Assembly: GCF_031844685.1 (NCBI RefSeq)
Contig: NZ_CP134605.1
Span: 558,001-622,000 of the forward strand
From: Streptomyces sp. ITFR-21
GTDB taxonomy: Bacteria > Actinomycetota > Actinomycetes > Streptomycetales > Streptomycetaceae
Direction: 5' to 3'
DNA: 64,000 nt
Under the pieces are notes generated by a model, which saw only the letters and a program-made list of their open reading frames with translations, searched no databases and was not told where the DNA came from. A program made the translations under genes and the position numbers. Shown in pieces: positions 1 through 64,000 of this stretch; the stretch's first letter is position 1; each line of letters opens with the position of its first letter.

Positions 1-152
1 ACGCCGACTGGTCCGGCGGCTTCCAGCTGGGTCTGCTGACCGCCGCCGGGCTGGCGCTGCTGGCCCTGGCCGTGGCGCTGGCGGACGTCTTCACCGCCCG
101 CCCGGACACCCCGCGGGGCGGGGCGCGGGGGCCGGGCGCCGGGCGGCGCTGA
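1..152 (+). CDS. C-terminal end of a membrane protein (partial)
   Basis: The reading frame is open from the window edge to a TGA at 150-152 and gives 49 residues. It holds one hydrophobic stretch (LGLLTAAGLALLALAVALA) followed by a charged, Gly/Arg-rich tail, which is the usual end of a polytopic transporter such as an MFS permease. The beginning lies outside the window, so the family cannot be named with confidence. It converges on the AlkB-like gene with a 7-nt gap. Confidence 0.55.
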   Translation, partial: ADWSGGFQLGLLTAAGLALLALAVALADVFTARPDTPRGGARGPGAGRR

Positions 153-159
153 GGGCCCG

Positions 160-783
160 CTACGCCACCCCGCGCGGCCGGAACTGGACACTGATCCGGC
201 CGCCGACGTCCGCCCGGGTCTTGGGGACCGCGTGGTCCCAGGTGCGCTGGCAGGAGCCGCCCATGACGATCAGGTCGCCGTGGCCGAGCGGTGTGCGGAC
301 GGTCGCCGGGCCGCCGCCGCGCGGGCGCAGCAGCAGCGGGCGGGGCTCGCCGAGGGACACGATGGCGACCATCGTGTCCTGGGCGCCGCCGCGGCCGATG
401 CGGTCGCCGTGCCAGGCGACGCTGTCCCGGCCGTCGCGGTAGTAGCACAGGCCGGCCGACACGAAGGGTTCGCCGAGTTCGGCCGCGTAGTGGGCGCAGA
501 GCCGGGCGCGGGCCTCGGTGAGGACGGGGTCCGGCAGCGCGGCGCCCGGGGCGTAGTGGGCGAGCAGGCGCGGTACGGCGACGACGTTGTCGTACATCCG
601 GCGCTCCTCGGCCCGCCAGGGCACCTCGGCGGCCAGCCGGTCGAAGAGGGCGTCGGCGCCGCTCAGCCAGCCGGGGAGGGTGTCGATCCACGCGCCGCGG
701 CCGAGTTCGGTGCGGCGCAGCCCGTCCAGGGTGCCGAGCGCGGGGGCCCCGGTGCCGAAGAGGGACGCTTGCTGGTGGTGCAT
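160..783 (-). CDS. AlkB-like 2-oxoglutarate/Fe(II) dioxygenase
   Basis: This 207-residue protein looks like an AlkB-family alkylation-repair dioxygenase, which removes methyl adducts from DNA or RNA bases by oxidation using Fe(II) and 2-oxoglutarate. The iron-binding HxD is visible as WHGD (His125, Asp127). The distal His sits in TWDHAVPK and the 2OG-binding Arg in GRISVQFRPRG near the C-terminus. I chose the ATG at 783 because an AAGGTGG ribosome site lies just upstream; a longer frame reaching 915 has no such support. It is divergent from an ATP-dependent DNA ligase, and a LexA-like palindrome lies between them, which points to DNA-damage control. Substrate preference cannot be read from the sequence. 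Confidence 0.85.
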   Translation of the reverse strand: MHHQQASLFGTGAPALGTLDGLRRTELGRGAWIDTLPGWLSGADALFDRLAAEVPWRAEERRMYDNVVAVPRLLAHYAPGAALPDPVLTEARARLCAHYAAELGEPFVSAGLCYYRDGRDSVAWHGDRIGRGGAQDTMVAIVSLGEPRPLLLRPRGGGPATVRTPLGHGDLIVMGGSCQRTWDHAVPKTRADVGGRISVQFRPRGVA

Positions 784-805
784 GAGTGCCACCTTACCGC
801 ACGGC

Positions 806-821
806 TCGTACATTCGTTCGA
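806..821. promoter_or_regulatory. LexA/SOS-box-like palindrome
   Basis: The 16 bases TCGTACATTCGTTCGA differ at one position from the actinobacterial SOS box TCGAAC-N4-GTTCGA. The site lies 23 nt upstream of the AlkB-like start (783) and 51 nt upstream of the DNA ligase start (873), so LexA bound here could repress both divergent repair genes. That both genes are DNA-repair functions strengthens the call. It rests on motif match and context only. Confidence 0.55.
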
Positions 822-872
822 ATAACCGTCGGACAGGGGGCACGACCGGGCGGCGCGCCGCAGGATGGAGCC

Positions 873-2414
873 ATGCTCTTCGCCGACGTCGCCCGGGTGT
901 CCCGGGAGATCGCACGGACCTCCGCGCGGTCCCGCAAGACCGTGCTGCTCGCCGAGTTCTTCCGGGCCGTCGAGCCGGCCGACGTGCACGTCGCCATCGC
1001 GTACCTGGCCGGCCGGCTGCCGCAGGGCCGGCTCGGCGTCGGCTGGGCCGCGCTGCGCGACCGTCCCGCGCCCGCCGCGCAGCCGGCGCTGACCGTGGCG
1101 GCGGTGGACGAGGCGCTGACCGCCGTGCGCCGGGCGGCCGGCGGCGGCTCCCAGGCCACCCGCAGGACGCTGCTCCGGGAGCTGTTCGGCGCGGCGACCG
1201 GGCCGGAGCAGGAGTACCTGCTGGGGCTGCTCACCGGCGAGGTGCGGCAGGGCGCGCTGGACGCGGCGGCCGTGGCGGGGCTGGCCGCGGCCACCGACGC
1301 GCCCCCGGCGGACGTGCGCCGCGCGGTGATGCTGGCCGGCGCCCTGGAGCCCGTGGCGGTCGCGCTGCTGGCCGGAGGGGCGGCGGCACTGGACGACTTC
1401 GCGCTGACGGTGGGCACCCCGCTGCTGCCGATGCTGGCGGGCAGCGCCAAGAGCGTGGCGGAGGCGGTCGCCAAAGCGGGCCGCTGCGCGGTCGAGGAGA
1501 AGCTCGACGGGATCCGGGTGCAGGTGCACCGCGACGGCGCCGGGGTGCGGATCTTCACCAGGACGCTGGACGAGGTGACCGCCCGGCTGCCGGAGATCGT
1601 CGAGGCCGCCGCCGCGCTGCCCGCCGAGCGCTTCGTCGTCGACGGCGAGGTGCTGGCCTTCGACGGCGCCGGCCGCCCCCGGCCCTTCCAGGAGACCGCG
1701 GGCCGGGTCGGCTCCCGGGTGGACGTGACGGCGGCGGCCAGCGCCATGCCCGTGCACGCGGTCTTCTTCGACGTCCTCGCCGTGGACGGCCGCGAGCTGC
1801 TGGATCAGCCCTACGACGTCCGGCACGCGGCGCTGGCGGCCCTGATGCCGGCCGAGCTGCGGGTGCGGCGGTCCGTCGTCACCGACCCCGCGGACCCGGC
1901 GCAGCTCGCCGCCGCCGAGGACTTCTTCACCGCCACCTTGGACCGCGGCCACGAGGGCGTCGTCGTCAAGGCCGCCGGCAGCGGGTACGCCGCCGGGCGG
2001 CGCGGCGCCGCGTGGCTGAAGGTCAAGCCGGTGCACACCCTGGACCTGGTGGTGCTGGCCGTGGAGCGCGGGCACGGCAGACGCGCCGGCCGGCTGTCCA
2101 ACCTGCACCTGGGCGCACGCGACGAGGACGGCTCGTTCGTGATGCTCGGCAAGACCTTCAAGGGCCTCACCGACGCGCTGCTGGACTGGCAGACCGAGCG
2201 GCTGGGCGCGCTGGCGGTCGACGACGACGGGTACACGGTGACAGTCCGCCCCGAACTGGTGGTGGAGATCGCCTACGACGGGGTGCAGACCTCGCCGCGC
2301 TACCCGGCCGGGCTGACCCTGCGGTTCGCCCGGGTGGTCCGCTACCGCGAGGACAAGACCGCCGCGGAGGCGGACACCGTGGCGGCGGTCCGGGCGGCGC
2401 ACACCGGAGGCTGA
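873..2414 (+). CDS. ATP-dependent DNA ligase (LigB-like)
   Basis: This 513-residue protein is an ATP-dependent DNA ligase, which seals nicks through a lysyl-AMP intermediate. The adenylation motif EKLDGIR is present with the nucleophile Lys210. Downstream motifs include VVDGEVLAFD (motif III), EGVVVK (motif IV) and AWLKVKP (motif V). An all-helical N-terminal domain (about residues 1-190) precedes the nucleotidyltransferase core and a C-terminal OB-fold region. Length matches mycobacterial and Streptomyces LigB-type enzymes of about 500-515 residues. The start at 873 is preceded by AGGATGGAG; an in-frame upstream extension to 786 has no ribosome site and would cross the regulatory region. It is an accessory ligase beside the essential NAD-dependent LigA, probably used in repair. 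Confidence 0.92.
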   Translation: MLFADVARVSREIARTSARSRKTVLLAEFFRAVEPADVHVAIAYLAGRLPQGRLGVGWAALRDRPAPAAQPALTVAAVDEALTAVRRAAGGGSQATRRTLLRELFGAATGPEQEYLLGLLTGEVRQGALDAAAVAGLAAATDAPPADVRRAVMLAGALEPVAVALLAGGAAALDDFALTVGTPLLPMLAGSAKSVAEAVAKAGRCAVEEKLDGIRVQVHRDGAGVRIFTRTLDEVTARLPEIVEAAAALPAERFVVDGEVLAFDGAGRPRPFQETAGRVGSRVDVTAAASAMPVHAVFFDVLAVDGRELLDQPYDVRHAALAALMPAELRVRRSVVTDPADPAQLAAAEDFFTATLDRGHEGVVVKAAGSGYAAGRRGAAWLKVKPVHTLDLVVLAVERGHGRRAGRLSNLHLGARDEDGSFVMLGKTFKGLTDALLDWQTERLGALAVDDDGYTVTVRPELVVEIAYDGVQTSPRYPAGLTLRFARVVRYREDKTAAEADTVAAVRAAHTGG

Positions 2415-2495
2415 CCGCCGGGGCGACCCGAAGGCGGTTGCCCGCGGGCCTTGCCGGGTACCCGAAGGGTCGACCTGCGACAGGAGGCGAATCCC

Positions 2496-3149
2496 ATGGC
2501 CCCGACACAGCGCGACGTGGTGCGGACCCTGCTGGACGACCACGGACACACGTACGCCGAGGAAGCGGGCATCACGCTCAAGGACACCCCGCAGCCGCTG
2601 TACCGGCTGCTGGTGCTGGCGAGCCTGCTCAGCGCGCCGATCCGGACCGGTGTGGCGGTGGCCGCGGCGCGGGAGCTGGACCGGGCGGGCCTGCGCGACC
2701 CGCGGCGGATGGCCGGCGCCACCTGGCAGGAGCGCGTCGACGCGCTCGGCCGCGGCGGCTACCGGCGCTACGACGAGCGCACCGCGGCCCAGCTCGGACA
2801 GGGCGCGGAGCTCACCGCCGAGCGCTACGGCGGCGATCTGCGGAGGCTGCGCGAGCGGGCCGCCGGGGACCTCACCGAGATGCGCCGCGAGCTGCGGGAG
2901 TTCCCGGGGGTCGGCCCGGCCGGCGCGGACATCTTCCTGCGCGAGGCCCAGTCGGTGTGGCCGGAGGCCGCCCCCTACCTGGACTCCAAGGCACTGGATG
3001 GCGCCCGCCGGCTGGACCTGCCCGACGCCCCCGCCGCGCTGACCCGGCTGGCGGACGGCGCCGAGCCCGCGATCCTGGCAGCGGCCCTGGTCAGGGTGAC
3101 GCTGGACAAGGGCGCGGCGGGGAAGGTCCTGGAGCACGCCGGCCGCTGA
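2496..3149 (+). CDS. HhH-GPD-type endonuclease III-like protein
   Basis: This 217-residue protein resembles the actinobacterial endonuclease III/HhH-GPD family, whose members act in base-excision repair. A helix-hairpin-helix is visible in EFPGVGPAGADIFLREAQ, followed by APYLDSKALDGA, where the conserved catalytic Asp of the GPD motif would be expected. No C-terminal iron-sulfur Cys cluster is present, so it belongs to the shorter cluster-free branch. An excellent AGGAGG lies at 2482-2487, 8 nt before the ATG. It follows the ligase by 81 nt in the same direction and may be co-transcribed, making a small repair group with the AlkB-like gene. Lesion specificity is unknown. Confidence 0.7.
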   Translation: MAPTQRDVVRTLLDDHGHTYAEEAGITLKDTPQPLYRLLVLASLLSAPIRTGVAVAAARELDRAGLRDPRRMAGATWQERVDALGRGGYRRYDERTAAQLGQGAELTAERYGGDLRRLRERAAGDLTEMRRELREFPGVGPAGADIFLREAQSVWPEAAPYLDSKALDGARRLDLPDAPAALTRLADGAEPAILAAALVRVTLDKGAAGKVLEHAGR

Positions 3150-3176
3150 GCGCGGCCCGCCGCCGGACCCGGGCGG

Positions 3177-3193
3177 CCCCCGGAGTCCGGGGG
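3177..3193. terminator. Hairpin between convergent genes
   Basis: CCCCCGG, a 3-nt loop and CCGGGGG form a perfect 7-bp GC stem between the endonuclease III-like gene and the convergent antiporter remnant. It has no U-tract, as is common for actinomycete terminators, and could serve both strands. Confidence 0.45.
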
Positions 3194-3197
3194 GCGG

Positions 3198-4359
3198 CTA
3201 CATCTGGGCGCCGACCGCCACCAGCAGCACCGCGGGACCCACGGTGAGCCAGGTCAGGTAGTCCCCGAGCAGGCCCGAGTGCAGCCGCCGGAGCGGGACG
3301 ACCAGCCGCCGGTCGCCCGCGACGGACAGCGCGGTCCCGGCGGTGGCGGCCGGGCTCAGCAGGCTGAGGCCCAGCAGCCACAGCCCGGTGTGGGCGATGG
3401 TGGAGAAGGCCAGCAGCCGCTTGAGGTGCCGCTGCTGCCAGCACATCACCGCCCCGGTGAGCGCGGTCAGCACGCTGAGCGCGGCCATGGTGCGGGTGAA
3501 GTCCGCCGCCGGTACGCCGCCGGGGCCGCCGAAGACGGAGAGGTAGACGCGGGCGACGCCGTACCCGCCCAGCTCCACCATCACCCCGGACATCAGCATG
3601 CACACCGGGGTCGGCGCCACCGCGTGCGCGTCGGGCAGCCAGAAGTGGAACGGCACGGTCGCGGACTTCACCAGCATGCTGGCCATGACGAGCACGAAGG
3701 CGGTGACAGTGAGCGCGTCGGCCCGGTGCCCGGCCAGCGCCGCGCCGGTCTGGGTCATGCCCAGCTCGCCGGTGCGCGCGTACAGCAGGCCGATGCCGAG
3801 CAGCGAGACGTACGCGGCCAGCGAGTTGACCACGCCGAAGGTCAGCGCGCCGTGCAGCGGGCGGGGGTCCTCGATGCGGTAGCCGGTCAGCGCGTACGCC
3901 ACGACACCCATCAGCTCGCAGAACACGAAGGCGTTGAACAGGTCGCCGGTGAGCGCGAATCCGCACATGCCGGCCTCGAAGAGCAGCAGCAGCGCGGGGA
4001 AGGTGCCGCGGTGGCCGGCCGGCGGCTCGTCGAAGTACCGCCAGGAATAGCCGAGTACGGCCAGCATCAGGGCGGCGACCAGCAGCGCGAGGCCGATGCC
4101 GAACCGGTCGCCGACCAGGACGACGCCGACGCCGTGCCCGTCGTGCAGGGCCCAGCCCCCGGCCCAGGACACCACCCCCTGGTCGCCCTCCTCCGCGCGC
4201 CCACAGCAGGCCGAGGTTCGCGGCGGTCAGCGCGGCGAACGCGGTCGCCAGGGCGTCGTTGGCGCCGCGCGGCAGCAGCTTGCCGCCCACCACCAGCAGC
4301 GCGGCGCCGATCAGCGGGACGGCGACGGTCAGCGGGAGCAGGTCCGCCGTCGTCGGCAC
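3198..4359 (-). pseudogene. Mrp/Mnh antiporter subunit D, frameshifted and shortened
   Basis: The translated sequence is an NADH-dehydrogenase-like subunit D of a multisubunit Na+/H+ antiporter (proton-conducting membrane transporter family). The N-terminus (GTG at 4359, reading LLPLTVAVPLIGAALL) and the rest (GDRFGIGLALLVAALM, HFWLPDAHAVAPTPVCMLMS) lie in two frames. The switch falls near 4190-4205, where a one-base indel would restore a single frame. Typical MrpD proteins have about 490-500 residues but this locus encodes only about 387. The jump from TALSVAGDRRLVVPL straight to the final RLHSGLLGDYLTWLTVG suggests loss of roughly 100 residues of transmembrane segments. The frameshift alone could be a sequencing error; combined with the shortening, decay is more likely. 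Confidence 0.7.
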
Positions 4360-4368
4360 GGGCGCCCC

Positions 4369-4713
4369 TCAGCCCCTCAGCTCGGTGAGCTCTTCGGGGT
4401 CCACGGTCCCGGCGCGCTTGCGGATCTGGATCACCAGACTGAGCAGCAGCGCGGTCACGGTGGCGCCGACCACGATGTCGGTGAGCACCAGCGCCTGCAC
4501 CACCGGGTCGACCACCGGGGTGCCGACCGGGATGTCGGAGAAGACCGGCGCGGTGGCGCCGCGCCGGTAGCCGACGCCGAGCAGCAGCACGTACCTGGAG
4601 GACTGGGCGACGGCCAGGGAGCCGACGGCGTGCACCAGGTTGCGGCTGGTGACCATTCCGTAGACGCCGACCAGGAAGATCCAGCCGGCCGCGAGGAAGG
4701 GCAGTACGGTCAC
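4369..4713 (-). CDS. mnhC: Mrp/Mnh antiporter subunit C (NuoK-like)
   Basis: This 114-residue membrane protein matches subunit C of the Mrp/Mnh monovalent cation/H+ antiporter, a relative of NuoK. Three hydrophobic segments are visible, and the family-like LVLTDIVVGATVTALLLSLVIQI lies near the C-terminus, split by one polar turn. The length is normal for the subunit (about 110-125 residues). The GTG start overlaps the stop of the upstream B-like gene (GTGA), and the D remnant begins 9 nt after its stop, so the order is operon-like. Because its neighbours are broken, this intact frame probably no longer works in a full complex. Confidence 0.75.
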   Translation of the reverse strand: MTVLPFLAAGWIFLVGVYGMVTSRNLVHAVGSLAVAQSSRYVLLLGVGYRRGATAPVFSDIPVGTPVVDPVVQALVLTDIVVGATVTALLLSLVIQIRKRAGTVDPEELTELRG

Positions 4714-5176
4714 GGGCCGGCCTCCGGGTCCGGGCTCGGCCGGTCGTCACCGGGCGAGACGATCTCGACCGCCTGGTCGAGGAACCGGGCGATCAGCACG
4801 ATCACGCCGGAGGCGACCTCGATCCCGACGGCGGCGTTCACCAGCGGCACCAGCCCGGCGGACGACAGCTGGTTGAAGGTGCCGAGCGGCAGCACGTCGC
4901 GCAGGTAGGCGGCGCCCGCGACGAGTCCGGCCAGGCCCAGCGCGCGGAAGGCGCCGGCGCCCACCGCGTCCAGCGCGGAGAAGACGGCGAGCGGCCGGAC
5001 CCGGCGTCGAGGGCCAGGGCGAGGCAGACCAGCGGCACCCCCAGGCTGCTGGCCGGCGCCAGCGCGTGCAGCCGCGTGTACGGGGTGGGCGGCGTGACCA
5101 CCGCGACCGTTGCCAGCAGCAGGGCGGCCCCGCCGCACACCAGCAGGGCCAGCGCGGCCTCGTGGCGTACCCCCAT
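4710..5176 (-). pseudogene. Fused/frameshifted remnants of antiporter subunits G and B
   Basis: Two frames are needed to read this piece. The first (ATG at 5176) begins like MnhG/PhaG, with two hydrophobic segments around TPPTPYTRLHALAPASS. Near 4990-5000 the meaningful frame changes to one that ends like MnhB (RDVLPLGTFNQLSSAG, then NAAVGIEVASGVIVLIARFL). Both parts are shorter than complete subunits, so the piece looks like a G-B junction left by deletion. Its end overlaps mnhC by GTGA. Subunits A, E and F are not recognisable nearby. Confidence 0.55.
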
Positions 5177-5474
5177 GTCAGCCCCGCCCCCGTTCCTGCG
5201 CGCGGCGCCACGCGCACAGGGTGCGGCCGCCGCCGCCCAGGCAGCGGGCGAAGACGAGAGCCGCGCCCACCCCGCATCCGGGCCTGCGCCCGGTTATACC
5301 GGGCGGTCCCGGCCGGGTCCGCGTCCCGGCCGGGACACGCCGGCCCGTGCCACTCCGATGCCACGGGCAGCGTCTGTCCCGGACTCCGCCGCCGAAACGC
5401 ACCGGCTCCGGCGGCTCACCGCCCGCCCGGCCGCCGGGCCGCGCGGGGGGCGCTCGACGGTTGCCGGGCCGCGC
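5177..5474. other. Intergenic stretch without a recognised gene
   Basis: The 298 bases between the antiporter remnants and the next gene contain only Arg/Pro/Gly-rich frames without domain features or ribosome sites. It may hold eroded antiporter sequence (E or F subunits), but I cannot show that. Confidence 0.4.
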
Positions 5475-5855
5475 TCACCGGTTGTCGAGCCGGAGCCGCG
5501 CCTCCTGTTCCTGGTCGCCCGCCGCCGTGCCGACGACCTGTACCGCGAACGCCTCGGCCAGGCTCTCCCGCAGTCGGTCCACCGCCCGGTAGCCGCCCTG
5601 GGCGGTGACGGTGACCGGCTCGGACAGCCGGGCCGGTCCGGGCAGGCCGATGGTCCGGGAGACGTCGTAGGTCGCGGTCCACACGGTGGGCAGGCCGCTC
5701 TTGTCGTCCGCGGGCTCGTGGTCCAGGGCCCGGTCGGACGGGAAGCTGGCGCTCAGCGCGGTGAGGACGGTCTGCGCGTCCTCCTTGGCGCAGCTGTCGA
5801 GGGTGACCGCCACCTGGGCGGCGGGGTCTGCTGTCTGGTCCTGCGCGGTGGTCAC
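5475..5855 (-). CDS. Conserved actinobacterial hypothetical protein
   Basis: The protein has 126 residues from a GTG at 5855, which has GGAAGGAACC upstream. An earlier in-frame GTG at 5879 would add eight residues. It is acidic and soluble with no signal peptide or membrane segment. Recognisable stretches are VAVTLDSCAKEDAQTVLTAL and ESLAEAFAVQVVGTAAGDQ near the C-terminus. From memory similar proteins occur widely in Streptomyces without known function. It lies 73 nt downstream of the LLM-class oxidoreductase in the same direction and may be co-transcribed with it. Confidence 0.65.
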   Translation of the reverse strand: MTTAQDQTADPAAQVAVTLDSCAKEDAQTVLTALSASFPSDRALDHEPADDKSGLPTVWTATYDVSRTIGLPGPARLSEPVTVTAQGGYRAVDRLRESLAEAFAVQVVGTAAGDQEQEARLRLDNR

Positions 5856-5928
5856 GATGGTTCCTTCCGGAAGGCACAAGGGGAGGGGCCGGGGGTGGGA
5901 CGGGTGGGGGGCGAGGGGGCGGGAGCGG

Positions 5929-6897
5929 TCACAGGGCGTCCCGCAGGGCGGGCAGCAGCGTCGTCTCCGCCCACCGGATGAACGGCTCCTGCTGGTCGCC
6001 GCCGACCTGGATGAGGGCGATCTCGTCGAACCCGGCGGCGGCGTACGGCCGTACCGCCTCGACGAAGGCGTCCACGTCGTCGCCGCAGGGGATGGAGGCG
6101 GCGACGTCCCGCGGGGTGACGGACGCGGTGGCGCCGGCGAAGGAGGCGGGGCCGGGCAGTTCGGAGTTGACCTTCCAGCCGCCGCCGAACCAGCGGAACT
6201 GGTCGTGCGCGCGGGCCACGGCGGCGCCGTGGTCGGTGCCGTAGCTGACCGGGAGCTGGCCCACCCGGGGTTTGCCCGTCCCTCCGTACCGGTCGAACGC
6301 CTCGATCAGCTCGGCCGCGGGCTGCACCGCGATCACCAGGTCGGCCTCCCGGCCGGCCAGCGCGCAGGACCGGTCGCCGGAAACGGCGACCCCGATCGGC
6401 GGCGGGATGTCGGGCAGGTCCCACAGTCGGGCGCCGCGGACGTCGAAGTGCCGGCCGCGGCGGGTCAGCTCCTCGCCGCCGAAGAGCGCGCGGATGATGG
6501 CGACGGCCTCCTCCAGCTTCTCCAGCCGGACCGAGGCGGCCGGCCAGCCGCCGCCGACCACGTGCTCGTTGAGGTTCTCACCCGAGCCGAGGCCGAGCCG
6601 GAACCTCCCCTCGGACAGCAGCTGCACGGTGGCGGCCTTCTGCGCGACCACGGCCGGGTGGTAGCGGGTCGTCGGGCAGGTCACGTACGTCATCAGCGGG
6701 ATGCGGGTGGTGGCCTGGGCGGCGGCGCCGAGCACACTCCACGCGTAGGGGGCGTGGCCCTGCGAGGCCAGCCAGGGGAAGTAGTGGTCCGAGGTCACGG
6801 AGAAGTCGAAGCCGGCCCGTTCGGCGGCGACCACATGGTCGACGAGGTCGCGGGGTCCGGACTGCTCGGTCATCATCGTGTACCCGATTCGCACCAT
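5929..6897 (-). CDS. LLM-class F420-dependent oxidoreductase
   Basis: This 322-residue protein is a luciferase-like monooxygenase-fold (TIM-barrel) oxidoreductase of the group related to F420-dependent glucose-6-phosphate dehydrogenase. Supporting stretches are SVTSDHYFPWLASQGHAPYA, VTCPTTRYHPAVVAQKAATV and GRFRLGLGSGENLNEHVVG, which line the deazaflavin pocket in this family. Family members transfer hydride to or from coenzyme F420 with varied substrates; none can be assigned here. The ATG at 6897 is followed in frame by a GTG at 6894 and two further ATG codons, and no clear ribosome site distinguishes them. Confidence 0.85.
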   Translation of the reverse strand: MVRIGYTMMTEQSGPRDLVDHVVAAERAGFDFSVTSDHYFPWLASQGHAPYAWSVLGAAAQATTRIPLMTYVTCPTTRYHPAVVAQKAATVQLLSEGRFRLGLGSGENLNEHVVGGGWPAASVRLEKLEEAVAIIRALFGGEELTRRGRHFDVRGARLWDLPDIPPPIGVAVSGDRSCALAGREADLVIAVQPAAELIEAFDRYGGTGKPRVGQLPVSYGTDHGAAVARAHDQFRWFGGGWKVNSELPGPASFAGATASVTPRDVAASIPCGDDVDAFVEAVRPYAAAGFDEIALIQVGGDQQEPFIRWAETTLLPALRDAL

Positions 6898-7010
6898 GGT
6901 GAGCGCATTTCCGGTTCGGGCCGGGCAAAACCCGGGGTTGCTGCGAACGGGGGTGCCGATCCGCCCGGGTGCGGGCCGACCGGGTGACGCGGGTCCGGCA
7001 GAATCGGGGG

Positions 7011-7436
7011 ATGCCCCGGAAGTCTTCGCGTACCCCAGGTCCCGCCCCGCACTCCCGTGCCGGCGCCCCCTGCCCCTGCGGGCTCGGCGCGCCCTACGGC
7101 GAGTGCTGCGGCCCCTTCCACTCGGGGCGGGCCGCCGCGCCGACCGCGGAGCGGCTGATGCGGTCGCGGTACAGCGCCTTCGCGGTGGGGGACGCCGGGT
7201 ACCTGCTGCGTACCTGGTCGGCGGGAACCCGGTTGGGATCGCTGGACCTGGACCCGCGGGTGCGCTGGACCGGCCTGGAGATCCTGGGCACGACCGGCGG
7301 CAGCGCCTTCCACCGCGAGGGCACGGTGGAGTTCGTGGCGCGCTGCCGGGTGGGCGCCGAGACCGCCGAGCAGCGGGAGAACAGCGCCTTCGTCCGCGAG
7401 GACGGCCGGTGGGTCTACGTCGGCGGGGCGGGCTGA
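7011..7436 (+). CDS. YchJ-like SEC-C motif protein
   Basis: The protein has 141 residues. The N-terminus carries a zinc-binding SEC-C motif (CPCGLGAPYGECCGPFH) followed by the YchJ/UPF0225 NTF2-like domain (RYSAFAVGDAGYLLRTW and later RENSAFVREDGRWVYVGG). Proteins of this type are widespread and their role is unclear. The gene ends 13 nt before the convergent MFS exporter gene. I see no ribosome site of note before the ATG. Confidence 0.88.
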   Translation: MPRKSSRTPGPAPHSRAGAPCPCGLGAPYGECCGPFHSGRAAAPTAERLMRSRYSAFAVGDAGYLLRTWSAGTRLGSLDLDPRVRWTGLEILGTTGGSAFHREGTVEFVARCRVGAETAEQRENSAFVREDGRWVYVGGAG

Positions 7437-7449
7437 GCGGGAGGCGCGC

Positions 7450-8823
7450 TCAGGCGACCGGGTCGCGGGCGTCGTAGCGCGGGAAGCCGCGCTGGAACAG
7501 GCCGATCAGGGTGATCGCGAGGACGCAGGCCAGGCCGCCGCCGACCACGGCGGCGGTCGGCGTGAACAGGTCGGCGGCCGAACCGGCCAGGAAGTCGCCG
7601 AGCCGCGGGCCGCCGACCACGACGACGAGGAAGACGCCTTGGAGCCGCCCGCGCATGTCGTCGGGGGCCGCGGCCTGGAGCATGGTGTTGCGGAAGACCA
7701 TGGAGACGGTGTCGGCGCAGCCGGCCAGCGCGAGGAACAGCAGCCCCAGCCAGAGGTCGCGGGTGAGGCCGAAGACCGCGACGGCGGCGCCCCAGGACCC
7801 GATGGCGACCAGGACCGCGAGCCCCTGGTGGTGGACCCGGCCGAGCCAGCCGGAGAAGACGCTGCCGAGCAGCGCCCCGACGGCGGGCGCCGCGGCGAGC
7901 AGCCCGACCGTGCGGGTGTCGCCGCCGAACCACAGGCCGGCCACCGCGGGGAAGAGCACCCGGGGCTGGGCCAGCACCATGGCGGCGAGGTCGGAGACGA
8001 AGGTGGTGCGCAGGTTGGGGCGGGCGCCCAGGTAGCGGAGCCCTTCGACGACCGAGGGCCGGCGCCGTACCGCGGGCGCCCCGGGCCCGGCACCGGCGGC
8101 GGGCCGGGCCTCGGGCAGCATCGCCGGCAGCCGCCACATCGCGTACAGCGAGGCGGTGAACGCCGCGGCGTCGATCAGATAGGCGGCCTGGTAGCCCCAG
8201 AAGCCGACGAAGACGCCGCCCAGCATGGGGCCGGCCATCTGCCCGACGCCGCCGGCCAGCGAGGCCAGCGCGTTGGCGGCGGGCAGCTGCTCGGGCGGCA
8301 GCAGGCGGGGGATCATCGAGGACCGGGCCGGGGCGTTCATCGCGAAGAAGACCGCCTGGAGGGCGACGATCGCGTACAGCACCGCCACCGACCTGAGGTC
8401 GGCCACCGCCACCAGGGCGAGCGCGAGGGACAGCAGCGTCAGCGCGGTCGAGGTGGCCAGTCCGAGCCGGCGCCGGTCCACCACGTCCGCGACGGCCCCG
8501 CCGTACAGCCCGAAGGCGATCAGCGGGACGAGGGAGAACAGCCCCACCAGGCCGACGTAGAAGCTGGAGCCGGTGATCGCGTAGACCTGGAGCGAGACGG
8601 CCATGGCGGTCATCTGCTGGCCGATGTACGAGACGGTGTTGCCGAACCACAGCCGGCGGAAGTCGGCGTGCTCCCGCAGCGGGGAGACGTCGGCGAGCAC
8701 GCGCGGGAGCCGGGACCCCCGTCGCGCGGACCGCGCCGGGGGCACCGGATCGGGTATGCGGGAGCCGGATGGCGCGGGGTCCCCGCGGCGGTCCTTGTCA
8801 CTGTCGAGCACGGGGAACCTCAC
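7450..8823 (-). CDS. MFS exporter (EntS/multidrug-like)
   Basis: This protein of up to 457 residues is a 12-helix major facilitator permease resembling EntS-like and macrolide-efflux exporters. Telling stretches are FGNTVSYIGQQMTAMAV in helix 1, the helix 2-3 loop YGGAVADVVDRRRLG and MNAPARSSMIPRLLP in the region of helix 4. A proton-coupled export role is likely; the substrate is unknown. The start is uncertain: GTG at 8823 lies inside a 22-bp tandem duplication, while GTG at 8700 would give 416 residues, closer to the usual length. Neither has a strong ribosome site. The gene is divergent from the small 9187 gene. Confidence 0.8.
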   Translation of the reverse strand: MRFPVLDSDKDRRGDPAPSGSRIPDPVPPARSARRGSRLPRVLADVSPLREHADFRRLWFGNTVSYIGQQMTAMAVSLQVYAITGSSFYVGLVGLFSLVPLIAFGLYGGAVADVVDRRRLGLATSTALTLLSLALALVAVADLRSVAVLYAIVALQAVFFAMNAPARSSMIPRLLPPEQLPAANALASLAGGVGQMAGPMLGGVFVGFWGYQAAYLIDAAAFTASLYAMWRLPAMLPEARPAAGAGPGAPAVRRRPSVVEGLRYLGARPNLRTTFVSDLAAMVLAQPRVLFPAVAGLWFGGDTRTVGLLAAAPAVGALLGSVFSGWLGRVHHQGLAVLVAIGSWGAAVAVFGLTRDLWLGLLFLALAGCADTVSMVFRNTMLQAAAPDDMRGRLQGVFLVVVVGGPRLGDFLAGSAADLFTPTAAVVGGGLACVLAITLIGLFQRGFPRYDARDPVA

Positions 8824-8841
8824 TGTCGGGCTCGGGGAACC
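8798..8841. repeat. 22-bp tandem duplication at the exporter start
   Basis: Two adjacent 22-bp units begin TCACTGTCG and end CGGGGAACC, at 8798-8819 and 8820-8841, with 20 of 22 positions identical. They span the possible GTG start of the MFS exporter, so a duplication event has rebuilt its translation start region. Confidence 0.8.
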
Positions 8842-8933
8842 GTAGCAATCGCGCCACGCCGCACCGCGTCCGGGGGCGTATCCGCTGGGTGCGCGGCCCG
8901 CGGCCAGGCGGGTGAGTCGTCCGTAAACCGGCT

Positions 8934-8961
8934 GGTGACGGCCCGCGCCCGGGCATAGGCT
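8934..8961 (+). promoter_or_regulatory. Candidate promoter for the 57-residue protein gene
   Basis: GGTGAC (8934-8939) and TAGGCT (8956-8961) are separated by 16 nt and resemble a primary-sigma promoter. Transcription from here would produce a leader of about 220 nt before the GTG at 9187. Confidence 0.4.
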
Positions 8962-8963
8962 GG

Positions 8964-9186
8964 CCGGGACGAGCAGGCTCCAGGGGAAGTACCGGGCCCC
9001 GTAGCCCGTCCCGGAACGAGTCGCACCTCGGCCACGCTTCCGGCGCAGAACCGGCGCCACCGCGTCCGCACCGCCCGAAGTAGACAAGCCCCCGGGCAAC
9101 GGCGCCCCGCCCAAGGCCGTGCCAGGGGGTCCCCTGTGCCGAAGGCCGGGGGGAGCATCCGGCCAACGCGACGTAAGGAGTGTGCG
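8964..9186 (+). other. Structured 5' leader, class unknown
   Basis: This gene-free stretch contains several inverted repeats. CCGGGACG (8964-8971) pairs with CGTCCCGG (9007-9014) around a 35-nt interior. CAGGG and CCCTG close a small loop at 9123-9136. GGCCGG (9144-9149) pairs with CCGGCC (9159-9164), ending 10 nt before the AAGGAG ribosome site. I do not recognise a known riboswitch consensus. Confidence 0.4.
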
Positions 9187-9360
9187 GTGTCAGCAGATCC
9201 GCTCAAGCGCCAGGACAAGACCGCGGAACGAGGCGGCGACGGAGCCTCGCTGTTCGGCGAGGAGCATCCTTTCGACACCTGGGCGCGCAGCGCGCCGATC
9301 CGGCTCGCCGGATACGAGGACGACCCGTCGGAGACGCACATCCTGCGCAGTATCGATTAG
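9187..9360 (+). CDS. Small acidic hypothetical protein (57 aa)
   Basis: The GTG at 9187 has an ideal AAGGAG at 9175-9180, which supports translation. The product is 57 residues, polar and charged, with no signal peptide or membrane segment. Its C-terminal half reads HPFDTWARSAPIRLAGYED and it ends in an acidic, Ser/Thr-containing tail (THILRSID). I do not recognise the family. A long structured leader precedes it and a tandem repeat begins at its stop codon. A transcription terminator follows at 9544-9581. Confidence 0.65.
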   Translation: MSADPLKRQDKTAERGGDGASLFGEEHPFDTWARSAPIRLAGYEDDPSETHILRSID

Positions 9361-9400
9361 TCACCCCGCAATTAGTCACCCCGCAATTAGTCACCCCGCG
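9356..9400. repeat. 15-bp tandem repeat, three copies
   Basis: ATTAGTCACCCCGCA occurs three times head to tail (the last copy ends CG), and the first copy includes the TAG stop of the 57-residue gene. Degenerate CGGACACCCCGC copies continue to about 9442. Each unit carries an in-frame TAG, because the unit length is a multiple of three. Confidence 0.9.
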
Positions 9401-9543
9401 ATCGGACACCCCGCGGTCAGGTATCCGCGGTCGGACACCCCGCCCGGCCGGGCCGGCACACCGTCGTGCCGGCGGACCGGAGCGGCCCCGGATCGGCGCA
9501 GCCGCCGGGCGGCGGAGTGAGGCGCGGCGCGGCGCACGCAGCG

Positions 9544-9581
9544 GGCCCGCCCGGACGCATGGCTTCCGGGCGGGCCGTTTT
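9544..9581 (+). terminator. Rho-independent terminator with U-tract
   Basis: GGCCCGCCCGGA (9544-9555) and TCCGGGCGGGCC (9565-9576) form a perfect 12-bp stem with a 9-nt loop, followed by GTTTT. It would end transcription of the 57-residue gene before the DUF5133 gene at 9672. The rest of the 9361-9671 gap holds only the repeat tail. Confidence 0.85.
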
Positions 9582-9671
9582 CCCCGCCGCGTTCTCAGGT
9601 GCACCACGCATGCATCGGAGCGGACCGGGCAGACGCGCCTCGACTTCGCCGAACACCAGAGGAGTACGACG

Positions 9672-9953
9672 ATGCTGATGGCCCACCCCACCGTGCTGCG
9701 CACCCTGGTGGACCGCTACGAGGCGCTGCGCGCGCTCGCCGACCGGACCGTCATCGGTGGCACGGACGGCGGCGAGGAAGGCGGCGGGGGCGTCGACCCG
9801 CGCGTGGAGCAGCAGTTGCAGGACACGGTGTACACCCTGTGCGTGTCGACCGGGACCCGGGAGATCGGCCCGGCACTGGCCGCCGCCCGCGCGCACATCG
9901 ACCGCGCCGCGTTCGGCGGGGATTCCGCGCTGGAGCGCGGCGTGGCCGCCTGA
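9672..9953 (+). CDS. DUF5133-like small protein
   Basis: The 93-residue product begins MLMAHPTVLRTLVDRYEALR and contains QLQDTVYTLCVSTGTREIGP, which I recognise as the DUF5133 type found in Streptomyces. It is soluble and probably helical, with a Gly/Glu-rich linker near residues 30-42. The ATG has AGAGGAG 7 nt upstream. Its function is unknown. In other streptomycetes such genes are often multicopy (recollection, not shown here). Confidence 0.75.
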   Translation: MLMAHPTVLRTLVDRYEALRALADRTVIGGTDGGEEGGGGVDPRVEQQLQDTVYTLCVSTGTREIGPALAAARAHIDRAAFGGDSALERGVAA

Positions 9954-10294
9954 CCGGGCGGCGCCGGTACATGGCGGGAGCCGTCAGGACGTTTGCCCGG
10001 GGCGGTCGTTGTCGCGGGTCCGCAGCGTCGGCCGGTGGAAGGCGCGGTGTCCTGCGGTGCCGGGGACGGCGGCGCCCGGCACGCTCACCGGAGTCTCGCG
10101 GAACGCCGTTCCCCGGGCGCGGGATTCCGGCGGAAGCGCCGGTCGGAGCCGTTTCGGGCGGCCCTGCGGCAGTCGGCCGGGTGGTCACCCGTTGGGATGA
10201 ACTCCGCTGTCGGCATGTCCTGATCGGCCCTCCCAGGCGTTGTTCCGGTTGCGGACGTACGGTCCGCGAGTGAATTCCGGAAGGCAGGGAGCGT
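9954..10294. other. Intergenic region upstream of the chaplin gene
   Basis: There is no convincing gene in these 341 bases. A short inverted repeat, GCGGAC-gtacg-GTCCGC at 10251-10267, lies 28 nt before the chaplin start and could be an operator or leader hairpin. I could not identify sigma-BldN-type or BldD-type sites with confidence. Confidence 0.4.
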
Positions 10295-11074
10295 ATGAAC
10301 AGGGTCGCCCGAAAGGGGCTCGTCACGGCCATGGTCGCCGGGGGCGTGCTGGCCTCGGCGGGATATGCCCAGGCGGATGCCACGGCCGGCGGTGACACGG
10401 TGGGGTCGCCCGGGGTGCTGTCCGGCAACGCGGTCCAGGTGCCGGTGGAGATCCCGGTGAACGCCTGTGGGAACAGCATCAATGTGGTCGGCCTGCTCAA
10501 CCCGGCCTTCGGCAACAGCTGCGCCAACGTGTCGGCGTCCCCGGTCACCCCGGCGCCCGCGCGGCCCGGCGGCTCCGCGGCGGCCGGCTACGGACACCCG
10601 GCCGCACAGTCCGGGTCCGCCGCCGTCGACCCCGGCGGCCCGCGCAGGGCGGGTTCGTCCCCGGCCGGCGCCCTGAGCTCCGGCGGCGGCGCGCGGGCGG
10701 CGGGCAGCGCCGACGGCTCGGCGGGCATCCTGTCCGGGAACGGTCTGGGACTGCCGATCCACCTCCCGGCCAACCTGTCGGGAAACTCCGTCGACGTGGT
10801 CGGCATCGGCAACCCCGTCTTCGGCAACACCGCGGTGAACGGGCAGACTCCGCCGCCGGCCGCCAGCACACCGGCGCCGCCCCCGCACCAGCCGATCCCG
10901 GCGCCGCCCGCCGACACCGCGCGACCGCCCCGGTCGCCGGCCCCGGCCCCGATCCCGGCCCAGTCGCTGGCGCACACCGGCTCCGACGGCGTCGGCTGGA
11001 CGGCCGCGGGCGGCGCCGGTCTGCTGCTCGGCGGCTCGCTGCTCTACCGCAGGTTCCGCCCCGGCCGCGGCTGA
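10295..11074 (+). CDS. Long chaplin, sortase-anchored
   Basis: This 259-residue protein is a long chaplin, one of the amphipathic amyloid-forming surface proteins that coat aerial hyphae and spores. It has a signal peptide (about residues 1-28). Chaplin domain 1 (about 37-79) reads GVLSGNAVQVPVEIPVNACG and keeps two Cys. Domain 2 (about 142-183) reads GILSGNGLGLPIHLPANLSG. A Pro-rich linker leads to the sorting signal LAHTG (about 225-229), a hydrophobic helix and a basic RRFRPGRG tail. The second domain has no cysteine, whereas most chaplin domains have a pair. It is class-defining evidence for an aerial-mycelium-forming actinomycete. Confidence 0.95.
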   Translation: MNRVARKGLVTAMVAGGVLASAGYAQADATAGGDTVGSPGVLSGNAVQVPVEIPVNACGNSINVVGLLNPAFGNSCANVSASPVTPAPARPGGSAAAGYGHPAAQSGSAAVDPGGPRRAGSSPAGALSSGGGARAAGSADGSAGILSGNGLGLPIHLPANLSGNSVDVVGIGNPVFGNTAVNGQTPPPAASTPAPPPHQPIPAPPADTARPPRSPAPAPIPAQSLAHTGSDGVGWTAAGGAGLLLGGSLLYRRFRPGRG

Positions 11075-11234
11075 CGGCGCGGGGTCAGCGCGGCGCACGG
11101 CGCGGGCGGGTGTGAACGGAGTGGTGCGGCGCGGCCGTTGCGGCGGCGCTCAACCGGTCAAGCCGTTATCCGTACCGCTCCCACCTGCGGCGACACCGAC
11201 CGGGCCGGATACCGCGGGGCATCCGGGCTCTAGG

Positions 11235-11248
11235 GTGTATGCGTACAC
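11235..11248. promoter_or_regulatory. Inverted repeat upstream of the ABC transporter
   Basis: GTGTA-tgcg-TACAC sits just after a TAGGGT hexamer at 11231-11236 that could be a -10 element, about 120 nt before the ABC transporter start. The placement would suit a repressor operator. No regulator gene is adjacent. Confidence 0.35.
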
Positions 11249-11367
11249 ATGAGCGTACCGGCGCGAGGACGCGTGGCAGCGTGTCTCTGCGACCGGCGCG
11301 TCCGTGTGCCGCCGTACCGATGAGATCGCCGTCTGTGTCGCGAAGACGTGATGCGAGGAGCCCCGCA

Positions 11368-13134
11368 ATGGCGTTGCCGGAAGGCACGCTCAGCCACCGC
11401 TACCGTGGCGAGCACCCCGTCCGTACCCTCCGATACCTCTTCCATCCCGACCGCGGCCGGGTCGCGCTCGCCGTGCTCGCGTTCCTCGGCAAGCACACGC
11501 CGGTGTGGCTGCTGCCGCTGATCACCGCCAACGTCGTGGACGTCGTGGTCCAGCACCGGCCGATATCCGTCCTGTGGTGGAACTCCGCGATCCTGCTGGT
11601 CATCCTTCTGCTCAACCTGCCGCTGCACCTGGCCTACGTACGCTGCATGCAGGGCTCGATCCGCCGTACCGGCACCCGGCTGCGCACCGCGCTGTGCCAG
11701 CGCATGCAGCAGCTGTCCATCGGCTACCACTCCCGGGTCAGCGCCGGGGTGCTGCAGGCCAAGGTGATCAGGGACGTCGAGAGCATAGAGACCGCCGCCC
11801 AGCAGACCGCCGACAACGGGCTCGCCGCCATCGCCACCCTGTCCGGCGGGCTGGTGGTGATCGGTATCCAGGCCCCGGCGTTCCTGCCGGTCTTCCTGGT
11901 CGTGGTGCCGGCCTCGGCGATGCTGGTGGTCAAGCTGCGCCAGCGGCTGCGGGACCACAACGAGTCGTTCCGCCAGCAGGTGGAGGTGCTGTCGTCCCGG
12001 GTCAGCGAGATGACCACGCTGATCCCGATCACCCGGGCGCACGGCCTGGAGAACACCGCGCTGCACCGGGTGGACCGGACGCTGGGTGAGGTGCTGCACG
12101 CCGGGCTGCGGCTGGACCGGCTCAACGGCTGGTTCGGCTCGATCGCCTGGATCCTGCTCAACGCCATCGGTGTGGCCTGCCTGTCCGGCTCGGCGCTGGT
12201 GGCCTACTACGGCTGGCTGAACGTCACACCGGGCACCGTGGTGATGCTCAGCGCCTACTTCTCCAGCCTCACCGCGTCGGTCACCACGCTGCTCACCCTG
12301 ACCCCGCAGATCGGCAAGGGCCTGGAGTCGGTGCGGTCCATCGGCGAGGTGCTCCAGGCGCCCGACTTGGAGCAGAACGACTGCAAGGCCGAGGTGACCG
12401 GCGTGGTCGGCCGGTTCGAGTTCCGGGGCGTCGGCCACACCTACCCGGAGAGCGAACTGCCGTCCCTGGTCGGCTTCGACCTCGACGTCCGGCCCGGCGA
12501 GACGATCGCGCTGGTCGGCGGGTCGGGCGCGGGCAAGTCCACGGTGCTCAACCTGGTGATCGGCTTCCTGCGGCCCACCGAGGGGCGGATACTGCTCGAC
12601 GGTGTCGACATGGAGACCCTGGACCTGCGCGGTTACCGCAGTTGGCTGTCGGTCGTGCCGCAGGAGTCGATCCTGTTCGAGGGCAGCATCCGGGAGAACG
12701 TCACCTACGGCATGACGGACGTGCCTGAGGAGGCGGTCCGTGCCGCGCTGCGCGACGCCAACGCGCTGGAGTTCATCGACCGGCTGCCGCTCGGCCTGGA
12801 CACGGTGGTCGGGGAGCGCGGCGCGCGGCTGTCCGGCGGGCAGAAGCAGCGGCTGGCCATCGCCAGGGCGCTGATCCGCGATCCGCGGGTGCTGGTCCTG
12901 GACGAGGCGACCTCGGCGCTGGACTCCCGCTCCGAGGCGCTGGTCCAGCAGGCGCTGACCCGGCTGGTCCGCGGCCGTACCGTCTTCGTCGTCGCGCACC
13001 GGTTGTCCACGATACGGAACGCGGACCGGATCGTGGTCCTGAACGAGGGCCGGATCGAGGAGATCGGCTCGCACGCGGAGCTGCTGCGCAGCGGCGGCGC
13101 GTACGCGGGTCTGCAGGCCGCGCAACTGGCCTGA
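11368..13134 (+). CDS. ABC exporter, fused membrane and ATPase domains
   Basis: This 588-residue half-transporter has an N-terminal membrane domain with about six helices (residues 30-320) and a C-terminal ATPase. The ATPase motifs are all intact: Walker A GGSGAGKST with Lys390, the signature LSGGQKQRLAIARAL, Walker B VLVLDEATSALD and the switch His in VAHRLST. It probably works as a homodimer or with an unlinked partner to export lipids, peptides or drugs; the substrate is unknown. I chose the ATG at 11368 because GAGGAG lies 7 nt upstream; a frame reaching 11239 adds only Arg-rich residues. It ends at a strong hairpin. Confidence 0.9.
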   Translation: MALPEGTLSHRYRGEHPVRTLRYLFHPDRGRVALAVLAFLGKHTPVWLLPLITANVVDVVVQHRPISVLWWNSAILLVILLLNLPLHLAYVRCMQGSIRRTGTRLRTALCQRMQQLSIGYHSRVSAGVLQAKVIRDVESIETAAQQTADNGLAAIATLSGGLVVIGIQAPAFLPVFLVVVPASAMLVVKLRQRLRDHNESFRQQVEVLSSRVSEMTTLIPITRAHGLENTALHRVDRTLGEVLHAGLRLDRLNGWFGSIAWILLNAIGVACLSGSALVAYYGWLNVTPGTVVMLSAYFSSLTASVTTLLTLTPQIGKGLESVRSIGEVLQAPDLEQNDCKAEVTGVVGRFEFRGVGHTYPESELPSLVGFDLDVRPGETIALVGGSGAGKSTVLNLVIGFLRPTEGRILLDGVDMETLDLRGYRSWLSVVPQESILFEGSIRENVTYGMTDVPEEAVRAALRDANALEFIDRLPLGLDTVVGERGARLSGGQKQRLAIARALIRDPRVLVLDEATSALDSRSEALVQQALTRLVRGRTVFVVAHRLSTIRNADRIVVLNEGRIEEIGSHAELLRSGGAYAGLQAAQLA

Positions 13135-13145
13135 CGGGCGGCCTG

Positions 13146-13196
13146 CCCCGCGGCGCCGCCCGGCCGGTCGTCGGCCGGCCGGGCGGCGCCGCGGGG
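13146..13196. terminator. Bidirectional terminator, perfect 22-bp stem
   Basis: The arms 13146-13167 and 13175-13196 are exact reverse complements (22 bp, all but entirely G/C) around a 7-nt loop. It lies between the convergent ABC exporter and pgm genes and should stop transcription from both sides. Confidence 0.85.
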
Positions 13197-13222
13197 TACA
13201 CGGCCGCGCGGGAGGCCCGCGG

Positions 13223-14863
13223 TCAGCCCTTCAGCGCCTCGGAGACGATCGACTGCGCCTCCTGCTGGACCTTCGCCAGGTGGTCCGCGCCGAGGAAGGA
13301 CTCGGCGTAGACCTTGTAGACGTCCTCGGTGCCCGACGGGCGGGCGGCGAACCAGGCGTTGTCGGTGCAGACCTTGATGCCGCCGAGCGCGGCGCCGTTG
13401 CCGGGCGCCTCGGTCAGCACCGCGGTGACCCGCTCCCCCGCCAGCTCCTCGGCGGGCACCTGACCGGGCGACAGCTTCGCCAGGACCGCCTTCTGCTCGC
13501 GGTCGGCCGGCGCGTCGATCCGGGCGTACGCGGGCGCGCCGAACTCGGCGGTGAGGCCGGCGTAGTGCTCGGAGGGGGTGCGGCCGGTGACCGCGGTGAT
13601 CTCGGCCGCGAGCAGCGCCAGCAGGATGCCGTCCTTGTCGGTGGTCCACACGCCGCCGTCGCGCCGCAGGAAGGACGCGCCGGCCGACTCCTCGCCGCCG
13701 AAGGCCAGGGTGCCGCCGAGCAGCCCGTCGACGAACCACTTGAAGCCGACCGGCACCTCGGTGAGGGTGCGGCCGAGCCCGGCGACCACCTTGTCGATCA
13801 TCGAGGACGACACCAGGGTCTTGCCGACGGCCAGGTCCCGGCCCCACTGCTCGCGGTGCCCGACCAGGTAGGAGATGGCCACCGCGAGGTAGTGGTTGGG
13901 GTTCATCAGGCCGCCGTCGGGGGTGACGATGCCGTGCCGGTCGGCGTCCGCGTCGTTGCCGGTCGCGATGCCGTACTCGTCCTTGCGGGCGATCAGCGAC
14001 GCCATCGCGTACGGCGACGAGCAGTCCATCCGGATCCTGCCGTCCCAGTCCAGCGTCATGAAGCGCCAGGTGGGATCGGCGTAGGGGTTGACCACCGTCA
14101 GGTCCAGCCCGTGTGCCTCGGCGATCCGGCCCCAGTAGCCCACCGAGGCGCCGCCGAGCGGGTCGGCGCCGATGGTGAGGCCGCTCGCGCGCACCGCCGC
14201 CAGGTCGAGCACCGACGGCAGGTCGTCCACGTAGCTGCCGAGGAAGTCGTAGCGGCCGGTGGTGTCGGCGGCCAGTGCCCTGCGGTACGGGATCCGGTGG
14301 ACGCCCTTCAGGCCGTCGGCGATCAGCGCGTTGGCGCGGTCCTGGATCCAGCCGGTGGCGTCGGAGCCGGCCGGGCCGCCGGTCGGCGGGTTGTACTTGA
14401 AGCCGCCGTCGGCGGGCGGGTTGTGCGAGGGGGTGACGACCACGCCGTCGGCGAGGTCCGCGCCGCGGCCCCGGTTGTGGGTGAGGATGGCGTGCGAGAC
14501 GGCCGGGGTCGGGGTCCAGCCGTCGGCCTGGTCGATCAGCACGGTGACGCCGTTGGCGGCGAAGACCTCCAGGGCGGTGACCCGGGCGGGTTCGGACAGC
14601 GCGTGCGTGTCGGCGCCGAGGAAGAGCGGCCCGGTGGTGTGCTGCCCGGCCCGGTACTCGCAGATCGCCTGGCTGGTGGCGGCGATGTGGTCCTCGTTGA
14701 AGGCGGTGGCCAGCGCCGAGCCCCGGTGCCCCGAGGTGCCGAAGGCCACCTTCTGGGCGGGCTCGCCCGGGTCGGGGTGCAGAGCGTAGTAGGCGGTGAC
14801 CAGTCGGGCGACGTCCACCAGGTCGTCCGGCCGGGCCGGTGTTCCGGCACGCTCGTGCGGCAT
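13223..14863 (-). CDS. pgm: Phosphoglucomutase (alpha-D-glucose phosphate specific)
   Basis: This 546-residue enzyme interconverts glucose-1-phosphate and glucose-6-phosphate in the cytoplasm. It links glycolysis to glycogen, trehalose and nucleotide-sugar synthesis. All family motifs are visible: GTSGHRG near the N-terminus, the phosphoserine loop [11 protein letters not shown] with Ser146, the metal loop [16 protein letters not shown] for sugar binding and RPSGTED for the phosphate site. Length matches bacterial Pgm. The ATG at 14863 has AAGGAGA upstream. The leader is unusually rich in C/A on the coding strand. It stands alone, with a divergent exporter upstream. Confidence 0.96.
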
Positions 14864-15107
14864 CCGCGTCTCCTTGTGTCTGCGTGTGCGGGTCTGTGGT
14901 GCGACTGTGGTCGGTACGTGTGCGCGCGTGGCTGTCCGGCTGCGGGGCCGCCGGATCCGCGCCGTGCGGTCGGTTCGTCTTGTGCGTTCCCCATTTTCAC
15001 GCGTCGGCGCCTTTCGCGGTGGGGGGTGCGGGGGTGTGGCGACGTTAGGGTGGTCACGCTTCGACGGCGGCGGACGTCCGGCCCGTCGTTCGGGAGAGGC
15101 GGAGGCG

Positions 15108-16628
15108 ATGACCACGGCTGAACCGCCCGCCGCCGCGGGCGTGCGGCTGGCGTCGCCGGCGGGCCGGTGGGTGCTGGCCTGTTCGGTGCTGGGCTCCGGC
15201 ATGGCGATGCTGGACGGCACCGTCGTCAACATCGCGCTCCCCCGGCTGGGCGAGGACCTGGGCGCGTCGCTGGCGGACCTGCAGTGGACCGTCAACGGCT
15301 ATCTGCTGACGCTGGCCGGGCTGATCCTGCTCGGCGGCGGCCTCGGCGACCGCTACGGACGGCGGCGGGTGTTCGTCACCGGGGTGGTCTGGTTCGCGCT
15401 GGCGTCCGCGCTGTGCGGGATCGCGCAGGACAGCGCGACGCTGATCGCCGCGCGGGCGCTGCAGGGCGTGGGCGGCGCGCTGCTGACACCGGGGTCGCTG
15501 GCGCTGGTGCAGTCGTCGTTCCGGCAGGAGGACCGGGCCAAGGCGGTGGGCGCCTGGTCGGGACTCGGCGGGGTGGCGGGCGCGGTGGGCCCCTTCCTGG
15601 GCGGCTATCTGGTGGACGGGCCCGGCTGGCGGTGGATCTTCCTGATCAACGTGCCGATCGCCGCGGTCGTGGTGGCCGTCGCGGTGCGGCATGTGCCGGA
15701 GAGCCGGGACCGCAACGCCGCCGGCTCCTTCGACGTGGCCGGCGCGGCGCTGGCCGCGCTGTGCCTGGCCGGGATCACCTACGCGCTGATCGCCGCCTCC
15801 GGGCACGTCTCGCTGCTCACGGTGGTCGCGCCGGCGCTCGCGGGAGTGGTCTGCGGGGTGGTGTTCGTACGGGTGGAGGGCCGGCGGGCGCGCCCGATGC
15901 TGCCGCTGTCGGTGTTCGCCTCCCGGCTGTTCACCTCGATGAACCTGGTGACGCTGTGTCTGTACGCGGCGATCGGCGGGGTGTTCTTCGTGCTGCCGGT
16001 GCAGTTGCAGATCGCGGCCGGCTACAGCGCGCTGCGGGCCGGGATCGCCACCTTGCCGGTGACGGTGCTGATGCTGCTGCTGTCGGCGCCGGCCGGCGCG
16101 CTGGCGCAGCGGATCGGGCCGCGACCGCTGCTGACGGCGGGCCCGCTGCTGACCGGGGCCGGGCTGCTGCTGCTCACCCGGGTCTCGCCGGGCTCGTCGT
16201 CCTACGTCGCGGACGTGCTGCCCGCGGTGGTGGTGCAGGGCCTGGGGATGAGCATGTTCGTGGCGCCGCTGACCGCGACCGTGCTGGCTTCGGTGGAGGT
16301 GGACCACTCCGGGGTCGCCAGCGGCGTCAACAACGCCGCCGCCCGGGTCGCGCAGCTGCTGGCGGTGGCCGCGCTCCCGTTGGCGATCGGGCTGTCGGAC
16401 CAGGCGTACCGGTCGCCGCACGCGGTGGACACCGCCTTCAGCAAGGCGATGTGGATCTGCGCCGGGCTGTGCGGGCTCGCCTCGCTGCTGGCGGCGCTGC
16501 TGGTGCCGTCGGGGGCGCTGCCGGGCGTCGGCGACGAGGCGGCGCCGCGGGCCAGGCCGGAGTGCCGGACCCACTGCGGGTTCTCCGCGCCGCCGCTGGA
16601 GCCGGGGACGCGGCGGCCGGCGCGCTGA
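15108..16628 (+). CDS. DHA2-type MFS multidrug exporter
   Basis: The 506-residue protein is a 14-helix drug/proton antiporter of the EmrB/QacA (DHA2) family. It shows motif C-like and A-like stretches: [18 protein letters not shown] in helix 1, [11 protein letters not shown] in the loop after helix 2 and [19 protein letters not shown] in helix 4. GGAGGCG precedes the ATG. The neighbouring MarR gene faces it convergently with a 9-nt gap. It probably exports small toxic or secondary-metabolite molecules; the substrate is unknown. Confidence 0.9.
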
Positions 16629-16637
16629 GCGGGCGCC

Positions 16638-17186
16638 TCAGGGGGCCGGCTCCCCCTCCCGCGGGCCGGGCTCGGTGAGCAGCTGCTCCAGTACCGGCAG
16701 CGCGGCCCGCAGGGTGCGGCTCTGGTCGGGGGTGAGCCGGGACATCCGGCGGCTGAGCAGTTCGGAGCGCTCACGGCGGATCCGTACCAGCAGGTCGGTG
16801 CCGGCCGGGGCGATGCTGACCAGCCAGGAACGGCCGTCGGAGGGGTCGGGGTCCTTGCGGATCAGCCCGGCGGCGGCCAGCGGGTGGACGGTTCGGGTCA
16901 GCGAGGGCGCCGCGACCTGCTCGTACGCGGCCAGCTCGCCGAGCCGCAGCGGGCCGTGCTCCTCGATCCTGGCGAGCGCGGAGAGCTGGGCGAAGGTGAG
17001 GTTGAGGTCGCCGCCGGACGCCTGGGCCATCTGCCGGTACAGCCGGGCGATGAGCAGCCGCAGCCGGGCCACGTCGCGCGACGAGGGGGCCGGGCCGTCG
17101 GCGGGGAGGGAGCCGGCGGCGGGGTCGGCGGGGGGCGGTGGCGGCGCGGCGGAAGGCGTCCCGTGGCCGTCGGCCTCGGCGGTCAT
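16638..17186 (-). CDS. MarR-family transcriptional regulator
   Basis: The 182-residue protein has a Pro/Ala-rich N-terminal tail of about 40 residues and then a MarR winged-helix domain. The domain reads NLTFAQLSALARIEEHGPLR, AAPSLTRTVHPLAAAGLIRK and DPSDGRSWLVSIAPAG (the wing). MarR dimers usually repress efflux genes and release DNA on ligand binding. It lies 78 nt downstream of the second DHA2 exporter on the same strand and is likely co-transcribed with it. The perfect palindrome at 19101-19130 is the probable operator. GGAGG precedes the start. Confidence 0.88.
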   Translation of the reverse strand: MTAEADGHGTPSAAPPPPPADPAAGSLPADGPAPSSRDVARLRLLIARLYRQMAQASGGDLNLTFAQLSALARIEEHGPLRLGELAAYEQVAAPSLTRTVHPLAAAGLIRKDPDPSDGRSWLVSIAPAGTDLLVRIRRERSELLSRRMSRLTPDQSRTLRAALPVLEQLLTEPGPREGEPAP

Positions 17187-17205
17187 GACGGGGCGCCTCC
17201 CTGGT

Positions 17206-17250
17206 GCTGTGCTGTGCTGTGCTGTGCCGTGCTGCGCCGTGCTGTGCTGC
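17206..17250. repeat. Pentanucleotide tandem repeat
   Basis: Nine consecutive pentamers of the form GCTGT, GCCGT or GCTGC fill most of the 78-nt spacer between the DHA2 exporter stop and the marR start. Five-base units could expand or contract by slippage, changing spacer length and possibly coupling of the two genes. Confidence 0.85.
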
Positions 17251-17264
17251 GCCGCGTGCCGCGG

Positions 17265-19088
17265 TCAGTTCTCGGCGGCGGTGCTGCCGGCCGGCGTGGT
17301 CGCCGCGCCGGCGGTGCCGGTGACCGGGATGCCGGCCGCCGCCGGACCGGTGGCCGTACCCGTACCCGTCGTCGTCCCGCGGTCGGGGCGGCTGCGGATC
17401 AAGGACGCGCCTGCCGCGACCAAGGACATCACGATCGCCAGGCCGAACACCACCACAAGGCCGTCGTGGAAGGGCCCGGAGATCAGGTGCGGGAAGAACT
17501 CCCGGCCGGTGAGGGTGTGCGCGTCGGCGGTCGGCAGCTTGTCGAGCAGGTCGGGGCCGAGCAGCTGCTGGATCGGGTTGTAGCCCAGGAACGCCGCGAA
17601 CAGGGTACCGACCGGTGGCAGCGTGGCGACCTGGTGGGCGTTGGCCGCGGGTACGCCCTGCGCCATGAGGCCGGTGCTGAGCGTGTTGGGCAGTGAGCGG
17701 GCCAGGCCGGCCACCATCAGCGAGAAGAACACGCCGATGGAGAGCACCATGCCGGCGTTCTGGAAGGTGGCCCGCATGCCGGAGGCGGCGCCCCGGGCCT
17801 CGGCCGGCACGCTCGCCATGATGATCGAGGTGTTGGGCGCGGCGAACAGGCCGCCGCCGAGGCCGTTGAGGCAGATCACCACCGCGAAGACCCAGTAGTT
17901 GAAGTCGGTGGGCAGCAGCAGCAGGCCGCCGAAGGACGCGGCCATCACCACGAAGCCGGCGGCGGCGAACAGCCGGGCCCCGTACCGGTCGGAGAGGTAG
18001 CCGGCGATCGGGCCGGCGGCGAGGAAGCCGATGGTCAGCGGCAGCAGGTAGATGCCCGCCCACAGCGGGGTGTCGTCGTAGTTGTAGCCGTGCAGCGGCA
18101 GCCAGATGCCCTGGAGCCAGATGATCAGCATGAACTGCAGGCCGCCGCGGGCGATCGAGCCCAGCAGGGTGGCCGCGTTGCCGCCGGCGAAGGTCCTGCT
18201 GCGGAACAGCTGGAGCGGGAACATCGGCTCGGCGACCTTGGACTCGACCACACAGAACACAACGAGCGTGGCGGCGCCGCCGATCAGCCCGGCCAGCACC
18301 CAGGGGTTGGTCCACCCCATGGTGTGGCCGCCGTAGGGCTGGATGCCGTAGGTGATGCCGGCCAGCAGCGCGGTGAGGCCGACGGCGAAGGTGATGTTGC
18401 CCCACCAGTCCATCCTGGCCGGCCGGCGGACGCCGGTGTCGTGCAGCGAGCGGTAGGCCCAGACGGTGCCGATCAGGCCGATGGGCACGTGGACCCAGAA
18501 GATGGAGCGCCAGTTCCACTCGGCGAGCAGGCCGCCGAGGACCAGGCCGATGAAGGAGCCGGCGATGCCGGCCACCATGTTGACGCCCAGGGCCATGCCG
18601 CGCTGGCGGGCCGGGAACGCGTCGGTGATGATCGCCGCCGAGTTGGCCATCAGCATGGAGCCGCCGACGGCCTGGGCGACGCGCCAGCCGATCAGCCACA
18701 GCGCGCCGCCGCCGCCGTGCATCGGGTCGACGGACAGGATCACCGAGGTGATCGTGAAGATCAGGAAGCCGGAGTTGTAGATCTTGACCCGGCCGAGGAT
18801 GTCGCCGAGGCGGCCGAGGGTGACCACCAGGACGGCGGTGACGAGCATGTAGCCCATCAGCATCCACAGCAGGTAGCTGACGTTGCCGGGCTGCAGCGGG
18901 TCGAGCCGGATGCCGGTGAAGATCGCGGGCAGCGAGATCAGCACGATGGAGGAGTTGATCGTGGCGATCAGCATGCCCAGTGTCGTGTTGGACAGTGCCA
19001 CCCACTTGTAGTGCGGATGGTCCGCGTCGATACGCGGTGTCCGCCGCGGTATTCGTGTCGCGTCGTCGGTCGCCATGGGACGGGTCAC
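17265..19088 (-). CDS. DHA2-type MFS exporter under MarR control
   Basis: This 607-residue protein is a 14-helix DHA2 exporter. Signature stretches are ATINSSIVLISLPAIF in helix 1, TLGRLGDILGRVKIYN in the loop between helices 2 and 3 and WRVAQAVGGSMLMANSAAI in helix 4. It is longer than most family members because of a Thr/Gly/Ala-rich C-terminal tail of about 45 residues. GTG at 19088 or ATG at 19076 are both possible; neither has a ribosome site on this strand, so a very short or absent leader is possible. A perfect 13-bp inverted repeat starts 13 nt upstream, and the marR gene follows in the same operon. Confidence 0.9.
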   Translation of the reverse strand: MTRPMATDDATRIPRRTPRIDADHPHYKWVALSNTTLGMLIATINSSIVLISLPAIFTGIRLDPLQPGNVSYLLWMLMGYMLVTAVLVVTLGRLGDILGRVKIYNSGFLIFTITSVILSVDPMHGGGGALWLIGWRVAQAVGGSMLMANSAAIITDAFPARQRGMALGVNMVAGIAGSFIGLVLGGLLAEWNWRSIFWVHVPIGLIGTVWAYRSLHDTGVRRPARMDWWGNITFAVGLTALLAGITYGIQPYGGHTMGWTNPWVLAGLIGGAATLVVFCVVESKVAEPMFPLQLFRSRTFAGGNAATLLGSIARGGLQFMLIIWLQGIWLPLHGYNYDDTPLWAGIYLLPLTIGFLAAGPIAGYLSDRYGARLFAAAGFVVMAASFGGLLLLPTDFNYWVFAVVICLNGLGGGLFAAPNTSIIMASVPAEARGAASGMRATFQNAGMVLSIGVFFSLMVAGLARSLPNTLSTGLMAQGVPAANAHQVATLPPVGTLFAAFLGYNPIQQLLGPDLLDKLPTADAHTLTGREFFPHLISGPFHDGLVVVFGLAIVMSLVAAGASLIRSRPDRGTTTGTGTATGPAAAGIPVTGTAGAATTPAGSTAAEN

Positions 19089-19100
19089 ACCACCAGGAGG

Positions 19101-19130
19101 AGAGTTACTTAACTTAGGTTAAGTAACTCT
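19101..19130. promoter_or_regulatory. MarR-type operator, perfect inverted repeat
   Basis: The arms AGAGTTACTTAAC (19101-19113) and GTTAAGTAACTCT (19118-19130) are exact reverse complements around TTAG. The site is strikingly A/T-rich for this genome and lies right upstream of the DHA2 exporter-marR operon. This is the classic arrangement for an autoregulated MarR operator. Confidence 0.8.
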
Positions 19131-19268
19131 AACATCGCGGATCCGCCCGCCGCAGTCCGGGCACGGAGGCACGAAGGGCGCGCGGCCGGGGCCGCGCGCC
19201 CTTCATCTCGCTCCAGGGGTGCCGTGGGGAGTCCGCCGCGCCGGCGCCACCGGCTCAGCGGCGGCGCG

Positions 19269-19338
19269 CCTCCGCCGGGCCGCCTCCGCCGGGCCGCCTC
19301 CGCCGGGCCGGTGCCGCCGGGCCGGTGCCGCCAGGTCA
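19269..19338. repeat. 14-bp tandem repeat, five units
   Basis: Three exact CCTCCGCCGGGCCG units (19269-19310) are followed by two GTGCCGCC-containing variants that run into the stop codon of the DinB-like gene at 19336. The array may have reshaped the 3' end of that gene. Confidence 0.85.
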
Positions 19339-19845
19339 GCGGCGGCGCAGCAGCAGGCCGCGGACGAAGGCGGCCTGGCCGACGTGCTGGAGGTCGTCGC
19401 CGATCACGCTGATCAGGCGGACACCGAGGGTCACCGGCGGGTTCCAGCGCTTGTCGACGATCCGGTCCAGGTCCGCTTCGGCCAGCTCGGCCACATAGCC
19501 GAGGGTGCGGTCGTGGACGGCGTCGTAGTAGCCGGTGAGCAGGTCCGGCCCGACCCGGACCGCGGCGACGTCGTCCGACCCGTGGCCGAATCCGGTGGAC
19601 GCGGCGGGGAAGGGCAGGGCGAAGCGGTCGGACCAGCCCTGCGAGGTCCACACCTGGTCGTGGCCGGCCACCTCGGCGACGTGGTCGTCCTGGATCCGGG
19701 TGAGGTGCCAGACCAGCCAGCCGATCGAGTTGGCGTCGGGGTCGACGCGCTCGGCGAGTTCACCGGCGGTCAGCCCCTCGACGGCGCCGTGCACCTCCTC
19801 CCGGATCCGGCCGAAGGCGTCGGTGAGAAGTTCCGCGCTGTTCAT
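19336..19845 (-). CDS. DinB/DUF664-family protein
   Basis: The 169-residue protein belongs to the DinB superfamily of four-helix-bundle proteins, which includes mycothiol-dependent enzymes. The core stretch SIGWLVWHLTRIQDDHVAEV contains the first conserved metal-ligand His, and VIGDDLQHVGQAAFVRGLLL near the C-terminus contains another. This half of the metal triad is consistent with a zinc- or nickel-dependent transferase or isomerase, but the substrate is unknown. AAGGAG precedes the ATG at 19845. The end of the gene runs into a 14-bp tandem repeat. Confidence 0.85.
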   Translation of the reverse strand: MNSAELLTDAFGRIREEVHGAVEGLTAGELAERVDPDANSIGWLVWHLTRIQDDHVAEVAGHDQVWTSQGWSDRFALPFPAASTGFGHGSDDVAAVRVGPDLLTGYYDAVHDRTLGYVAELAEADLDRIVDKRWNPPVTLGVRLISVIGDDLQHVGQAAFVRGLLLRRR

Positions 19846-20109
19846 GGAGCTCCTTGGCAGGCGTTGCGGTGCCGCCGCGTCCGGGCCGGTGCGGTCCGGC
19901 GGGCGGCCTGATGCCGGCATTCTCCCCGGTCCACCACCCCCTCCACCGCTTCCCCCGCACACCCGGCCGAGCTCAGCCGACGCCGGCTGCTCGCGCTCGG
20001 CGCGGGCGCCGGACACCCCGGAAAGCACCGGTCCCGGGCGGGTGCGAACTCCCGGCCCGGGACCGGTTCGTAGGTCCGGCCGCCGCCGGCCTCCGGTGTC
20101 AGCCGACCG

Positions 20110-21549
20110 TCAGGACGGCAGCGTCCACTGCTGGTTGGTGCTGCCGAAGCAGTCCCAGATCTGCAGCCGGGTGCCGTTGGCCGAGCTGGGCCCGGTCGCG
20201 TCCAGGCAACGGCCGGAGGCGTCGTTGATCAGCGTGCTGCCGGACTTGTGCCACTTCTGGGCACCGGTCCCGTTGCAGTCGTACAGCTGGATCGTGGTGC
20301 CGTTGGCGGTGCCCGCCGCGGTCACGTCCAGGCACTTGCCGAGCGCCTGCAGCGAACCGTCGGAGACCACCGTCCAGTTCTGCGCGGTGGTGCCGTTGCA
20401 GTCGTACAGCTGGATGGCCGTGCCGTTGGCGGTGCCCGCCGCGGCGACGTCCACGCACTTGTCGGCGTAACCGGAGTGGATCGGGCCGGTGGCGCCGCTC
20501 GGCGCGGGCGGCGGGGTGGTGGTGCCGCCGGTGATGCCGTTGGTGATGCTGGAGAACTGGTACTGCGACTGCGAGGTGCCGCTGCACGAGTCCTGCGCCG
20601 AACCGCCGTTGCTGGCGCAGGCCTTGTCCCGGCCGAGCGACCAGAAGGAGAGCTCCTGGATGCCGTTGGTCTTGGCGAAGTTCGTCAGGTCCGTGGCGTC
20701 GGAGGTGGAGAACACCTCGCTGGAGGTGTCGTTCACGCCGATCATCGGCGTGTTGCCCTCCATCGCCCACAGCTGCGCCGAGGTCTTGGTGTTCCAGATC
20801 TGGCCGAGCTGGGTGTGCAGGCCCTGGGCGGCGCTGATGGCGGCGTTGCCCATGTCCATCGCCGAGCCGTAGTCCATCGTCATGATGTTGACGAGGTTCA
20901 CGTTCAGCCCGTGGCTCTTGGCGTTGTTCAGGAGGCTGAGCGAGTTGGACTCCAGGCCGCTCGGGTCGACCGGCAGGGTGTAGTCGACGTCGAGCCGCTT
21001 GCCGGCCGCCGCGTACTGCTGCTGCAGGTCGGCCAGCGCCTGGTTGCGGCGGTCGTTGGCGGTGGTGTTGTTGAGCGCGCTGCCCTCGATGTCGAAGTCC
21101 AGCCGGGTCAGGTTCAGCCCGTCGATGACCCGCTTGTACTGGGTCTCCAGCGCCGAGACGGACGTACAGGAGATGCCGATCTCCGTGCCGGAGGCGCCGC
21201 CGAACGAGGCGATGACGTCGCCGCCGCCGGACCGCAGGCTGTTGATCGCCGACGTCCAGCCGGAGTCGGTGATCGAGGTGTCACCGTTGAAGGTGGCGTT
21301 GCAGCCGCCGCCGTCGATGACGAAGGCGAGGGTGAAGTACTTCAGCCCGGTGGCGTTCTTGACCGTGGCCAGCGCCGACGGGGAGTTCCACACCTCGGCG
21401 TAGGGCGCCGAGTAGTGGGCCGGGAAGCCGGGGCCGGGGTTGGCGGCGGCGTGCGCGTTGCCGCCGGCGGCCAGCAGGACGCCGGCGGCCAGCGTCGGGG
21501 CGGCAATGAGGGCGCCGAGCGCCTTGAGCCGGAGACGCGGTTTTCTCAT
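20110..21549 (-). CDS. GH18 chitinase with C-terminal ricin-type lectin domain
   Basis: This secreted 479-residue enzyme should hydrolyse beta-1,4-GlcNAc links in chitin. A signal peptide (about residues 1-35, ending NAHAA) leads to a GH18 barrel with the catalytic DxxDxE seen as LDFDIEGS (acid Glu155). A short Pro/Thr linker (GGTTTPPPAPSG) joins it to a ricin B-type beta-trefoil with three QxW repeats (QNW, QKW, QQW) that binds sugar. The promoter overlaps a DasR-like dre element, the usual GlcNAc-responsive control of Streptomyces chitinases. It lies at the end of a region rich in secreted glycan hydrolases. Confidence 0.94.
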   Translation of the reverse strand: MRKPRLRLKALGALIAAPTLAAGVLLAAGGNAHAAANPGPGFPAHYSAPYAEVWNSPSALATVKNATGLKYFTLAFVIDGGGCNATFNGDTSITDSGWTSAINSLRSGGGDVIASFGGASGTEIGISCTSVSALETQYKRVIDGLNLTRLDFDIEGSALNNTTANDRRNQALADLQQQYAAAGKRLDVDYTLPVDPSGLESNSLSLLNNAKSHGLNVNLVNIMTMDYGSAMDMGNAAISAAQGLHTQLGQIWNTKTSAQLWAMEGNTPMIGVNDTSSEVFSTSDATDLTNFAKTNGIQELSFWSLGRDKACASNGGSAQDSCSGTSQSQYQFSSITNGITGGTTTPPPAPSGATGPIHSGYADKCVDVAAAGTANGTAIQLYDCNGTTAQNWTVVSDGSLQALGKCLDVTAAGTANGTTIQLYDCNGTGAQKWHKSGSTLINDASGRCLDATGPSSANGTRLQIWDCFGSTNQQWTLPS

Positions 21550-21642
21550 GGGGGGAGGGGCCTTCCGGTTGCGGGCAGCCTTGCCCGTCGCATTCAGATG
21601 AATGAACGGGGGACGACGACGTGACTGAGGTCGCCCGAGGCG

Positions 21643-21671
21643 ACGGTAGGACTAGACCAATACCGAGTCAA
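21643..21671 (-). promoter_or_regulatory. Chitinase promoter with DasR-like dre element
   Basis: On the minus strand TTGACT (21666-21671) and TACCGT (21643-21648) are 17 nt apart. The spacer carries ATTGGTCTAGTCCT (21648-21661), close to the dre consensus ACTGGTCTAGACCA bound by the GlcN-6-P-responsive repressor DasR, as in known Streptomyces chitinase promoters. Confidence 0.7.
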
Positions 21672-21677
21672 GACCCC

Positions 21678-21696
21678 GCGTTCGGCAACTGAACGC
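21678..21696. promoter_or_regulatory. Palindromic motif, copy 1
   Basis: GCGTTC-ggcaact-GAACGC, about 7 nt upstream of the chitinase -35 element. The same motif recurs at 21759-21777 with 16 of 19 positions identical. It could be an operator for an unidentified dimeric regulator. Confidence 0.45.
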
Positions 21697-21750
21697 ACCC
21701 GCCGCCGCGTTGTTCTGTGATGTTCTGTTGTTTCCCCTGTAACGCACGGG

Positions 21751-21785
21751 GTGCGCCCGCGTTCAGCAATCGAACGCGGGCGCAC
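21751..21785 (-). terminator. Terminator of the GH87 gene (contains palindromic motif copy 2)
   Basis: GTGCGCCCGCGTTC (21751-21764) and GAACGCGGGCGCAC (21772-21785) form a perfect 14-bp stem with a 7-nt loop, 60 nt past the stop of the GH87-type gene. Its core (21759-21777) matches the palindrome at 21678-21696. Confidence 0.7.
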
Positions 21786-21844
21786 CTCAGGCACTGCGCA
21801 TTTCTGTGTTCACTTCCGCGCGGTCATGTGCCGGCGATCGCGCC

Positions 21845-24800
21845 TCAGTTGTTGACGCTGATGGTGAAGTTGGGTGTGGTGTTCTGGATGTCCACCGCGT
21901 TGTCGCTCTCGTGCAGTCCGTTGAAGGTCACGGCACCGACGGCCGGCCCCTGGCCCGCCTCGGGCTGCGGGTTGGCCCAGACACCGAAGCCGGACTTGGC
22001 GTCGTAGGCGTCACCGCTCTTGTGGGCGCCGCTGATGTTGATGTTGGTGAAGACCGTGTCCTGGATCGGGTTGAGCGAACTGCCGCCGTTCCACTTGGTC
22101 TGGAACATGATCCCGGAGTAGGTCGGGTCGCTGATGTCGACGTTGCTGATCCGCAGGCCCTGGAGCTTGAACTCCGCGGAGTAGACCCACAGGCCGGGGA
22201 ACGTCTGGCCGCCCCAGAAGTGACCGCCGTCGCGGACCAGCGAGATGTTGTTGAACGTGGTCTGCGGGGTGGCGTCAAAGCCGTTCGCCGGGATGCCGCC
22301 GAACGCCAGCGAGCCGATGGTGATGCCCGAGTACGTCAGCGTGTCCGCGATGTACAGGTTGCTGAAGGTGTTGCCTCCGCCGCCGTACACCGCCAGACCC
22401 GCGGCACGCCACGTGGTCTGCACCGACAGGTTCTGGAAGGTGTTGTTGACTTCCTGCTCCGAGGTGTGGTCCGTGGCGGGGAACAGCGCGAAGCTGTCGT
22501 CACCGGTGGTCTTGGCCTCGTCGTTGCTGATCAGGTTGCCGCTGCTGCCGTTGGTCAGGTTCAGGCCGTCGGCGAAGGTGTCGCGGATGCGGAGGTTGGT
22601 GAACGTCGAGTTGTCGACGTTGGTGCCCCAGACTCCGCAGATGGTGTGCTCGACCCACAGGTTGTCGATCGTGAGGTTCCCGATGCCGGTGATGTCGAAC
22701 ACCTTGCCGGGACCGTCGATACGGCTGGTGTAGTTACCGAAGAAGCCGAATCCGGTGAAGGAGGAGCCGCCGGAGCCGGACTGCAGCGAGAAGCCGCCGT
22801 CGGTGTTCTCCTGGGTCTGCGGGGTGTAGAACCGGGTGAACCAGGGACCGGCGCCGACCACCTTGAGCGCCCGCCCGTAAACGGTGAACTTGTTGGCCGT
22901 CTGGTAGTCACCGGCGGGCAGGTAGACCCCGAGCTTGGTGGTGTCCTGCCGCGCGGTGTCCAGCGCGTTCTGCACGTCCTGCTGGGTGAACCCGGCCGGG
23001 ACCACGTACTTGGTCGGGTCCGGGTTGGCGATCGCGGTCGCCTGCTCCAGGTTGACGTAGTCGATGTTGTAGTAGGCCGCGGTGTTGGCCGCGTCCTTCT
23101 CCAGCTTGATGGTGTGGCCGGCCGGGACGGTGGTGCCGAGCAGCACGTTGGCCTCGTCGTAGATGTGGCGGGGGGCGCCGGATCCGGCCGAGTTTCCCGG
23201 GCTGGTCTCGTCGCCGTACAGCCACTCGTACTTCGGGGTGAGGCTGATCGCCTTCAGGAACGTACCGTCGACGTATACGTTCAGCGTCGAGTCGGTGCCG
23301 TCCGGGATGTTGAAGCGGGTGACCAGCGTGTTGGTGCTGGCGCGGGTGGTGAAGGACACGGACGCGCCGTTGGCCGCCAGGTGCACGGCCTTGCGGCCGG
23401 ACGCCTCACCGGCGGGGTCGCCGATGGTGCGGTTCGGGCCGAGCACGGTCGCTCCGCCGCCGAGCACGCCGTCCTCGGCCTCGTAGGTGTCGTAGGGGAA
23501 GTTCGCCCCACGGCCCACGAAGAAGGACTGGTTGCCCGTGTTGTTGGCCTGCTTGGTGGACACCTCGTTGGTGTCGACCGCGACGACCGTGCGGACGGTG
23601 TACTTGCCGTTCACCGCGGTCCAGCTGCCCAGGCCGACCGGGGCGCTGGTGGCTCCGGGCGCGAGGGTTCCGGTGTAGGTGCCGGTCAGCGTCTTGACGA
23701 CGCTGCCGCTTGTGGCGTCGAGCACCGACAGCGTGATGCCGTGGGCGCCGGCCGCCGAGGCGACGGTGCCCTGGTTCTTGACCGCCACCGTGAAGGTGAC
23801 GGTGTTGCCCGCCGACGGGTTGCCCGGCGACCAGGCCGTCACCGGCACCAGGTCGGAGGTGTCGACCGGACGGACCACCAGGCCGGTGGGGTTGGTGTAG
23901 CTGTTGTTGGTCTCGTTCTGCTCGACGACCGCGTTGGCCTCGTCGACCTTGGCCGTCAGCTGGTACGTCGCCGCGTCCTTGGCGCCGATGTTCAGCGAGG
24001 CGGTCGCGGTGGCGCCGGCGGCGAGGGCCGCGACGTTGGCGCTGCCCACCTTGACGGTGCCGAGGTAGAAGTTGACGCTGGTGGCCGCCGCCGCGTTGGT
24101 GCCGATGTTCTTCACCGTCGCGTTGAGCGTGATCGGGTCGGTCTCGACCGGCGACGCGGGGGACGCCGTCAGCGCGCTGACCGTCAGGTCCGGGTTGGGT
24201 CCGGGCACACCGATGACCTGGACCTCGGCCGCCTGGCCGCCGCCCGCACCGGAGTTGTTGCTGAACGTCAGCCGCACGTCGGCGACCCGGCCGGAGACCG
24301 GGATGGTGACCGAGTTGCCGGTGGCCGGGTCGAAGCTGTACTGGGTGGCCGGCGACAGCTGGGTGAAGGTGCCGGCGCTCTGCTCCCGGCCGTCGACCGC
24401 GATGGTCTGGGTACGGGGGCCCCAGGCGCTGCTCGGGTTGAGCTTGACCACGATGGAGCTGGTGTCCACGTTGGCACCCAGCTGGACGGTCAGCGTGCTG
24501 GTGCCGGTGCCCTCCCAGTAGGTGGTCACGTCGTCGTCGTCGGCGTTGGCCGCGACGAACTGCAGCACCGTGGAGGAGGCGGTGATCGGCTTGCCGACCG
24601 CCTGGTTGGTGCCCCCGGTGGGCGGCGTGCTGCCGTTGCGGGTCACCGTGTTGCTGTTGCCCGACTCGTTGCCCGCCGCGTCCTTGGCCCGGACGAAGTA
24701 GGAGACGGTCGCGGTGTCCGGCTGGCTGTCGGTGTACGTCAGCACGTTGCCGGCGACGGTGGTGCGCAGCGCGCCGTTGGCGAACACCTCGTAGCCGGTG

Positions 24801-26125
24801 ACCGCCGTGTTGTCGCTCGCCGCGTTCCAGGTCAGCTTGATCTGACCGGAGGCCGGCAGGGTGTAGGCCAGACCGGTCGGCGCGGTCGGCGCCTGCGTGT
24901 CACCGGAGGCACCGGTGCGGGTCACGCTGTTGCTGGCCGCCGACTGGTTGCCTGCCGCGTCCTTCGCCTTGACGGTGTAGGTGACCGTCGCGGTGTCCGG
25001 CTGGCTGTCGGTGTACGTCAGCACGTTGCCGGCGACCGAGGTGCGCAGGGTGCCGTTGGCGTAGATGTCGTAGCCGGTGACGGCCGTGTCGTCGGTCGCC
25101 GCGCTCCAGGTCAGCTTGATCTGGCCGGAAGCCGGCTGCGTGTAGGCCAGGTTGGCCGGCGCGCTCGGCGCGGTGACGTCACCGGTGGTCGGCCCGTACA
25201 CCTCGAACTCGGAGATCTGGCCGGCCGGCCAGCCCGTGTTCCCGGTGATGTTGAGCCGCACGTAGCGGGTCGTGACGGTGTTGAAGGGGATGGTCACGGT
25301 GTTCGCGGAGGACGGGTCGAAGACGTAGCCCGCCGACGCGACGATGGTGGTGAAGTTGTTCCCGTCGGTGCTGCCCTGGACGGAAAGGGTCTGCGTGCGG
25401 GTCGCCCACGCGGTGGCCGGCGGCAGCTTCAGCACCACCTGGTTGACCGGCACGGCGCTGCCGAGGTCCACCCGGAGGGTCTGCGGGAAGGCGTTGTTGG
25501 TGCTCTCCCAGTAGGTGTTGGCGTTGCCGTCGACCGTGTTGCCCGAGGTGTAGACGTCGGCGTGGCCGGAGTCCAGGGTCGGGCGGTTCGCGGCGAGGTT
25601 GACGGTCGAGGCGGCGGCGGCCTGGACGGTCAGCTCGGACAGCTGGGCGGCCTTCGCGGCGGAGTTGGCCGTCACGTTGGCCCGTACGAACCGGGCCTGG
25701 GTCGCCGGGAAGGAGATCTTGACCGTGTTGCCCGACGCCGGCTTGAAGAAGTACGTCGCCGAACTGGTCAGGGTTTCGAAGCTCGTTCCGTCCGCGCTCG
25801 CCTGGAGCGAGAGGGTCTCGGAACGGGCACTCCACGCGGCCGGCACCTTGAGCTGCACCTGGTCGATGCGGGTGGTCTTGCCCAGGTCCACCTGGGCCCA
25901 CTGCGGGAGGCTGCTGCCCGAGCTCTGCCAGTAGGAGCTCTGGTTGCCGTCGTTGAGGTGGGCGGCGGTGTTGCCGCCGTCCGTGCTACTGGCCGAAACC
26001 GCCTTGTCGGTTGCCAGGTCCGATCCCCCCGCGGCTATCGCGGGCACGGCCTGAACGCCGAGGAACAGCAGACTGGCCGCGATCACCCCCGCGGTCAGCT
26101 TCGGTGCGGAGCGCTTCAATCTCAT
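21845..26125 (-). CDS. GH87-type alpha-1,3-glucanase (mutanase/mycodextranase-like), multidomain, secreted
   Basis: This 1426-residue secreted protein has a signal peptide (1-31), two discoidin-like domains (about 33-313) and two FnIII repeats (320-500). A third galactose-binding-like domain (507-640), two CARDB-like domains (645-870) and a CBM6/35-like domain starting at YDTYEAEDGVLGGG (about 878) follow. A right-handed beta-helix catalytic domain fills about 1030-1426. The helix carries FADGLNLTNGSSGN (Asp1186) and TTGDDSFALFP (Asp1209, Asp1210). The 23/24-residue spacing is that of the three catalytic Asp in characterised GH87 alpha-1,3-glucanases, as I recall. The likely substrate is alpha-1,3-glucan of fungal walls. 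ATG at 26125 follows a GAGGGA site. Confidence 0.82.
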   Translation of the reverse strand: MRLKRSAPKLTAGVIAASLLFLGVQAVPAIAAGGSDLATDKAVSASSTDGGNTAAHLNDGNQSSYWQSSGSSLPQWAQVDLGKTTRIDQVQLKVPAAWSARSETLSLQASADGTSFETLTSSATYFFKPASGNTVKISFPATQARFVRANVTANSAAKAAQLSELTVQAAAASTVNLAANRPTLDSGHADVYTSGNTVDGNANTYWESTNNAFPQTLRVDLGSAVPVNQVVLKLPPATAWATRTQTLSVQGSTDGNNFTTIVASAGYVFDPSSANTVTIPFNTVTTRYVRLNITGNTGWPAGQISEFEVYGPTTGDVTAPSAPANLAYTQPASGQIKLTWSAATDDTAVTGYDIYANGTLRTSVAGNVLTYTDSQPDTATVTYTVKAKDAAGNQSAASNSVTRTGASGDTQAPTAPTGLAYTLPASGQIKLTWNAASDNTAVTGYEVFANGALRTTVAGNVLTYTDSQPDTATVSYFVRAKDAAGNESGNSNTVTRNGSTPPTGGTNQAVGKPITASSTVLQFVAANADDDDVTTYWEGTGTSTLTVQLGANVDTSSIVVKLNPSSAWGPRTQTIAVDGREQSAGTFTQLSPATQYSFDPATGNSVTIPVSGRVADVRLTFSNNSGAGGGQAAEVQVIGVPGPNPDLTVSALTASPASPVETDPITLNATVKNIGTNAAAATSVNFYLGTVKVGSANVAALAAGATATASLNIGAKDAATYQLTAKVDEANAVVEQNETNNSYTNPTGLVVRPVDTSDLVPVTAWSPGNPSAGNTVTFTVAVKNQGTVASAAGAHGITLSVLDATSGSVVKTLTGTYTGTLAPGATSAPVGLGSWTAVNGKYTVRTVVAVDTNEVSTKQANNTGNQSFFVGRGANFPYDTYEAEDGVLGGGATVLGPNRTIGDPAGEASGRKAVHLAANGASVSFTTRASTNTLVTRFNIPDGTDSTLNVYVDGTFLKAISLTPKYEWLYGDETSPGNSAGSGAPRHIYDEANVLLGTTVPAGHTIKLEKDAANTAAYYNIDYVNLEQATAIANPDPTKYVVPAGFTQQDVQNALDTARQDTTKLGVYLPAGDYQTANKFTVYGRALKVVGAGPWFTRFYTPQTQENTDGGFSLQSGSGGSSFTGFGFFGNYTSRIDGPGKVFDITGIGNLTIDNLWVEHTICGVWGTNVDNSTFTNLRIRDTFADGLNLTNGSSGNLISNDEAKTTGDDSFALFPATDHTSEQEVNNTFQNLSVQTTWRAAGLAVYGGGGNTFSNLYIADTLTYSGITIGSLAFGGIPANGFDATPQTTFNNISLVRDGGHFWGGQTFPGLWVYSAEFKLQGLRISNVDISDPTYSGIMFQTKWNGGSSLNPIQDTVFTNINISGAHKSGDAYDAKSGFGVWANPQPEAGQGPAVGAVTFNGLHESDNAVDIQNTTPNFTISVNN

Positions 26126-26576
26126 AGCGTCCCTCTATGTCGTGGTCCGGATGATCAGGAGACGAACTGCTCGACAATCTGGAACGTGCGGGTTGAGCAG
26201 ATGAAGTTGCGCTCTTCCCATACGGATCCATCGCTGTTCTGCTCATAATTTGCGCGCGTGTTGGCAGAGTGTTACAGACGGGCTACGGCGCCGTCTACGC
26301 CTCGGAAGGCAACGATTCATGTCCCGGCAAGGGAAGTCGCGGCGTCGGGCGGCTCGACCGGCGCGTTCTGCGCGCAGTGGCGGAAAACGGGCGGCGGCCC
26401 GGCACGGGGTGCCGGGTGCCGGGTGCCGGTACCGGGTGCCGGGGCCGGGTGCCGGGGCCGGGTGCGTGGCCGGGTGCGTGGCCGGGCCGGCGCTGGGCCG
26501 GCGCCGGATCACCTGAGCCGGTGGTGCGGGCGGAGCACCGGGTGGCGGCCCGGCGGGGGCGGGGGCGGGCGCGGGT
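26126..26576. other. Leader/promoter region of the GH87 gene with G-rich tandem repeats
   Basis: No gene is credible in these 451 bases. The first 150 are A/T-richer and should hold the GH87 promoter, though I cannot place -35/-10 boxes. From 26407 to 26486 runs an array of GGGTGCC-based units: three of 7 bp, two of 13 bp (GGGTGCCGGGGCC) and two of 12 bp (GGGTGCGTGGCC). Confidence 0.6.
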
Positions 26577-27821
26577 CTACCGGAAGGCGTCCCGGACCGG
26601 GGGCGCGGCACGCCGGTAGACCCGGCTGCCGGTCAGCCGGCGCCTGAGCATCTGGAGCCGGGGGTGGCGGTCGTTCATCTCGCCGCCGTAGCGGTCCAGC
26701 TCCTCCACCAGGCGCTCGGACCGCTTCTCCACCGTCAGCTCGTCCAGGATCCGGTCCACCTCGGCCAGCAGCGCCCCGTGCAGCTGCCACTGCCGGGGGT
26801 GCCGCTGGACACCGGCCAGCAGCAGGTCGGCGGTGCGGTTCCGGCTGGCCGCGCTCTCGGTCAGCGCGCTGGCCAGCCGCTTCTCCGCCTCCTCGGCGTT
26901 GGCCGCCACCTGAGTGGTGATCAGCTCGGCGAAGCTCTGGATCGCGTCGGCCACATGGCCGAGCAGGTTCTCCAGCTCCGCCGCCACCTCGTCCGGGAAG
27001 AGCTCCTCCTCGGTCCGGTGCTTGGCGAGGTCGGTGAGCGTACGGGAGAGCACCCGCATCACCACCGCGCAGATCTCCAGGGTGTCGAGTCCGGTGCGCA
27101 GCACGATCCGGGAGAGCAGGCCCTCGCGGACCCGCGGGTTCCAGCGCAGGCTGTCCTCGGCCTGCCGCAGCGAGGCGTCGACCTCGACGATGGCGTGGTC
27201 CACCCGGCGCGCCTCGTGCAGCCGGTCCGCCGCCTCCGCCACCGTCAGGTGCCCGCCGACCTCACCGGCCATGTCCCGGAACAGCCGGGCCATCCGGCGG
27301 GCCAGCGAGTCGATCGAGCCGCCGGCCGACTGGACCCACACCGGCGGTGCGAACAGCAGGTTGAACAGCAGCCCGACGGCGGCGCCGATCAGCGTCTCGT
27401 CCACCCGGTCCCACGCGGTGTGGGCCACCTGGCCGACGCCGAGCACCAGCATCGCGCTGATCGCCACCTCCACCACGAACTCGCCGACCCGTACCACCCG
27501 GCCGACCAGCAGCGCGGTGAAGATGGTCAGGCCCAGGCTCCACCAGCTCAGGCCGACCAGCGCACTGAAGCCGATGGCGATCAGCACCCCGACCACCACC
27601 GAGTTCACCCGGCGGATGCCGGTGGTGAGGGTGGAGTAGAGCGTCACCTGGACCACCAGCAGGGCGGTCAGCGGCGCGGTCAGCGGGGCCGGCTGCGGGG
27701 TGAGCCAGACCGCCACCTGGTAGGCGATGACAGCGGCCGCGGTGGACCGCAGGATTTGGACGGCGGCCGGTTCGGTGCTCCACCGGACCAGCTTGACCAT
27801 GGGTTCTGGTACGTCGGGCAT
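26577..27821 (-). CDS. FUSC/aromatic acid exporter-like membrane protein
   Basis: The 414-residue protein has about six N-terminal membrane helices (residues 20-165; for example TALLVVQVTLYSTLTTGIRR) followed by a long helical cytoplasmic domain. This is the half-size architecture of FUSC/ArAE-type proteins such as those related to p-hydroxybenzoate efflux. The C-terminal half is rich in heptad-like charged helices (VDHAIVEVDASLRQAEDSLR). Function is unproven; efflux of organic acids is one possibility. ATG at 27821 has AAAGGG upstream. It is divergent from the GH27 gene, with 478 bp between. Confidence 0.78.
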   Translation of the reverse strand: MPDVPEPMVKLVRWSTEPAAVQILRSTAAAVIAYQVAVWLTPQPAPLTAPLTALLVVQVTLYSTLTTGIRRVNSVVVGVLIAIGFSALVGLSWWSLGLTIFTALLVGRVVRVGEFVVEVAISAMLVLGVGQVAHTAWDRVDETLIGAAVGLLFNLLFAPPVWVQSAGGSIDSLARRMARLFRDMAGEVGGHLTVAEAADRLHEARRVDHAIVEVDASLRQAEDSLRWNPRVREGLLSRIVLRTGLDTLEICAVVMRVLSRTLTDLAKHRTEEELFPDEVAAELENLLGHVADAIQSFAELITTQVAANAEEAEKRLASALTESAASRNRTADLLLAGVQRHPRQWQLHGALLAEVDRILDELTVEKRSERLVEELDRYGGEMNDRHPRLQMLRRRLTGSRVYRRAAPPVRDAFR

Positions 27822-28299
27822 CTCATGCCCTTTCCCGTTCTCGGCGATCCGGCCCGCTCCGGCGCACAGCGGGCCGCGGCACACCGCCCGCGGCGACCCA
27901 CACCCGCCGGCGCCACACTGTTCACTCCCGCACCACGCTGCGCACAGCCTAGAGTCGACGCGCACGGGAAGAGGCGGTGGCGCGGCGCGTCCTGGCGGGT
28001 TCCCCCATTCACTCCCGGGCACCGCGCCGACGTGCCCGCCGCCCGACTGTGTGATGGGCTTTCTCCCGTCCGCCCCTTGCCGCCCCGTCCGCCCCCGGCT
28101 GCCCGCCGTCCGGCCGCACCCGTACGCCCGTACACCGTCACCGGTTACGTCACCGGTTACGTCCCCGCCCGTCCGTCTGGGCCGTACGACCCCGGCCGTC
28201 CGCCGCCCATCGCCTGCCGCTTCCGTCCGCCGCCGTCGCCCGTCCGCCGCCGTGCCGCCCGCTCGGGCCGCGCGCCGCGCCCACCCATCGGAGTCGCAC
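27822..28299. other. Divergent intergenic region with 12-bp tandem palindromic repeat
   Basis: This gene-free region separates the FUSC-like gene from the alpha-galactosidase gene. Its most notable element is GTCACCGGTTAC repeated twice head to tail at 28137-28160. Each unit is nearly palindromic around ACCGGT, so the pair could be tandem operator sites about 140-165 nt upstream of the GH27 start. I could not identify promoter hexamers. Confidence 0.5.
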
Positions 28300-29784
28300 A
28301 TGCCGCCGCACCGCCGCCGTCAGCCCGGGGCCGTAGGACCCGTCCCCGGTTCCTCCCCCGGGCCGGCCGCAGGGCCCGGTCGCGCGGAGCCGGCCGGCGG
28401 GTCCGGCGCCGGGCTCGGCGGCGGGGCCGCCCGCCGGCGCGGAGCCCGCCCGGCGCTCCGCCGCCGGCTGACCGCCGCGACCGCCTCGCTCGCCTCCGCC
28501 GCGCTGGCGGCCTGCGGCCTCGCCGGAGGCGCCGTGCTGGCCGGCGCACGACCGGCCGCCGCGCTCGACAACGGCCTGGCCCGTACCCCGCAGATGGGCT
28601 TCAACAACTGGAACTCCACGCACTGCCGCGCGGAGTTCGACGAGTCGATGGTCGAGAACATCGCCGACCTCTTCGTCACCCAGGGCCTCAAGGCGGCCGG
28701 CTACACCTACGTCAACATCGACGACTGCTGGGCGCTGCCCACCCGCGACGCGCGGGGCGACCTGGTGCCGGACCCGGTCCGCTTCCCGCACGGCATCAGG
28801 GCCGTCGCCGACCACGTCCACGCCAAGGGCCTGAAGTTCGGCCTGTACTCCAGCGCCGGCACCAAGACCTGCGACGGCCACGGCTTCCCCGGCGGTCTCG
28901 GCCACGAGCAGCGGGACGCGGACCTGTGGGCGTCCTGGGGTGTGGACTATCTGAAGTACGACAACTGCAACAACACCGGCACCGACGCCCGCGCCCGCTA
29001 CCGGGCGATGGGCGACGCCCTGGAAGCCACCGGCCGCCCGATCCTCTTCAGCGTCTGCGAGTGGGGCACCGCCCAGCCGTGGGACTGGGCGCCGGCGGTC
29101 GGCAACTCCTGGCGTACCACGTACGACATCGCCGACTCCTGGTCGAGCATGATCGGCATCGTCCACCAGAACCAGCCGCTCGCCCCCTACGCCGGGCCCG
29201 GCGCCTGGAACGACCCGGACATGCTGGAGGTCGGCAACGGCGGTATGACCGACACCGAGTACCGCACCCACTTCAGCCTCTGGTCGCAGATGGCCGCACC
29301 GCTGCTGATCGGCAGCGACCTGCGCGGCGCGAGCGCCGCGACGCTGGCGATCCTGAAGAACACCGACGTGATCGCGGTCGACCAGGACCCGCTGGGCAGG
29401 CAGGGCACCGTCGTGTCCGCCGCCGGCGGACTGGTCGTCATGTCCAAGCCGCTCGCCGACGGCAGCCGCGCGGTGACCCTCACCAACGAGACCTCGGCCA
29501 CCGCGACCGTGGCCACCACCGCGCGGGACACCGGCCTCGGCGACGCCGACTCGTACACCCTCAAGGACCTCTGGTCCGGTGCCGCCACCACGACGGGCGG
29601 CCCGATCGGCGCGGCCGTGCCCGCCCACGGCACCGTCATGTACCGCGTGACGCCACGACGCCCCGACGCCTTGAAAGCGCTCCCACGGTTTGCGGTACTC
29701 GGCGCCGGGAGCCGGCCGGAGCACCGCGGGAGCATCGCCGCGGCGCCGGCCGAGGCGGTCGAGGAGCGGGATCCGGCAGGTTAG
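28300..29784 (+). CDS. GH27 alpha-galactosidase, secreted
   Basis: The 494-residue enzyme is a family 27 alpha-galactosidase, releasing terminal alpha-galactose from galacto-oligosaccharides or galactomannan. A long basic N-terminus precedes a signal helix (about residues 50-88). The mature part opens with the GH27 hallmark NGLARTPQMGFNNWN. The nucleophile is Asp221 in YLKYDNCNN, and the acid/base region reads TTYDIADSWSS. The beta-sandwich after the barrel ends at HGTVMYRVTP. The final 45 residues (RRPDALKALPRF and on) look unrelated to the family, so a former C-terminal sugar-binding domain may have been lost. The stop overlaps the convergent marR stop by 4 nt. Confidence 0.9.
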   Translation: MPPHRRRQPGAVGPVPGSSPGPAAGPGRAEPAGGSGAGLGGGAARRRGARPALRRRLTAATASLASAALAACGLAGGAVLAGARPAAALDNGLARTPQMGFNNWNSTHCRAEFDESMVENIADLFVTQGLKAAGYTYVNIDDCWALPTRDARGDLVPDPVRFPHGIRAVADHVHAKGLKFGLYSSAGTKTCDGHGFPGGLGHEQRDADLWASWGVDYLKYDNCNNTGTDARARYRAMGDALEATGRPILFSVCEWGTAQPWDWAPAVGNSWRTTYDIADSWSSMIGIVHQNQPLAPYAGPGAWNDPDMLEVGNGGMTDTEYRTHFSLWSQMAAPLLIGSDLRGASAATLAILKNTDVIAVDQDPLGRQGTVVSAAGGLVVMSKPLADGSRAVTLTNETSATATVATTARDTGLGDADSYTLKDLWSGAATTTGGPIGAAVPAHGTVMYRVTPRRPDALKALPRFAVLGAGSRPEHRGSIAAAPAEAVEERDPAG

Positions 29785-30320
29785 ACCGGGGTGTGCCCGG
29801 CCACCAGCGCACTGGCCAGCCGGGACAGCTGGGAGCGCCGCGCCTCGCCGAGGTGCGCGGTGAGCTCCTGGATCCGCCGGCCGGCGTCCGCCGCGCCCGC
29901 GCGGGCCAGTTCACTTCCCTGCTCGGTCAGCGACACCCGTGCGACACGTCCGTCGTGGGGCGCGGGGGCGCGGCGGACCAGGCCGCGGCGCTCGGCCCGG
30001 GTGACCAGCCCGGTCATGCTGGACTTGTCGAGTCCCAGATGCCGGGCGAGTTCCCGCATCCCGGGCTCGCGGTCGCGCAGCGCGCCGAGCAGGCGGAGCT
30101 GGACGACCGACAGTCCGTGGTCCGCGGCGACACCGCCCAGTACGGCCTGCACCAGGAACGACAGCCGGGCCAGGCTGTCGACGATCCCCAGGTCGGGGGG
30201 CGGCGCCGGGTCGGGCGCCGGCGCCCGCTCCCCGGCGCCCGGCACGCGCGGCGTCCCCTCTTCGGTGGCGTCCGGGCGCCGCGCGGCCGAGTGGGCGGCG
30301 GACGCTGGGTGCTGGGGCAT
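29781..30320 (-). CDS. MarR-family transcriptional regulator
   Basis: The 179-residue protein carries a MarR winged-helix domain after a Pro/Ala-rich N-terminus. The domain reads GLSVVQLRLLGALRDREPGM, ELARHLGLDKSSMTGLVTRA and HDGRVARVSLTEQG. ATG at 30320 is used here; an in-frame start at 30356 would lie inside the palindromic operator. The operator at 30340-30382 begins 19 nt upstream and lies between this gene and the truncated quinone oxidoreductase. Such pairs are usually an autoregulated sensor with a redox target gene. Here the target is broken. Confidence 0.87.
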   Translation of the reverse strand: MPQHPASAAHSAARRPDATEEGTPRVPGAGERAPAPDPAPPPDLGIVDSLARLSFLVQAVLGGVAADHGLSVVQLRLLGALRDREPGMRELARHLGLDKSSMTGLVTRAERRGLVRRAPAPHDGRVARVSLTEQGSELARAGAADAGRRIQELTAHLGEARRSQLSRLASALVAGHTPV

Positions 30321-30339
30321 GCCCTGATCGTACGTGCCG

Positions 30340-30382
30340 TTGGTACGTGGCACCAACTAATTTAGTTGGTGCCACGTACCAA
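30340..30382. promoter_or_regulatory. 43-bp perfect palindrome, MarR-type operator
   Basis: Arms of 21 bp (30340-30360 and 30362-30382) are exact reverse complements around a single T. The central part CACCAACTAA-T-TTAGTTGGTG is A/T-rich and typical of MarR operators. It lies between the marR start and the remnant oxidoreductase. Confidence 0.85.
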
Positions 30383-30432
30383 TGCTGGTGGTCGAGCCGT
30401 CCGGGCCGGTCCGCCGTGCCGAAGGGGTCGCC

Positions 30433-30654
30433 ATGCACGCCGCCGCCATCCGCTCGTTCGACCGTCCGCCGCGCTACGAGGAGTTCGCCACGCCGCAGCC
30501 GGCGGGCGGACAGGTCCTGGTGGACATGCTCGCCGCCGGTCTGCACCCCCGGGTCCGACGCGCGCCGCTTCGCGCGGCACCCGCCCGTCCCGCCCGCTCG
30601 CGTCCGCCCCTCGGACAAGCGTCAAGCTCTTGCATACAGCAGCCAATACCATAA
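30433..30654 (+). pseudogene. Truncated quinone/zinc-type oxidoreductase remnant
   Basis: The first roughly 40 residues (MHAAAIRSFDRPPRYEEFAT, then VLVDMLAAGLHPRVRR) match the N-terminus of medium-chain dehydrogenase/quinone oxidoreductases, which are normally 310-340 residues long. After about 30560 the homology stops and the frame runs into unrelated Ala/Arg-rich residues, ending at 30654. From about 30600 the DNA is clearly more A/T-rich. The gene has therefore lost its catalytic part by deletion or replacement, while its operator is kept. Confidence 0.75.
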
Positions 30655-30748
30655 CTCACTTACCCACCCAAAGCGTTCGTGCATTCTTCGGTTGTCGACA
30701 GCGCCGGCACCACCCGGTGAATCAATGATGCGAATCCTGTTCACTTTC

Positions 30749-30802
30749 TTGACGTGTCAGCAACAGCGCCGTAATCATCGCACCATCCAGAGAGCGCTCT
30801 CT
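30749..30802 (+). promoter_or_regulatory. GH16 promoter with LacI-type operator
   Basis: TTGACG (30749-30754) and TAATCA (30772-30777) are spaced by 17 nt. The perfect 14-bp palindrome AGAGAGCGCTCTCT (30789-30802) falls just after the expected start of transcription, where a LacI-family repressor would block it. The AGCGCT core resembles the CebR-type sites that control Streptomyces glucanases. No LacI-family gene lies in the window. Confidence 0.7.
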
Positions 30803-30830
30803 CAATCGGCGACGACACCCAGGAGACGCC

Positions 30831-32981
30831 GTGACTGGCATCCCCCCACGCCTGTCCCTCAGACACCCCCGACCGCTGATCCTCGCCTGCGTAGCGGCGC
30901 TGATCGCCACCATCGCCCTGGTGGCCCTGCAGACCCCGGCCCGCGCGGCGGGCACGCCGCTCTCCCAGGGCAAGACGGCCACCGCCTCCTCCACCGAGAA
31001 CGCCGGCACGCCCGCCTCGTCGGCGGTGGACGGCGACAACGGCACCCGCTGGTCCAGCGCCGCGGCCGACCCCCAGTGGCTCCAGGTCGACCTCGGCGCC
31101 ACCTCCACGATCACCCAGGTGACCCTCAGCTGGGAGGCCGCGTACGCGAAGGCGTACCAGATCCAGACCTCCGGTGACGGCCAGAACTGGACGACGGCGT
31201 ACTCCACGACGACCGGCGCCGGCGGCACCGAGAACCTCACCGTAAACGGTTCCGGGCGTTATGTCCGTATCTACACGACCCAGCGCGCCACCCAATGGGG
31301 CGTGTCCCTCTGGGAGTTCCAGGTGTACGGCTCGACCGGCACCGGCACCGCGGCCTGCTCCACCGCCAACGCCGCGCTGAACAAGCCCGCCACCGCGTCC
31401 TCCACCGAGAACGCCGGCACCCCGGCCTCGTCCGCGGTCGACGGCGACAACGGCACCCGCTGGTCCAGCGCCGCCGCCGACCCGCAGTGGGTCCAGGTCG
31501 ACCTCGGCTCCTCGCAGAACATCTGCGGGGTGAACCTGGTCTGGGAGGCCGCGTACGCGAAGGCGTACCAGGTCCAGGTCTCCGCCGACGGCCAGAACTG
31601 GACGACGGCGTACTCGACCACCACCGGCCCCGGCGGCACCGAGCTGATCACGCTGACCGGCACCGGCCGCTACATCCGGGTGTACGGCACCCAGCGCGCC
31701 ACCCAGTACGGCTACTCGCTGTGGGAGTTCCAGGTCTTCACCGGCGGCAACGGCGGTACCACCACCGGCGGCGGTACCGGGGGCACCACCACCCCGCCGC
31801 CCGCAGGCGGCGAGACCCTGCTGTCGTACAACAAGCCCGCCACCGCCTCGACCTTCCAGGACGCCAACAGCTGCGTCGGCTGCACCCCGGCCAAGGCGTT
31901 CGACGAGGACCCGGCGACCCGCTGGGCCACCAGTGACTCCAACGGCTGGGTGGACCCGGGCTGGATCTCGGTGGACCTCGGCGCGACCGCGCACATCACC
32001 AAGGTCGTCCTCCAGTGGGACCCGGCCTACGCCGTGGCATACCAGATCCAGACCTCGCCCGACAACACCAACTGGACGAGCGTCTACTCCACCACCACCG
32101 GCAAGGGCTTCAAGGAGACCCTGACGGTGGACGGCAACGGCCGCTACGTGCGGATGTACGGCACCGCCCGCAGCAACGGCTACGGCTACTCGCTGTGGAC
32201 CTTCGACGTCTACGGCACCGGCGGCAACCCCACCGCGCCGCCCGCCCTGCCGCCGAACCCGGGCAACCCCGAACACCTGGTGTGGAGCGACGAGTTCAAC
32301 GGCGCGGCCGGTACCAAGCCGGACACCGGCAAGTGGACCCAGGACACCGGCGCCGGCCAGAACGGCGAGCTGGAGACCTACACCAACGGTGACAACACCA
32401 CCATGGACGGCAACGGCAACCTGGTCATCGAGGCCAGGAAGGAAGCCAACGGCCAGTACACCTCGGGCCGGATCAACACCTCGGACCACTTCAACTTCAC
32501 CTACGGCCACGTCGAGGCGCGGATCAAGGTGAGCGGAACGCAGGGTCTGTGGCCCGCCTTCTGGATGCTGGGCTCGAACTTCAAGACCGGTACGCCGTGG
32601 CCCAACTCCGGTGAGATCGACATCATGGAGCACGTCGGCAAGGTCCCCGACGCGGTGTACTCCACCCTCCACGCCCCGGCGTACAACGGCGGCAACGGCT
32701 ACGGATCGCCGTACACCCTCGCCGGAGGCGACTTCGCGAACGACTTCCACACCTACGCGGTGGACTGGGACTCCAGCCACATGACGTTCTCGGTGGACGG
32801 CCACGCGTTCTTCACCGCGGACAAGGCGACGGTGGAGTCGACGAGGGGCCCGTGGGTGTACGACCACCCGTTCTACATCATCCTGAACAACGCGGTCGGC
32901 GGTGACTGGCCCGGCGCTCCGGACGCCACCACGGTCTTCCCGCAGCGGATGCTGGTCGACTACGTGCGCGTGTCGCAGTAG
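30831..32981 (+). CDS. GH16 endo-beta-1,3-glucanase with three CBM32 modules
   Basis: This secreted 716-residue enzyme starts at a GTG with AGGAGA upstream. After a signal peptide (about 1-40) come three F5/8-type-C (CBM32) modules at about 42-165, 179-305 and 332-465, then a GH16 domain (482-716). The GH16 catalytic motif is GEIDIMEHVG with nucleophile Glu595, Asp597 and acid/base Glu600; this form with Met is usual for laminarinases. Expected activity is cutting of beta-1,3-glucan in the medium. The first two CBM32 modules share long identical stretches. A GH3 gene follows after 16 nt, so the pair probably forms an operon for complete glucan breakdown. Confidence 0.93.
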   Translation: MTGIPPRLSLRHPRPLILACVAALIATIALVALQTPARAAGTPLSQGKTATASSTENAGTPASSAVDGDNGTRWSSAAADPQWLQVDLGATSTITQVTLSWEAAYAKAYQIQTSGDGQNWTTAYSTTTGAGGTENLTVNGSGRYVRIYTTQRATQWGVSLWEFQVYGSTGTGTAACSTANAALNKPATASSTENAGTPASSAVDGDNGTRWSSAAADPQWVQVDLGSSQNICGVNLVWEAAYAKAYQVQVSADGQNWTTAYSTTTGPGGTELITLTGTGRYIRVYGTQRATQYGYSLWEFQVFTGGNGGTTTGGGTGGTTTPPPAGGETLLSYNKPATASTFQDANSCVGCTPAKAFDEDPATRWATSDSNGWVDPGWISVDLGATAHITKVVLQWDPAYAVAYQIQTSPDNTNWTSVYSTTTGKGFKETLTVDGNGRYVRMYGTARSNGYGYSLWTFDVYGTGGNPTAPPALPPNPGNPEHLVWSDEFNGAAGTKPDTGKWTQDTGAGQNGELETYTNGDNTTMDGNGNLVIEARKEANGQYTSGRINTSDHFNFTYGHVEARIKVSGTQGLWPAFWMLGSNFKTGTPWPNSGEIDIMEHVGKVPDAVYSTLHAPAYNGGNGYGSPYTLAGGDFANDFHTYAVDWDSSHMTFSVDGHAFFTADKATVESTRGPWVYDHPFYIILNNAVGGDWPGAPDATTVFPQRMLVDYVRVSQ

Positions 32982-32997
32982 AAAGGCGAACTCGAAG

Positions 32998-35900
32998 ATG
33001 CTGCATTCGTGGCTCGTCCCTCCACGGCTCAGGGAACGGAGCGCCGCCCGCAGAAGGCGGCACACCACCGCCAACCGGTCCCGGGTCGCCGCGCTCGTCG
33101 GTTTCGTGCTGGTCGCGGCGCTCGCCCTGGTCGCCACACCGCACCTGGCCGGCGCCGCCGATCCGGTACTGCTCTCGCAGGGCAAGCCCGCCACCGCCTC
33201 CTCCGCCGAGAACGCCGGCACCCCGGCCTCGGCGGCGGTGGACGGTGACCCGGGCACCCGCTGGTCGAGTGCCTTCAGCGACCCGCAGTGGGTCCAGGTC
33301 GACCTCGGCTCCAGCCAGTCGATCTCCGAGGTCGTGCTGACCTGGGAGGCGGCCTACGCGACGGCCTTCCAGATCCAGACCTCGGCCGACGGGCAGAACT
33401 GGACCTCCGTCTACTCCACCACCACCGGGACCGGCGGCACCCAGACGCTGAACGTCACCGGCACCGGCCGCTACGTGCGGGTGTACGGCACCGCGCGGGC
33501 GACCGCGTACGGCTACTCCCTGTGGGAGTTCCAGGTGTACGGAGGTTCGGGCACCACGCCCACGGTCTGCGGTACGACGACCGCCGCCGTCGGCAAGCCC
33601 GCCACCGCGTCGTCCACCGAGAACGCCGGCACCCCGGCGTCCGCGGCCTTCGACGGCAACACCGGCACCCGCTGGTCCAGCGCCGCCGCCGACCCCCAGT
33701 GGCTCCAGGTCGACCTCGGCACCTCGCAGTCGATCTGCGGGGTGACCCTCAACTGGGAGACCGCGTACGGCAAGGCGTTCCAGGTCCAGACCTCGGGCGA
33801 CGGCCAGAACTGGACCACGGTCTACTCCACGACCGCGGGAACGGGTGGCACCGAGACGCACGACTTCACCGCCACCGGCCGTTACGTACGGATGTACGGC
33901 ACCGTCCGGGGCACCGCGTACGGCTACTCGCTGTGGGAGTTCACCGTTCTCACGCCGGGCGGCACCACCACCACGCCGCCGCCGGGCGGCGGCGACGGCA
34001 ACTGCCCGTGGGTGAACTCGACCGCGCCGGTCGCCACCCGCGTCTCGCAGGTGCTGGCGCAGATGACCCAGGCGCAGAAGATCCAGATGCTGCACGGCAA
34101 CGGCGGCACCCAGCCGTACATCGGCGACATGGACGCGATCCCGTCGCTGTGCATTCCGGCGATGGGCTTCCAGGACGGGCCGAGCGGCGTCGGTGACGGC
34201 CTCGGCGGCGTCACCCAGCTGCCCGCGGCGGTCTCCTCCGCGGCGACGTGGGACACCGCGCTGCAGAAGAGCTACGGAACGGTGGCCGGGGCCGAGTTCA
34301 AGGGGAAGGGCGCCGATGTGGCGCTCGGCCCGACGATGAACATCGTCCGCGACCCGCGCTGGGGCCGGGCCTTCGAGACCTACAGCGAAGACCCGTATCT
34401 GAGCGCCCAGATGGCCACCGCGAGCATCCAGGGCATCCAGAGCCAGGGCGTGATGGCGCAGGCCAAGCATGTGGCGGTCTACAACCAGGAGACCAACCGC
34501 AACGGCCCGGCGGACAACGCCGTCGTCGACAACCGCACCTTGCAGGAGATCTATCTGCCGGCCTTCCAGGCGGCGGTGAGCAAGGGCGCGTCGGCGTCGG
34601 TGATGTGCGCCTACAGCACCGTCAACGGCGTGTACGCCTGCCAGAACGCGTACCTGCTGAACAACGCCCTGTACCAGCAGGCCGGGTTCGGCGGCTTCGT
34701 CACCAGTGACTGGGGCGGCGCGCACTCCACGGTGGACTCGGCGAACAACGGCATGACCATCGAGATGCCGAACGGCTACTTCTACGCCGACTTCCTCAAC
34801 CAGGCGCTCGCCAACGGCACGGTGAGCCAGGCGACGCTCAACACCATGGTGAGCCGGGTGCTGACGCAGATGTTCGCGTTCGGCCTGTTCGACCACGCCA
34901 AGACCGGTGACCGCAACGCCGTGGTGACCTCCGCCGCCCACCAGGCGACGGCCCGTCAGGTCGCCGAGCAGGGCAGCGTGCTGCTGAAGAACACCGGCAT
35001 CCTGCCGCTGTCCACCAGCACCACGAAGACCATCGCGCTGCTCGGTCCGGACGGCGGGGCCGGTGTCCGCAGTGTCGGCGGCGGCAGTGCCACGGCGACG
35101 AGTTCGGGTACCGTCTCGCCGCTGACCGCGCTGCAGAACCGGCTGGGCACGGCGGGCAGCGTCACGTACAACGACGGCACCGACGTCAACGCGGCCGTCA
35201 CCGCGGCGCGCAACGCCAACGTGGCGATCGTGTGCGTGGGTTACGGCGAGGACGAGGGCACCGACCTCACCAGCATCGACCTGCCGAACAACCAGAACCA
35301 GCTGATCCAGCAGGTAGCCGCCGCCAACCCGAACACGATCGTGGTGCTGAACACCGGCTCCGCGGTCACCATGCCCTGGCTCTCCTCGGTCAAGGGCGTA
35401 CTGGAGGAGTGGTACGGCGGGCAGGAGGTCGGCAACTCGCTTGCCGCGCTGCTGTTCGGCGACGTCAACCCGTCGGGCAAGCTGCCGGTCACCTTCCCGG
35501 GCAGCCTGAACGACGTGCCGGCGCACACCACCGCCCAGTGGCCGGGCAACGGCACCAACGTGCAGTACAGCGAGGGCCTGAAGGTCGGCTACCGCTGGTA
35601 CGACGCGCAGAACATCACTCCGCTGTTCCCGTTCGGGTTCGGCCTGTCGTACACCTCGTTCTCCTTCTCCGGCCTCCAGGTCGGGGCGCTGGACGGGAGC
35701 GGAAACGCCACGGTGAGCGCGACCGTCACCAACACCGGCAGCAAGGAGGGTGCCGAGATCGCGCAGCTGTACGTGGGTGACCCGGCGTCCACCGGTGAAC
35801 CCGCCAAGCAGCTCAAGGGGTTCCAGCGGGTCGACCTCCAGCCGGGGGCGAGTGCGCAGGTGACCTTCCCGGTGACCGCGCACGACCTGGCGTACTGGAA

Positions 35901-36306
35901 CACCAGCGGCAACAACTGGACGACTCCGGCGGGCAGTTACCAGATCCTGGTCGGTGACTCCTCGCGCAACCTGCCGCTGACCGGGACGCTGAACGTGGCG
36001 ACCGCGATGACCGCGAAGACCGTTGACGCGGCGGGCACCGCCGCCGCCTCGGTGACCGTGGACAACCCGCACGGCATGAGCAGCCTGGCCGGCAGGGCGG
36101 TCCGGCTGCCCGTCACCGCGAAGGCGTCGGCCGCGGGTCAGCAGCTGACCTTCACCGCGACCGGGTTGCCGGCGGGGCTGTCCATCAGCCCGTCCGGGGT
36201 CATCTCCGGTACGGCGGGGACCGCCGGGACCAGCACGGTGAGCGTGACCGCCGCCAACGGCCACGGTGCCAGCGACACGGCCAGTTTCGTCTGGACGGTC
36301 ACCTGA
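32998..36306 (+). CDS. GH3 beta-glucosidase with CBM32 modules
   Basis: This secreted 1102-residue enzyme has a twin-basic N-terminus and signal helix (to about residue 53). Two CBM32 modules (56-183 and 195-320) and a Gly/Thr/Pro linker follow. The GH3 N-domain contains DPRWGRAFETYSEDPYL and the nucleophile Asp571 in GFVTSDWGG. The GH3 C-domain starts around 650 (EQGSVLLKNTGILPL), then come an FnIII-like domain near 900-990 and a C-terminal Ig-like module (about 1030-1102; FTATGLPAGLSISPSGVISG). It probably releases glucose from oligosaccharides made by the upstream GH16 enzyme. Its CBM32 modules are close copies of those in the GH16 protein. Confidence 0.93.
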   Translation: MLHSWLVPPRLRERSAARRRRHTTANRSRVAALVGFVLVAALALVATPHLAGAADPVLLSQGKPATASSAENAGTPASAAVDGDPGTRWSSAFSDPQWVQVDLGSSQSISEVVLTWEAAYATAFQIQTSADGQNWTSVYSTTTGTGGTQTLNVTGTGRYVRVYGTARATAYGYSLWEFQVYGGSGTTPTVCGTTTAAVGKPATASSTENAGTPASAAFDGNTGTRWSSAAADPQWLQVDLGTSQSICGVTLNWETAYGKAFQVQTSGDGQNWTTVYSTTAGTGGTETHDFTATGRYVRMYGTVRGTAYGYSLWEFTVLTPGGTTTTPPPGGGDGNCPWVNSTAPVATRVSQVLAQMTQAQKIQMLHGNGGTQPYIGDMDAIPSLCIPAMGFQDGPSGVGDGLGGVTQLPAAVSSAATWDTALQKSYGTVAGAEFKGKGADVALGPTMNIVRDPRWGRAFETYSEDPYLSAQMATASIQGIQSQGVMAQAKHVAVYNQETNRNGPADNAVVDNRTLQEIYLPAFQAAVSKGASASVMCAYSTVNGVYACQNAYLLNNALYQQAGFGGFVTSDWGGAHSTVDSANNGMTIEMPNGYFYADFLNQALANGTVSQATLNTMVSRVLTQMFAFGLFDHAKTGDRNAVVTSAAHQATARQVAEQGSVLLKNTGILPLSTSTTKTIALLGPDGGAGVRSVGGGSATATSSGTVSPLTALQNRLGTAGSVTYNDGTDVNAAVTAARNANVAIVCVGYGEDEGTDLTSIDLPNNQNQLIQQVAAANPNTIVVLNTGSAVTMPWLSSVKGVLEEWYGGQEVGNSLAALLFGDVNPSGKLPVTFPGSLNDVPAHTTAQWPGNGTNVQYSEGLKVGYRWYDAQNITPLFPFGFGLSYTSFSFSGLQVGALDGSGNATVSATVTNTGSKEGAEIAQLYVGDPASTGEPAKQLKGFQRVDLQPGASAQVTFPVTAHDLAYWNTSGNNWTTPAGSYQILVGDSSRNLPLTGTLNVATAMTAKTVDAAGTAAASVTVDNPHGMSSLAGRAVRLPVTAKASAAGQQLTFTATGLPAGLSISPSGVISGTAGTAGTSTVSVTAANGHGASDTASFVWTVT

Positions 36307-36340
36307 GGGTGAGGTGACCGTGCCGGACGGCCGGTGACGT

Positions 36341-36425
36341 GGTGTGCGGGTCGGCCGCCGGCCCGCACACCGCTCGGATGTCCGCCTTCCCGTGGGTGAT
36401 GACGGCTCGCCACGGGAAGGCGGAC
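36341..36425 (+). terminator. Two tandem hairpins after the GH3 gene
   Basis: GGTGTGCGGG (36341-36350) pairs with CCCGCACACC (36362-36371). GTCCGCCTTCCCGTGG (36380-36395) pairs perfectly over 16 bp with 36410-36425. Together they form a strong double terminator for the GH16-GH3 operon. Confidence 0.8.
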
Positions 36426-36570
36426 GCATGTCCGGGGGAAAGTCCACCGGCCGTCGGAGCGCCGCCGCCCCGGCCCCCTGTTGTCAGGGGCGCGTCAGAC
36501 TCGTACAGTGACGCGCGTAGCTTCCGGCACCTCCGCACCGTCCGGCTCCCCTCTCACTTCTGGACGTGAC

Positions 36571-36888
36571 ATGACGCGACGCCGTCGTACGCTCATCGCC
36601 GCCTGCGTGCTGGCCGTTCCGCTGGCCAGCGCGCTGCTCCCCGCCGCCGCGGCCGACGTCCCGCCCGAGCACGCCGTCGTGGTGTGCCAGAGCGCAAGCT
36701 TCTACGCCAACTACGACAGCGCGAGCGGCCCGACCGGGCTCAAGCGCGTGCTCGGCTACGGCAACAAGATCGGCCACACCCCCGGCTCGCACCCGGTCTA
36801 CAACGGATGGGCCGCCAGCTTCGACTACGGGCCCAACGACTGGGGCTACCTGCGGATCGAGTGCATCGGCGGATACAACTCCTGGTGA
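36571..36888 (+). CDS. Small secreted protein, SH3-like
   Basis: The 105-residue product has a clear signal peptide (TLIAACVLAVPLASALLPAA) and a mature part of about 75 residues. It begins near VVVCQSASFYANYD and ends GYLRIECIGGYNSW. The two Cys and the final GY-L-R-ECI pattern resemble small bacterial SH3-like secreted proteins of actinomycetes and are matched in the next gene. The role is unknown; such domains often bind cell wall. No strong ribosome site is seen. Confidence 0.6.
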   Translation: MTRRRRTLIAACVLAVPLASALLPAAAADVPPEHAVVVCQSASFYANYDSASGPTGLKRVLGYGNKIGHTPGSHPVYNGWAASFDYGPNDWGYLRIECIGGYNSW

Positions 36889-36922
36889 TCCCGCCCGGGT
36901 CCGCCCCGCCGCACCCCATCCC

Positions 36923-36965
36923 GCCAGCCCCTTCCCGCCAGCCCCTTCCCGCCAGGCCCCTTCCC
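36923..36965. repeat. 14-bp tandem repeat, three units
   Basis: GCCAGCCCCTTCCC occurs twice exactly (36923-36950), followed by a 15-bp variant with an extra G (36951-36965). It fills the spacer between the two small secreted protein genes. Confidence 0.85.
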
Positions 36966-36998
36966 GGCACGCTCCGTCCTGACCAAGGGAGTCGACCC

Positions 36999-37283
36999 AT
37001 GCTGCGTACCGCATCCGTCAGTGCCGTCTGCGCCGTGCTGACCGCCTCCGCGCTACTGGCCGTGGCCGGCCCGGCCGAGGCGGCGGGCGGCACCGTCGGC
37101 GTCCGGGAGACCGTCTGTGCCCAGGACCTGTACGTCCGCACCGAACCGGTCGGCGCCTGGATGGGCACGCTCTACCAGGGCGAGACCTTCCTGGTGGAGG
37201 AGGTCGACGGCTCCTGGGTGTACGGCTTCGCCTACGGCCGGATCAACCGGCATGGGTGGGTGCAGAATGGCTGGTTCTGCTGA
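36999..37283 (+). CDS. Small secreted bacterial SH3-like protein
   Basis: The 94-residue product has a signal peptide (about 1-28, ending GPAEAA). Its SH3-like mature domain reads VRETVCAQDLYVRTEPVGAW, then LYQGETFLVEEVDGSWVYGF, ending HGWVQNGWFC. The paired Cys probably form a disulfide. SH3b domains in secreted proteins commonly bind peptidoglycan or teichoic structures, so a wall-associated role is plausible. AAGGGA precedes the ATG. It shares general layout with the gene before it and ends at a hairpin terminator. Confidence 0.75.
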   Translation: MLRTASVSAVCAVLTASALLAVAGPAEAAGGTVGVRETVCAQDLYVRTEPVGAWMGTLYQGETFLVEEVDGSWVYGFAYGRINRHGWVQNGWFC

Positions 37284-37293
37284 GTCCGCGACT

Positions 37294-37320
37294 CCGCCGG
37301 GAAGCGCTCTCCCCCGGCGG
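37294..37320. terminator. Hairpin between convergent genes
   Basis: CCGCCGGG (37294-37301) pairs with CCCGGCGG (37313-37320) around an 11-nt loop. It lies between the SH3-like gene and the convergent aldehyde dehydrogenase, whose stop starts at 37321. Confidence 0.65.
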
Positions 37321-38718
37321 TCAGCGGCCGTACCAGACGGTGGTGACGTTGCAGAAGGCCCGGATGCCGTGGCCGGACAGCTCGCGCCCGTAGCCGGAGC
37401 GCTTGACGCCGCCGAACGGCAGCGCCGGGTGCGAGGCGGTCATGCCGTTGAAGTAGACGCCGCCGGCCGCCAGGTCGCGTACGAAACGCTCCTGTTCGGC
37501 CACGTCCCGGGTCCAGACGTTGGAACTCAAGCCGAAAGGCGTGTCGTTGGCGAGCGAGAGCGCCGCGTCCAGGTCCGGCACCCGGTAGAGGGCGGCGACC
37601 GGGCCGAACGCCTCCTCGTGGTGGATCCGCATCGCCTCGGTGATCCCGGTCAGTACCGTCGGCTCGTAGAACCAGCCGTCGGGCAGTGCCTTGGGGCGGC
37701 GGGCGCCGCACAGCGCCTCGGCGCCCTTGGCGAGCGCGTCCTCGACCAGTTCCTCCAGGTCGGCGCGGCCCTGTTCGGTGGACAGCGGGCCGATGTCGGT
37801 GGAGTGGTCCAGCGGGTCGCCGACCACCAGCGCGCTCATCGCCCGGCGGAAGGCCCCGGCGAACTCGTCGTAGACGTCGTCGTGCACGATGAAGCGCTTG
37901 GCGGCGATGCAGGACTGCCCGTTGTTCTGCACCCGGGCGGTGACCGCGGTGTGCACCGCGTGGTCCAACTCCTCGCGGGCGGACGGCATCACCACGAAAG
38001 GGTCGCTGCCGCCGAGTTCCAGCACGGTGGGCTTGACCTCGCCGCCGGCGACCGCGGCGACCGCCCGCCCGGCGCCCTCGCTGCCGGTGAGGGTCGCGGC
38101 GGCCACCCGGGGGTCGCGCAGCACCGCCTCGATCGCGCCGGAGCCGATCAGCAGGGTCTGGAAGCAGCCCTCGGGGAAGCCCGCCCGGTGGAAGAGGCCG
38201 CCGAGGTACAGCGCAGTCTGCGGGACGTTGGAGGCGTGCTTGAGCAGTCCGACGTTGCCGGCCATCAGCGCGGGCGCGGCGAACCTGACCACCTGCCAGA
38301 GCGGGAAGTTCCACGGCATCACCGCGAGCACCACGCCGAGCGGCCGGTAGCGGACGTACGCGCGGTGGGCGCCGCTGTCGGCGACATCGGCCTCGTCGGG
38401 GTGCTCGTCGGCCAGCAGCCGCTCGCCGGCCGCCGCGTACCAGCGCATCGCCTTGGCGCACTTGGCGGCCTCGGCCTTGGCGGCGGACAGTGTCTTGCCC
38501 ATCTCAAGGGTCATCACCCGGGCGATCCCGTCCCGCTCCTTGTCGAGCAGGTCGGCGGCGGCGGTGAGCAGCCGGGCACGCGTGGCGAAGTCGGTGTGGC
38601 GATAGCCCTGGAAAGCGCTCTCCGCGCGGGCGACACGCTCCTCGACGCCGTCCGCCCCGAGCTCGTCGAAGGTCCGCAGGGTCTTTCCGGTCGCCGGGTT
38701 CACGGTGGCGATGGGCAT
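37321..38718 (-). CDS. Aldehyde dehydrogenase (succinate-semialdehyde dehydrogenase-like)
   Basis: The 465-residue enzyme is a member of the NAD(P)-dependent aldehyde dehydrogenase superfamily, closest in look to GabD/YneI-type succinate-semialdehyde dehydrogenases. Visible features are LGVVLAVMPWNFPLWQVVR, the catalytic Glu in VLELGGSDPFVV, the catalytic Cys in NNGQSCIAAKRF and EEAFGPVAALYRV near the C-terminus. It would oxidise a semialdehyde to a carboxylate in the cytoplasm, possibly in GABA-type catabolism. GAGGAGG precedes the ATG at 38718. Neighbours give no pathway hint. Confidence 0.92.
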   Translation of the reverse strand: MPIATVNPATGKTLRTFDELGADGVEERVARAESAFQGYRHTDFATRARLLTAAADLLDKERDGIARVMTLEMGKTLSAAKAEAAKCAKAMRWYAAAGERLLADEHPDEADVADSGAHRAYVRYRPLGVVLAVMPWNFPLWQVVRFAAPALMAGNVGLLKHASNVPQTALYLGGLFHRAGFPEGCFQTLLIGSGAIEAVLRDPRVAAATLTGSEGAGRAVAAVAGGEVKPTVLELGGSDPFVVMPSAREELDHAVHTAVTARVQNNGQSCIAAKRFIVHDDVYDEFAGAFRRAMSALVVGDPLDHSTDIGPLSTEQGRADLEELVEDALAKGAEALCGARRPKALPDGWFYEPTVLTGITEAMRIHHEEAFGPVAALYRVPDLDAALSLANDTPFGLSSNVWTRDVAEQERFVRDLAAGGVYFNGMTASHPALPFGGVKRSGYGRELSGHGIRAFCNVTTVWYGR

Positions 38719-39178
38719 GCTCTGTTCCTCCTCGTACCGGGGCCGGGCCGGCGGGCGCTCCCGCGGCGCGCCGCCGGACGCCGGTCCGGCGTTTGCGCGG
38801 GGCACCCGGCGTGGCCGCCTGCCCGGGTCCCGCGGATCCATGCCGCTCCCGGCCCATCGTGCCCCGCCGGTCCCGGTCCCGCGACCGTTCGCCGCCCATG
38901 CGGGTACTCCGCGCGGCCCGCACGCCCCTTGCCGCCCGCTGAGGGCCCCTTACCGCCCCACGAGCCGGCGGTTGCCGCCCGGCGGGTCGGGGGACGGGAC
39001 GGGTGACCGAACCGCCGGTGGCCCCGGAACCCGGCCGCCGGATCCGACCGGAAGCGTTCACCGGGCGGCAACCCCGGTCACATCACCGCCCGCTTCTACG
39101 CGCGCAGAATCACCCCTCACGTCCGTGTTTTCCCCTCTCGTAGTCCCCTACTGACCGCCCCCACCTGGAGGTTGACGG
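38719..39178. other. Divergent intergenic region
   Basis: These 460 bases separate the aldehyde dehydrogenase from the divergent secreted protein. I see no gene. A 14-bp near repeat, GCCCCTTGCCGCCC / GCCCCTTACCGCCC, occurs at 38924-38937 and 38945-38958. Promoter elements were not identified. Confidence 0.45.
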
Positions 39179-40669
39179 ATGTCTGACCCCCGTATGCCCC
39201 GAAGCCGCGTGCTCATCGGCGCGGCTGCCGCCCTGGGCACGCTCGCCCTGGGCGCCGCCGGTATCGCCGCCGGCAGCGCGCAGGCGGCCCCGGCCGCTCC
39301 GGCCGCCGCCACGACGCACCGCGTGCTCTTCGACAACACCAAGGCCGAGACGGCCGGAAACGCCGACTGGATCATCAGCACCAGCCAGCCCGACCCGCTC
39401 GGGCAGGACTCCAGCCCGAACGCGGAGACCGACTGGACCGGCGCCCTGTCCTCCTGGGGCGTGGCGCTGCAGAAGGCCGGCGGCTACCAGCTCAACACCC
39501 TGCCGTCGGGCAAGACCGTCACCTACGGCGCCACCGGCGCGCAGGACCTGAGCAACTTCGACACCTTCGTGCTGACCGAGCCCAACGTGAAGCTCAGCAG
39601 CGCGGAGAAGACCGCCGTTATGAAGTTCGTGCAGAACGGCGGCGGCCTGTTCCTGATCTCCGACCACAACAACAGCGACCGGAACAACGACGGCTGCGAC
39701 TCGCCGTGCGTCATCAACGACCTGCTGACCAACAACGGGGTGGACAACACCGACCCGTTCGGCTTCTCCGTCGACCTGCTCGACATCAGCACCGACAACC
39801 CCCGGGCGATCAGCAGCAGTTCGGACCCGGTGCTGCACGGCCCGTTCGGCAACGTCACCGGCAGCATCCTGCGGGACGGCACCACCTTCACCCTCAAGCC
39901 GAACGACAACCCGAACGTCAAGGGCCTGCTGTACCACGCCGGCGGCTCCGGCAACTCCGGCGCCTTCTTCGTCACCAGCACCTTCGGCAACGGCCGGGTG
40001 GCGATCTGGGGTGACAGCTCGCCGGTCGACGACGGCACCGGCCAGTCCGGCAACACCCTCTACGACGGCTGGAACGACCCGGCGGGGACCGACGCGGCGC
40101 TCGCCCTGAACGCCACCGCGTGGCTGGCCGGCAGCGGCAGCGGCGGCACCACCGGCGGGACCACCACGGGCGGTTCGACGACGGGCGGCGGCGGTGGCAG
40201 CTGCACCGACCAACAACTGCTGGCCAACCCCGGCTTCGAGTCCGGCAACACGTCCTGGTCCGCCTCCGGCGGCGTGATCGGCAACGCCACCAAGGAAGCG
40301 GCGCGCAGCGGTTCCTACAAGGCGTGGCTGGACGGCTACGGCACCGCCACCACCGACACCCTCTCGCAGTCCGTCGCGATCCCGTCCGGCTGCTCGGCGA
40401 ACCTCAGCTTCTGGCTGCACATCGACACCGCCGAGACCGGCTCGACCGCCTACGACACCCTCAAGGCACAGGTGCTGAACTCCTCGGGCACCGTGCTCAG
40501 CACCCTGGCCACCTACTCCAACGTCAACGCCGCCTCCGGCTACAGCCAGCGCAGCTTCGACCTGAGCGGCTACGCCGGGCAGACGGTGACCATCAAGTTC
40601 ACCGGCGTCGAGGGCTCCAAGCTGCAAACGTCGTTCGTGATCGACGACACGGCGCTCGACGTCAGCTGA
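39179..40669 (+). CDS. Secreted protein: GATase-like (DUF4350-like) domain plus C-terminal carbohydrate-binding-like domain
   Basis: The 496-residue protein has a signal peptide (ending around GSAQAA, residue 36). Its globular domain (about 46-320) reads [37 protein letters not shown] and [16 protein letters not shown]. This resembles the glutamine-amidotransferase-like fold seen in DUF4350/ThuA-type proteins, but I see no clear catalytic triad. A Gly/Thr linker leads to a jelly-roll-like domain (about 345-496) that starts [17 protein letters not shown], as in many galactose-binding-like modules. The substrate is unknown; an extracellular polysaccharide-related role is likely. GGAGG precedes the ATG. 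The stop overlaps the convergent regulator gene by 8 nt. Confidence 0.65.
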
Positions 40670-42833
40670 CCGCGGGTCCTTCCCGCCGGCCCGGACCGGC
40701 CTCAGCCGGTCCGGGCACGGGCGTGCCGGCCGCCGGGCCGAACTCGCACCACACCGCCTTGCCGTCGCCGCGCGGCTCGACACCCCAGCTCACCGCCATC
40801 GCGTCAATCATCAGCAGACCGCGGCCCGAGGTGGCCGCCTCGCCCGGAGAGCGGCGGCGGGGCCACACGCTGGAGCGGTCCTGCACCGACAGCCGCACCC
40901 GGCGGACCGGCTCGGGCAGCACCTCCAAAGTGAGCACGGCGCCGCCCTCGGTGTGCAGCAGGACGTTCACCAGCAGCTCGCCCGCGGCGAGTTCGACGTC
41001 GTCGGCGAGTTCGGACAGCCGCCAGTCGGTGAGCGCCTGCCGCAGCGCGGCGCGCGCCTCCGCCAGTCCCTCGGGGTCGGCCTGGTGCACGTACTGGTGG
41101 ATCCGCGGGGCGCATTCGGTGCCCGGGTCGGGGGTCCGGCGCAGGATCAGCAGAGCCACGTCGTCGTCCGAACCCCAGCGCCGCCACAGGGTATCCGCGA
41201 TGTCGTCGGCCAACTCCTCGGCGCGGCGTGGTCCGTGGTGCACCGCGTCGGCGAGGGCCGCCATGCCGACGCCGATGTCCGTACCGCGCTCCTCGACCAG
41301 GCCGTCGGTGCAGAACACCAGGGTCTCGCCCGGGACCAGGTCGAGCCGGGTCTCGGGGAACTCCTGGAGGTCGAACGTGGTGGCGAGTCCCAGCGGCAGG
41401 CCGCCGCGCACGTTGGGCCAGCCGGTGCGGCCGTCGATGTGCCGGATCAGCGGCCCCAGGTGCCCGGCGCGGGCCGCCCGTATGGTGCCGTTGGTCAGGT
41501 CGAGTTCGGCGTAGCCGCAGGTGGCGAAGCGCTCGGTGTCGAGTTCGGCGAGGAAGCGGGAGGCGCGGGCCAGCACCGTGGACGGTGGGTGGCCCTCGGC
41601 CGCGTAGGCCCGCAGCGCGATCCGCAGCTGGCCCATGACGGCGGCGGCGTGCGTGTCGTGCCCCTGGACGTCGCCGACCACCAGGCCGACCCGGTTCTGC
41701 GGCAGCGCCACCACGTCGTACCAGTCGCCGCCGACCTCCCGGCCGCTCCAGGCGGCGTGGTAGCGGACCGCGATCTCGACGCTGTCGAACCGCGGGATGT
41801 GCCGGGGCAGCATCGTCGACTGGAGCCCGGTGGCGAACTCCCGCTCCCGGTCGAAGAGGATGGCCCGTTGCAGCGACTGGGCGAGGATGCCGGCCAGCGC
41901 GCCGACCAGCTCCCGCTCCGCGTGGCCGAAGTCCGCGCGGTCCCGGTAGAACAGCGCGAGGCCGCCGATGGAGCGGGCCTGGGCGATCAGCGGCACGAAG
42001 GCGGCCGACGCCGTACCGATCGGCTGCTGGTAGGGGCCCAGCAGCGGGAAGCGCTCGGCGAGCCCGGGGTAGTCGCGGGTGAAGTACGGCCGCTGGGTCC
42101 GCACCGCCTCGGCGAGCGGCAGATGCTCGGCCAGCCGGCGCGGCGGGAGGGCGTCCACGGCGATCGTCGGCGAGCCGCTGGACGCGACGAACCTCAGGGC
42201 GGTCCCCTCGACCAGTGCCAGGACCAGGCCGTCGGCGCCGAAGCGCTCCAGGCCGCCGGCCCCGGTGAGCACCGCCGTGACGTCCTCCACGGTGACCGCG
42301 TGCGACAGCGCCTCGGTGGTGCGCCGGACGACGGCGGGCAGGTTGCGCTGTCCGGCACCGCGGTCCTCGGCGGGCTCGGGCGCCTCGGCCAGCTCCTCCG
42401 TGGCGTCCCTGACGAAGCCGACCACCCGGTAGGCGTTGCCGCCGGAGTCCCGCAGGATGGTGCCCTGGGTGTGCGTCCACTGCTTGACGCCGTCCCGCCG
42501 GGTCACCTGGAAGTAGCCGCCGTAGCTGGGCCGGCCGGACTGCAGGGCCTCCCGCAGGGCGGCGTCCAGCCGGACGCCCTCCTCCGGGGTGACGCGCAGC
42601 ACCAGCGACTCGGGGCGCCGGTCGAACTCCTCGGGGCGCAGGTCGAAGACGTCAAGCCCGGCCCGGTCCAGGTCGAAGGTGCCGGCGTCCAGATCCCAGT
42701 CGAAGCTGCCCAGACCGCTGAGCGCCAGCCGCTCCCCCGGCCCGAGCCGGGACGGCGCGAACCGAGGGCGTGACGCGGAACCCGCCACGCGCGGGTCGTA
42801 CGGGCCGGCCCCGGGCCGGCGGTCAGCTGCCAT
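40662..42833 (-). CDS. PAS-GAF-SpoIIE phosphatase with anti-sigma-type ATPase domain
   Basis: This 723-residue signalling protein combines an N-terminal PAS domain (about 40-145; [20 protein letters not shown]) with a GAF domain (165-320). A SpoIIE/PP2C Ser/Thr phosphatase follows (345-560; [32 protein letters not shown]), then an HATPase_c domain (580-700; [32 protein letters not shown]). This architecture is abundant in Streptomyces and acts in partner-switching cascades that control alternative sigma factors. The ligand is unknown. The start has GGAGCAGG upstream. No anti-sigma antagonist gene lies next to it. Confidence 0.93.
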
Positions 42834-42960
42834 GCGCCTGCTCCGGAGTCGGATCCGCGGTCATGGACACACGTCGTGGAGCCATCACGGCCATTATCTC
42901 CCCGATGTCGTGATTGTCCCGATGCGCCGGGGTGAACGGGGGCCGGGGCCGGGCAGCCGG

Positions 42961-42981
42961 CGGATGGCGGATGGCGGATGG
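42961..42981. repeat. 7-bp tandem repeat, three units
   Basis: CGGATGG is repeated three times upstream of the Pro-rich small gene. Confidence 0.8.
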
Positions 42982-43090
42982 CGGGCAGGGGATACGGCGA
43001 GCGGTCCGGGCATGGGCGCGGGCCGAGCGGGTACGCGTGGGGTCCGAACGGGGACGAGCCGCGTTCCCGTACGCACCCCGGGAGTGTCCG

Positions 43091-43327
43091 ATGACCGAGC
43101 CCTACCCTGACCCCTTCCCGGCGCCGGTGCCCCCGGCGCACCCCGGGGAGCCGGTGCCGGGGCCCGACCCCGTACCCGCGCCCGAGCCGCGTCCCGTGCC
43201 GGAACCGGCGCCCGACCCGGTGCCGCCGACGCCGGGGCCCGAGCCCTCCCCGCCCGCTCCGGGCCCCGGCCCGGTGCCGCCGGTGCCGGTGCCGGACCCC
43301 GTCCCGGCACCGGCACCGCTGCGCTGA
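43091..43327 (+). CDS. Proline-rich low-complexity protein (78 aa)
   Basis: The ATG at 43091 is preceded by GGGAGTGTCC. The 78-residue product is almost entirely Pro, Ala, Glu, Asp and Val, beginning MTEPYPDPFPAPVPPAHPGE. It would be an extended, acidic, disordered chain. A matching frame with less bias does not exist on either strand, so it may be a genuine small protein, but its composition also arises easily from G+C-rich repeats. Confidence 0.4.
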   Translation: MTEPYPDPFPAPVPPAHPGEPVPGPDPVPAPEPRPVPEPAPDPVPPTPGPEPSPPAPGPGPVPPVPVPDPVPAPAPLR

Positions 43328-43597
43328 ACCCCCGGCCGGACCCGGCCCCGGTGGGCCGGGCCGGGGCCGGACCGGTAGTGTGCCGGGTCCGGAGGCGGCG
43401 CGCGGCACGACCGCCGGACCGCCTCCTCCGGCAGGACGGCGCCGCTCCCCCGGGAAGCGGACCGCCCGGGGGTGCCGGGTGGCGGGCGGCTTCGCCGGGC
43501 GCGTGGCGTCCCCTTGGCGGGGATCATCCTGGTAGCGGCGGTAGAGCCCGCGGGACGCGCGGGCGCGAGGGTTCGGCGGGGAAGTGTGGGTCCGGAG

Positions 43598-44002
43598 ATG
43601 AGGGACAGGGACGCGGGACCGGGGGCGCCGGGCGACGCCGCGGGGCGGGGCGGGCGGATCGGCGGTCCCGGCGGGAGCACGGCCGGCGCCGTCGTCCCAC
43701 CGCGGGAGCCCGGTCAGGAGCCGCCGGACGTGATCGAGGTGGTGTTCCCCGTCGTGGGCCCCGGCTCATGGCACGGCTCAGGTTCCGGCTCGCAGGACGG
43801 CGCGCCGACCGGTCCCGGCACCGGCCCGGTGTCCGGCGCTTCCAGCGCCGGCGGAGTCGTGGTGGTGCGGGCCGTGCCGGCAACGGCGACGGCCGCCGCG
43901 GCGGAACGCCGGCCGCTGTGCGAGCGCCCGCTGGTGATCGGCGGTGTGGCCACCGTCGTGGTGGCCCTGTCGACGGCGCTGGCCTGGCAGATCTGGCCGT
44001 AG
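43598..44002 (+). CDS. Hypothetical C-tail-anchored membrane protein
   Basis: The 134-residue product has a Gly/Pro-rich N-terminal half and a middle segment DVIEVVFPVVGPGSWHG. It ends with one hydrophobic helix (LVIGGVATVVVALSTALAWQ). This suggests a cytoplasmic domain anchored by its C-terminus. An earlier in-frame ATG at 43472 is possible. The family is not recognised. It lies 338 nt before the exopolysaccharide-like operon but I see no link. Confidence 0.5.
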   Translation: MRDRDAGPGAPGDAAGRGGRIGGPGGSTAGAVVPPREPGQEPPDVIEVVFPVVGPGSWHGSGSGSQDGAPTGPGTGPVSGASSAGGVVVVRAVPATATAAAAERRPLCERPLVIGGVATVVVALSTALAWQIWP

Positions 44003-44097
44003 CCGCGCGGCTCGCCCGGTCGGCGCGACGACTTTCCGCGCATGGGAAATATGCCCACCGCATCATCGATGCCGCTAATCGGATACATGCTCGACTA

Positions 44098-44115
44098 TTC
44101 ACCCTTTAGAGTGAA
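44098..44115. promoter_or_regulatory. Near-palindrome upstream of the polysaccharide operon
   Basis: TTCACCCTTTAGAGTGAA is an 18-bp inverted repeat with one mismatch. It lies in an A/T-rich stretch about 225 nt before the first gene (44341) of the long operon. It is a candidate operator or activator site. Confidence 0.5.
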
Positions 44116-44159
44116 CATCATTGTTTGCCGCGCATATGACTATCCGAAAATCCGCAGGT

Positions 44160-44169
44160 AGAGCGCTCT
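44160..44169. promoter_or_regulatory. LacI-type operator core upstream of the polysaccharide operon
   Basis: AGAGCGCTCT is a perfect 10-bp palindrome and shares its core with the 14-bp operator in the GH16 promoter (30789-30802). It lies 171 nt before 44341. The surrounding 44003-44340 region contains no gene, and I could not place a convincing -35/-10 pair. Confidence 0.5.
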
Positions 44170-44340
44170 CCAGGCCGCCGATGGCCATTCCATCACCTCG
44201 GCACCTCCCCGAATCGGTCACAGAACCTGCGCGGATTCCCGCACGATGGTCCCCGGAATCGCGCCCCCCATGGGCCGCGACAGCGGAGGGCGGTACGTCG
44301 TTTCCGGCGTTGGGCCGCCTTCCGGGGGAGGAATGACTTG

Positions 44341-46518
44341 ATGGGCAGAGCTTTACGTGCTGCCGCCGCCGGAGCGGCGGCAGCACTGATGTCCCTGGGC
44401 CTGGCCCCGGCGGTGGCGAACGCCGCCACCACCCCGCGGATCGACCTGCGGGTCCTGGTGGTGGACGACGGCGGCCCGGCCACCGCGGCCATCGCCGCGG
44501 AACTCGGCAGCGCGGGCACCCCGTACACCACCGTGGACCTCGGCGACGCCGGCCGGCCGGCGATCACCGCGGACTTTCTGAGCGACACGGTCTCGGGCCG
44601 GCCGCGGGCCAGGTTCCAGTCGGTGGTGCTGCCGAACGACAACCCGTTCGGCGCGGGCTCCGCCGAGATGGCCGCCCTCGCGGCGTACGAGACGACCTTC
44701 GGCATCCGGCAGGTCGACGCGTACACCTACGCGCAGCCGTCCGTCGGTCTCGACTACGCCCAGAACGGCGGCTACACCGGCCCGCTGGACGGCGACACCG
44801 GCCAGGTCACCGCCCAGGGCACCGCGGGCCCGTTCGGCTACCTCGGCGGCCCGGTGCCGTTCGAGGACAACGCGGCGGACCAGGCGGAGAGTTACGGCTA
44901 CCTCGCGACGCCGCTGGCCCAGCAGGTGGCCGGCGCATCCTTCACCACCCTGGTGGACGCGCCCGTTCCCGGTACCGACCGGCGCGGGGTGCTCGTCGGC
45001 CAGTACGCGCACGACGGCCGCAGCGAACTGGTGCTGACCTTCGTCTACAACCAGTACCAGGAGCAGTTCCGGCTGCTGGCCCGCGGCATCGTGGAGTGGA
45101 TGACCCAGGGCATCCATCTGGGCGCCGACCGCAACTACTTCGAGGTGCAGGTCGACGACGTCTTCCTCTCCGACGACCGGTGGGACGCCGGGCTGAACTG
45201 CACTCCGGGGGACGTGGACTGCCCGCCGGGCACCGGTGACGACACCGACCCGATCCGGATGACGCCGGCCGACGCGGCGTACGCCGAGCAGTGGTCGCGG
45301 GCACACGGCTTCACCTTCGACTTCGTGTTCAACGGCGGTGGCAGCGAGGACTGGAAGACCGACCACGAGACCACCGACGACCCGCTGGCGGACCGGCTGC
45401 TCGCCGACAAGAGCACGTACCGCTGGGTGAACCACACCTATCTGCACCCCTTCGTGGGCTGTGTCCAGGACGTCACCGTGGTGCCGTGGCGCTGCACGAC
45501 CGACGCGAGCGGGCACGTCCAGTGGGTGAGCAAGTCCGACATCGTCTCCACCGTGCAGGACAACCGGACCTGGGCGGCGCAGCACGGACTGTCGCTGAAC
45601 GACCAGGAGTTGGTGACCGGCGAGCACTCCGGACTCACGTCCCTGCCGCAGCAGCCGGACGACAACCCGAACCTGTCGCCGGCGCTCACCCAGCTCGGGG
45701 TGAAGTACCTGGCCAGTGACGCCTCCAGGGAGCCGGACCAGCGGACGGCCGGCCCGGCGGTCACCGTGCCGCGCCACCCGATGAACGTCTTCTACAACGC
45801 GGGCAGCGCGGCCGAGGAGACCGACGAGTACAACTGGATCTACACCGACGCCGTACAGGGCGGCAGCGGGGTGTGCGCGACGTCCGGCACCTCCACCTGC
45901 CTGAACGCCCCGCTGGACCCGGCGACCGGCTACCAGTCGTACATCGTGCCGCTGGAGGCCCGGATCGACCTCGGGCACGTGCTCGGCAACGACCCGCGGC
46001 CGCACTTCCTGCACCAGTCGAACCTGTCGGAGGACCGGATCGCGTACCCGGTGCTGGAGCGGATCCTCGCCGACTACGCGGCGCTGTTCGCCGCCGACAC
46101 CCCCCTGGTGAACCTGCGGACCGCCGACATCGGCACCGAACTCCGGCGCCGGGCGGCCTGGGACACCGCCGTCCGGGCCGGCACGGCCACCGGCTACCGG
46201 ATCGGCGACACCGTGACGATCAGCGCGCCGGCCGGAACGCAGGTCAGCGCGACGGTGCCGACCGGCACCCGGCAGGCCCAACTGCTCGGCTCCACCCCCT
46301 TCGGCGACTCCTACGCGGGCGCGGTGAGCGGCTGGACCGTGCCGGGACTGCTGCAGAGCGCGGTGTCGCTGACGCTGCCGTCGGGGACGCCGTCGGCCCT
46401 GCTGCACCTGGACGTGTCGCTCGGCCCGATCACCGTGCGCCTCGCCGTCGGCCGGCTGCCGGTGCCCAGCGGGGCCGCCACCCCCGTCCCGGCCGGCCCC
46501 GGCGACAGCCGGAGCTGA
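44341..46518 (+). CDS. Secreted NodB-like polysaccharide deacetylase (Agd3/CE18-like)
   Basis: This 725-residue secreted protein (signal peptide 1-29, ending VANAA) has an N-terminal all-beta region with a flavodoxin-like look (LRVLVVDDGGPATAA). The deacetylase core carries Asp272-Asp273 in EVQVDDVFLSDDRW and a HxxxH in NHTYLHPF (His365, His369). The last matches the metal-binding H-[ST]-x-x-H-P motif of NodB-type deacetylases. The long N-terminal domain and divergent VDD motif resemble Agd3, the fungal galactosaminogalactan deacetylase. It probably removes N-acetyl groups from a GalNAc-containing polymer outside the cell. GGAGGAA precedes the ATG at 44341. It opens an eight-gene operon. Confidence 0.75.
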   Translation: MGRALRAAAAGAAAALMSLGLAPAVANAATTPRIDLRVLVVDDGGPATAAIAAELGSAGTPYTTVDLGDAGRPAITADFLSDTVSGRPRARFQSVVLPNDNPFGAGSAEMAALAAYETTFGIRQVDAYTYAQPSVGLDYAQNGGYTGPLDGDTGQVTAQGTAGPFGYLGGPVPFEDNAADQAESYGYLATPLAQQVAGASFTTLVDAPVPGTDRRGVLVGQYAHDGRSELVLTFVYNQYQEQFRLLARGIVEWMTQGIHLGADRNYFEVQVDDVFLSDDRWDAGLNCTPGDVDCPPGTGDDTDPIRMTPADAAYAEQWSRAHGFTFDFVFNGGGSEDWKTDHETTDDPLADRLLADKSTYRWVNHTYLHPFVGCVQDVTVVPWRCTTDASGHVQWVSKSDIVSTVQDNRTWAAQHGLSLNDQELVTGEHSGLTSLPQQPDDNPNLSPALTQLGVKYLASDASREPDQRTAGPAVTVPRHPMNVFYNAGSAAEETDEYNWIYTDAVQGGSGVCATSGTSTCLNAPLDPATGYQSYIVPLEARIDLGHVLGNDPRPHFLHQSNLSEDRIAYPVLERILADYAALFAADTPLVNLRTADIGTELRRRAAWDTAVRAGTATGYRIGDTVTISAPAGTQVSATVPTGTRQAQLLGSTPFGDSYAGAVSGWTVPGLLQSAVSLTLPSGTPSALLHLDVSLGPITVRLAVGRLPVPSGAATPVPAGPGDSRS

Positions 46519-46618
46519 GTCGCCGGCGGGCGGGGCTCATCCGGCTGCACCGGCCGCCCCGCCCGCCGCAGGCGGCTCCACAACGGCACCTGATACGTCG
46601 AGGGGGGACTCCATTTCC

Positions 46619-48298
46619 ATGCACGCAGTCCTGGGCGGGCCGCCGACGCCTGTCGCGCGGGTCACGATGCTGACCGAAGGAACGTATCCGCACAGTCCCG
46701 GCGGGGTGAGCGTCTGGTGCGACCAGCTCGTCCAGGGCATGCCCGACGTCGACTTCCGGGTACTGGCGGTCACCGGCACCGGCCAAGAACAGCCGGTGTG
46801 GCCGCTGCCGGCGCAGGTGAGCGGAGTGGAGACGGTGGCGCTGTGGGGCGCGGAGCCGGCCGGCCGGGCGCCGCGCGGCCGGGACGCCAGAGAACTGCTC
46901 GCCGCCTGGGAGGGGTTGCTGCTGGCGCTGCTCGCCGAGGAGCCCGGCGAAGACGGGGACGGGGAGGACGGGGACAGGGGCGGCGGGACCACCGAAGCGG
47001 CCCCGGCGGCCGGGGAGGGCGCCGGGTCCGGCGGCGGAACCCGCGACGAGCGGGCCGAGTTCGGCACGCAGCTGTACACGCTGGCCGAATGGGCCGACAG
47101 CGGCGCGCTGTTCGCCGCGCTGCGGACCGAGGAGGCGGTACGGGTACTGGCCCGGCTGTGGCGGCGGCCCGGCACCACGGTCGCGGCGGCGGCGCCCACC
47201 CATCACGACGCGCTGACCGCGACCGACCTGCTGGAACACCTGCTGCGCCCGCTGGGCGCGGCGCCGGCGCCGGCGCCCGGCGGGGTCTCGCACGCGGTCA
47301 GCGGGGGTCTGGCGGCGCTGCCGGGACTGGTCGCCCACCAGCGCCACGGCACCCCGCTGCTGCTCACCGAGCACGGCGTCTACCAGCGCGAACGCTATCT
47401 CGGCTACCGGACGGGACCGTACCGCTGGCCGGTGAAGGCGCTGCTGCTCGGCTTCTTCCGGCTGCTGTCCCGCGAGACGTACCGGACGAGCGCGCTGATC
47501 ACCCCCGGCAACCGCTACAACCGGCGCTGGGAGGAGCACGGCGGGGCCGCGCCGGACCGGATCCGCACCGTCTACAACGGGGTCGACCCGGGGGCGTTCC
47601 CGCCCGCCGGGCCGGAGCCGCTGACCCCGACGCTGACCTGGGCCGGGCGGATCGACCCGATCAAGGACCTGGAGACGCTGATCCGGGCGTTCGCGCTGGT
47701 GCGGGAGGAGATACCCGCGGCGCGGCTGCGGATCTTCGGCGGCACCCCGCGCGGCGGCGAGGCGTACCGCGAGCGGTGCGAGGCGCTGGCCGGGGCGCTC
47801 GGCGCGGGCGAGGCGGTCACCTTCGAGGGGCGGGTGGACGACATCCGCACCGCGTACGCGGCCGGGCAGGTGGTGATGCTCTCCAGTATCAGCGAGGGGT
47901 TCCCGTTCACCCTGATCGAGGCCATGTCGTGCGGGCGCTGCACGGTGTCCACCGACGTGGGCGGGGTACGGGAGGCGGTGGGCGACACCGGCCTGGTCGT
48001 ACCGCCGCGCGATCCGGCGGCGATGGCTCGGGCCGCGCTGGAACTGCTGCGCGACCCCGGCCGGCGGGCAGCGCTCGGCGAGGCCGCCCGGCTGCGGGTG
48101 ATCGAACGGTTCACGCTGCGGCGGACGATCGACGCGTTCCGGGAGATCTACCGGGAGCTCGGGGCGGCGCCGCGCCGCCCCGAACGGGTCGGCGGCGGCC
48201 CGGCCCGGATGCCGCGTGCCTGGCAGCCGGCGCGGTCGGCGGGCGCCGCGCCACAGGCGGCACGGGACGGGTTGTGCGCGGCGAAGGACGGCCGGTGA
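46619..48298 (+). CDS. PelF-like GT4 glycosyltransferase
   Basis: The 559-residue cytoplasmic enzyme resembles PelF, the GT4 synthase of the Pel polysaccharide. Features are the N-terminal LTEGTYPHSPGGVSVWCDQL (PelF-type ligand loop), WAGRIDPIKDLETLIRAF at the second Rossmann domain and the retaining-GT4 E-x7-E motif EGFPFTLIEAMSCG (Glu426, Glu434). An acidic Gly-rich insertion of about 40 residues near 105-145 is unusual. It should polymerise a UDP-hexosamine, by analogy UDP-GalNAc. It follows the deacetylase by 100 nt and overlaps the membrane protein gene by GTGA, so the two are translationally coupled. Confidence 0.85.
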   Translation: MHAVLGGPPTPVARVTMLTEGTYPHSPGGVSVWCDQLVQGMPDVDFRVLAVTGTGQEQPVWPLPAQVSGVETVALWGAEPAGRAPRGRDARELLAAWEGLLLALLAEEPGEDGDGEDGDRGGGTTEAAPAAGEGAGSGGGTRDERAEFGTQLYTLAEWADSGALFAALRTEEAVRVLARLWRRPGTTVAAAAPTHHDALTATDLLEHLLRPLGAAPAPAPGGVSHAVSGGLAALPGLVAHQRHGTPLLLTEHGVYQRERYLGYRTGPYRWPVKALLLGFFRLLSRETYRTSALITPGNRYNRRWEEHGGAAPDRIRTVYNGVDPGAFPPAGPEPLTPTLTWAGRIDPIKDLETLIRAFALVREEIPAARLRIFGGTPRGGEAYRERCEALAGALGAGEAVTFEGRVDDIRTAYAAGQVVMLSSISEGFPFTLIEAMSCGRCTVSTDVGGVREAVGDTGLVVPPRDPAAMARAALELLRDPGRRAALGEAARLRVIERFTLRRTIDAFREIYRELGAAPRRPERVGGGPARMPRAWQPARSAGAAPQAARDGLCAAKDGR

Positions 48299-49950
48299 GC
48301 GGGCCGCTCGCGCTGGTCGCGCCGGGCATCCTGGCGGGCACGGACGGCGGCTCCGGCTCGCTGGCCGGGCTATCGCGCCGGACGGGACCGCTGCGGGACC
48401 GGCCGCGGGACGCCTCGCAGGCCCGGTCGCCGGAGAGTGAACTGACCGCGCTCGCCGAAGGGCTGGCGGAGCAGATCGCCACGGCCGTCCACCCCGACGA
48501 GGTGGCGGCGCTGCTGGAGTCCGAGGGGCTGACCGACGAGCGGATCACCGGCCAACTGGGGCACCGGGACCTGTTCGCGCTGTCCGTCACGCTCTTCGGC
48601 CGGGTGCCCCGCCGCTTCCCCGAGCCGCCGCCGGCCGCCGACCCGTGGCGGCCGGACACCCTCCGGTGTGCCCTGCACGGCCTGACCTTCGCGCTCCCGG
48701 GCATCGCCTACGTCCTCGGCGGCCGGTGGGCCGACGGTCCCGACGGGCCGTTCGGGGTGAGCCGGGCGGTCGCCGCGTGGGGTGCGGCGGCGCTCGTCGG
48801 CTGGGGCTGGAACCAGGCGCTGGCCCACCACGCCCACCTGCTCCTGCTCGCCGGCCGCGAGCGCCAGGCCGCCGGCGCGCTGCTGGCCGGCGCGGCGGCC
48901 GGGGCGCTGCTGTCCACGGCGGCGGCGACGGCGGTGGCGGGCTTCGGTCTCCCCGGCACCCTCCTCTTCGCCACCGGGCAGTCCTGCTACGTGGCCGCCG
49001 CCACGGTCCTGCTGGTCCTCGCCCGGGAGCGCACTCTGCTGACCGTCCTGCTCCCCCTGCCGCTGACCGCCGTCGCCGGCGGCAACGCCCTGCCCCCGGC
49101 CCTGATCACCGCCTCCCTGACCGTGACCGCGGCGGCGGCCATGGCCCTCGCCGCCCACGCGGCCCTGCGAACGGCCTCGCCGCCGGCGCCCGCCGCCCGA
49201 CCCGCGCGGGACCGCCGGGACCGCCGGGACCGCCGGGACCGCCGCCTGTGGACCCTCCTCCGGCGCAGGACCCAGCACGCCGGGAGGTCGGCCCGCCCGG
49301 CCCCGGCGGTACCCGGCACCGGCCGCGGCCGACGCCCCACCCCCCGTACACCGGCCGGCGGGCTCCGCCGCGTTCTGCGGGCCTGCCGGTCGCACGGCGG
49401 GGTGGCGTGGGTCCGCTCGGCGCCGCAGGCGGTCGCGGGGGTGGCGGGCGGGGTGCTGGTGGTCGCGGCGGGGCTGGCCGGGGAGTTCGTGGGGGCACTC
49501 ACCGTGGGGATGGGGGTCGGGGAATGGCTGCTGTTCCGGTTCCGCGGCGGAGCGCTGAGGGCGCTGCGCCGCACCGGGGTCGGAGAGCGGCTGCCGGGCC
49601 GGGTCTGGCGGGTGCTGGGCGGCTGCCTGGCCGGGTACGGGGCCTCGCTCGCGGGGCTCGCCGCGGTGGAGAGCGCCGTGCTGCCGGGCGCGGCGGCCTG
49701 GACCGTACCGCACCTGGCCGTACTGCTGGCCCTGGGCTGCCTGCTGTGGCTGGCGCTGCTCCTCCAGTCGTGCGGCAGGCCGTGGACCGGGGCGCTTCTG
49801 CTCCTGGGCGCGGCCGGCGCCGCCGGCGTCCTGCTCGCGGCCCGCGCCGCCGCCCCCGCGGCGACGATCGGCCTGGTCTGCGGCACCGCCGCGGCCACCG
49901 CGCTGGCCGTCTCGCTGAACCTCACCGCCCGGGTGACCACCCACCGCTGA
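48295..49950 (+). CDS. Polytopic membrane protein paired with the PelF-like synthase
   Basis: The 551-residue protein begins at a GTG overlapping the glycosyltransferase stop. About 110 soluble residues are followed by some 10-12 hydrophobic segments (for example AALVGWGWNQALAHHAHLLL and GVAGGVLVVAAGLAGEFVGA). A basic Arg/Asp repeat (RDRRDRRDRRDRR) lies near residue 305-318. Its position fits a polymer export or assembly partner, comparable in role to PelG or to the membrane half of fungal Gt4c/Gtb3. I cannot show sequence relationship to either. The RDR repeat comes from a tandem CCGCGGGAC-like DNA repeat. Confidence 0.65.
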   Translation: MSGPLALVAPGILAGTDGGSGSLAGLSRRTGPLRDRPRDASQARSPESELTALAEGLAEQIATAVHPDEVAALLESEGLTDERITGQLGHRDLFALSVTLFGRVPRRFPEPPPAADPWRPDTLRCALHGLTFALPGIAYVLGGRWADGPDGPFGVSRAVAAWGAAALVGWGWNQALAHHAHLLLLAGRERQAAGALLAGAAAGALLSTAAATAVAGFGLPGTLLFATGQSCYVAAATVLLVLARERTLLTVLLPLPLTAVAGGNALPPALITASLTVTAAAAMALAAHAALRTASPPAPAARPARDRRDRRDRRDRRLWTLLRRRTQHAGRSARPAPAVPGTGRGRRPTPRTPAGGLRRVLRACRSHGGVAWVRSAPQAVAGVAGGVLVVAAGLAGEFVGALTVGMGVGEWLLFRFRGGALRALRRTGVGERLPGRVWRVLGGCLAGYGASLAGLAAVESAVLPGAAAWTVPHLAVLLALGCLLWLALLLQSCGRPWTGALLLLGAAGAAGVLLAARAAAPAATIGLVCGTAAATALAVSLNLTARVTTHR

Positions 49951-49982
49951 CGACCCGTCAGCCTGCTTCCTAGGAGACCCGC

Positions 49983-50984
49983 TTGTCCAGCACCGCCCCC
50001 GTCGCAGTGACCGGCGCCGAAGGCTTCATCGGCTCGCACCTGGTGGAGGCCCTGGTCGCCGACGGCCACCGGGTGCGCGCCATGGTCCAGTACAACTCCT
50101 TCTCCTCGCACGGCTGGCTGGAGGTGCTGCCGCCCGACGTGCTGGACCACGTCGAGATCGTCCTCGGCGACGTCCGCGACCCCGGCTCGGTACGCGAGGT
50201 GGTGGCCGGCAGCGAGACCGTCTACCACCTGGCCGCGCTGATCGCGATCCCCTACTCCTACCGGGCGCCGCGCAGTTACGTGGACACCAATGTGTCCGGG
50301 ACGCTCAACGTCCTGGAAGCGGTACGGGAGTCGGGCGCCGCCCGCCTGGTGCACACCTCGACCAGCGAGACCTACGGCACCGCGCAGACCGTGCCGATCA
50401 CCGAGGACCACCCGATCGTCACGCAGTCGCCGTACGCGGCCTCCAAGGCAGGCGGCGACCGGCTCGCGGACAGCTACCACGCGAGCTTCGGCACGCCCGT
50501 GGTGACGCTGCGGCCGTTCAACACCTTCGGGCCGCGGCAGTCGATGCGCGCGGTGATCCCCACCGTGATCGGCCAGGTCGCCGCCGGGCAGCGCGAGGTG
50601 ACGCTGGGCGACCTGCGGCCCACCCGGGACTTCACCTTCGTCCGGGACACGGTGGCCGCCTTCCTCGCGGTGGGCACCGCGCCGGCGGCCGACGTGGTCG
50701 GCCGCACCTTCAACGCCGGTACCGGCGGCGAGATCGCGATCGGCGACCTCGTGCTGCTGATCGGCAAGCTGATGGACGCCGACCTCGCGGTCCGCGAGGA
50801 CCCGCAGCGGCTGCGGCCGGCCGGCTCCGAGGTGATGCGGCTGGTCTGCGACGCCTCCCGGCTGCGCGCGGCGACCGGCTGGGCGCCGGCCCACACCTTG
50901 AAGGAAGGGCTCGCGCACACCGTGGAGTTCTTCCGCGACCCGGCCAACCTGGCCCGCTACAAAACCTCTTCCTACAACGTCTGA
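49983..50984 (+). CDS. NAD-dependent nucleotide-sugar epimerase/dehydratase (LegB-like SDR)
   Basis: The 333-residue extended SDR begins at TTG (49983) with AGGAGA just before it. It has the NAD-binding TGAEGFIGSHL, a catalytic Ser/Thr region HTSTSETYGTAQ and the YxxxK in SPYAASKAGGDRLADSY. RPFNTFGPRQSMRAVIP is typical of LegB-like NDP-HexNAc 4,6-dehydratases and close UDP-GlcNAc epimerases. In this operon it should make or modify the activated amino sugar, a place held by Uge3 in fungal galactosaminogalactan synthesis. Whether it epimerises or dehydrates cannot be decided from the sequence. Confidence 0.87.
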   Translation: MSSTAPVAVTGAEGFIGSHLVEALVADGHRVRAMVQYNSFSSHGWLEVLPPDVLDHVEIVLGDVRDPGSVREVVAGSETVYHLAALIAIPYSYRAPRSYVDTNVSGTLNVLEAVRESGAARLVHTSTSETYGTAQTVPITEDHPIVTQSPYAASKAGGDRLADSYHASFGTPVVTLRPFNTFGPRQSMRAVIPTVIGQVAAGQREVTLGDLRPTRDFTFVRDTVAAFLAVGTAPAADVVGRTFNAGTGGEIAIGDLVLLIGKLMDADLAVREDPQRLRPAGSEVMRLVCDASRLRAATGWAPAHTLKEGLAHTVEFFRDPANLARYKTSSYNV

Positions 50985-51067
50985 GGACACCGGGGCGCGC
51001 CTGACCGACCGTCGGCCGCCCGCGTCCGCCCGTTCCGCACACCTTCGGCCTCTTGGGGGAATCCACC

Positions 51068-51781
51068 ATGCACGCAGTCATCCTCGCCGGCGGCAAAGGC
51101 GTCCGGCTCCGGCCGTACACGACCGCGCTTCCCAAACCGCTGGTGCCGATCGGCGACAGCCACGCGATCCTGGAGATCGTGCTGCGGCAGCTCGCGGGCG
51201 CCGGGTTCCGCCGCTGCACCGTCGCGATCGGGCACCTGGGCAACATCATCCGGGCCTACGTCGGCGACGGCACCCAGTGGGGGCTCGACGTCGACTACGT
51301 GACCGAGGAGAGCCCGCTCGGCACGATGGGCCCGCTGCTCACCATGCTCGGCCGGCTCCCCGAGCACTTCCTGGTGATGAACGGCGACATCCTGACCGAC
51401 CTGGACTTCGGCGCGGTACTGGACGGGCACGTCCACTCGCAGGCACCGATGACCATCGCCACCTACCCGCGCACGGTCAGCATCGACTTCGGCGTGCTCA
51501 CCACCGAAGACGGCAAGGTGGTGGCCTTCGCCGAGAAGCCGAGCATGGACTACCGGGTGTCGATGGGTGTCTACGGCCTCACCCGCGACACGCTCGCCGG
51601 GTACCCGGCGGGCCTCCCGCTGGGCTTCGACGAGGTGGTGCTCGACCTGCTGGCGGCGGGCCGGCCGCCGCGCGCCCACGAGTTCGAGGGCTACTGGCTG
51701 GACATCGGCCGCCCCGACGACTACGACCGCGCCAACGCCGAGTTCGGCGACCTGCGCGGCCTGCTCCTCAAGGGGGCGTGA
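51068..51781 (+). CDS. Sugar-1-phosphate nucleotidyltransferase
   Basis: This 237-residue enzyme belongs to the NTP-transferase family that makes NDP-sugars. It shows the nucleotide-binding MHAVILAGGKGVRLRPYT, the Lys of LPKPLVPIG, a metal Asp in VMNGDILTD and the sugar-binding EGYWLDIGRPDDYDRA. It lacks the C-terminal beta-helix found in longer relatives, so it is the short, RmlA/HddC-like form. It probably supplies an activated sugar for the operon's polymer. It ends 6 nt before the next gene. Confidence 0.9.
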   Translation: MHAVILAGGKGVRLRPYTTALPKPLVPIGDSHAILEIVLRQLAGAGFRRCTVAIGHLGNIIRAYVGDGTQWGLDVDYVTEESPLGTMGPLLTMLGRLPEHFLVMNGDILTDLDFGAVLDGHVHSQAPMTIATYPRTVSIDFGVLTTEDGKVVAFAEKPSMDYRVSMGVYGLTRDTLAGYPAGLPLGFDEVVLDLLAAGRPPRAHEFEGYWLDIGRPDDYDRANAEFGDLRGLLLKGA

Positions 51782-51787
51782 CAGCGG

Positions 51788-52795
51788 GTGAGGCGGATCC
51801 TGGTACTGGGCGGCGGCGGCTTCCTCGGCGCGGCGGTCCTGGCCCGGCTGGGCCGGCCGGCAGCCGCTGCCCCCGACGCACGGGCCGCCCCCGGCGGCGG
51901 CCCGCGGGTGCGGCTGCTGCGCGGAGAGCGCTCCCCCGGCTTCGACCTGCTGGCGGACCTCGCCGTCGTACCGGTCGACGTGCTGGCCGGGCGGCTCGCC
52001 GAGCTGTCGCCCGACGTGGTGGTCAACTGCGCCGGGGCGGTGGCGGGCGCGGCGAGCGAGGTGTGCGCGGTCGACGCGCGCGGGCCGGCCGCCCTGGCGG
52101 AGGCGATGGCACTGGCGGTCCCCTCGGCCCGGCTGGTGCACCTGGGGTCGGCGGCGGAGTACGGGCCGGCGGAGGGGAAGGCGCTCTCCGAGAGCGCACC
52201 GGCCCGGCCCACCGGGGTGTACGGCACGGCGAAGCTCGCGGGCACGCTCGCGGTGACCGGTTCCGGGCTCGACTCCGTGGTGCTGCGGGTGTTCAACCCG
52301 GTGGGGGCGGGCGCCCCGGTCACCGGGCTGCCCGGAAGGCTCGCCGCCGCCTTCCGGGACACGCCGCCGCACGGCACCGTGCGGACCGGCAGCCTAACCG
52401 GGTACCGTGACTTCGTGGACGTGCGCGACGTGGCCGAGGCGGTGGCACTGGCCGCCGTCGCGGCCGGCCCCCTCCCCCCGGTGGTCAACATCGGTTCGGG
52501 CCGCGGGGTGCGGGCCCGCACCCTCGCCGAGACGCTCGCGGCCATCGCGGGATTCGGCGGACGTATCGAGGAGTCGGGCCCGGGATCGGCCAACTCAGCC
52601 CCCCTGGACTGGAGCCAGGCCGACATCACACTGGCCGCCCGCGCCCTCGGCTGGCTCCCGGCCCGTACGCTGCGCGACGCGCTCACGTCGCTGTGGCAGG
52701 CCACCGCCACGCCCGCGCCCGCGGGGTCCGCGAGCCGGGTCCCCGGAGGCGGCGGGGGCTCCCGGTCGTCCGCCGCCGCGCGGAACTCCCCGTGA
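51788..52795 (+). CDS. Second NAD-dependent epimerase/dehydratase-like SDR
   Basis: The 335-residue protein starts at a GTG six bases after the previous stop. It has a Gly-rich NAD loop (LVLGGGGFLGAAVLARLG), HLGSAAEYGPAE for the active-site Ser, and VYGTAKLAGTLAV holding the YxxxK pair, followed by GYRDFVDVRDVAEAVALA. It is a divergent member of the nucleotide-sugar SDR group. A C-terminal Gly/Ser-rich tail of about 30 residues is extra. It may work in sequence with the LegB-like enzyme on the same sugar nucleotide. Its stop overlaps the next start (GTGA). Confidence 0.83.
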   Translation: MRRILVLGGGGFLGAAVLARLGRPAAAAPDARAAPGGGPRVRLLRGERSPGFDLLADLAVVPVDVLAGRLAELSPDVVVNCAGAVAGAASEVCAVDARGPAALAEAMALAVPSARLVHLGSAAEYGPAEGKALSESAPARPTGVYGTAKLAGTLAVTGSGLDSVVLRVFNPVGAGAPVTGLPGRLAAAFRDTPPHGTVRTGSLTGYRDFVDVRDVAEAVALAAVAAGPLPPVVNIGSGRGVRARTLAETLAAIAGFGGRIEESGPGSANSAPLDWSQADITLAARALGWLPARTLRDALTSLWQATATPAPAGSASRVPGGGGGSRSSAAARNSP

Positions 52796-53466
52796 GCGGC
52801 GCCGGCGATCCCGCCGGGGGCACGCTGCTGGTGCCGCTCTACGTCCATCCCGCCGTCGACCCGGCGGCGTGGCGGGCGTTGGAGGCGCTCGGCCCGCGGC
52901 TCTACGGTGTCGTGGTGAACGCGGCCGACGGACCCGGCCCCCGGGTGGACGGCGTCATGGCGCAGGCCGCAAGCAGACTGCGCGGGGCCGGGATCCGGCT
53001 GCTCGGGTACGTCGACACCCGCTACGGAAAGCGGCCGCCGGTGGCGGCGCTGCGGGACCTGCGGCGGCACCGGGTCTGGTACGGCGTCGACGGGGTGTTC
53101 TTCGACCAGGTGTCGGCCGGGCCCGAACAGCTGCCGTACTACCGGCGGTTGGGGTGGGCCGCCCGGCGCTGCGGAGCGCGGGCCGTCGTCCTCAACCCGG
53201 GGGTGCACCCCCATCCGGGATACGCGGCCCTCGCCGACGTGCTGGTCACCTTCGAGGGCAGCTGGGAGCGGTACGCCGAGGTCCGGGTGCCGGGGTGGAC
53301 GGCGGGCCTGCGCCCGGCGCGCCTGTGCCACCTGGTGTACGACGTCCCGCCCGGTGAGGGCGTCACGGTGGCCCGTACGGCCGCCCGGCTCGGCGCCGGA
53401 GTGCACTGCGCCGTACCGGACGGGCCGCCCAACCCGTGGCGCCATGTGCCGGGCGGCGCCGCGTGA
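52792..53466 (+). CDS. Spherulin-4/Sph3-like protein (GH135)
   Basis: The 224-residue protein is of the spherulation-specific family 4 type, whose fungal member Sph3 is a GH135 hydrolase needed for galactosaminogalactan synthesis. It shows the barrel start LLVPLYVHPAVDPAAWRALE, then YVDTRYGKRPPVAALRDLRR, GVDGVFFDQVSAGPEQLPYY (Asp105) and VTFEGSW (Glu155). Fungal Sph3 has Asp-Glu at the first site as I recall; here it is Asp105-Gln106, so catalysis may differ. No signal peptide is seen, which suggests a cytoplasmic location unless export is linked to a partner. Both ends overlap neighbouring genes by GTGA. Confidence 0.85.
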   Translation: MSGAGDPAGGTLLVPLYVHPAVDPAAWRALEALGPRLYGVVVNAADGPGPRVDGVMAQAASRLRGAGIRLLGYVDTRYGKRPPVAALRDLRRHRVWYGVDGVFFDQVSAGPEQLPYYRRLGWAARRCGARAVVLNPGVHPHPGYAALADVLVTFEGSWERYAEVRVPGWTAGLRPARLCHLVYDVPPGEGVTVARTAARLGAGVHCAVPDGPPNPWRHVPGGAA

Positions 53467-54428
53467 GCCGCCGCGTGAGCCGCCGCTCGGTCGGGGCGCC
53501 GCTCGCCCCGGCCCGGGCGCTGGCCGTCTGCGGACTGCTGCTGCTCGCGGGCTGCTCTGCCCCCGGCTCCGGTGACAACGCCGGGGCGGGCCCGCCGCCC
53601 GCCCCGGCCACCGCGCCCGGGTCCAACCGCGGCACCGCCTCCGCATCCGCGTCCTCGCCCGTCTCCACGCCCGGCTCCGGGCCCGCCTCCGCCCCCGGCT
53701 CCGCGTCGGCCCCGGTCGCCGCGGCGCCGGCCCGGTGGCAGCCGCGCCCGGGCACGCCCTGGCAGTGGCAGCTCAGCGGCACCGTGGACACCTCGGTCCA
53801 GGTGCCGGTCTACGACATCGACGGCTTCGAGAACGGCGCCGACGTCGTACGGCGGCTGCATGCCGCCGGGCGCAAGGTGATCTGCTATGTCAACGTCGGC
53901 GGGTGGGAGTCCTTCCGGCCGGACGCGAAGGACTTCCCGGCCGCGCTGCTCGGCAAGGGCGACGGCTGGCCGGGTGAGCGCTGGCTGGACATCCGCCGCA
54001 CCGCTGTCCTGCGCCCGCTGCTCGCGGCCCGCTTCGACATGTGCCGGGCCAAGGGCTTCGACGCGGTGGAACCCGACCTCGCCGACGGCTACGCCAACGA
54101 CACGGGCTTCCCGCTGACGGCCGGTCAGCAGCTCGCCTTCAACCGGATGGTCGCGGACCTGGCCCACCGGCGCGGGCTCGCGGTGGGCCTGAAGAACGAC
54201 GTCGACCAGGTCGGGGAGCTGGTCGACGACTTCGACTTCTCGGTGGACGAGCAGTGCGCCGAGTTCGACGAGTGCGACGCGCTGACGCCCTTCGTAGCCG
54301 CCGACAAGGCGGTGTTCCACGTCGAGTACGAGCTGAGGACGGATCAGTTCTGCTTGGACAGCCGGAGGTTGCGGCTCAGCTCGATGCTCAAGCATCTGAG
54401 CCTGGACGCGTGGCGGCGACCCTGCTGA
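53463..54428 (+). CDS. GH114 endo-alpha-1,4-polygalactosaminidase, lipoprotein
   Basis: The 321-residue protein starts at GTG overlapping the previous stop. A lipobox LLLLAGCSAPG marks it as a membrane-anchored lipoprotein. A Ser/Pro/Ala-rich spacer (about 35-90) leads to a GH114 TIM barrel: WQWQLSGTVDTSVQVPVYD, KVICYVNVGGWESFRPDAKD, FDAVEPDLADGYAND with Asp205, and DFSVDEQCAEFDEC with Glu263. These two are the likely catalytic acids, as in Ega3. The enzyme would cut alpha-1,4-linked galactosamine polymer at the cell surface. It closes the eight-gene operon and is the strongest clue to the polymer's nature. Confidence 0.9.
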   Translation: MSRRVSRRSVGAPLAPARALAVCGLLLLAGCSAPGSGDNAGAGPPPAPATAPGSNRGTASASASSPVSTPGSGPASAPGSASAPVAAAPARWQPRPGTPWQWQLSGTVDTSVQVPVYDIDGFENGADVVRRLHAAGRKVICYVNVGGWESFRPDAKDFPAALLGKGDGWPGERWLDIRRTAVLRPLLAARFDMCRAKGFDAVEPDLADGYANDTGFPLTAGQQLAFNRMVADLAHRRGLAVGLKNDVDQVGELVDDFDFSVDEQCAEFDECDALTPFVAADKAVFHVEYELRTDQFCLDSRRLRLSSMLKHLSLDAWRRPC

Positions 54429-54450
54429 ACGCGCCCCTGCCGAGTGCGGA

Positions 54451-54472
54451 CCGGCTGCCGGCCGACAGCCGG
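54451..54472 (+). terminator. Hairpin after the polysaccharide operon
   Basis: CCGGCTG (54451-54457) and CAGCCGG (54466-54472) form a 7-bp stem, 22 nt past the GH114 stop. It is a modest terminator candidate with no U-tract. Confidence 0.4.
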
Positions 54473-54585
54473 CGGATCCCGAAGGCCGGGCGTCCGCGCC
54501 CGGTGAGCGGCCGCGGGGCATACTGCGGCACATGCTCCGCCTCGACACCGCGGCCGGCCCGGACCGGTTCGCCCGGAACCGGCTC

Positions 54586-54999
54586 ATGACCGGCCGGCCG
54601 CTGCTGATCGTGGACGGCGCGAACGTCGTCGGTTCCGTACCGGACGGCTGGTGGCGCGATCGGCGCGGCGCGGCCGAGCGGTTGCGGGACGCGCTGGTGC
54701 CGCTGGCGGGCGGCGGTCTGGCCGCGGACAGCGGCGCCGCCGCGTGGGCGGTGGGCGTGCCGCTGGAGGTCGTGCTGGTGGTGGAGGGCGCCGCCCGCGG
54801 GATCGGCCCGGTGCCGGGGGTACGGGTGGAGTCCGCGCCGGGCAGCGGTGACGACCTGATCGCGGAGCTCGCCGCCCGGGCCCGTACCGCCGACCCGGAC
54901 GGCCACTGCCTGGTGGTGACGGCGGACCGGGAGCTGCGCCGCCGGGTGGCGGCGGCGGGAGCGTCGTACGCCGGTCCGCGCTCGGTCCGCCGCGGCTGA
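54586..54999 (+). CDS. NYN/YacP-like nuclease-fold protein
   Basis: The 137-residue protein has PIN/NYN-like features: LLIVDGANVVGSVPDGWWRD at the N-terminus with an early Asp, then SAPGSGDDLIAELAARA and LVVTADRELRRRVAAAG, which carry further acidic residues. Together these could form a metal-binding acidic cluster. Database relatives are often labelled NTP pyrophosphohydrolase or YacP-like. Function is unproven. ATG at 54586 fits the conserved start; an in-frame ATG at 54532 would add 18 residues. Confidence 0.7.
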   Translation: MTGRPLLIVDGANVVGSVPDGWWRDRRGAAERLRDALVPLAGGGLAADSGAAAWAVGVPLEVVLVVEGAARGIGPVPGVRVESAPGSGDDLIAELAARARTADPDGHCLVVTADRELRRRVAAAGASYAGPRSVRRG

Positions 55000-55061
55000 T
55001 CCCGGGCCCGGCGGAATCCGCCGCCGGACGCCGCCTGGAGCAGCGCCTCCAGGGGGAAACC

Positions 55062-55465
55062 ATGGAGTACGTCACAGCCGTCGTCATGCTGCCGCTGACC
55101 ACGTGCGGCAGCGGCGGGTCCCGCCCGCCGCCCCGTCCCCGAGCGGCACGTCGGCCGCCGGCACGACGAGCGCTCCGGGCGCCACCGCCACCGGGGTCCC
55201 CGCGGACGACGCGGACCCGGTGGACGGCGCGTCGTTCTGCGCGTTCCTCACCGAGGAGGCGCCCAAGCTCAAGGCCGCCGGATCCACCGCCGGCGCGGAG
55301 GCGGAACTCGCGATCGACCTCGCCGGCTGGATCGAGGAGCACCCGGAGCGGAAGCCGCGGACGGGGGCGGACCTCGACGCCGCCTCGGAGCCGACCTGCC
55401 CGAAGGTGCGTGCCTCAGTGGTCGCCTCGGTGGGCGCGGGGAGTTTCCAGGAGTCGCCGGGCTGA
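55062..55465 (+). pseudogene. Putative lipoprotein gene with a frameshift
   Basis: The ATG at 55062 opens a lipoprotein-like N-terminus (VTAVVMLPLTTCGSGGS). Within about 40 nt of the Cys codon this frame turns Arg/Pro-rich. The continuation that looks like protein lies in another frame: GASFCAFLTEEAPKLKAAGS to VRASVVASVGAGSFQESPG, ending at 55465. A one-base deletion near 55105-55140 would explain the switch. The mature part is a small acidic helical domain with two Cys. A sequencing error is an alternative. Confidence 0.5.
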
Positions 55466-55490
55466 CCGGCGGTACCCCGGCCGGGCCCGG

Positions 55491-55643
55491 TCAGTGCCGG
55501 GGCTCGGCCGCGCGGGGGGTCTGGGGCTCGGGCTGCTCCGCGGCGTCGGGCGCGGGAACGTGGAAGGGGTCGGCGGAGGGGCGGGCGCCCGGTGCGCGGA
55601 CGGGTTCGACGTGCTCCGGATCGGAGAAGAGCTGTTCGGTCAT
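55491..55643 (-). CDS. Small hypothetical protein (50 aa)
   Basis: A GGGGGACCC lies upstream of the ATG at 55643. The product, MTEQLFSDPEHVEPVRAPGA and 30 more residues, is Pro/Ala/Glu-rich and disordered-looking, with no signal or membrane segment. The family is not recognised. Its reality rests on codon pattern and ribosome site only. Confidence 0.4.
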   Translation of the reverse strand: MTEQLFSDPEHVEPVRAPGARPSADPFHVPAPDAAEQPEPQTPRAAEPRH

Positions 55644-55988
55644 GGGTCCCCCATCGGGTGAAGTGCTGGTGGCGGCCGGCCGGCGGACCGCCGGCGGCAT
55701 GGGCCGTACTCACAGTGTGCCCTCTCCCGGTGATCCGCGGGTTCGCCCCGCCGCTGCTTCTTCGCCCGGCCGGCCGGGCCGCCACTGCTTGGGCCGGATA
55801 TGCGGCGGTACGGGAGCGGGGCCGGTGGCGGGCGTCACGTACCGGCCGGCGGCCCGCGCGGTGGACGGGCCGCGGTCCCCCGGTCCGCGCTGCCCCGGTC
55901 CGGTCCCGGCCCGGCGGTGCGGCGGCGGCCGACCGCGGTGTCCGAAACCCGCCAGCGGTCCCGCTCGGGCGCTGCGCATACGGGACAG

Positions 55989-56847
55989 GTGACGCAGCAG
56001 GGGGACAGCAGGTACGAGGCGGTGCGGAGCCGGGACGCGCGCTTCGACGGGGTGTTCTTCTTCGCCGTCGCCACCACCGGGATCTACTGCCGGCCGAGCT
56101 GTCCCGCGGTCACCCCGGCCCGGCGGAACGTACCGTTCTTCACGGCGGCGGCGGGCGCGCAGGCGGCCGGTTTCCGGGCCTGCCGGCGGTGCCGTCCGGA
56201 CGCGGTGCCGGGCTCGGCGGACTGGAACGCGCGGGCCGATGTCGTCGGGCCGGCGGTGCGGCTGATCGGGGACGGCGTCGTCGACCGGGAGGGCGTGGCC
56301 GGGCTGGCCGCGCGGCTCGGCTACAGCACGCGGCAGGTGCAGCGCAGCGCCAGCTCAACGCCGAACTGGACGCCGGACCGGTCGCGTTGGCTCGGGCGCA
56401 GCGCGGGTACTGCTGCAGACCACGTTGATGCGAACCGCTCCCGGCACCCTGCGGCGCCCTGACCCGCCTCTTCCCGCAGCCCTCGGCGCTGGCCGGCGCC
56501 GACCTGGACGGCCTCGGCCTGTCCGCGGACCGGCGCGCCGCGCTCCGTACCGTCGCCGCCGCTCTCGCCGACGGTGCCGTCCGACTGACCCGGGCGCCGA
56601 CCGCGATGTGGCCGAGCGCGCCCTGCTGGCCCTGCCCGGGGTCACCCCCTGGACCGCCGGCTACATCCGGATGCGCGCCCTGGGCGACCCCGATGTGCTG
56701 CTCGCCCGCCCGGCCCCGGAAACGGCGGCGGCCTAACGCCCCTGGAGCAGCTACGCCACGCACTACCGGTGGGCCGCGGCGGCGCCCGGAGACGATACGG
56801 CGGAGGCCGCCTGCGGCGCCGACGCCGCCGGCCGCCCGCCGGTGTGA
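55989..56847 (+). pseudogene. alkA: Remnant of ada-alkA (Ada domain plus 3-methyladenine glycosylase)
   Basis: The frame from GTG at 55989 encodes the Ada metal-binding domain, [20 protein letters not shown] with Cys in CRPSC and [11 protein letters not shown], and an HTH part ([15 protein letters not shown]). Several indels then move the homology between frames. [18 protein letters not shown] lies in one frame, [20 protein letters not shown] in another, ALLALPGVTPWTAGYIRMRA in a third and PWSSYATHYRWAAAA at the end. Together they cover a bifunctional Ada/AlkA protein of about 480 residues, compressed into 859 bp, so large pieces are missing. This gene is dead. Confidence 0.85.
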
Positions 56848-56869
56848 GCGCGGGACGCTCGCGGTCCGG

Positions 56870-58051
56870 CTACGAACGGCCCCCGCTGCTGCGGGAGGTG
56901 CGGCGCCGGTGCTCCTCCTCGAAGAGTTCGAGGAACCGGCGGGCGCTCGCGTCGGGTTCGGCGAGGTCGTCCTCGTGGGCGCTGCGGGACTGCTCCGGCA
57001 GACGCGAGTCGGTGGGGAGCGGGTCGAGGTCCGAGGGGCGGGGGCCCTCGGGTCCGTCCGGGCCGACCCGGACCAGGCGTTCGACCCGGACGATACGGAA
57101 GTGGCGGCCGGCCACGTCGAGTTCGTCGGGCTGCTCGGCGTCGAGGCGGTCGGCGGCGCGCTTGTAGACCTCGTGCTCCTCGGGGGTGAGGTCCTGCTGC
57201 CAGGGGACGAGGACCCGCAGGTGGACGGCGAGGCCGTCGCGGGCGTCGCGCGGGGCGGCGGCGGTGCCCGTGGAGTGGGGGCGCCAGCGCCCGCCCTCGC
57301 GTTCGGCGGTCATGAAGGTGGCGGGCAGCAGGACCGTACCGGGGTGGGTGCGGGCGGCGGTCCGGGAGTCGTCGTAGACGTCGCTGGGCACGGTGTCGTT
57401 CTTGCGCAGGGCGGCGAGGAGTTCGGCCTCGATGGCGCCTTCCGACGTGCCGGGCGGGGCCGGGTCGATGACCAGTCCCGCAGCCGGGTCGGGGGTGGCC
57501 ACCGGGTCGCCGGTACGGCCGGGGCCGGGCGCCGGGTCCGGGTCGGTGGCGCGCGGCGGCTCGGGGCCGTCGGGGCCCATCCGGATGAAGCGCTCGGCCC
57601 GCACCACCCGGAACCGCTCGCCGCGGACGGTCAGTTCGTCGGGGGCGTCGTCCTGGTCGAGCAGGTCGCCGGCCGCGAGGTACTCGGCGCGGGCGGCGCT
57701 GCCGGCCGGCTCCGCCCCGGCGAGCGCGCGGAAGTGGGAGCCGAGGCTGTCGCGGGCGTCCTGCGGCGCGAGGCCGGAGAAGTACGGCTGCAGCTCCCAG
57801 CCGCCCTCAGCGCGTTCGCGGGCCACTCCGAAGACCGGGCCGCCCGCCAGCAGGGTGGACGGATAGGTCTTGCGGGCCTTCCACGCCTCCACGTCGGCGA
57901 GCGCCGCGACCGGGGACCCCGGTTCCGGCGCGGGGTCGAGGACGGGGTCCGGCGCACGGTCCGACGTGGGATCCGGCGCGGGATCGGGCGCGGAGTCCGG
58001 AGTGGGGTCCGGTGCGCTCCGATAAGCGGAATCGTCGCCGTACGGATTCAT
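56870..58051 (-). CDS. DUF5954-like protein
   Basis: The 393-residue protein starts at ATG 58051 with GGAGG upstream. It has an N-terminal Asp-Pro repeat tail and two similar halves. Each half includes a GPVFG- or LLPATF-type strand, a PQDARDSLGSHFRAL / PRDARDGLAVHLRVL helix and an FRVVRAERFIRMGPDGPEPP / FRIVRVERLVRVGPDGPEGP strand. This duplicated pattern is the DUF5954 type known from Streptomyces. It is soluble and very acidic. The function is unknown. Confidence 0.78.
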   Translation of the reverse strand: MNPYGDDSAYRSAPDPTPDSAPDPAPDPTSDRAPDPVLDPAPEPGSPVAALADVEAWKARKTYPSTLLAGGPVFGVARERAEGGWELQPYFSGLAPQDARDSLGSHFRALAGAEPAGSAARAEYLAAGDLLDQDDAPDELTVRGERFRVVRAERFIRMGPDGPEPPRATDPDPAPGPGRTGDPVATPDPAAGLVIDPAPPGTSEGAIEAELLAALRKNDTVPSDVYDDSRTAARTHPGTVLLPATFMTAEREGGRWRPHSTGTAAAPRDARDGLAVHLRVLVPWQQDLTPEEHEVYKRAADRLDAEQPDELDVAGRHFRIVRVERLVRVGPDGPEGPRPSDLDPLPTDSRLPEQSRSAHEDDLAEPDASARRFLELFEEEHRRRTSRSSGGRS

Positions 58052-58199
58052 GCCTCCAGCATGCCCATTCGACACGCCGATGGGGAGGGGTTCGGGGAAA
58101 GGCGCCCTCTTGACAGCCCGATCGCGCTACCCGCGTCCACCGGCCAGTAGACCCGCCGCCGGGCCCCGCGGCACGGACGGCCGCGGTCCCGTCGCGGCC

Positions 58200-59411
58200 T
58201 CATCCGGCAGCCGCCGCCAGCATCCGGCCGATGCCCTCCGGGGAGAGCAGGTGCTGCACGGCGAGCCGGCGCGCGCCCTCGACACCCGCCCGCCGGCCGA
58301 GCACGGTGGTCTCGATGGCGACGGTCCTGGTGGCCAGCGGCAGCGCCCGGCGGTAGACGGCGGCGCGGATGTCGGCGAGCAGGTCGTCGTGGAGGCTGGC
58401 GATGCTGCCGCCGAGGACGATGGTGTCGGGGTTGTAGAAGCTGACCAGCGAGGCCAGTACCTCCCCGATCCGCCGGGCCGCCAGCCGTACCTGCCGGCGG
58501 GCCAGCGGATCGCCGGCCGCGACCAGCCGCACCACGTCGGCGGCGCGCTCGGCGGGAAGTCCCGCCTCGCGCAGGGTGGCGGCGACGGCCGCGCCGGAGG
58601 CGACCGCCTCGACGCAGCCGGTGTTGCCGCAGTGGCACAGCACGTGGTCGTGGCCCGGCACCGGGATGTGACCGATGTCACCGGCCGCGCCCGACGCGCC
58701 GCGGTGCACCACGCCGCCCGAGACGATGCCGCAGCCGATCCCGGTACCCACCTTGACGTACAGCAGGTGCGCGGTCGCCGGGCGGTGGCCGTACTCCCCC
58801 AGCGCCATCATGTTGACGTCGTTGTCGACGAGGACGGGCGCGTCGTACCGGCCGGCGAAGAAGTCGGGAACGCGGTAGCCGTCCCAGCCGCGCATGATCG
58901 GCGGGCGCACAACCGTACCGGTGCTCGCCTCGACCGGCCCCGGCACGCCGATACTGATCGCCCGCACGTGCGCCGCGGGGTGTCCGGCGGCGGCCAGCAG
59001 CCGGCCCAGCTGCCCGTGCAGACCGGTGAGCACGGCGTGCGGCCCGTCGTTGATGTCAAGGTCGGCGGTGGCCTCGGCCAGTACGGTGCCGCCGAGTTCG
59101 AAGACCGCGACGGTGCTGTGCGTGGCGCCGAGATCCACCGCGCACACCACGGCGGCGTGCGAGGCGAGTTGCAGGGTGAGCGGCGGCCGGCCCCGGTCGG
59201 TGGCCACGGTGCCGGTCTCCACCAGCAGGCCGCGCTCGATCAGCAGGTCCACCCGCTGCGCGACGGCCGCGCGGGACAGCCCGGTGGCGGTGGCGAGTTG
59301 GCTGCGGCGGGTGGCGCCGCCGGCCACCAGGCCGGCGAGCTCGCTGAGCGCGGCCAGCTGCCGGTCGGCTGCGGGCCGCGCCGCCGGGGAAGTACCTGCT
59401 GGTGCCGTCAC
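58200..59411 (-). CDS. ROK-family transcriptional repressor
   Basis: The 403-residue protein begins at GTG 59411. It has an N-terminal winged helix-turn-helix (GGATRRSQLATATGLSRAAV) joined to a ROK sugar-kinase-like domain: AVDLGATHSTVAVFELGG, SIGVPGPVEASTG, the zinc-site HCGNTGCVEAVASG with its CxCG-type Cys cluster, and GEVLASLVSFYNPDTIVLGG. ROK repressors of this kind sense sugars. It is divergent from a four-gene sugar-oxidation operon, sharing a compact promoter region, and very likely represses that operon and itself. Confidence 0.92.
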   Translation of the reverse strand: MTAPAGTSPAARPAADRQLAALSELAGLVAGGATRRSQLATATGLSRAAVAQRVDLLIERGLLVETGTVATDRGRPPLTLQLASHAAVVCAVDLGATHSTVAVFELGGTVLAEATADLDINDGPHAVLTGLHGQLGRLLAAAGHPAAHVRAISIGVPGPVEASTGTVVRPPIMRGWDGYRVPDFFAGRYDAPVLVDNDVNMMALGEYGHRPATAHLLYVKVGTGIGCGIVSGGVVHRGASGAAGDIGHIPVPGHDHVLCHCGNTGCVEAVASGAAVAATLREAGLPAERAADVVRLVAAGDPLARRQVRLAARRIGEVLASLVSFYNPDTIVLGGSIASLHDDLLADIRAAVYRRALPLATRTVAIETTVLGRRAGVEGARRLAVQHLLSPEGIGRMLAAAAG

Positions 59412-59492
59412 CCGTCGCGCCCGCCTTCCGTCGCCGCCCGCGGCGGGCCCCGCGCCGACCGCTCGCGCCGATCACCCGCGTATTTATGACAG

Positions 59493-59520
59493 AACATAGC
59501 GGAAACATTGCCATTGTCAA
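59493..59520 (-). promoter_or_regulatory. Promoter of the ROK repressor gene
   Basis: On the minus strand TTGACA (59515-59520) and TATGTT (59493-59498) are 16 nt apart. This is a near-consensus promoter in an A/T-rich island. Confidence 0.65.
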
Positions 59521-59542
59521 CCGAAACAACGGTGGATAGCGT
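59514..59542 (+). promoter_or_regulatory. Promoter of the sugar catabolic operon
   Basis: TTGTCA (59514-59519) and TAGCGT (59537-59542) are 17 nt apart. The -35 boxes of the two divergent promoters overlap, so one bound repressor could silence both directions. Confidence 0.6.
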
Positions 59543-59570
59543 TTTCTCCAGGCCGAAAGGGAGGGCATTC

Positions 59571-60803
59571 GTGAGTCGGATCTCCGCGGGCTCCGCCGGT
59601 TCGGCGAGTCCGCCGCCGCTGCGTACGGCGATCGCCGGCACCGGCATGATCGGGCGGGTGCACCTCGACGCGGTACGCCGCACCGGCGCGCCGGTGGTCG
59701 GCGTCAGCGCGTCCTCCCCGGCCCGGGCCAAGGAGGCGGCGGCCGAACTCGGCGTGGCACGGGCCTTCGACACCTCGCAGGAACTGGTCACCAGCGACGA
59801 CGTGGACGTGGTGCACATCTGCACGCCCAACGACGCGCACGCCGCGCTGGCCGCGCTGGCGCTGCGGGCGGGCAAGCACGTGGTGTGTGAGAAGCCGCTG
59901 ACCACGGACGCGCGTACCGCCGCGGAGCTGGCGGCGCTCGCCGCGGCGAGCGGCCGGGTGGCCGCGGTGCCCTTCGTCTACCGCTACCACCCGATGGCCG
60001 CCGAGGCCAGGGCCCGGGTGCTGGACGGCCGGGCCGGCGACATCCGGCTGCTGCACGGCCACTACCTCCAGGACTGGCTGTCCGAGCCGGGCGACACCAA
60101 CTGGCGGGTGGACGTGGCGGTTGGCGGGCCGTCCCGGGCCTTCGCCGACATCGGCTCGCACTGGTGCGACCTGGTCGAGTGGGTGACCGGCCACCGGATC
60201 GCCGAGCTGACCGCGGTCAGCCAGACCGTGCACCGGGACGGTGGCCGGCCGGCCACCGAGGACGTGGTGCAGCTGCTGCTGCGTACCGACCGGGGCGCCA
60301 CCGGGGCGCTGACGGTCTCGCAGATCTCGCCGGGACGGAAGAACCGGCTGTGGTTCGAGGTGGACGGCAGCCGTACCGCGCTCGCCTTCGACCAGGAGAA
60401 CCCGGAGTCGCTGTTCGTCGGCAGCCGCGGTGAGAACGCGGCGGTGCTGCGCGACCCGGCGGCCCTGTCCCCGGCCGCGGCCCGGCTGTCGACGGTGCCC
60501 GGCGGCCACCCGATGGGCTACCTCGACTGCTTCGCCGCGTTCGTCCGCGACGTGCACGCCGGGATCCGCGCGGCGGAGGCGGCCGCAGCGGCGGAGGCGG
60601 CCGCAGCGGCGGGCACGGCCGGTCCGGCAGCGGCGGCGGACGCCCCGGGCAGCGCGGACGCCGCGGACCCGCCGGATCCGACCGCCGCCCGCAGCCCCGT
60701 CGACAGCCCCTTCCCCACCTTCGGCGACGCCGCCCGCATGGTGCGCCTGACCGAGGCCGTGCTGGCCTCGGCCGCGGACCGGTCCTGGAAAGAGGTCTCC
60801 TGA
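59571..60803 (+). CDS. Gfo/Idh/MocA-family oxidoreductase
   Basis: The 410-residue protein starts at GTG with AAGGGAGGG upstream. The NAD(P)-binding start AIAGTGMIGRVHLDAVRRTG, the AGKHVVCEKPLTTDARTA lysine motif (EKP) and DIGSHWCDLVEWVTG of the substrate site define a Gfo/Idh/MocA sugar or inositol dehydrogenase. An Ala/Glu-rich insertion near residues 335-365 is low complexity and comes from an 18-bp DNA repeat. It would oxidise a cyclitol or sugar in a pathway with the following isomerases. TGATG couples it to the next gene. Confidence 0.92.
   Translation: MSRISAGSAGSASPPPLRTAIAGTGMIGRVHLDAVRRTGAPVVGVSASSPARAKEAAAELGVARAFDTSQELVTSDDVDVVHICTPNDAHAALAALALRAGKHVVCEKPLTTDARTAAELAALAAASGRVAAVPFVYRYHPMAAEARARVLDGRAGDIRLLHGHYLQDWLSEPGDTNWRVDVAVGGPSRAFADIGSHWCDLVEWVTGHRIAELTAVSQTVHRDGGRPATEDVVQLLLRTDRGATGALTVSQISPGRKNRLWFEVDGSRTALAFDQENPESLFVGSRGENAAVLRDPAALSPAAARLSTVPGGHPMGYLDCFAAFVRDVHAGIRAAEAAAAAEAAAAAGTAGPAAAADAPGSADAADPPDPTAARSPVDSPFPTFGDAARMVRLTEAVLASAADRSWKEVS
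60573..60608. repeat. 18-bp tandem repeat within the oxidoreductase gene
   Basis: GCGGAGGCGGCCGCAGCG occurs twice in a row, coding for an Ala/Glu-rich insertion of variable length. Confidence 0.85.
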
Positions 60804-61723
60804 TGAAACTGGGCTTCCTGACCGCCTGCCTGCCGCAGCTCCCGCTGGAGGAGATCGCCGCGTGGGGCGCCGGGCACGGCTACGAGGCGCTGGAGGTGGC
60901 CACCTGGCCGTCCACCGGCTCCCGGGACTTCGAGGCGAGCCACATCGACGTGCTGGGCCTGACCGAGCAGCGGGCCGACGAGGTGCGGACCCTGTTCGAC
61001 AAGCACGGTTTGACGCTGTCCGCGCTCGCCTACTACGAGAACAACCTGCACCCCGACGAGGCCCGCAGGTCCGAGATCGCCGCCCACGTACGGGCCAACG
61101 TCGACGCCGCCCGGCTGCTCGGCGTGGACTACGTCGGGACCTTCATCGGCCGCCACACGGGCCTGTCGGTCAAGGAGAACCTGGCGCTGGCCGCCCGCGA
61201 ACTGCCCCCGCTGGTGGAGTACGCGGGCGAGCGCGGGGTGCGGATCATCATCGAGAACTGCGTCATGGAGGGCTGGCACCCGGACGGGTACCCCGGCAAC
61301 CTCGCCTACTCCCCCGAGCTGTGGGAGTGGATGTTCGACCTCGGCTTCTACCTCAACTACGACCCCTCGCACCTGCTGTGGCTCGGCATCGACCCGGTGG
61401 CCGCGCTCAAGCCCTACGTCGACCGCATTCCGCACGCGCAGGCCAAGGACGCTCAGCTGGACCCGCGGGCCAGGGACCGCTACGGGTCCTTCGGCCGGGC
61501 GGTGGCCCGTGAGGACGGCTGGGACAGCGGCTGGTGGCGCTACCGGGTACCCGGCCTCGGCGACGTGGACTGGCGGCGGATCGTCGACACGCTCTACGAA
61601 GGCGGGTTCACCGGCACGCTGTCCGTGGAGCACGAGGACCCGGTGTGGAGCGGCGACGTCCGACGCGTCACCCAGGGGCTGGAGATCGCCCACCGCACAC
61701 TGCGCCCGCTCATCGTCGGCTGA
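60803..61723 (+). CDS. Sugar phosphate isomerase/epimerase (TIM barrel)
   Basis: The 306-residue protein belongs to the xylose-isomerase-like AP endonuclease 2 superfamily. It has ALEVATWPSTGSRDF at the N-terminal sheet, a metal-site Glu in VRIIIENCVMEG, NYDPSHLLWLGIDP and a late Glu in TLSVEHEDPVW. These acidic and His residues match the usual divalent-metal site. It would isomerise or dehydrate the keto product of the neighbouring dehydrogenase. ATG overlaps the preceding TGA. Confidence 0.9.
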   Translation: MKLGFLTACLPQLPLEEIAAWGAGHGYEALEVATWPSTGSRDFEASHIDVLGLTEQRADEVRTLFDKHGLTLSALAYYENNLHPDEARRSEIAAHVRANVDAARLLGVDYVGTFIGRHTGLSVKENLALAARELPPLVEYAGERGVRIIIENCVMEGWHPDGYPGNLAYSPELWEWMFDLGFYLNYDPSHLLWLGIDPVAALKPYVDRIPHAQAKDAQLDPRARDRYGSFGRAVAREDGWDSGWWRYRVPGLGDVDWRRIVDTLYEGGFTGTLSVEHEDPVWSGDVRRVTQGLEIAHRTLRPLIVG

Positions 61724-61822
61724 CGTGCGGCACCGGACCCGGCAGGGACCCGGCGTCCGACCGGACGGCCGCCGTACCACCACGACGTCAGCACTTCAGG
61801 ACTTCCAGGAGGCACCGCTCCG

Positions 61823-62569
61823 ATGGCCGCACCGCTGAGCATTCAGCTCTACACCCTCCGGGACAAGATCGCCGCCGACCGCGACGGCAGCCTCGCCCGG
61901 CTGGCCGAGATCGGCTACCGCTCGGTCGAGGCGTACGACCCGACCACCGACCCGGCCGGATTCCGCAGGACCGCCGACGCGTTGGGCATCGGCGTCGTCA
62001 GCACCCACGCGTACGCCCTGTTCGACAAGGACGCCGGCGAGGTGTTCGACGCGGTCGCCACCATCGGCACCGGGCAGGCGATCATCCCGGGCGGCATCGC
62101 GCACGAGGAGTTCACCACCCTCGACGGGCTGCGGCGTACCGCCGACCTGCTCAACGGCTTCGCCGTCAAGGCTGCCGGGCGCGGACTGCGGATCGGCTAC
62201 CACAACCACTGGTGGGAGCTGGAGCCGCGGTTCGAGGGGCGGACCGCGCTGGAGGTGCTGGCCGACCTGCTGGCGCCGGAGGTGTTCCTGGAGGTCGACA
62301 CCTACTGGGCGCAGGTCGGCGGCGCGGACGTGCCGCGGCTGCTCGGCGCGCTCGGCGACCGGGTGACCGCCCTGCACGTCAAGGACGGCCCGGGGGTGAA
62401 GGACGAGCCGCACACCGCGGTCGGCAAGGGGGTGATCGACGTGCCGTCGATCCTGGCGGCGGCGCCGGACGCGGTGCGGATCGTCGAACTCGACTCCTGC
62501 GCCACCGACGTCTTCGAGGCCGTCGCGGAGAGCCACAGGTATCTGACCGCGCTGGAGGACCGCTCATGA
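61823..62569 (+). CDS. Sugar phosphate isomerase/epimerase, second copy
   Basis: The 248-residue protein is a shorter TIM-barrel isomerase of the same superfamily, beginning LSIQLYTLRDKIAADRDGSL as many IolE/YcjR-type proteins do. Metal-site residues are visible in GYHNHWWELEP, FLEVDTYWAQVGGAD and ALHVKDGPGV, ending with RIVELDSC. AGGAGG precedes the ATG at 61823. It overlaps the last operon gene by ATGA. It is distinct from the previous isomerase and probably acts at another step. Confidence 0.9.
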   Translation: MAAPLSIQLYTLRDKIAADRDGSLARLAEIGYRSVEAYDPTTDPAGFRRTADALGIGVVSTHAYALFDKDAGEVFDAVATIGTGQAIIPGGIAHEEFTTLDGLRRTADLLNGFAVKAAGRGLRIGYHNHWWELEPRFEGRTALEVLADLLAPEVFLEVDTYWAQVGGADVPRLLGALGDRVTALHVKDGPGVKDEPHTAVGKGVIDVPSILAAAPDAVRIVELDSCATDVFEAVAESHRYLTALEDRS

Positions 62570-63684
62570 GCGTCGCACCACGGGGGCGGGGGCCGGTCGG
62601 CGTCGCGCTGGTCGGCGCCGGGGTGATCAGCACGCAGTACCTGACCGCGCTGTCCGCCTTCCCCGACGTCCGGGTGCTGGCGGTGGCGGACCTCGACGTG
62701 GACCGGGCCCGCGCGGCGGCCGAGGAGTACGGGGTGCCAGCGGCCGGCGACGTGGCCTCGGTGCTGACGATCCCCGAGGTGGAGATCGTCGTCAACCTGA
62801 CCGTTCCGGCGGCGCACGCCGAGGTGGCCACGGCCGCGCTGCGGGCGGGCAAGCACGTCTACGGCGAGAAGCCGCTGGCGCTCGCCCCCTCGGACGGGGC
62901 GAAGATCCTGGCCGAGGCGCAGTCGCGGGGACTGCGGGTCGGCAACGCGCCGGACACCTTCCTGGGCGCCGGACTCCAGTCGGCGGCGCGGGCGCTGGCC
63001 GCGGGGGTGATCGGCGAGCCGGTGAGCGCGACCGCGGTCACCCAGGGCCCCGGGCCCGAACGCTGGCACCCCAGCCCGGAGTTCCTCTACCAGTACGGTG
63101 CCGGGCCGCTCTTCGACATCGGGCCGTACTACCTCACGGCGCTGGTCGCGCTGTTCGGGCCGGTGGCGCGGGTGGCGGCGACGGCCCGGCGGGCGAGGGA
63201 CCGGCGGGTGATCGGCTCCGGGCCGCGGGCGGGCACCGGCTTCGCGGTGGACGTGCCCACCCATGTGCACGCGCTGCTGGACTTCGCGGGCGGACCGAGC
63301 GCGTCGGCGACGTTCAGCTTCGACTCGTCGGTGCCGCGCCGCGTGATCGAGATCACCGGCACCGAGGGCACCCTCTCACTGCCGGACCCCAACACCTTCG
63401 GGGGGCCGCTGCGGGTACGGGCACTCGCCGACGAGGAGTGGCGGGAGCTGCCGGTGACCGGTACCACCGCGGGGCGCGGGATCGGTGTGCTGGACCTGGC
63501 GCGGGCGCTGCGCGGTGGCACCGGGCACCGGGCGTCGGGTGAACTGGCCCAGCACGTGCTGGACCTGATGACCGGCGTGACGGACTCCGCCGAGCGGCAC
63601 GGCTTTGTGGAGCTCGACTCGAGCGCGCCGGAGGTGCGGACGCTTCCGGCCGACTGGGACCCGGTGGCAGCGACGCTGGCCTGA
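62566..63684 (+). CDS. Gfo/Idh/MocA-family oxidoreductase, second copy
   Basis: The 372-residue protein shows VGVALVGAGVISTQYLTALS for cofactor binding, AGKHVYGEKPLALAPSDG with the EKP motif and LFDIGPYYLTALVALFGPV in the substrate domain. It is the second dehydrogenase of the operon, and the pairing of two dehydrogenases with two isomerases recalls keto-sugar (YcjS/YcjR-type) or inositol pathways. No transporter or kinase is seen in the window, so the exact substrate stays open. Confidence 0.91.
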   Translation: MSVAPRGRGPVGVALVGAGVISTQYLTALSAFPDVRVLAVADLDVDRARAAAEEYGVPAAGDVASVLTIPEVEIVVNLTVPAAHAEVATAALRAGKHVYGEKPLALAPSDGAKILAEAQSRGLRVGNAPDTFLGAGLQSAARALAAGVIGEPVSATAVTQGPGPERWHPSPEFLYQYGAGPLFDIGPYYLTALVALFGPVARVAATARRARDRRVIGSGPRAGTGFAVDVPTHVHALLDFAGGPSASATFSFDSSVPRRVIEITGTEGTLSLPDPNTFGGPLRVRALADEEWRELPVTGTTAGRGIGVLDLARALRGGTGHRASGELAQHVLDLMTGVTDSAERHGFVELDSSAPEVRTLPADWDPVAATLA

Positions 63685-63734
63685 CCCGGCGCCGCCGCCA
63701 CCGAAAACCGGGCCCGCGGCCCCCGGTTGCCCGG

Positions 63735-63772
63735 CCGGCCCACCCGTGGGGGGATGGGTCGGCCGGGTGGGG
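63735..63772 (+). terminator. Terminator after the sugar operon
   Basis: CCGGCCGGCCCA is followed within about 15 nt by TGGGTCGGCCGG, pairing over about 12 bp with one mismatch. The hairpin lies 45-85 nt beyond the last stop and is followed by T-rich DNA. Confidence 0.6.
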
Positions 63773-63785
63773 TTTTTGCGGCCGA

Positions 63786-64000
63786 CCCCCTTTTTTTGCC
63801 GCCGCTTCGCTCCCGGGCCACCTCCTTTTGCCGCCGGTTCGCCTCCGGGCCCACCTCCTTTTGCCGCCGGTTCGCCTCCGGGCGCTTCGGTCCGGTGTCG
63901 ACGGGGCGCCCATAGGTGGGTGCCGTCCAGCGCTACGGCACCGCCCATCCCCCTTTTTTTGCCGCCGGTTCGCCTCCGGGCGCTTCGGTCCGGTGTCGAC
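63786..64000. repeat. T-rich direct repeat array reaching the window edge
   Basis: CCTCCTTTTGCCGCCGGTTC and ten further bases form a 30-bp unit present at 63821-63850 and 63854-63883, with degenerate copies at 63786-63820 and 63954-63981. A longer 44-bp stretch that starts TTTTGCCGCCGGTTC and ends GGTGTCGAC occurs at 63859-63902 and again at 63957-64000. I see no gene here. Confidence 0.85.

What the first reader, a model, noticed from the sequence alone, without database searches (positions are those of the whole stretch)
44341..54428. Eight-gene operon resembling a bacterial galactosaminogalactan (GAG)/Pel-type exopolysaccharide system
Seen: eight co-directional genes with tiny gaps or GTGA overlaps encode a secreted NodB-like deacetylase, a PelF-like GT4, a polytopic membrane protein, a LegB-like epimerase/dehydratase, a nucleotidyltransferase, a second SDR, a spherulin-4/Sph3-like protein and a GH114 polygalactosaminidase lipoprotein. 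Known: the Aspergillus GAG locus consists of Uge3 (epimerase), Sph3 (GH135), Gt4c/Gtb3 (GT4 membrane synthase), Ega3 (GH114) and Agd3 (CE18 deacetylase). Pel uses PelF plus a PelA hydrolase/deacetylase on alpha-1,4 GalNAc. Inference: this actinomycete makes a partly deacetylated alpha-1,4-galactosamine-type adhesive polymer with a fungal-like gene set. The added nucleotidyltransferase and second SDR hint at an extra or modified sugar.
Basis: partly seen in the sequence, partly recalled or inferred. Interest (0 to 1): 0.92.

Follow-up and report, generated by a model that had tools for sequence, protein, structure and literature searches.

The report
Bacterial sticky-coat operon, altered sugar supply
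Eight adjacent genes in a soil actinomycete match the parts list that moulds use to make a sticky amino-sugar coat, but the sugar-supply genes and the predicted location of one cutting enzyme differ, so the bacterium likely makes a variant of that coat.

Summary
In detail: eight co-directional genes at 44338-54428. The 44341 product has the Agd3 (CE18/CBM87) fold and its catalytic residues. The others are PelF, a MOP-fold membrane protein, a LegB-like dehydratase, a nucleotidyltransferase, a second SDR, a Spherulin4/GH135 protein and a GH114 lipoprotein. Such bacterial agd3 operons, some with spherulin-4 in Actinobacteria, were described in 2020 (PMC7229062, section 13), so the idea is not new. 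The polymer was not measured.

The parts
44338..46518 (+). gene 1: Agd3-like (CE18 + CBM87 + beta domain) secreted N-deacetylase, 726 aa, ATG at 44341, N-terminal signal-like segment
46619..48298 (+). gene 2: PelF-type GT4 glycosyltransferase, 559 aa
   Evidence: NF038011 PelF 172.7 bits, cut-off 100; DUF3492 and GT4 domains
48295..49950 (+). gene 3: polytopic membrane protein, MOP (MATE/Wzx/MurJ) fold, PelG-like in role (inferred); about 100 aa soluble N-terminal helical part
49983..50984 (+). gene 4: LegB-like NDP-sugar 4,6-dehydratase (TSE motif)
   Evidence: TIGR04180 447.5 bits (cut-off 475), galE 135 bits; motif controls
51053..51781 (+). gene 5: sugar-1-phosphate nucleotidyltransferase, guanylyltransferase-like
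   Evidence: PF00483; best NCBIfam and PDB matches are mannose-1-phosphate guanylyltransferases, well below the NCBIfam cut-off
51788..52795 (+). gene 6: second SDR, best solved relative a GDP-4-keto-6-deoxyhexose reductase
   Evidence: 2pk3 E 1.5e-10, 4-epimerases close behind; PF01370
52792..53466 (+). gene 7: Spherulin4/GH135-like protein without recognisable signal peptide, predicted cytoplasmic
   Evidence: PF12138 1.4e-29; Sph3 5c5g 8.6e-14; N-terminal check
53436..54428 (+). gene 8: GH114 endo-alpha-1,4-polygalactosaminidase-like lipoprotein
   Evidence: PF03537 1.1e-83; Ega3 6oj1 5e-54; lipobox LLAGC read directly

Best explanation
This is an eight-gene operon encoding an Agd3-fold protein, a PelF homologue, a MOP-fold membrane protein, GH135-like and GH114-like proteins and a three-gene sugar-nucleotide cassette, and it likely makes, exports and trims a partly deacetylated alpha-1,4-linked hexosamine surface polymer that contains a 6-deoxy-hexosamine. 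Proposed order of events: gene 5 would activate a (N-acetyl)hexosamine-1-phosphate (perhaps as the GDP sugar), gene 4 would remove water across C4/C6, and gene 6 would reduce the 4-keto group, giving a nucleotide 6-deoxy-HexNAc such as FucNAc (6-deoxy-GalNAc) or QuiNAc. PelF (gene 2) would polymerise it in the cytoplasm, alone or with UDP-GalNAc from a housekeeping GalE, and the MOP protein (gene 3) would carry the chain out. The Sph3-like gene 7, predicted to stay in the cytoplasm, would cut or release the still fully acetylated chain. Outside, gene 1 would remove acetyl groups to make the polymer cationic and sticky, and the lipoprotein gene 8 would cut the deacetylated stretches. Shown: gene content, families, predicted folds, conserved catalytic residues, synteny, and the existence of forms with and without the cassette. 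Inferred: every reaction, every substrate and the polymer itself.
Against: The polymer was not seen. Gene 4 falls just short of the LegB cut-off (447.5 of 475). Gene 6's solved-structure match is weak and nearly tied with 4-epimerases, and its best NCBIfam match is galE, far below cut-off, so gene 6 could be an epimerase. L080 has gene 5 and gene 6 homologues without a LegB-class protein, so these two need not work on a 4-keto-6-deoxy sugar. Only one glycosyltransferase is in the operon. GH114 and GH135 are known for GalN/GalNAc polymers, and no call tests whether they accept a 6-deoxy sugar. Gene 7 has Gln (or Arg in 14 of 28 type A copies) where Sph3 has a second Glu, so its activity is uncertain; and the hydropathy test is crude, since gene 1 leaders start at 1.25 on the same scale. 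Three genomes have a cassette-bearing operon without a full Agd3 gene. GH114 is missing next to several operons (11 of 80 named loci have genes 1, 2, 4-7 but no gene 8 in the stretch). Pfam's Agd3 models miss P0001 itself, and its model is of middling confidence (pLDDT 68.3).
Confidence: 0.5

Rival explanations
1. The operon makes an ordinary Pel/GAG-type alpha-1,4-GalNAc/GalN polymer; the cassette merely boosts or modifies UDP-GalNAc supply (gene 4 or 6 acting as a 4-epimerase).
For: Hydrolase families GH114 and GH135 and the CE18 enzyme are known on GalNAc/GalN polymers (PMC7229062, passages; PMC12054363, passages); one distant relative of the operon carries a true GalE; gene 6 has weak galE similarity.
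Against: Gene 4 has the dehydratase Glu and a LegB-class score; the own genome already has two GalE above cut-off; type B operons do without any such genes in the stretches fetched.
Confidence: 0.3
2. The cassette makes a neutral 6-deoxyhexose (GDP-D-rhamnose/6-deoxytalose type, as ManC-GMD-RMD do) that branches or caps a GalNAc backbone.
For: Gene 5 resembles mannose-1-phosphate guanylyltransferase, gene 4 matches PF16363 GDP_Man_Dehyd, gene 6's best solved relative is an RMD-type reductase.
Against: Gene 4 scores 80 bits to gmd against 447.5 to LegB; no second glycosyltransferase in the operon to add a branch.
Confidence: 0.15
3. The operon is a degradation or predation locus that attacks fungal GAG instead of making a polymer.
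For: GH114, GH135 and CE18 are the families of the fungal GAG enzymes; a soil lifestyle would bring contact with fungi (inference).
Against: PelF, a MOP-fold exporter-type protein and a nucleotide-sugar cassette are biosynthetic; the GH135-like protein has no recognisable export signal.
Confidence: 0.04

Closest known systems
Bacterial agd3-containing operons (Bamford et al. 2020, PMC7229062, section 13)
   Same: Agd3 homologue, cytoplasmic glycosyltransferase, multi-spanning membrane protein, GH114, and spherulin-4 in some Actinobacteria
   Different: Its main text does not use the words dehydratase or nucleotidyl- (0 occurrences; its Fig. 8c and supplements could not be seen, so the cassette may be drawn there); the passages read do not speak of two operon forms or of a spherulin without signal peptide
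Aspergillus galactosaminogalactan cluster (Uge3, Sph3, Gtb3, Ega3, Agd3)
   Same: CE18 deacetylase, GH135-like and GH114 enzymes, GT4 plus membrane part
   Different: LegB-like dehydratase cassette instead of a 4-epimerase; GT and membrane part are two proteins; GH135-like protein lacks a recognisable export signal
Gram-positive Pel operon pelDEADAFG (PMC7112168)
   Same: PelF and a MOP-fold membrane partner, a deacetylase
C. jejuni LegB step of legionaminic acid synthesis
   Same: Gene 4 family; guanylyltransferase-like partner (the C. jejuni partner is recalled)
   Different: No aminotransferase or NeuB-like gene in the operon; reductase-like SDR instead

Membership tests
CE18 (Agd3) | Agd3 three-domain fold (CBM87, CE, C-terminal beta) | tested here: met
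   [not shown]
CE18 (Agd3) | Catalytic motifs: DD, HxxxH, Arg, His | tested here: met
   Conserved in 50 of 50 sequences, Arg in 49 of 50; motif names from PMC7229062 passages; which Arg and His correspond to CM3 and CM4 is my assignment
CE18 (Agd3) | Match to Pfam Agd3_CE / CBM87_Agd3 | tested here: inconclusive
   None for P0001; 3 of 18 relatives each; above cut-off for the G168 copy
CE18 (Agd3) | Metal-dependent deacetylation of GalNAc polymer | not testable with these tools
   needs enzyme assay
Aspergillus-type GAG cluster | Uge3-type UDP-hexose 4-epimerase in the cluster | tested here: not met
   gene 4 LegB 447.5 vs galE 135 bits; gene 6 galE 51 bits; cut-off 262; the own GalE lie far away
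Aspergillus-type GAG cluster | Exported Sph3 | tested here: not met
   no signal-like or membrane segment before the domain in gene 7, by hydropathy and reading
Aspergillus-type GAG cluster | GH114 Ega3 homologue | tested here: met
Pel system | PelF glycosyltransferase | tested here: met
   NF038011 172.7 bits, cut-off 100
Pel system | PelG (sequence model) | tested here: not met
   no PF16933 match in the whole genome or for P0003; fold is MOP-like
Pel system | PelD, PelE, PelA in the operon | tested here: not met
   no such match among the eight genes; the rest of the genome was not searched for them
TIGR04180 LegB | score above curated cut-off | tested here: not met
   447.5 of 475 bits: close relative, not filed as LegB
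TIGR04180 LegB | dehydratase acid/base motif with Glu | tested here: met
   TSE in 30 of 30; GalE controls lack the Glu, the own dTDP-glucose dehydratase has it
GH135 (Spherulin4/Sph3) | Pfam Spherulin4 match and catalytic Asp/Glu pair | tested here: met
   45 of 45; the residue after the Asp, Glu in Sph3, is Gln or Arg in 44 of 45
GH114 | Pfam match above cut-off and catalytic Asp/Glu pair | tested here: met
   280.5 of 27 bits; 38 of 38 sequences

The most novel reading that the evidence does not exclude
Streptomycetes make two sticky cationic polymers with one shared machine: a plain Pel/GAG-like galactosamine polymer (five-gene form) and a 6-deoxy version, poly-alpha-1,4-N-acetylfucosamine/fucosamine (eight-gene form). 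In both, chain trimming is split by the membrane: an acetyl-specific GH135-like enzyme inside and a GH114 enzyme specific for deacetylated chain outside.
Probability: 0.25. Interest if true: 0.8.

Novelty: new variant of a known kind. Interest (0 to 1): 0.5.

Why it matters
Streptomycete hyphae clump through surface polymers; one paper found here names PNAG made by MatAB (PMC5972031, search listing only). A widespread CE18/PelF operon would be another adhesive polymer, for which my searches found no functional study in streptomycetes. If the 6-deoxy reading is right, it would be a new member of the cationic hexosamine polymers, and the natural pairs of operons with and without the cassette in one genome give a clean way to test how sugar supply sets polymer chemistry.

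Tried and rejected
Rejected: Uge3-type epimerase for gene 4. Rejected: a formal Pel operon (no PelD/PelE/PelA among the eight; PelG model does not match). Rejected: membership in the fungal GAG cluster as such, because the epimerase and the exported Sph3 are missing. Sequence searches of P0001 and of alignment A1 against solved structures found nothing; the fold comparison did. Promoter and terminator scans (0 and 0 found) and Rfam (0 matches) led nowhere. Of 10 flanking frames scanned, 6 had a Pfam match (aldehyde dehydrogenase, a weak ABC_transp_aux, SpoIIE, Ada zinc domain, GFO/IDH/MocA oxidoreductase, xylose isomerase-like barrel) and none points to the polymer. The Ega3 and Sph3 papers are not held, so no test was made of whether the hydrolases tolerate a 6-deoxy sugar. 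Trees: the 14 cassette-free loci form one clade in the gene 2 tree (support 0.65) but not in the gene 1 or joint tree, and a cassette-bearing locus (L047) lies outside both forms, so whether the cassette was lost or gained is open. One search lists 14 of 34 gene 1 matches with one stop inside; in the 13 I checked it is the natural end of a shorter protein. Literature searches: 25, 28, 29, 88, 89, 91, 96, 118, 119; in their listings and the passages read I saw no text on the cassette or on two forms, but figures, supplements and most subscription papers are not held.

Limits of the counts: one search scored only 2 candidates per genome, so 26 of 394 is a lower bound; one search scored 5 per genome; one search kept the best 80 of 553 relatives, so its 70 of 80 with the cassette is biased towards the window's form; named loci overlap in part with unnamed ones. 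Of the 10 named loci without the cassette, 5 are cut off within 5 kb after gene 2, 2 have no gene 2, and 3 lack it with room to spare. 'No sugar gene in type B' rests on tblastn with genes 4-6 over stretches of about 9 to 17 kb. In one search, 2 of 44 operon copies of gene 7 were not scored (no motif found), and 4 of the 42 scored had no upstream room. I examined 10 of the 33 gene-4 relatives at 49-57% identity. Sph3 residue numbers: the passage read prints Asp196/Glu222; my Asp166, Glu167, Glu222 mapping is recalled and fits the spacing of 56 in the alignment. 'FucNAc = 6-deoxy-GalNAc' and the dehydratase motif rules are textbook knowledge, not from a call.
Full report
What is there. Eight co-directional genes run from 44338 to 54428, spaced by 100, -4, 32, 68, 6, -4 and -31 bases, all with third-position GC of 0.92-0.96. 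The window is part of a 7.36 Mb genome in 4 contigs. A same-genus genome (G025) has a contig of exactly the length of an Actinacidiphila alni contig (421153), so the genus is probably Actinacidiphila (inference).

The sugar cassette. Gene 4 scores 447.5 bits to LegB (cut-off 475), 168 to dTDP-glucose dehydratase and 135 to galE. Its TSETYG motif carries the dehydratase glutamate. In alignments with it a GalE of the same genome (above cut-off) reads SSTAATYG and a GalE from a related operon SSSAAVYG, while the own dTDP-glucose 4,6-dehydratase (431.7 bits, cut-off 365.1) reads STDEVYG; a second own GalE, aligned with gene 6, reads SSSASIYA. TSE is invariant in 30 of 30 cassette-bearing sequences. 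Gene 5 is nearest to guanylyltransferases, and gene 6 to a GDP-4-keto-6-deoxyhexose reductase (2pk3, 1.5e-10), with 4-epimerases close behind. LegB of C. jejuni dehydrates GDP-GlcNAc (PMC7439481, passages). The simplest reading is a three-step route to a nucleotide 6-deoxy-HexNAc. This is inference.

Two operon forms. In the first 20 fetched loci, 15 carry genes 1 and 2 plus the cassette, 2 carry genes 1 and 2 without it, and 3 had only hydrolase matches. In the next 33, 14 carry the cassette (13 with genes 1 and 2), 15 have genes 1 and 2 without it (3 of these are cut off or have under 5 kb after gene 2), and 4 have fewer core genes. Among 80 named loci, 70 carry genes 4-6 and 55 have the identical eight-gene order; the records bear the names Streptomyces, Kitasatospora, Actinacidiphila and Streptantibioticus. 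Six genomes (G130, G216, G246, G255, G374, G390) have both forms with genes 1 and 2. Three more (G174, G342, G366) have the cassette-bearing form without a full gene 1, next to a cassette-free form elsewhere. The 18 hits of at least 80% identity to gene 4 that one search found in 394 genomes, the own copy included, all lie in cassette-bearing operons. One search also found 33 relatives at 49-57%; of the 10 whose surroundings I examined, none had genes 1, 7 or 8, 4 had a gene 5-like neighbour within about 100 bases and 2 more had one further off. In distant actinobacteria the core goes with other sugar genes: a GalE above cut-off (L076), a nucleotidyltransferase fused to the second SDR plus a LegB-like protein (L078, where no gene 2 was found), or nucleotidyltransferase, SDR, NDP-sugar dehydrogenase and another SDR (L080).

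Where the hydrolases work. Gene 1 copies have signal-like segments and gene 8 a lipobox. In contrast, gene 7 copies begin at the domain itself: in the 42 of 44 scored, no upstream segment exceeded mean hydropathy 1.26 (measured partly over non-coding frame; 4 of the 42 had no upstream room), against 2.06 in a non-operon Spherulin4 (L050). The scale is crude: gene 1 leaders range from 1.25 to 2.34 on it. Since Sph3 is described as specific for fully acetylated polymer and Ega3 for deacetylated galactosamine (PMC12054363 passages), a cytoplasmic GH135-like enzyme acting on the nascent acetylated chain and an outer GH114 acting after gene 1 would fit. This is inference. A caution: the residue after the catalytic Asp, Glu in Sph3, is Gln or Arg in 44 of 45 copies.

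What is known. PMC7229062 (abstract, passages and the whole of section 13 read) already reports Agd3 homologues in 45 bacterial species, 30 of 35 tree species with agd3 in or near such operons, GH114 as a highly consistent companion and spherulin-4 in some Actinobacteria operons, and it adds support to an earlier proposal that the cluster passed from bacteria to fungi. PMC7112168 (passages) describes Gram-positive Pel operons, with which this one shares only PelF by sequence model. Pel itself is mainly a GalN-GalNAc repeat (PMC9135694, abstract).

Verdict. A real, widespread, conserved operon; a new variant of a known kind. Points I did not find in print are the LegB-type cassette, the paired operon forms, the MOP fold of gene 3 and the GH135-like protein without recognisable signal (searches named under tried and rejected). 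The chemistry is untested.

Noticed in passing
[not shown]
   Followed up: no
window 48295-48600 (gene 3 N-terminus): About 100 residues of conserved soluble helices precede the membrane part (invariant H66, E69, E75, G78 in 36 sequences); function unknown.
   Followed up: no
L078 13805-15550 (minus): Nucleotidyltransferase and second SDR are fused into one 581 aa protein.
   Followed up: yes
L192, L193, L194: Cassette-bearing operons without a full Agd3 gene; L194 keeps a short remnant.
   Followed up: partly
genomes: A second class of GH114 genes scoring about 150-190 bits occurs in many relatives; where they lie was not examined.
   Followed up: no
L031, L041: High-scoring GH114 genes (380 and 331 bits to gene 8) without the other seven genes in the fetched stretch.
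   Followed up: no
L189, L190, L191: More distant genomes of the same phylum hold Agd3-like and PelF-like genes together at 27-29% identity; L190 and L191 also hold a Spherulin4-like gene.
   Followed up: partly
L050: A separate Spherulin4 with a hydrophobic leader and a distant GH114 lie about 11 kb apart without the rest of the operon.
   Followed up: no
window 40662-42833 (minus): PAS-GAF-SpoIIE-HATPase regulator upstream of the operon; any link is unknown.
   Followed up: no
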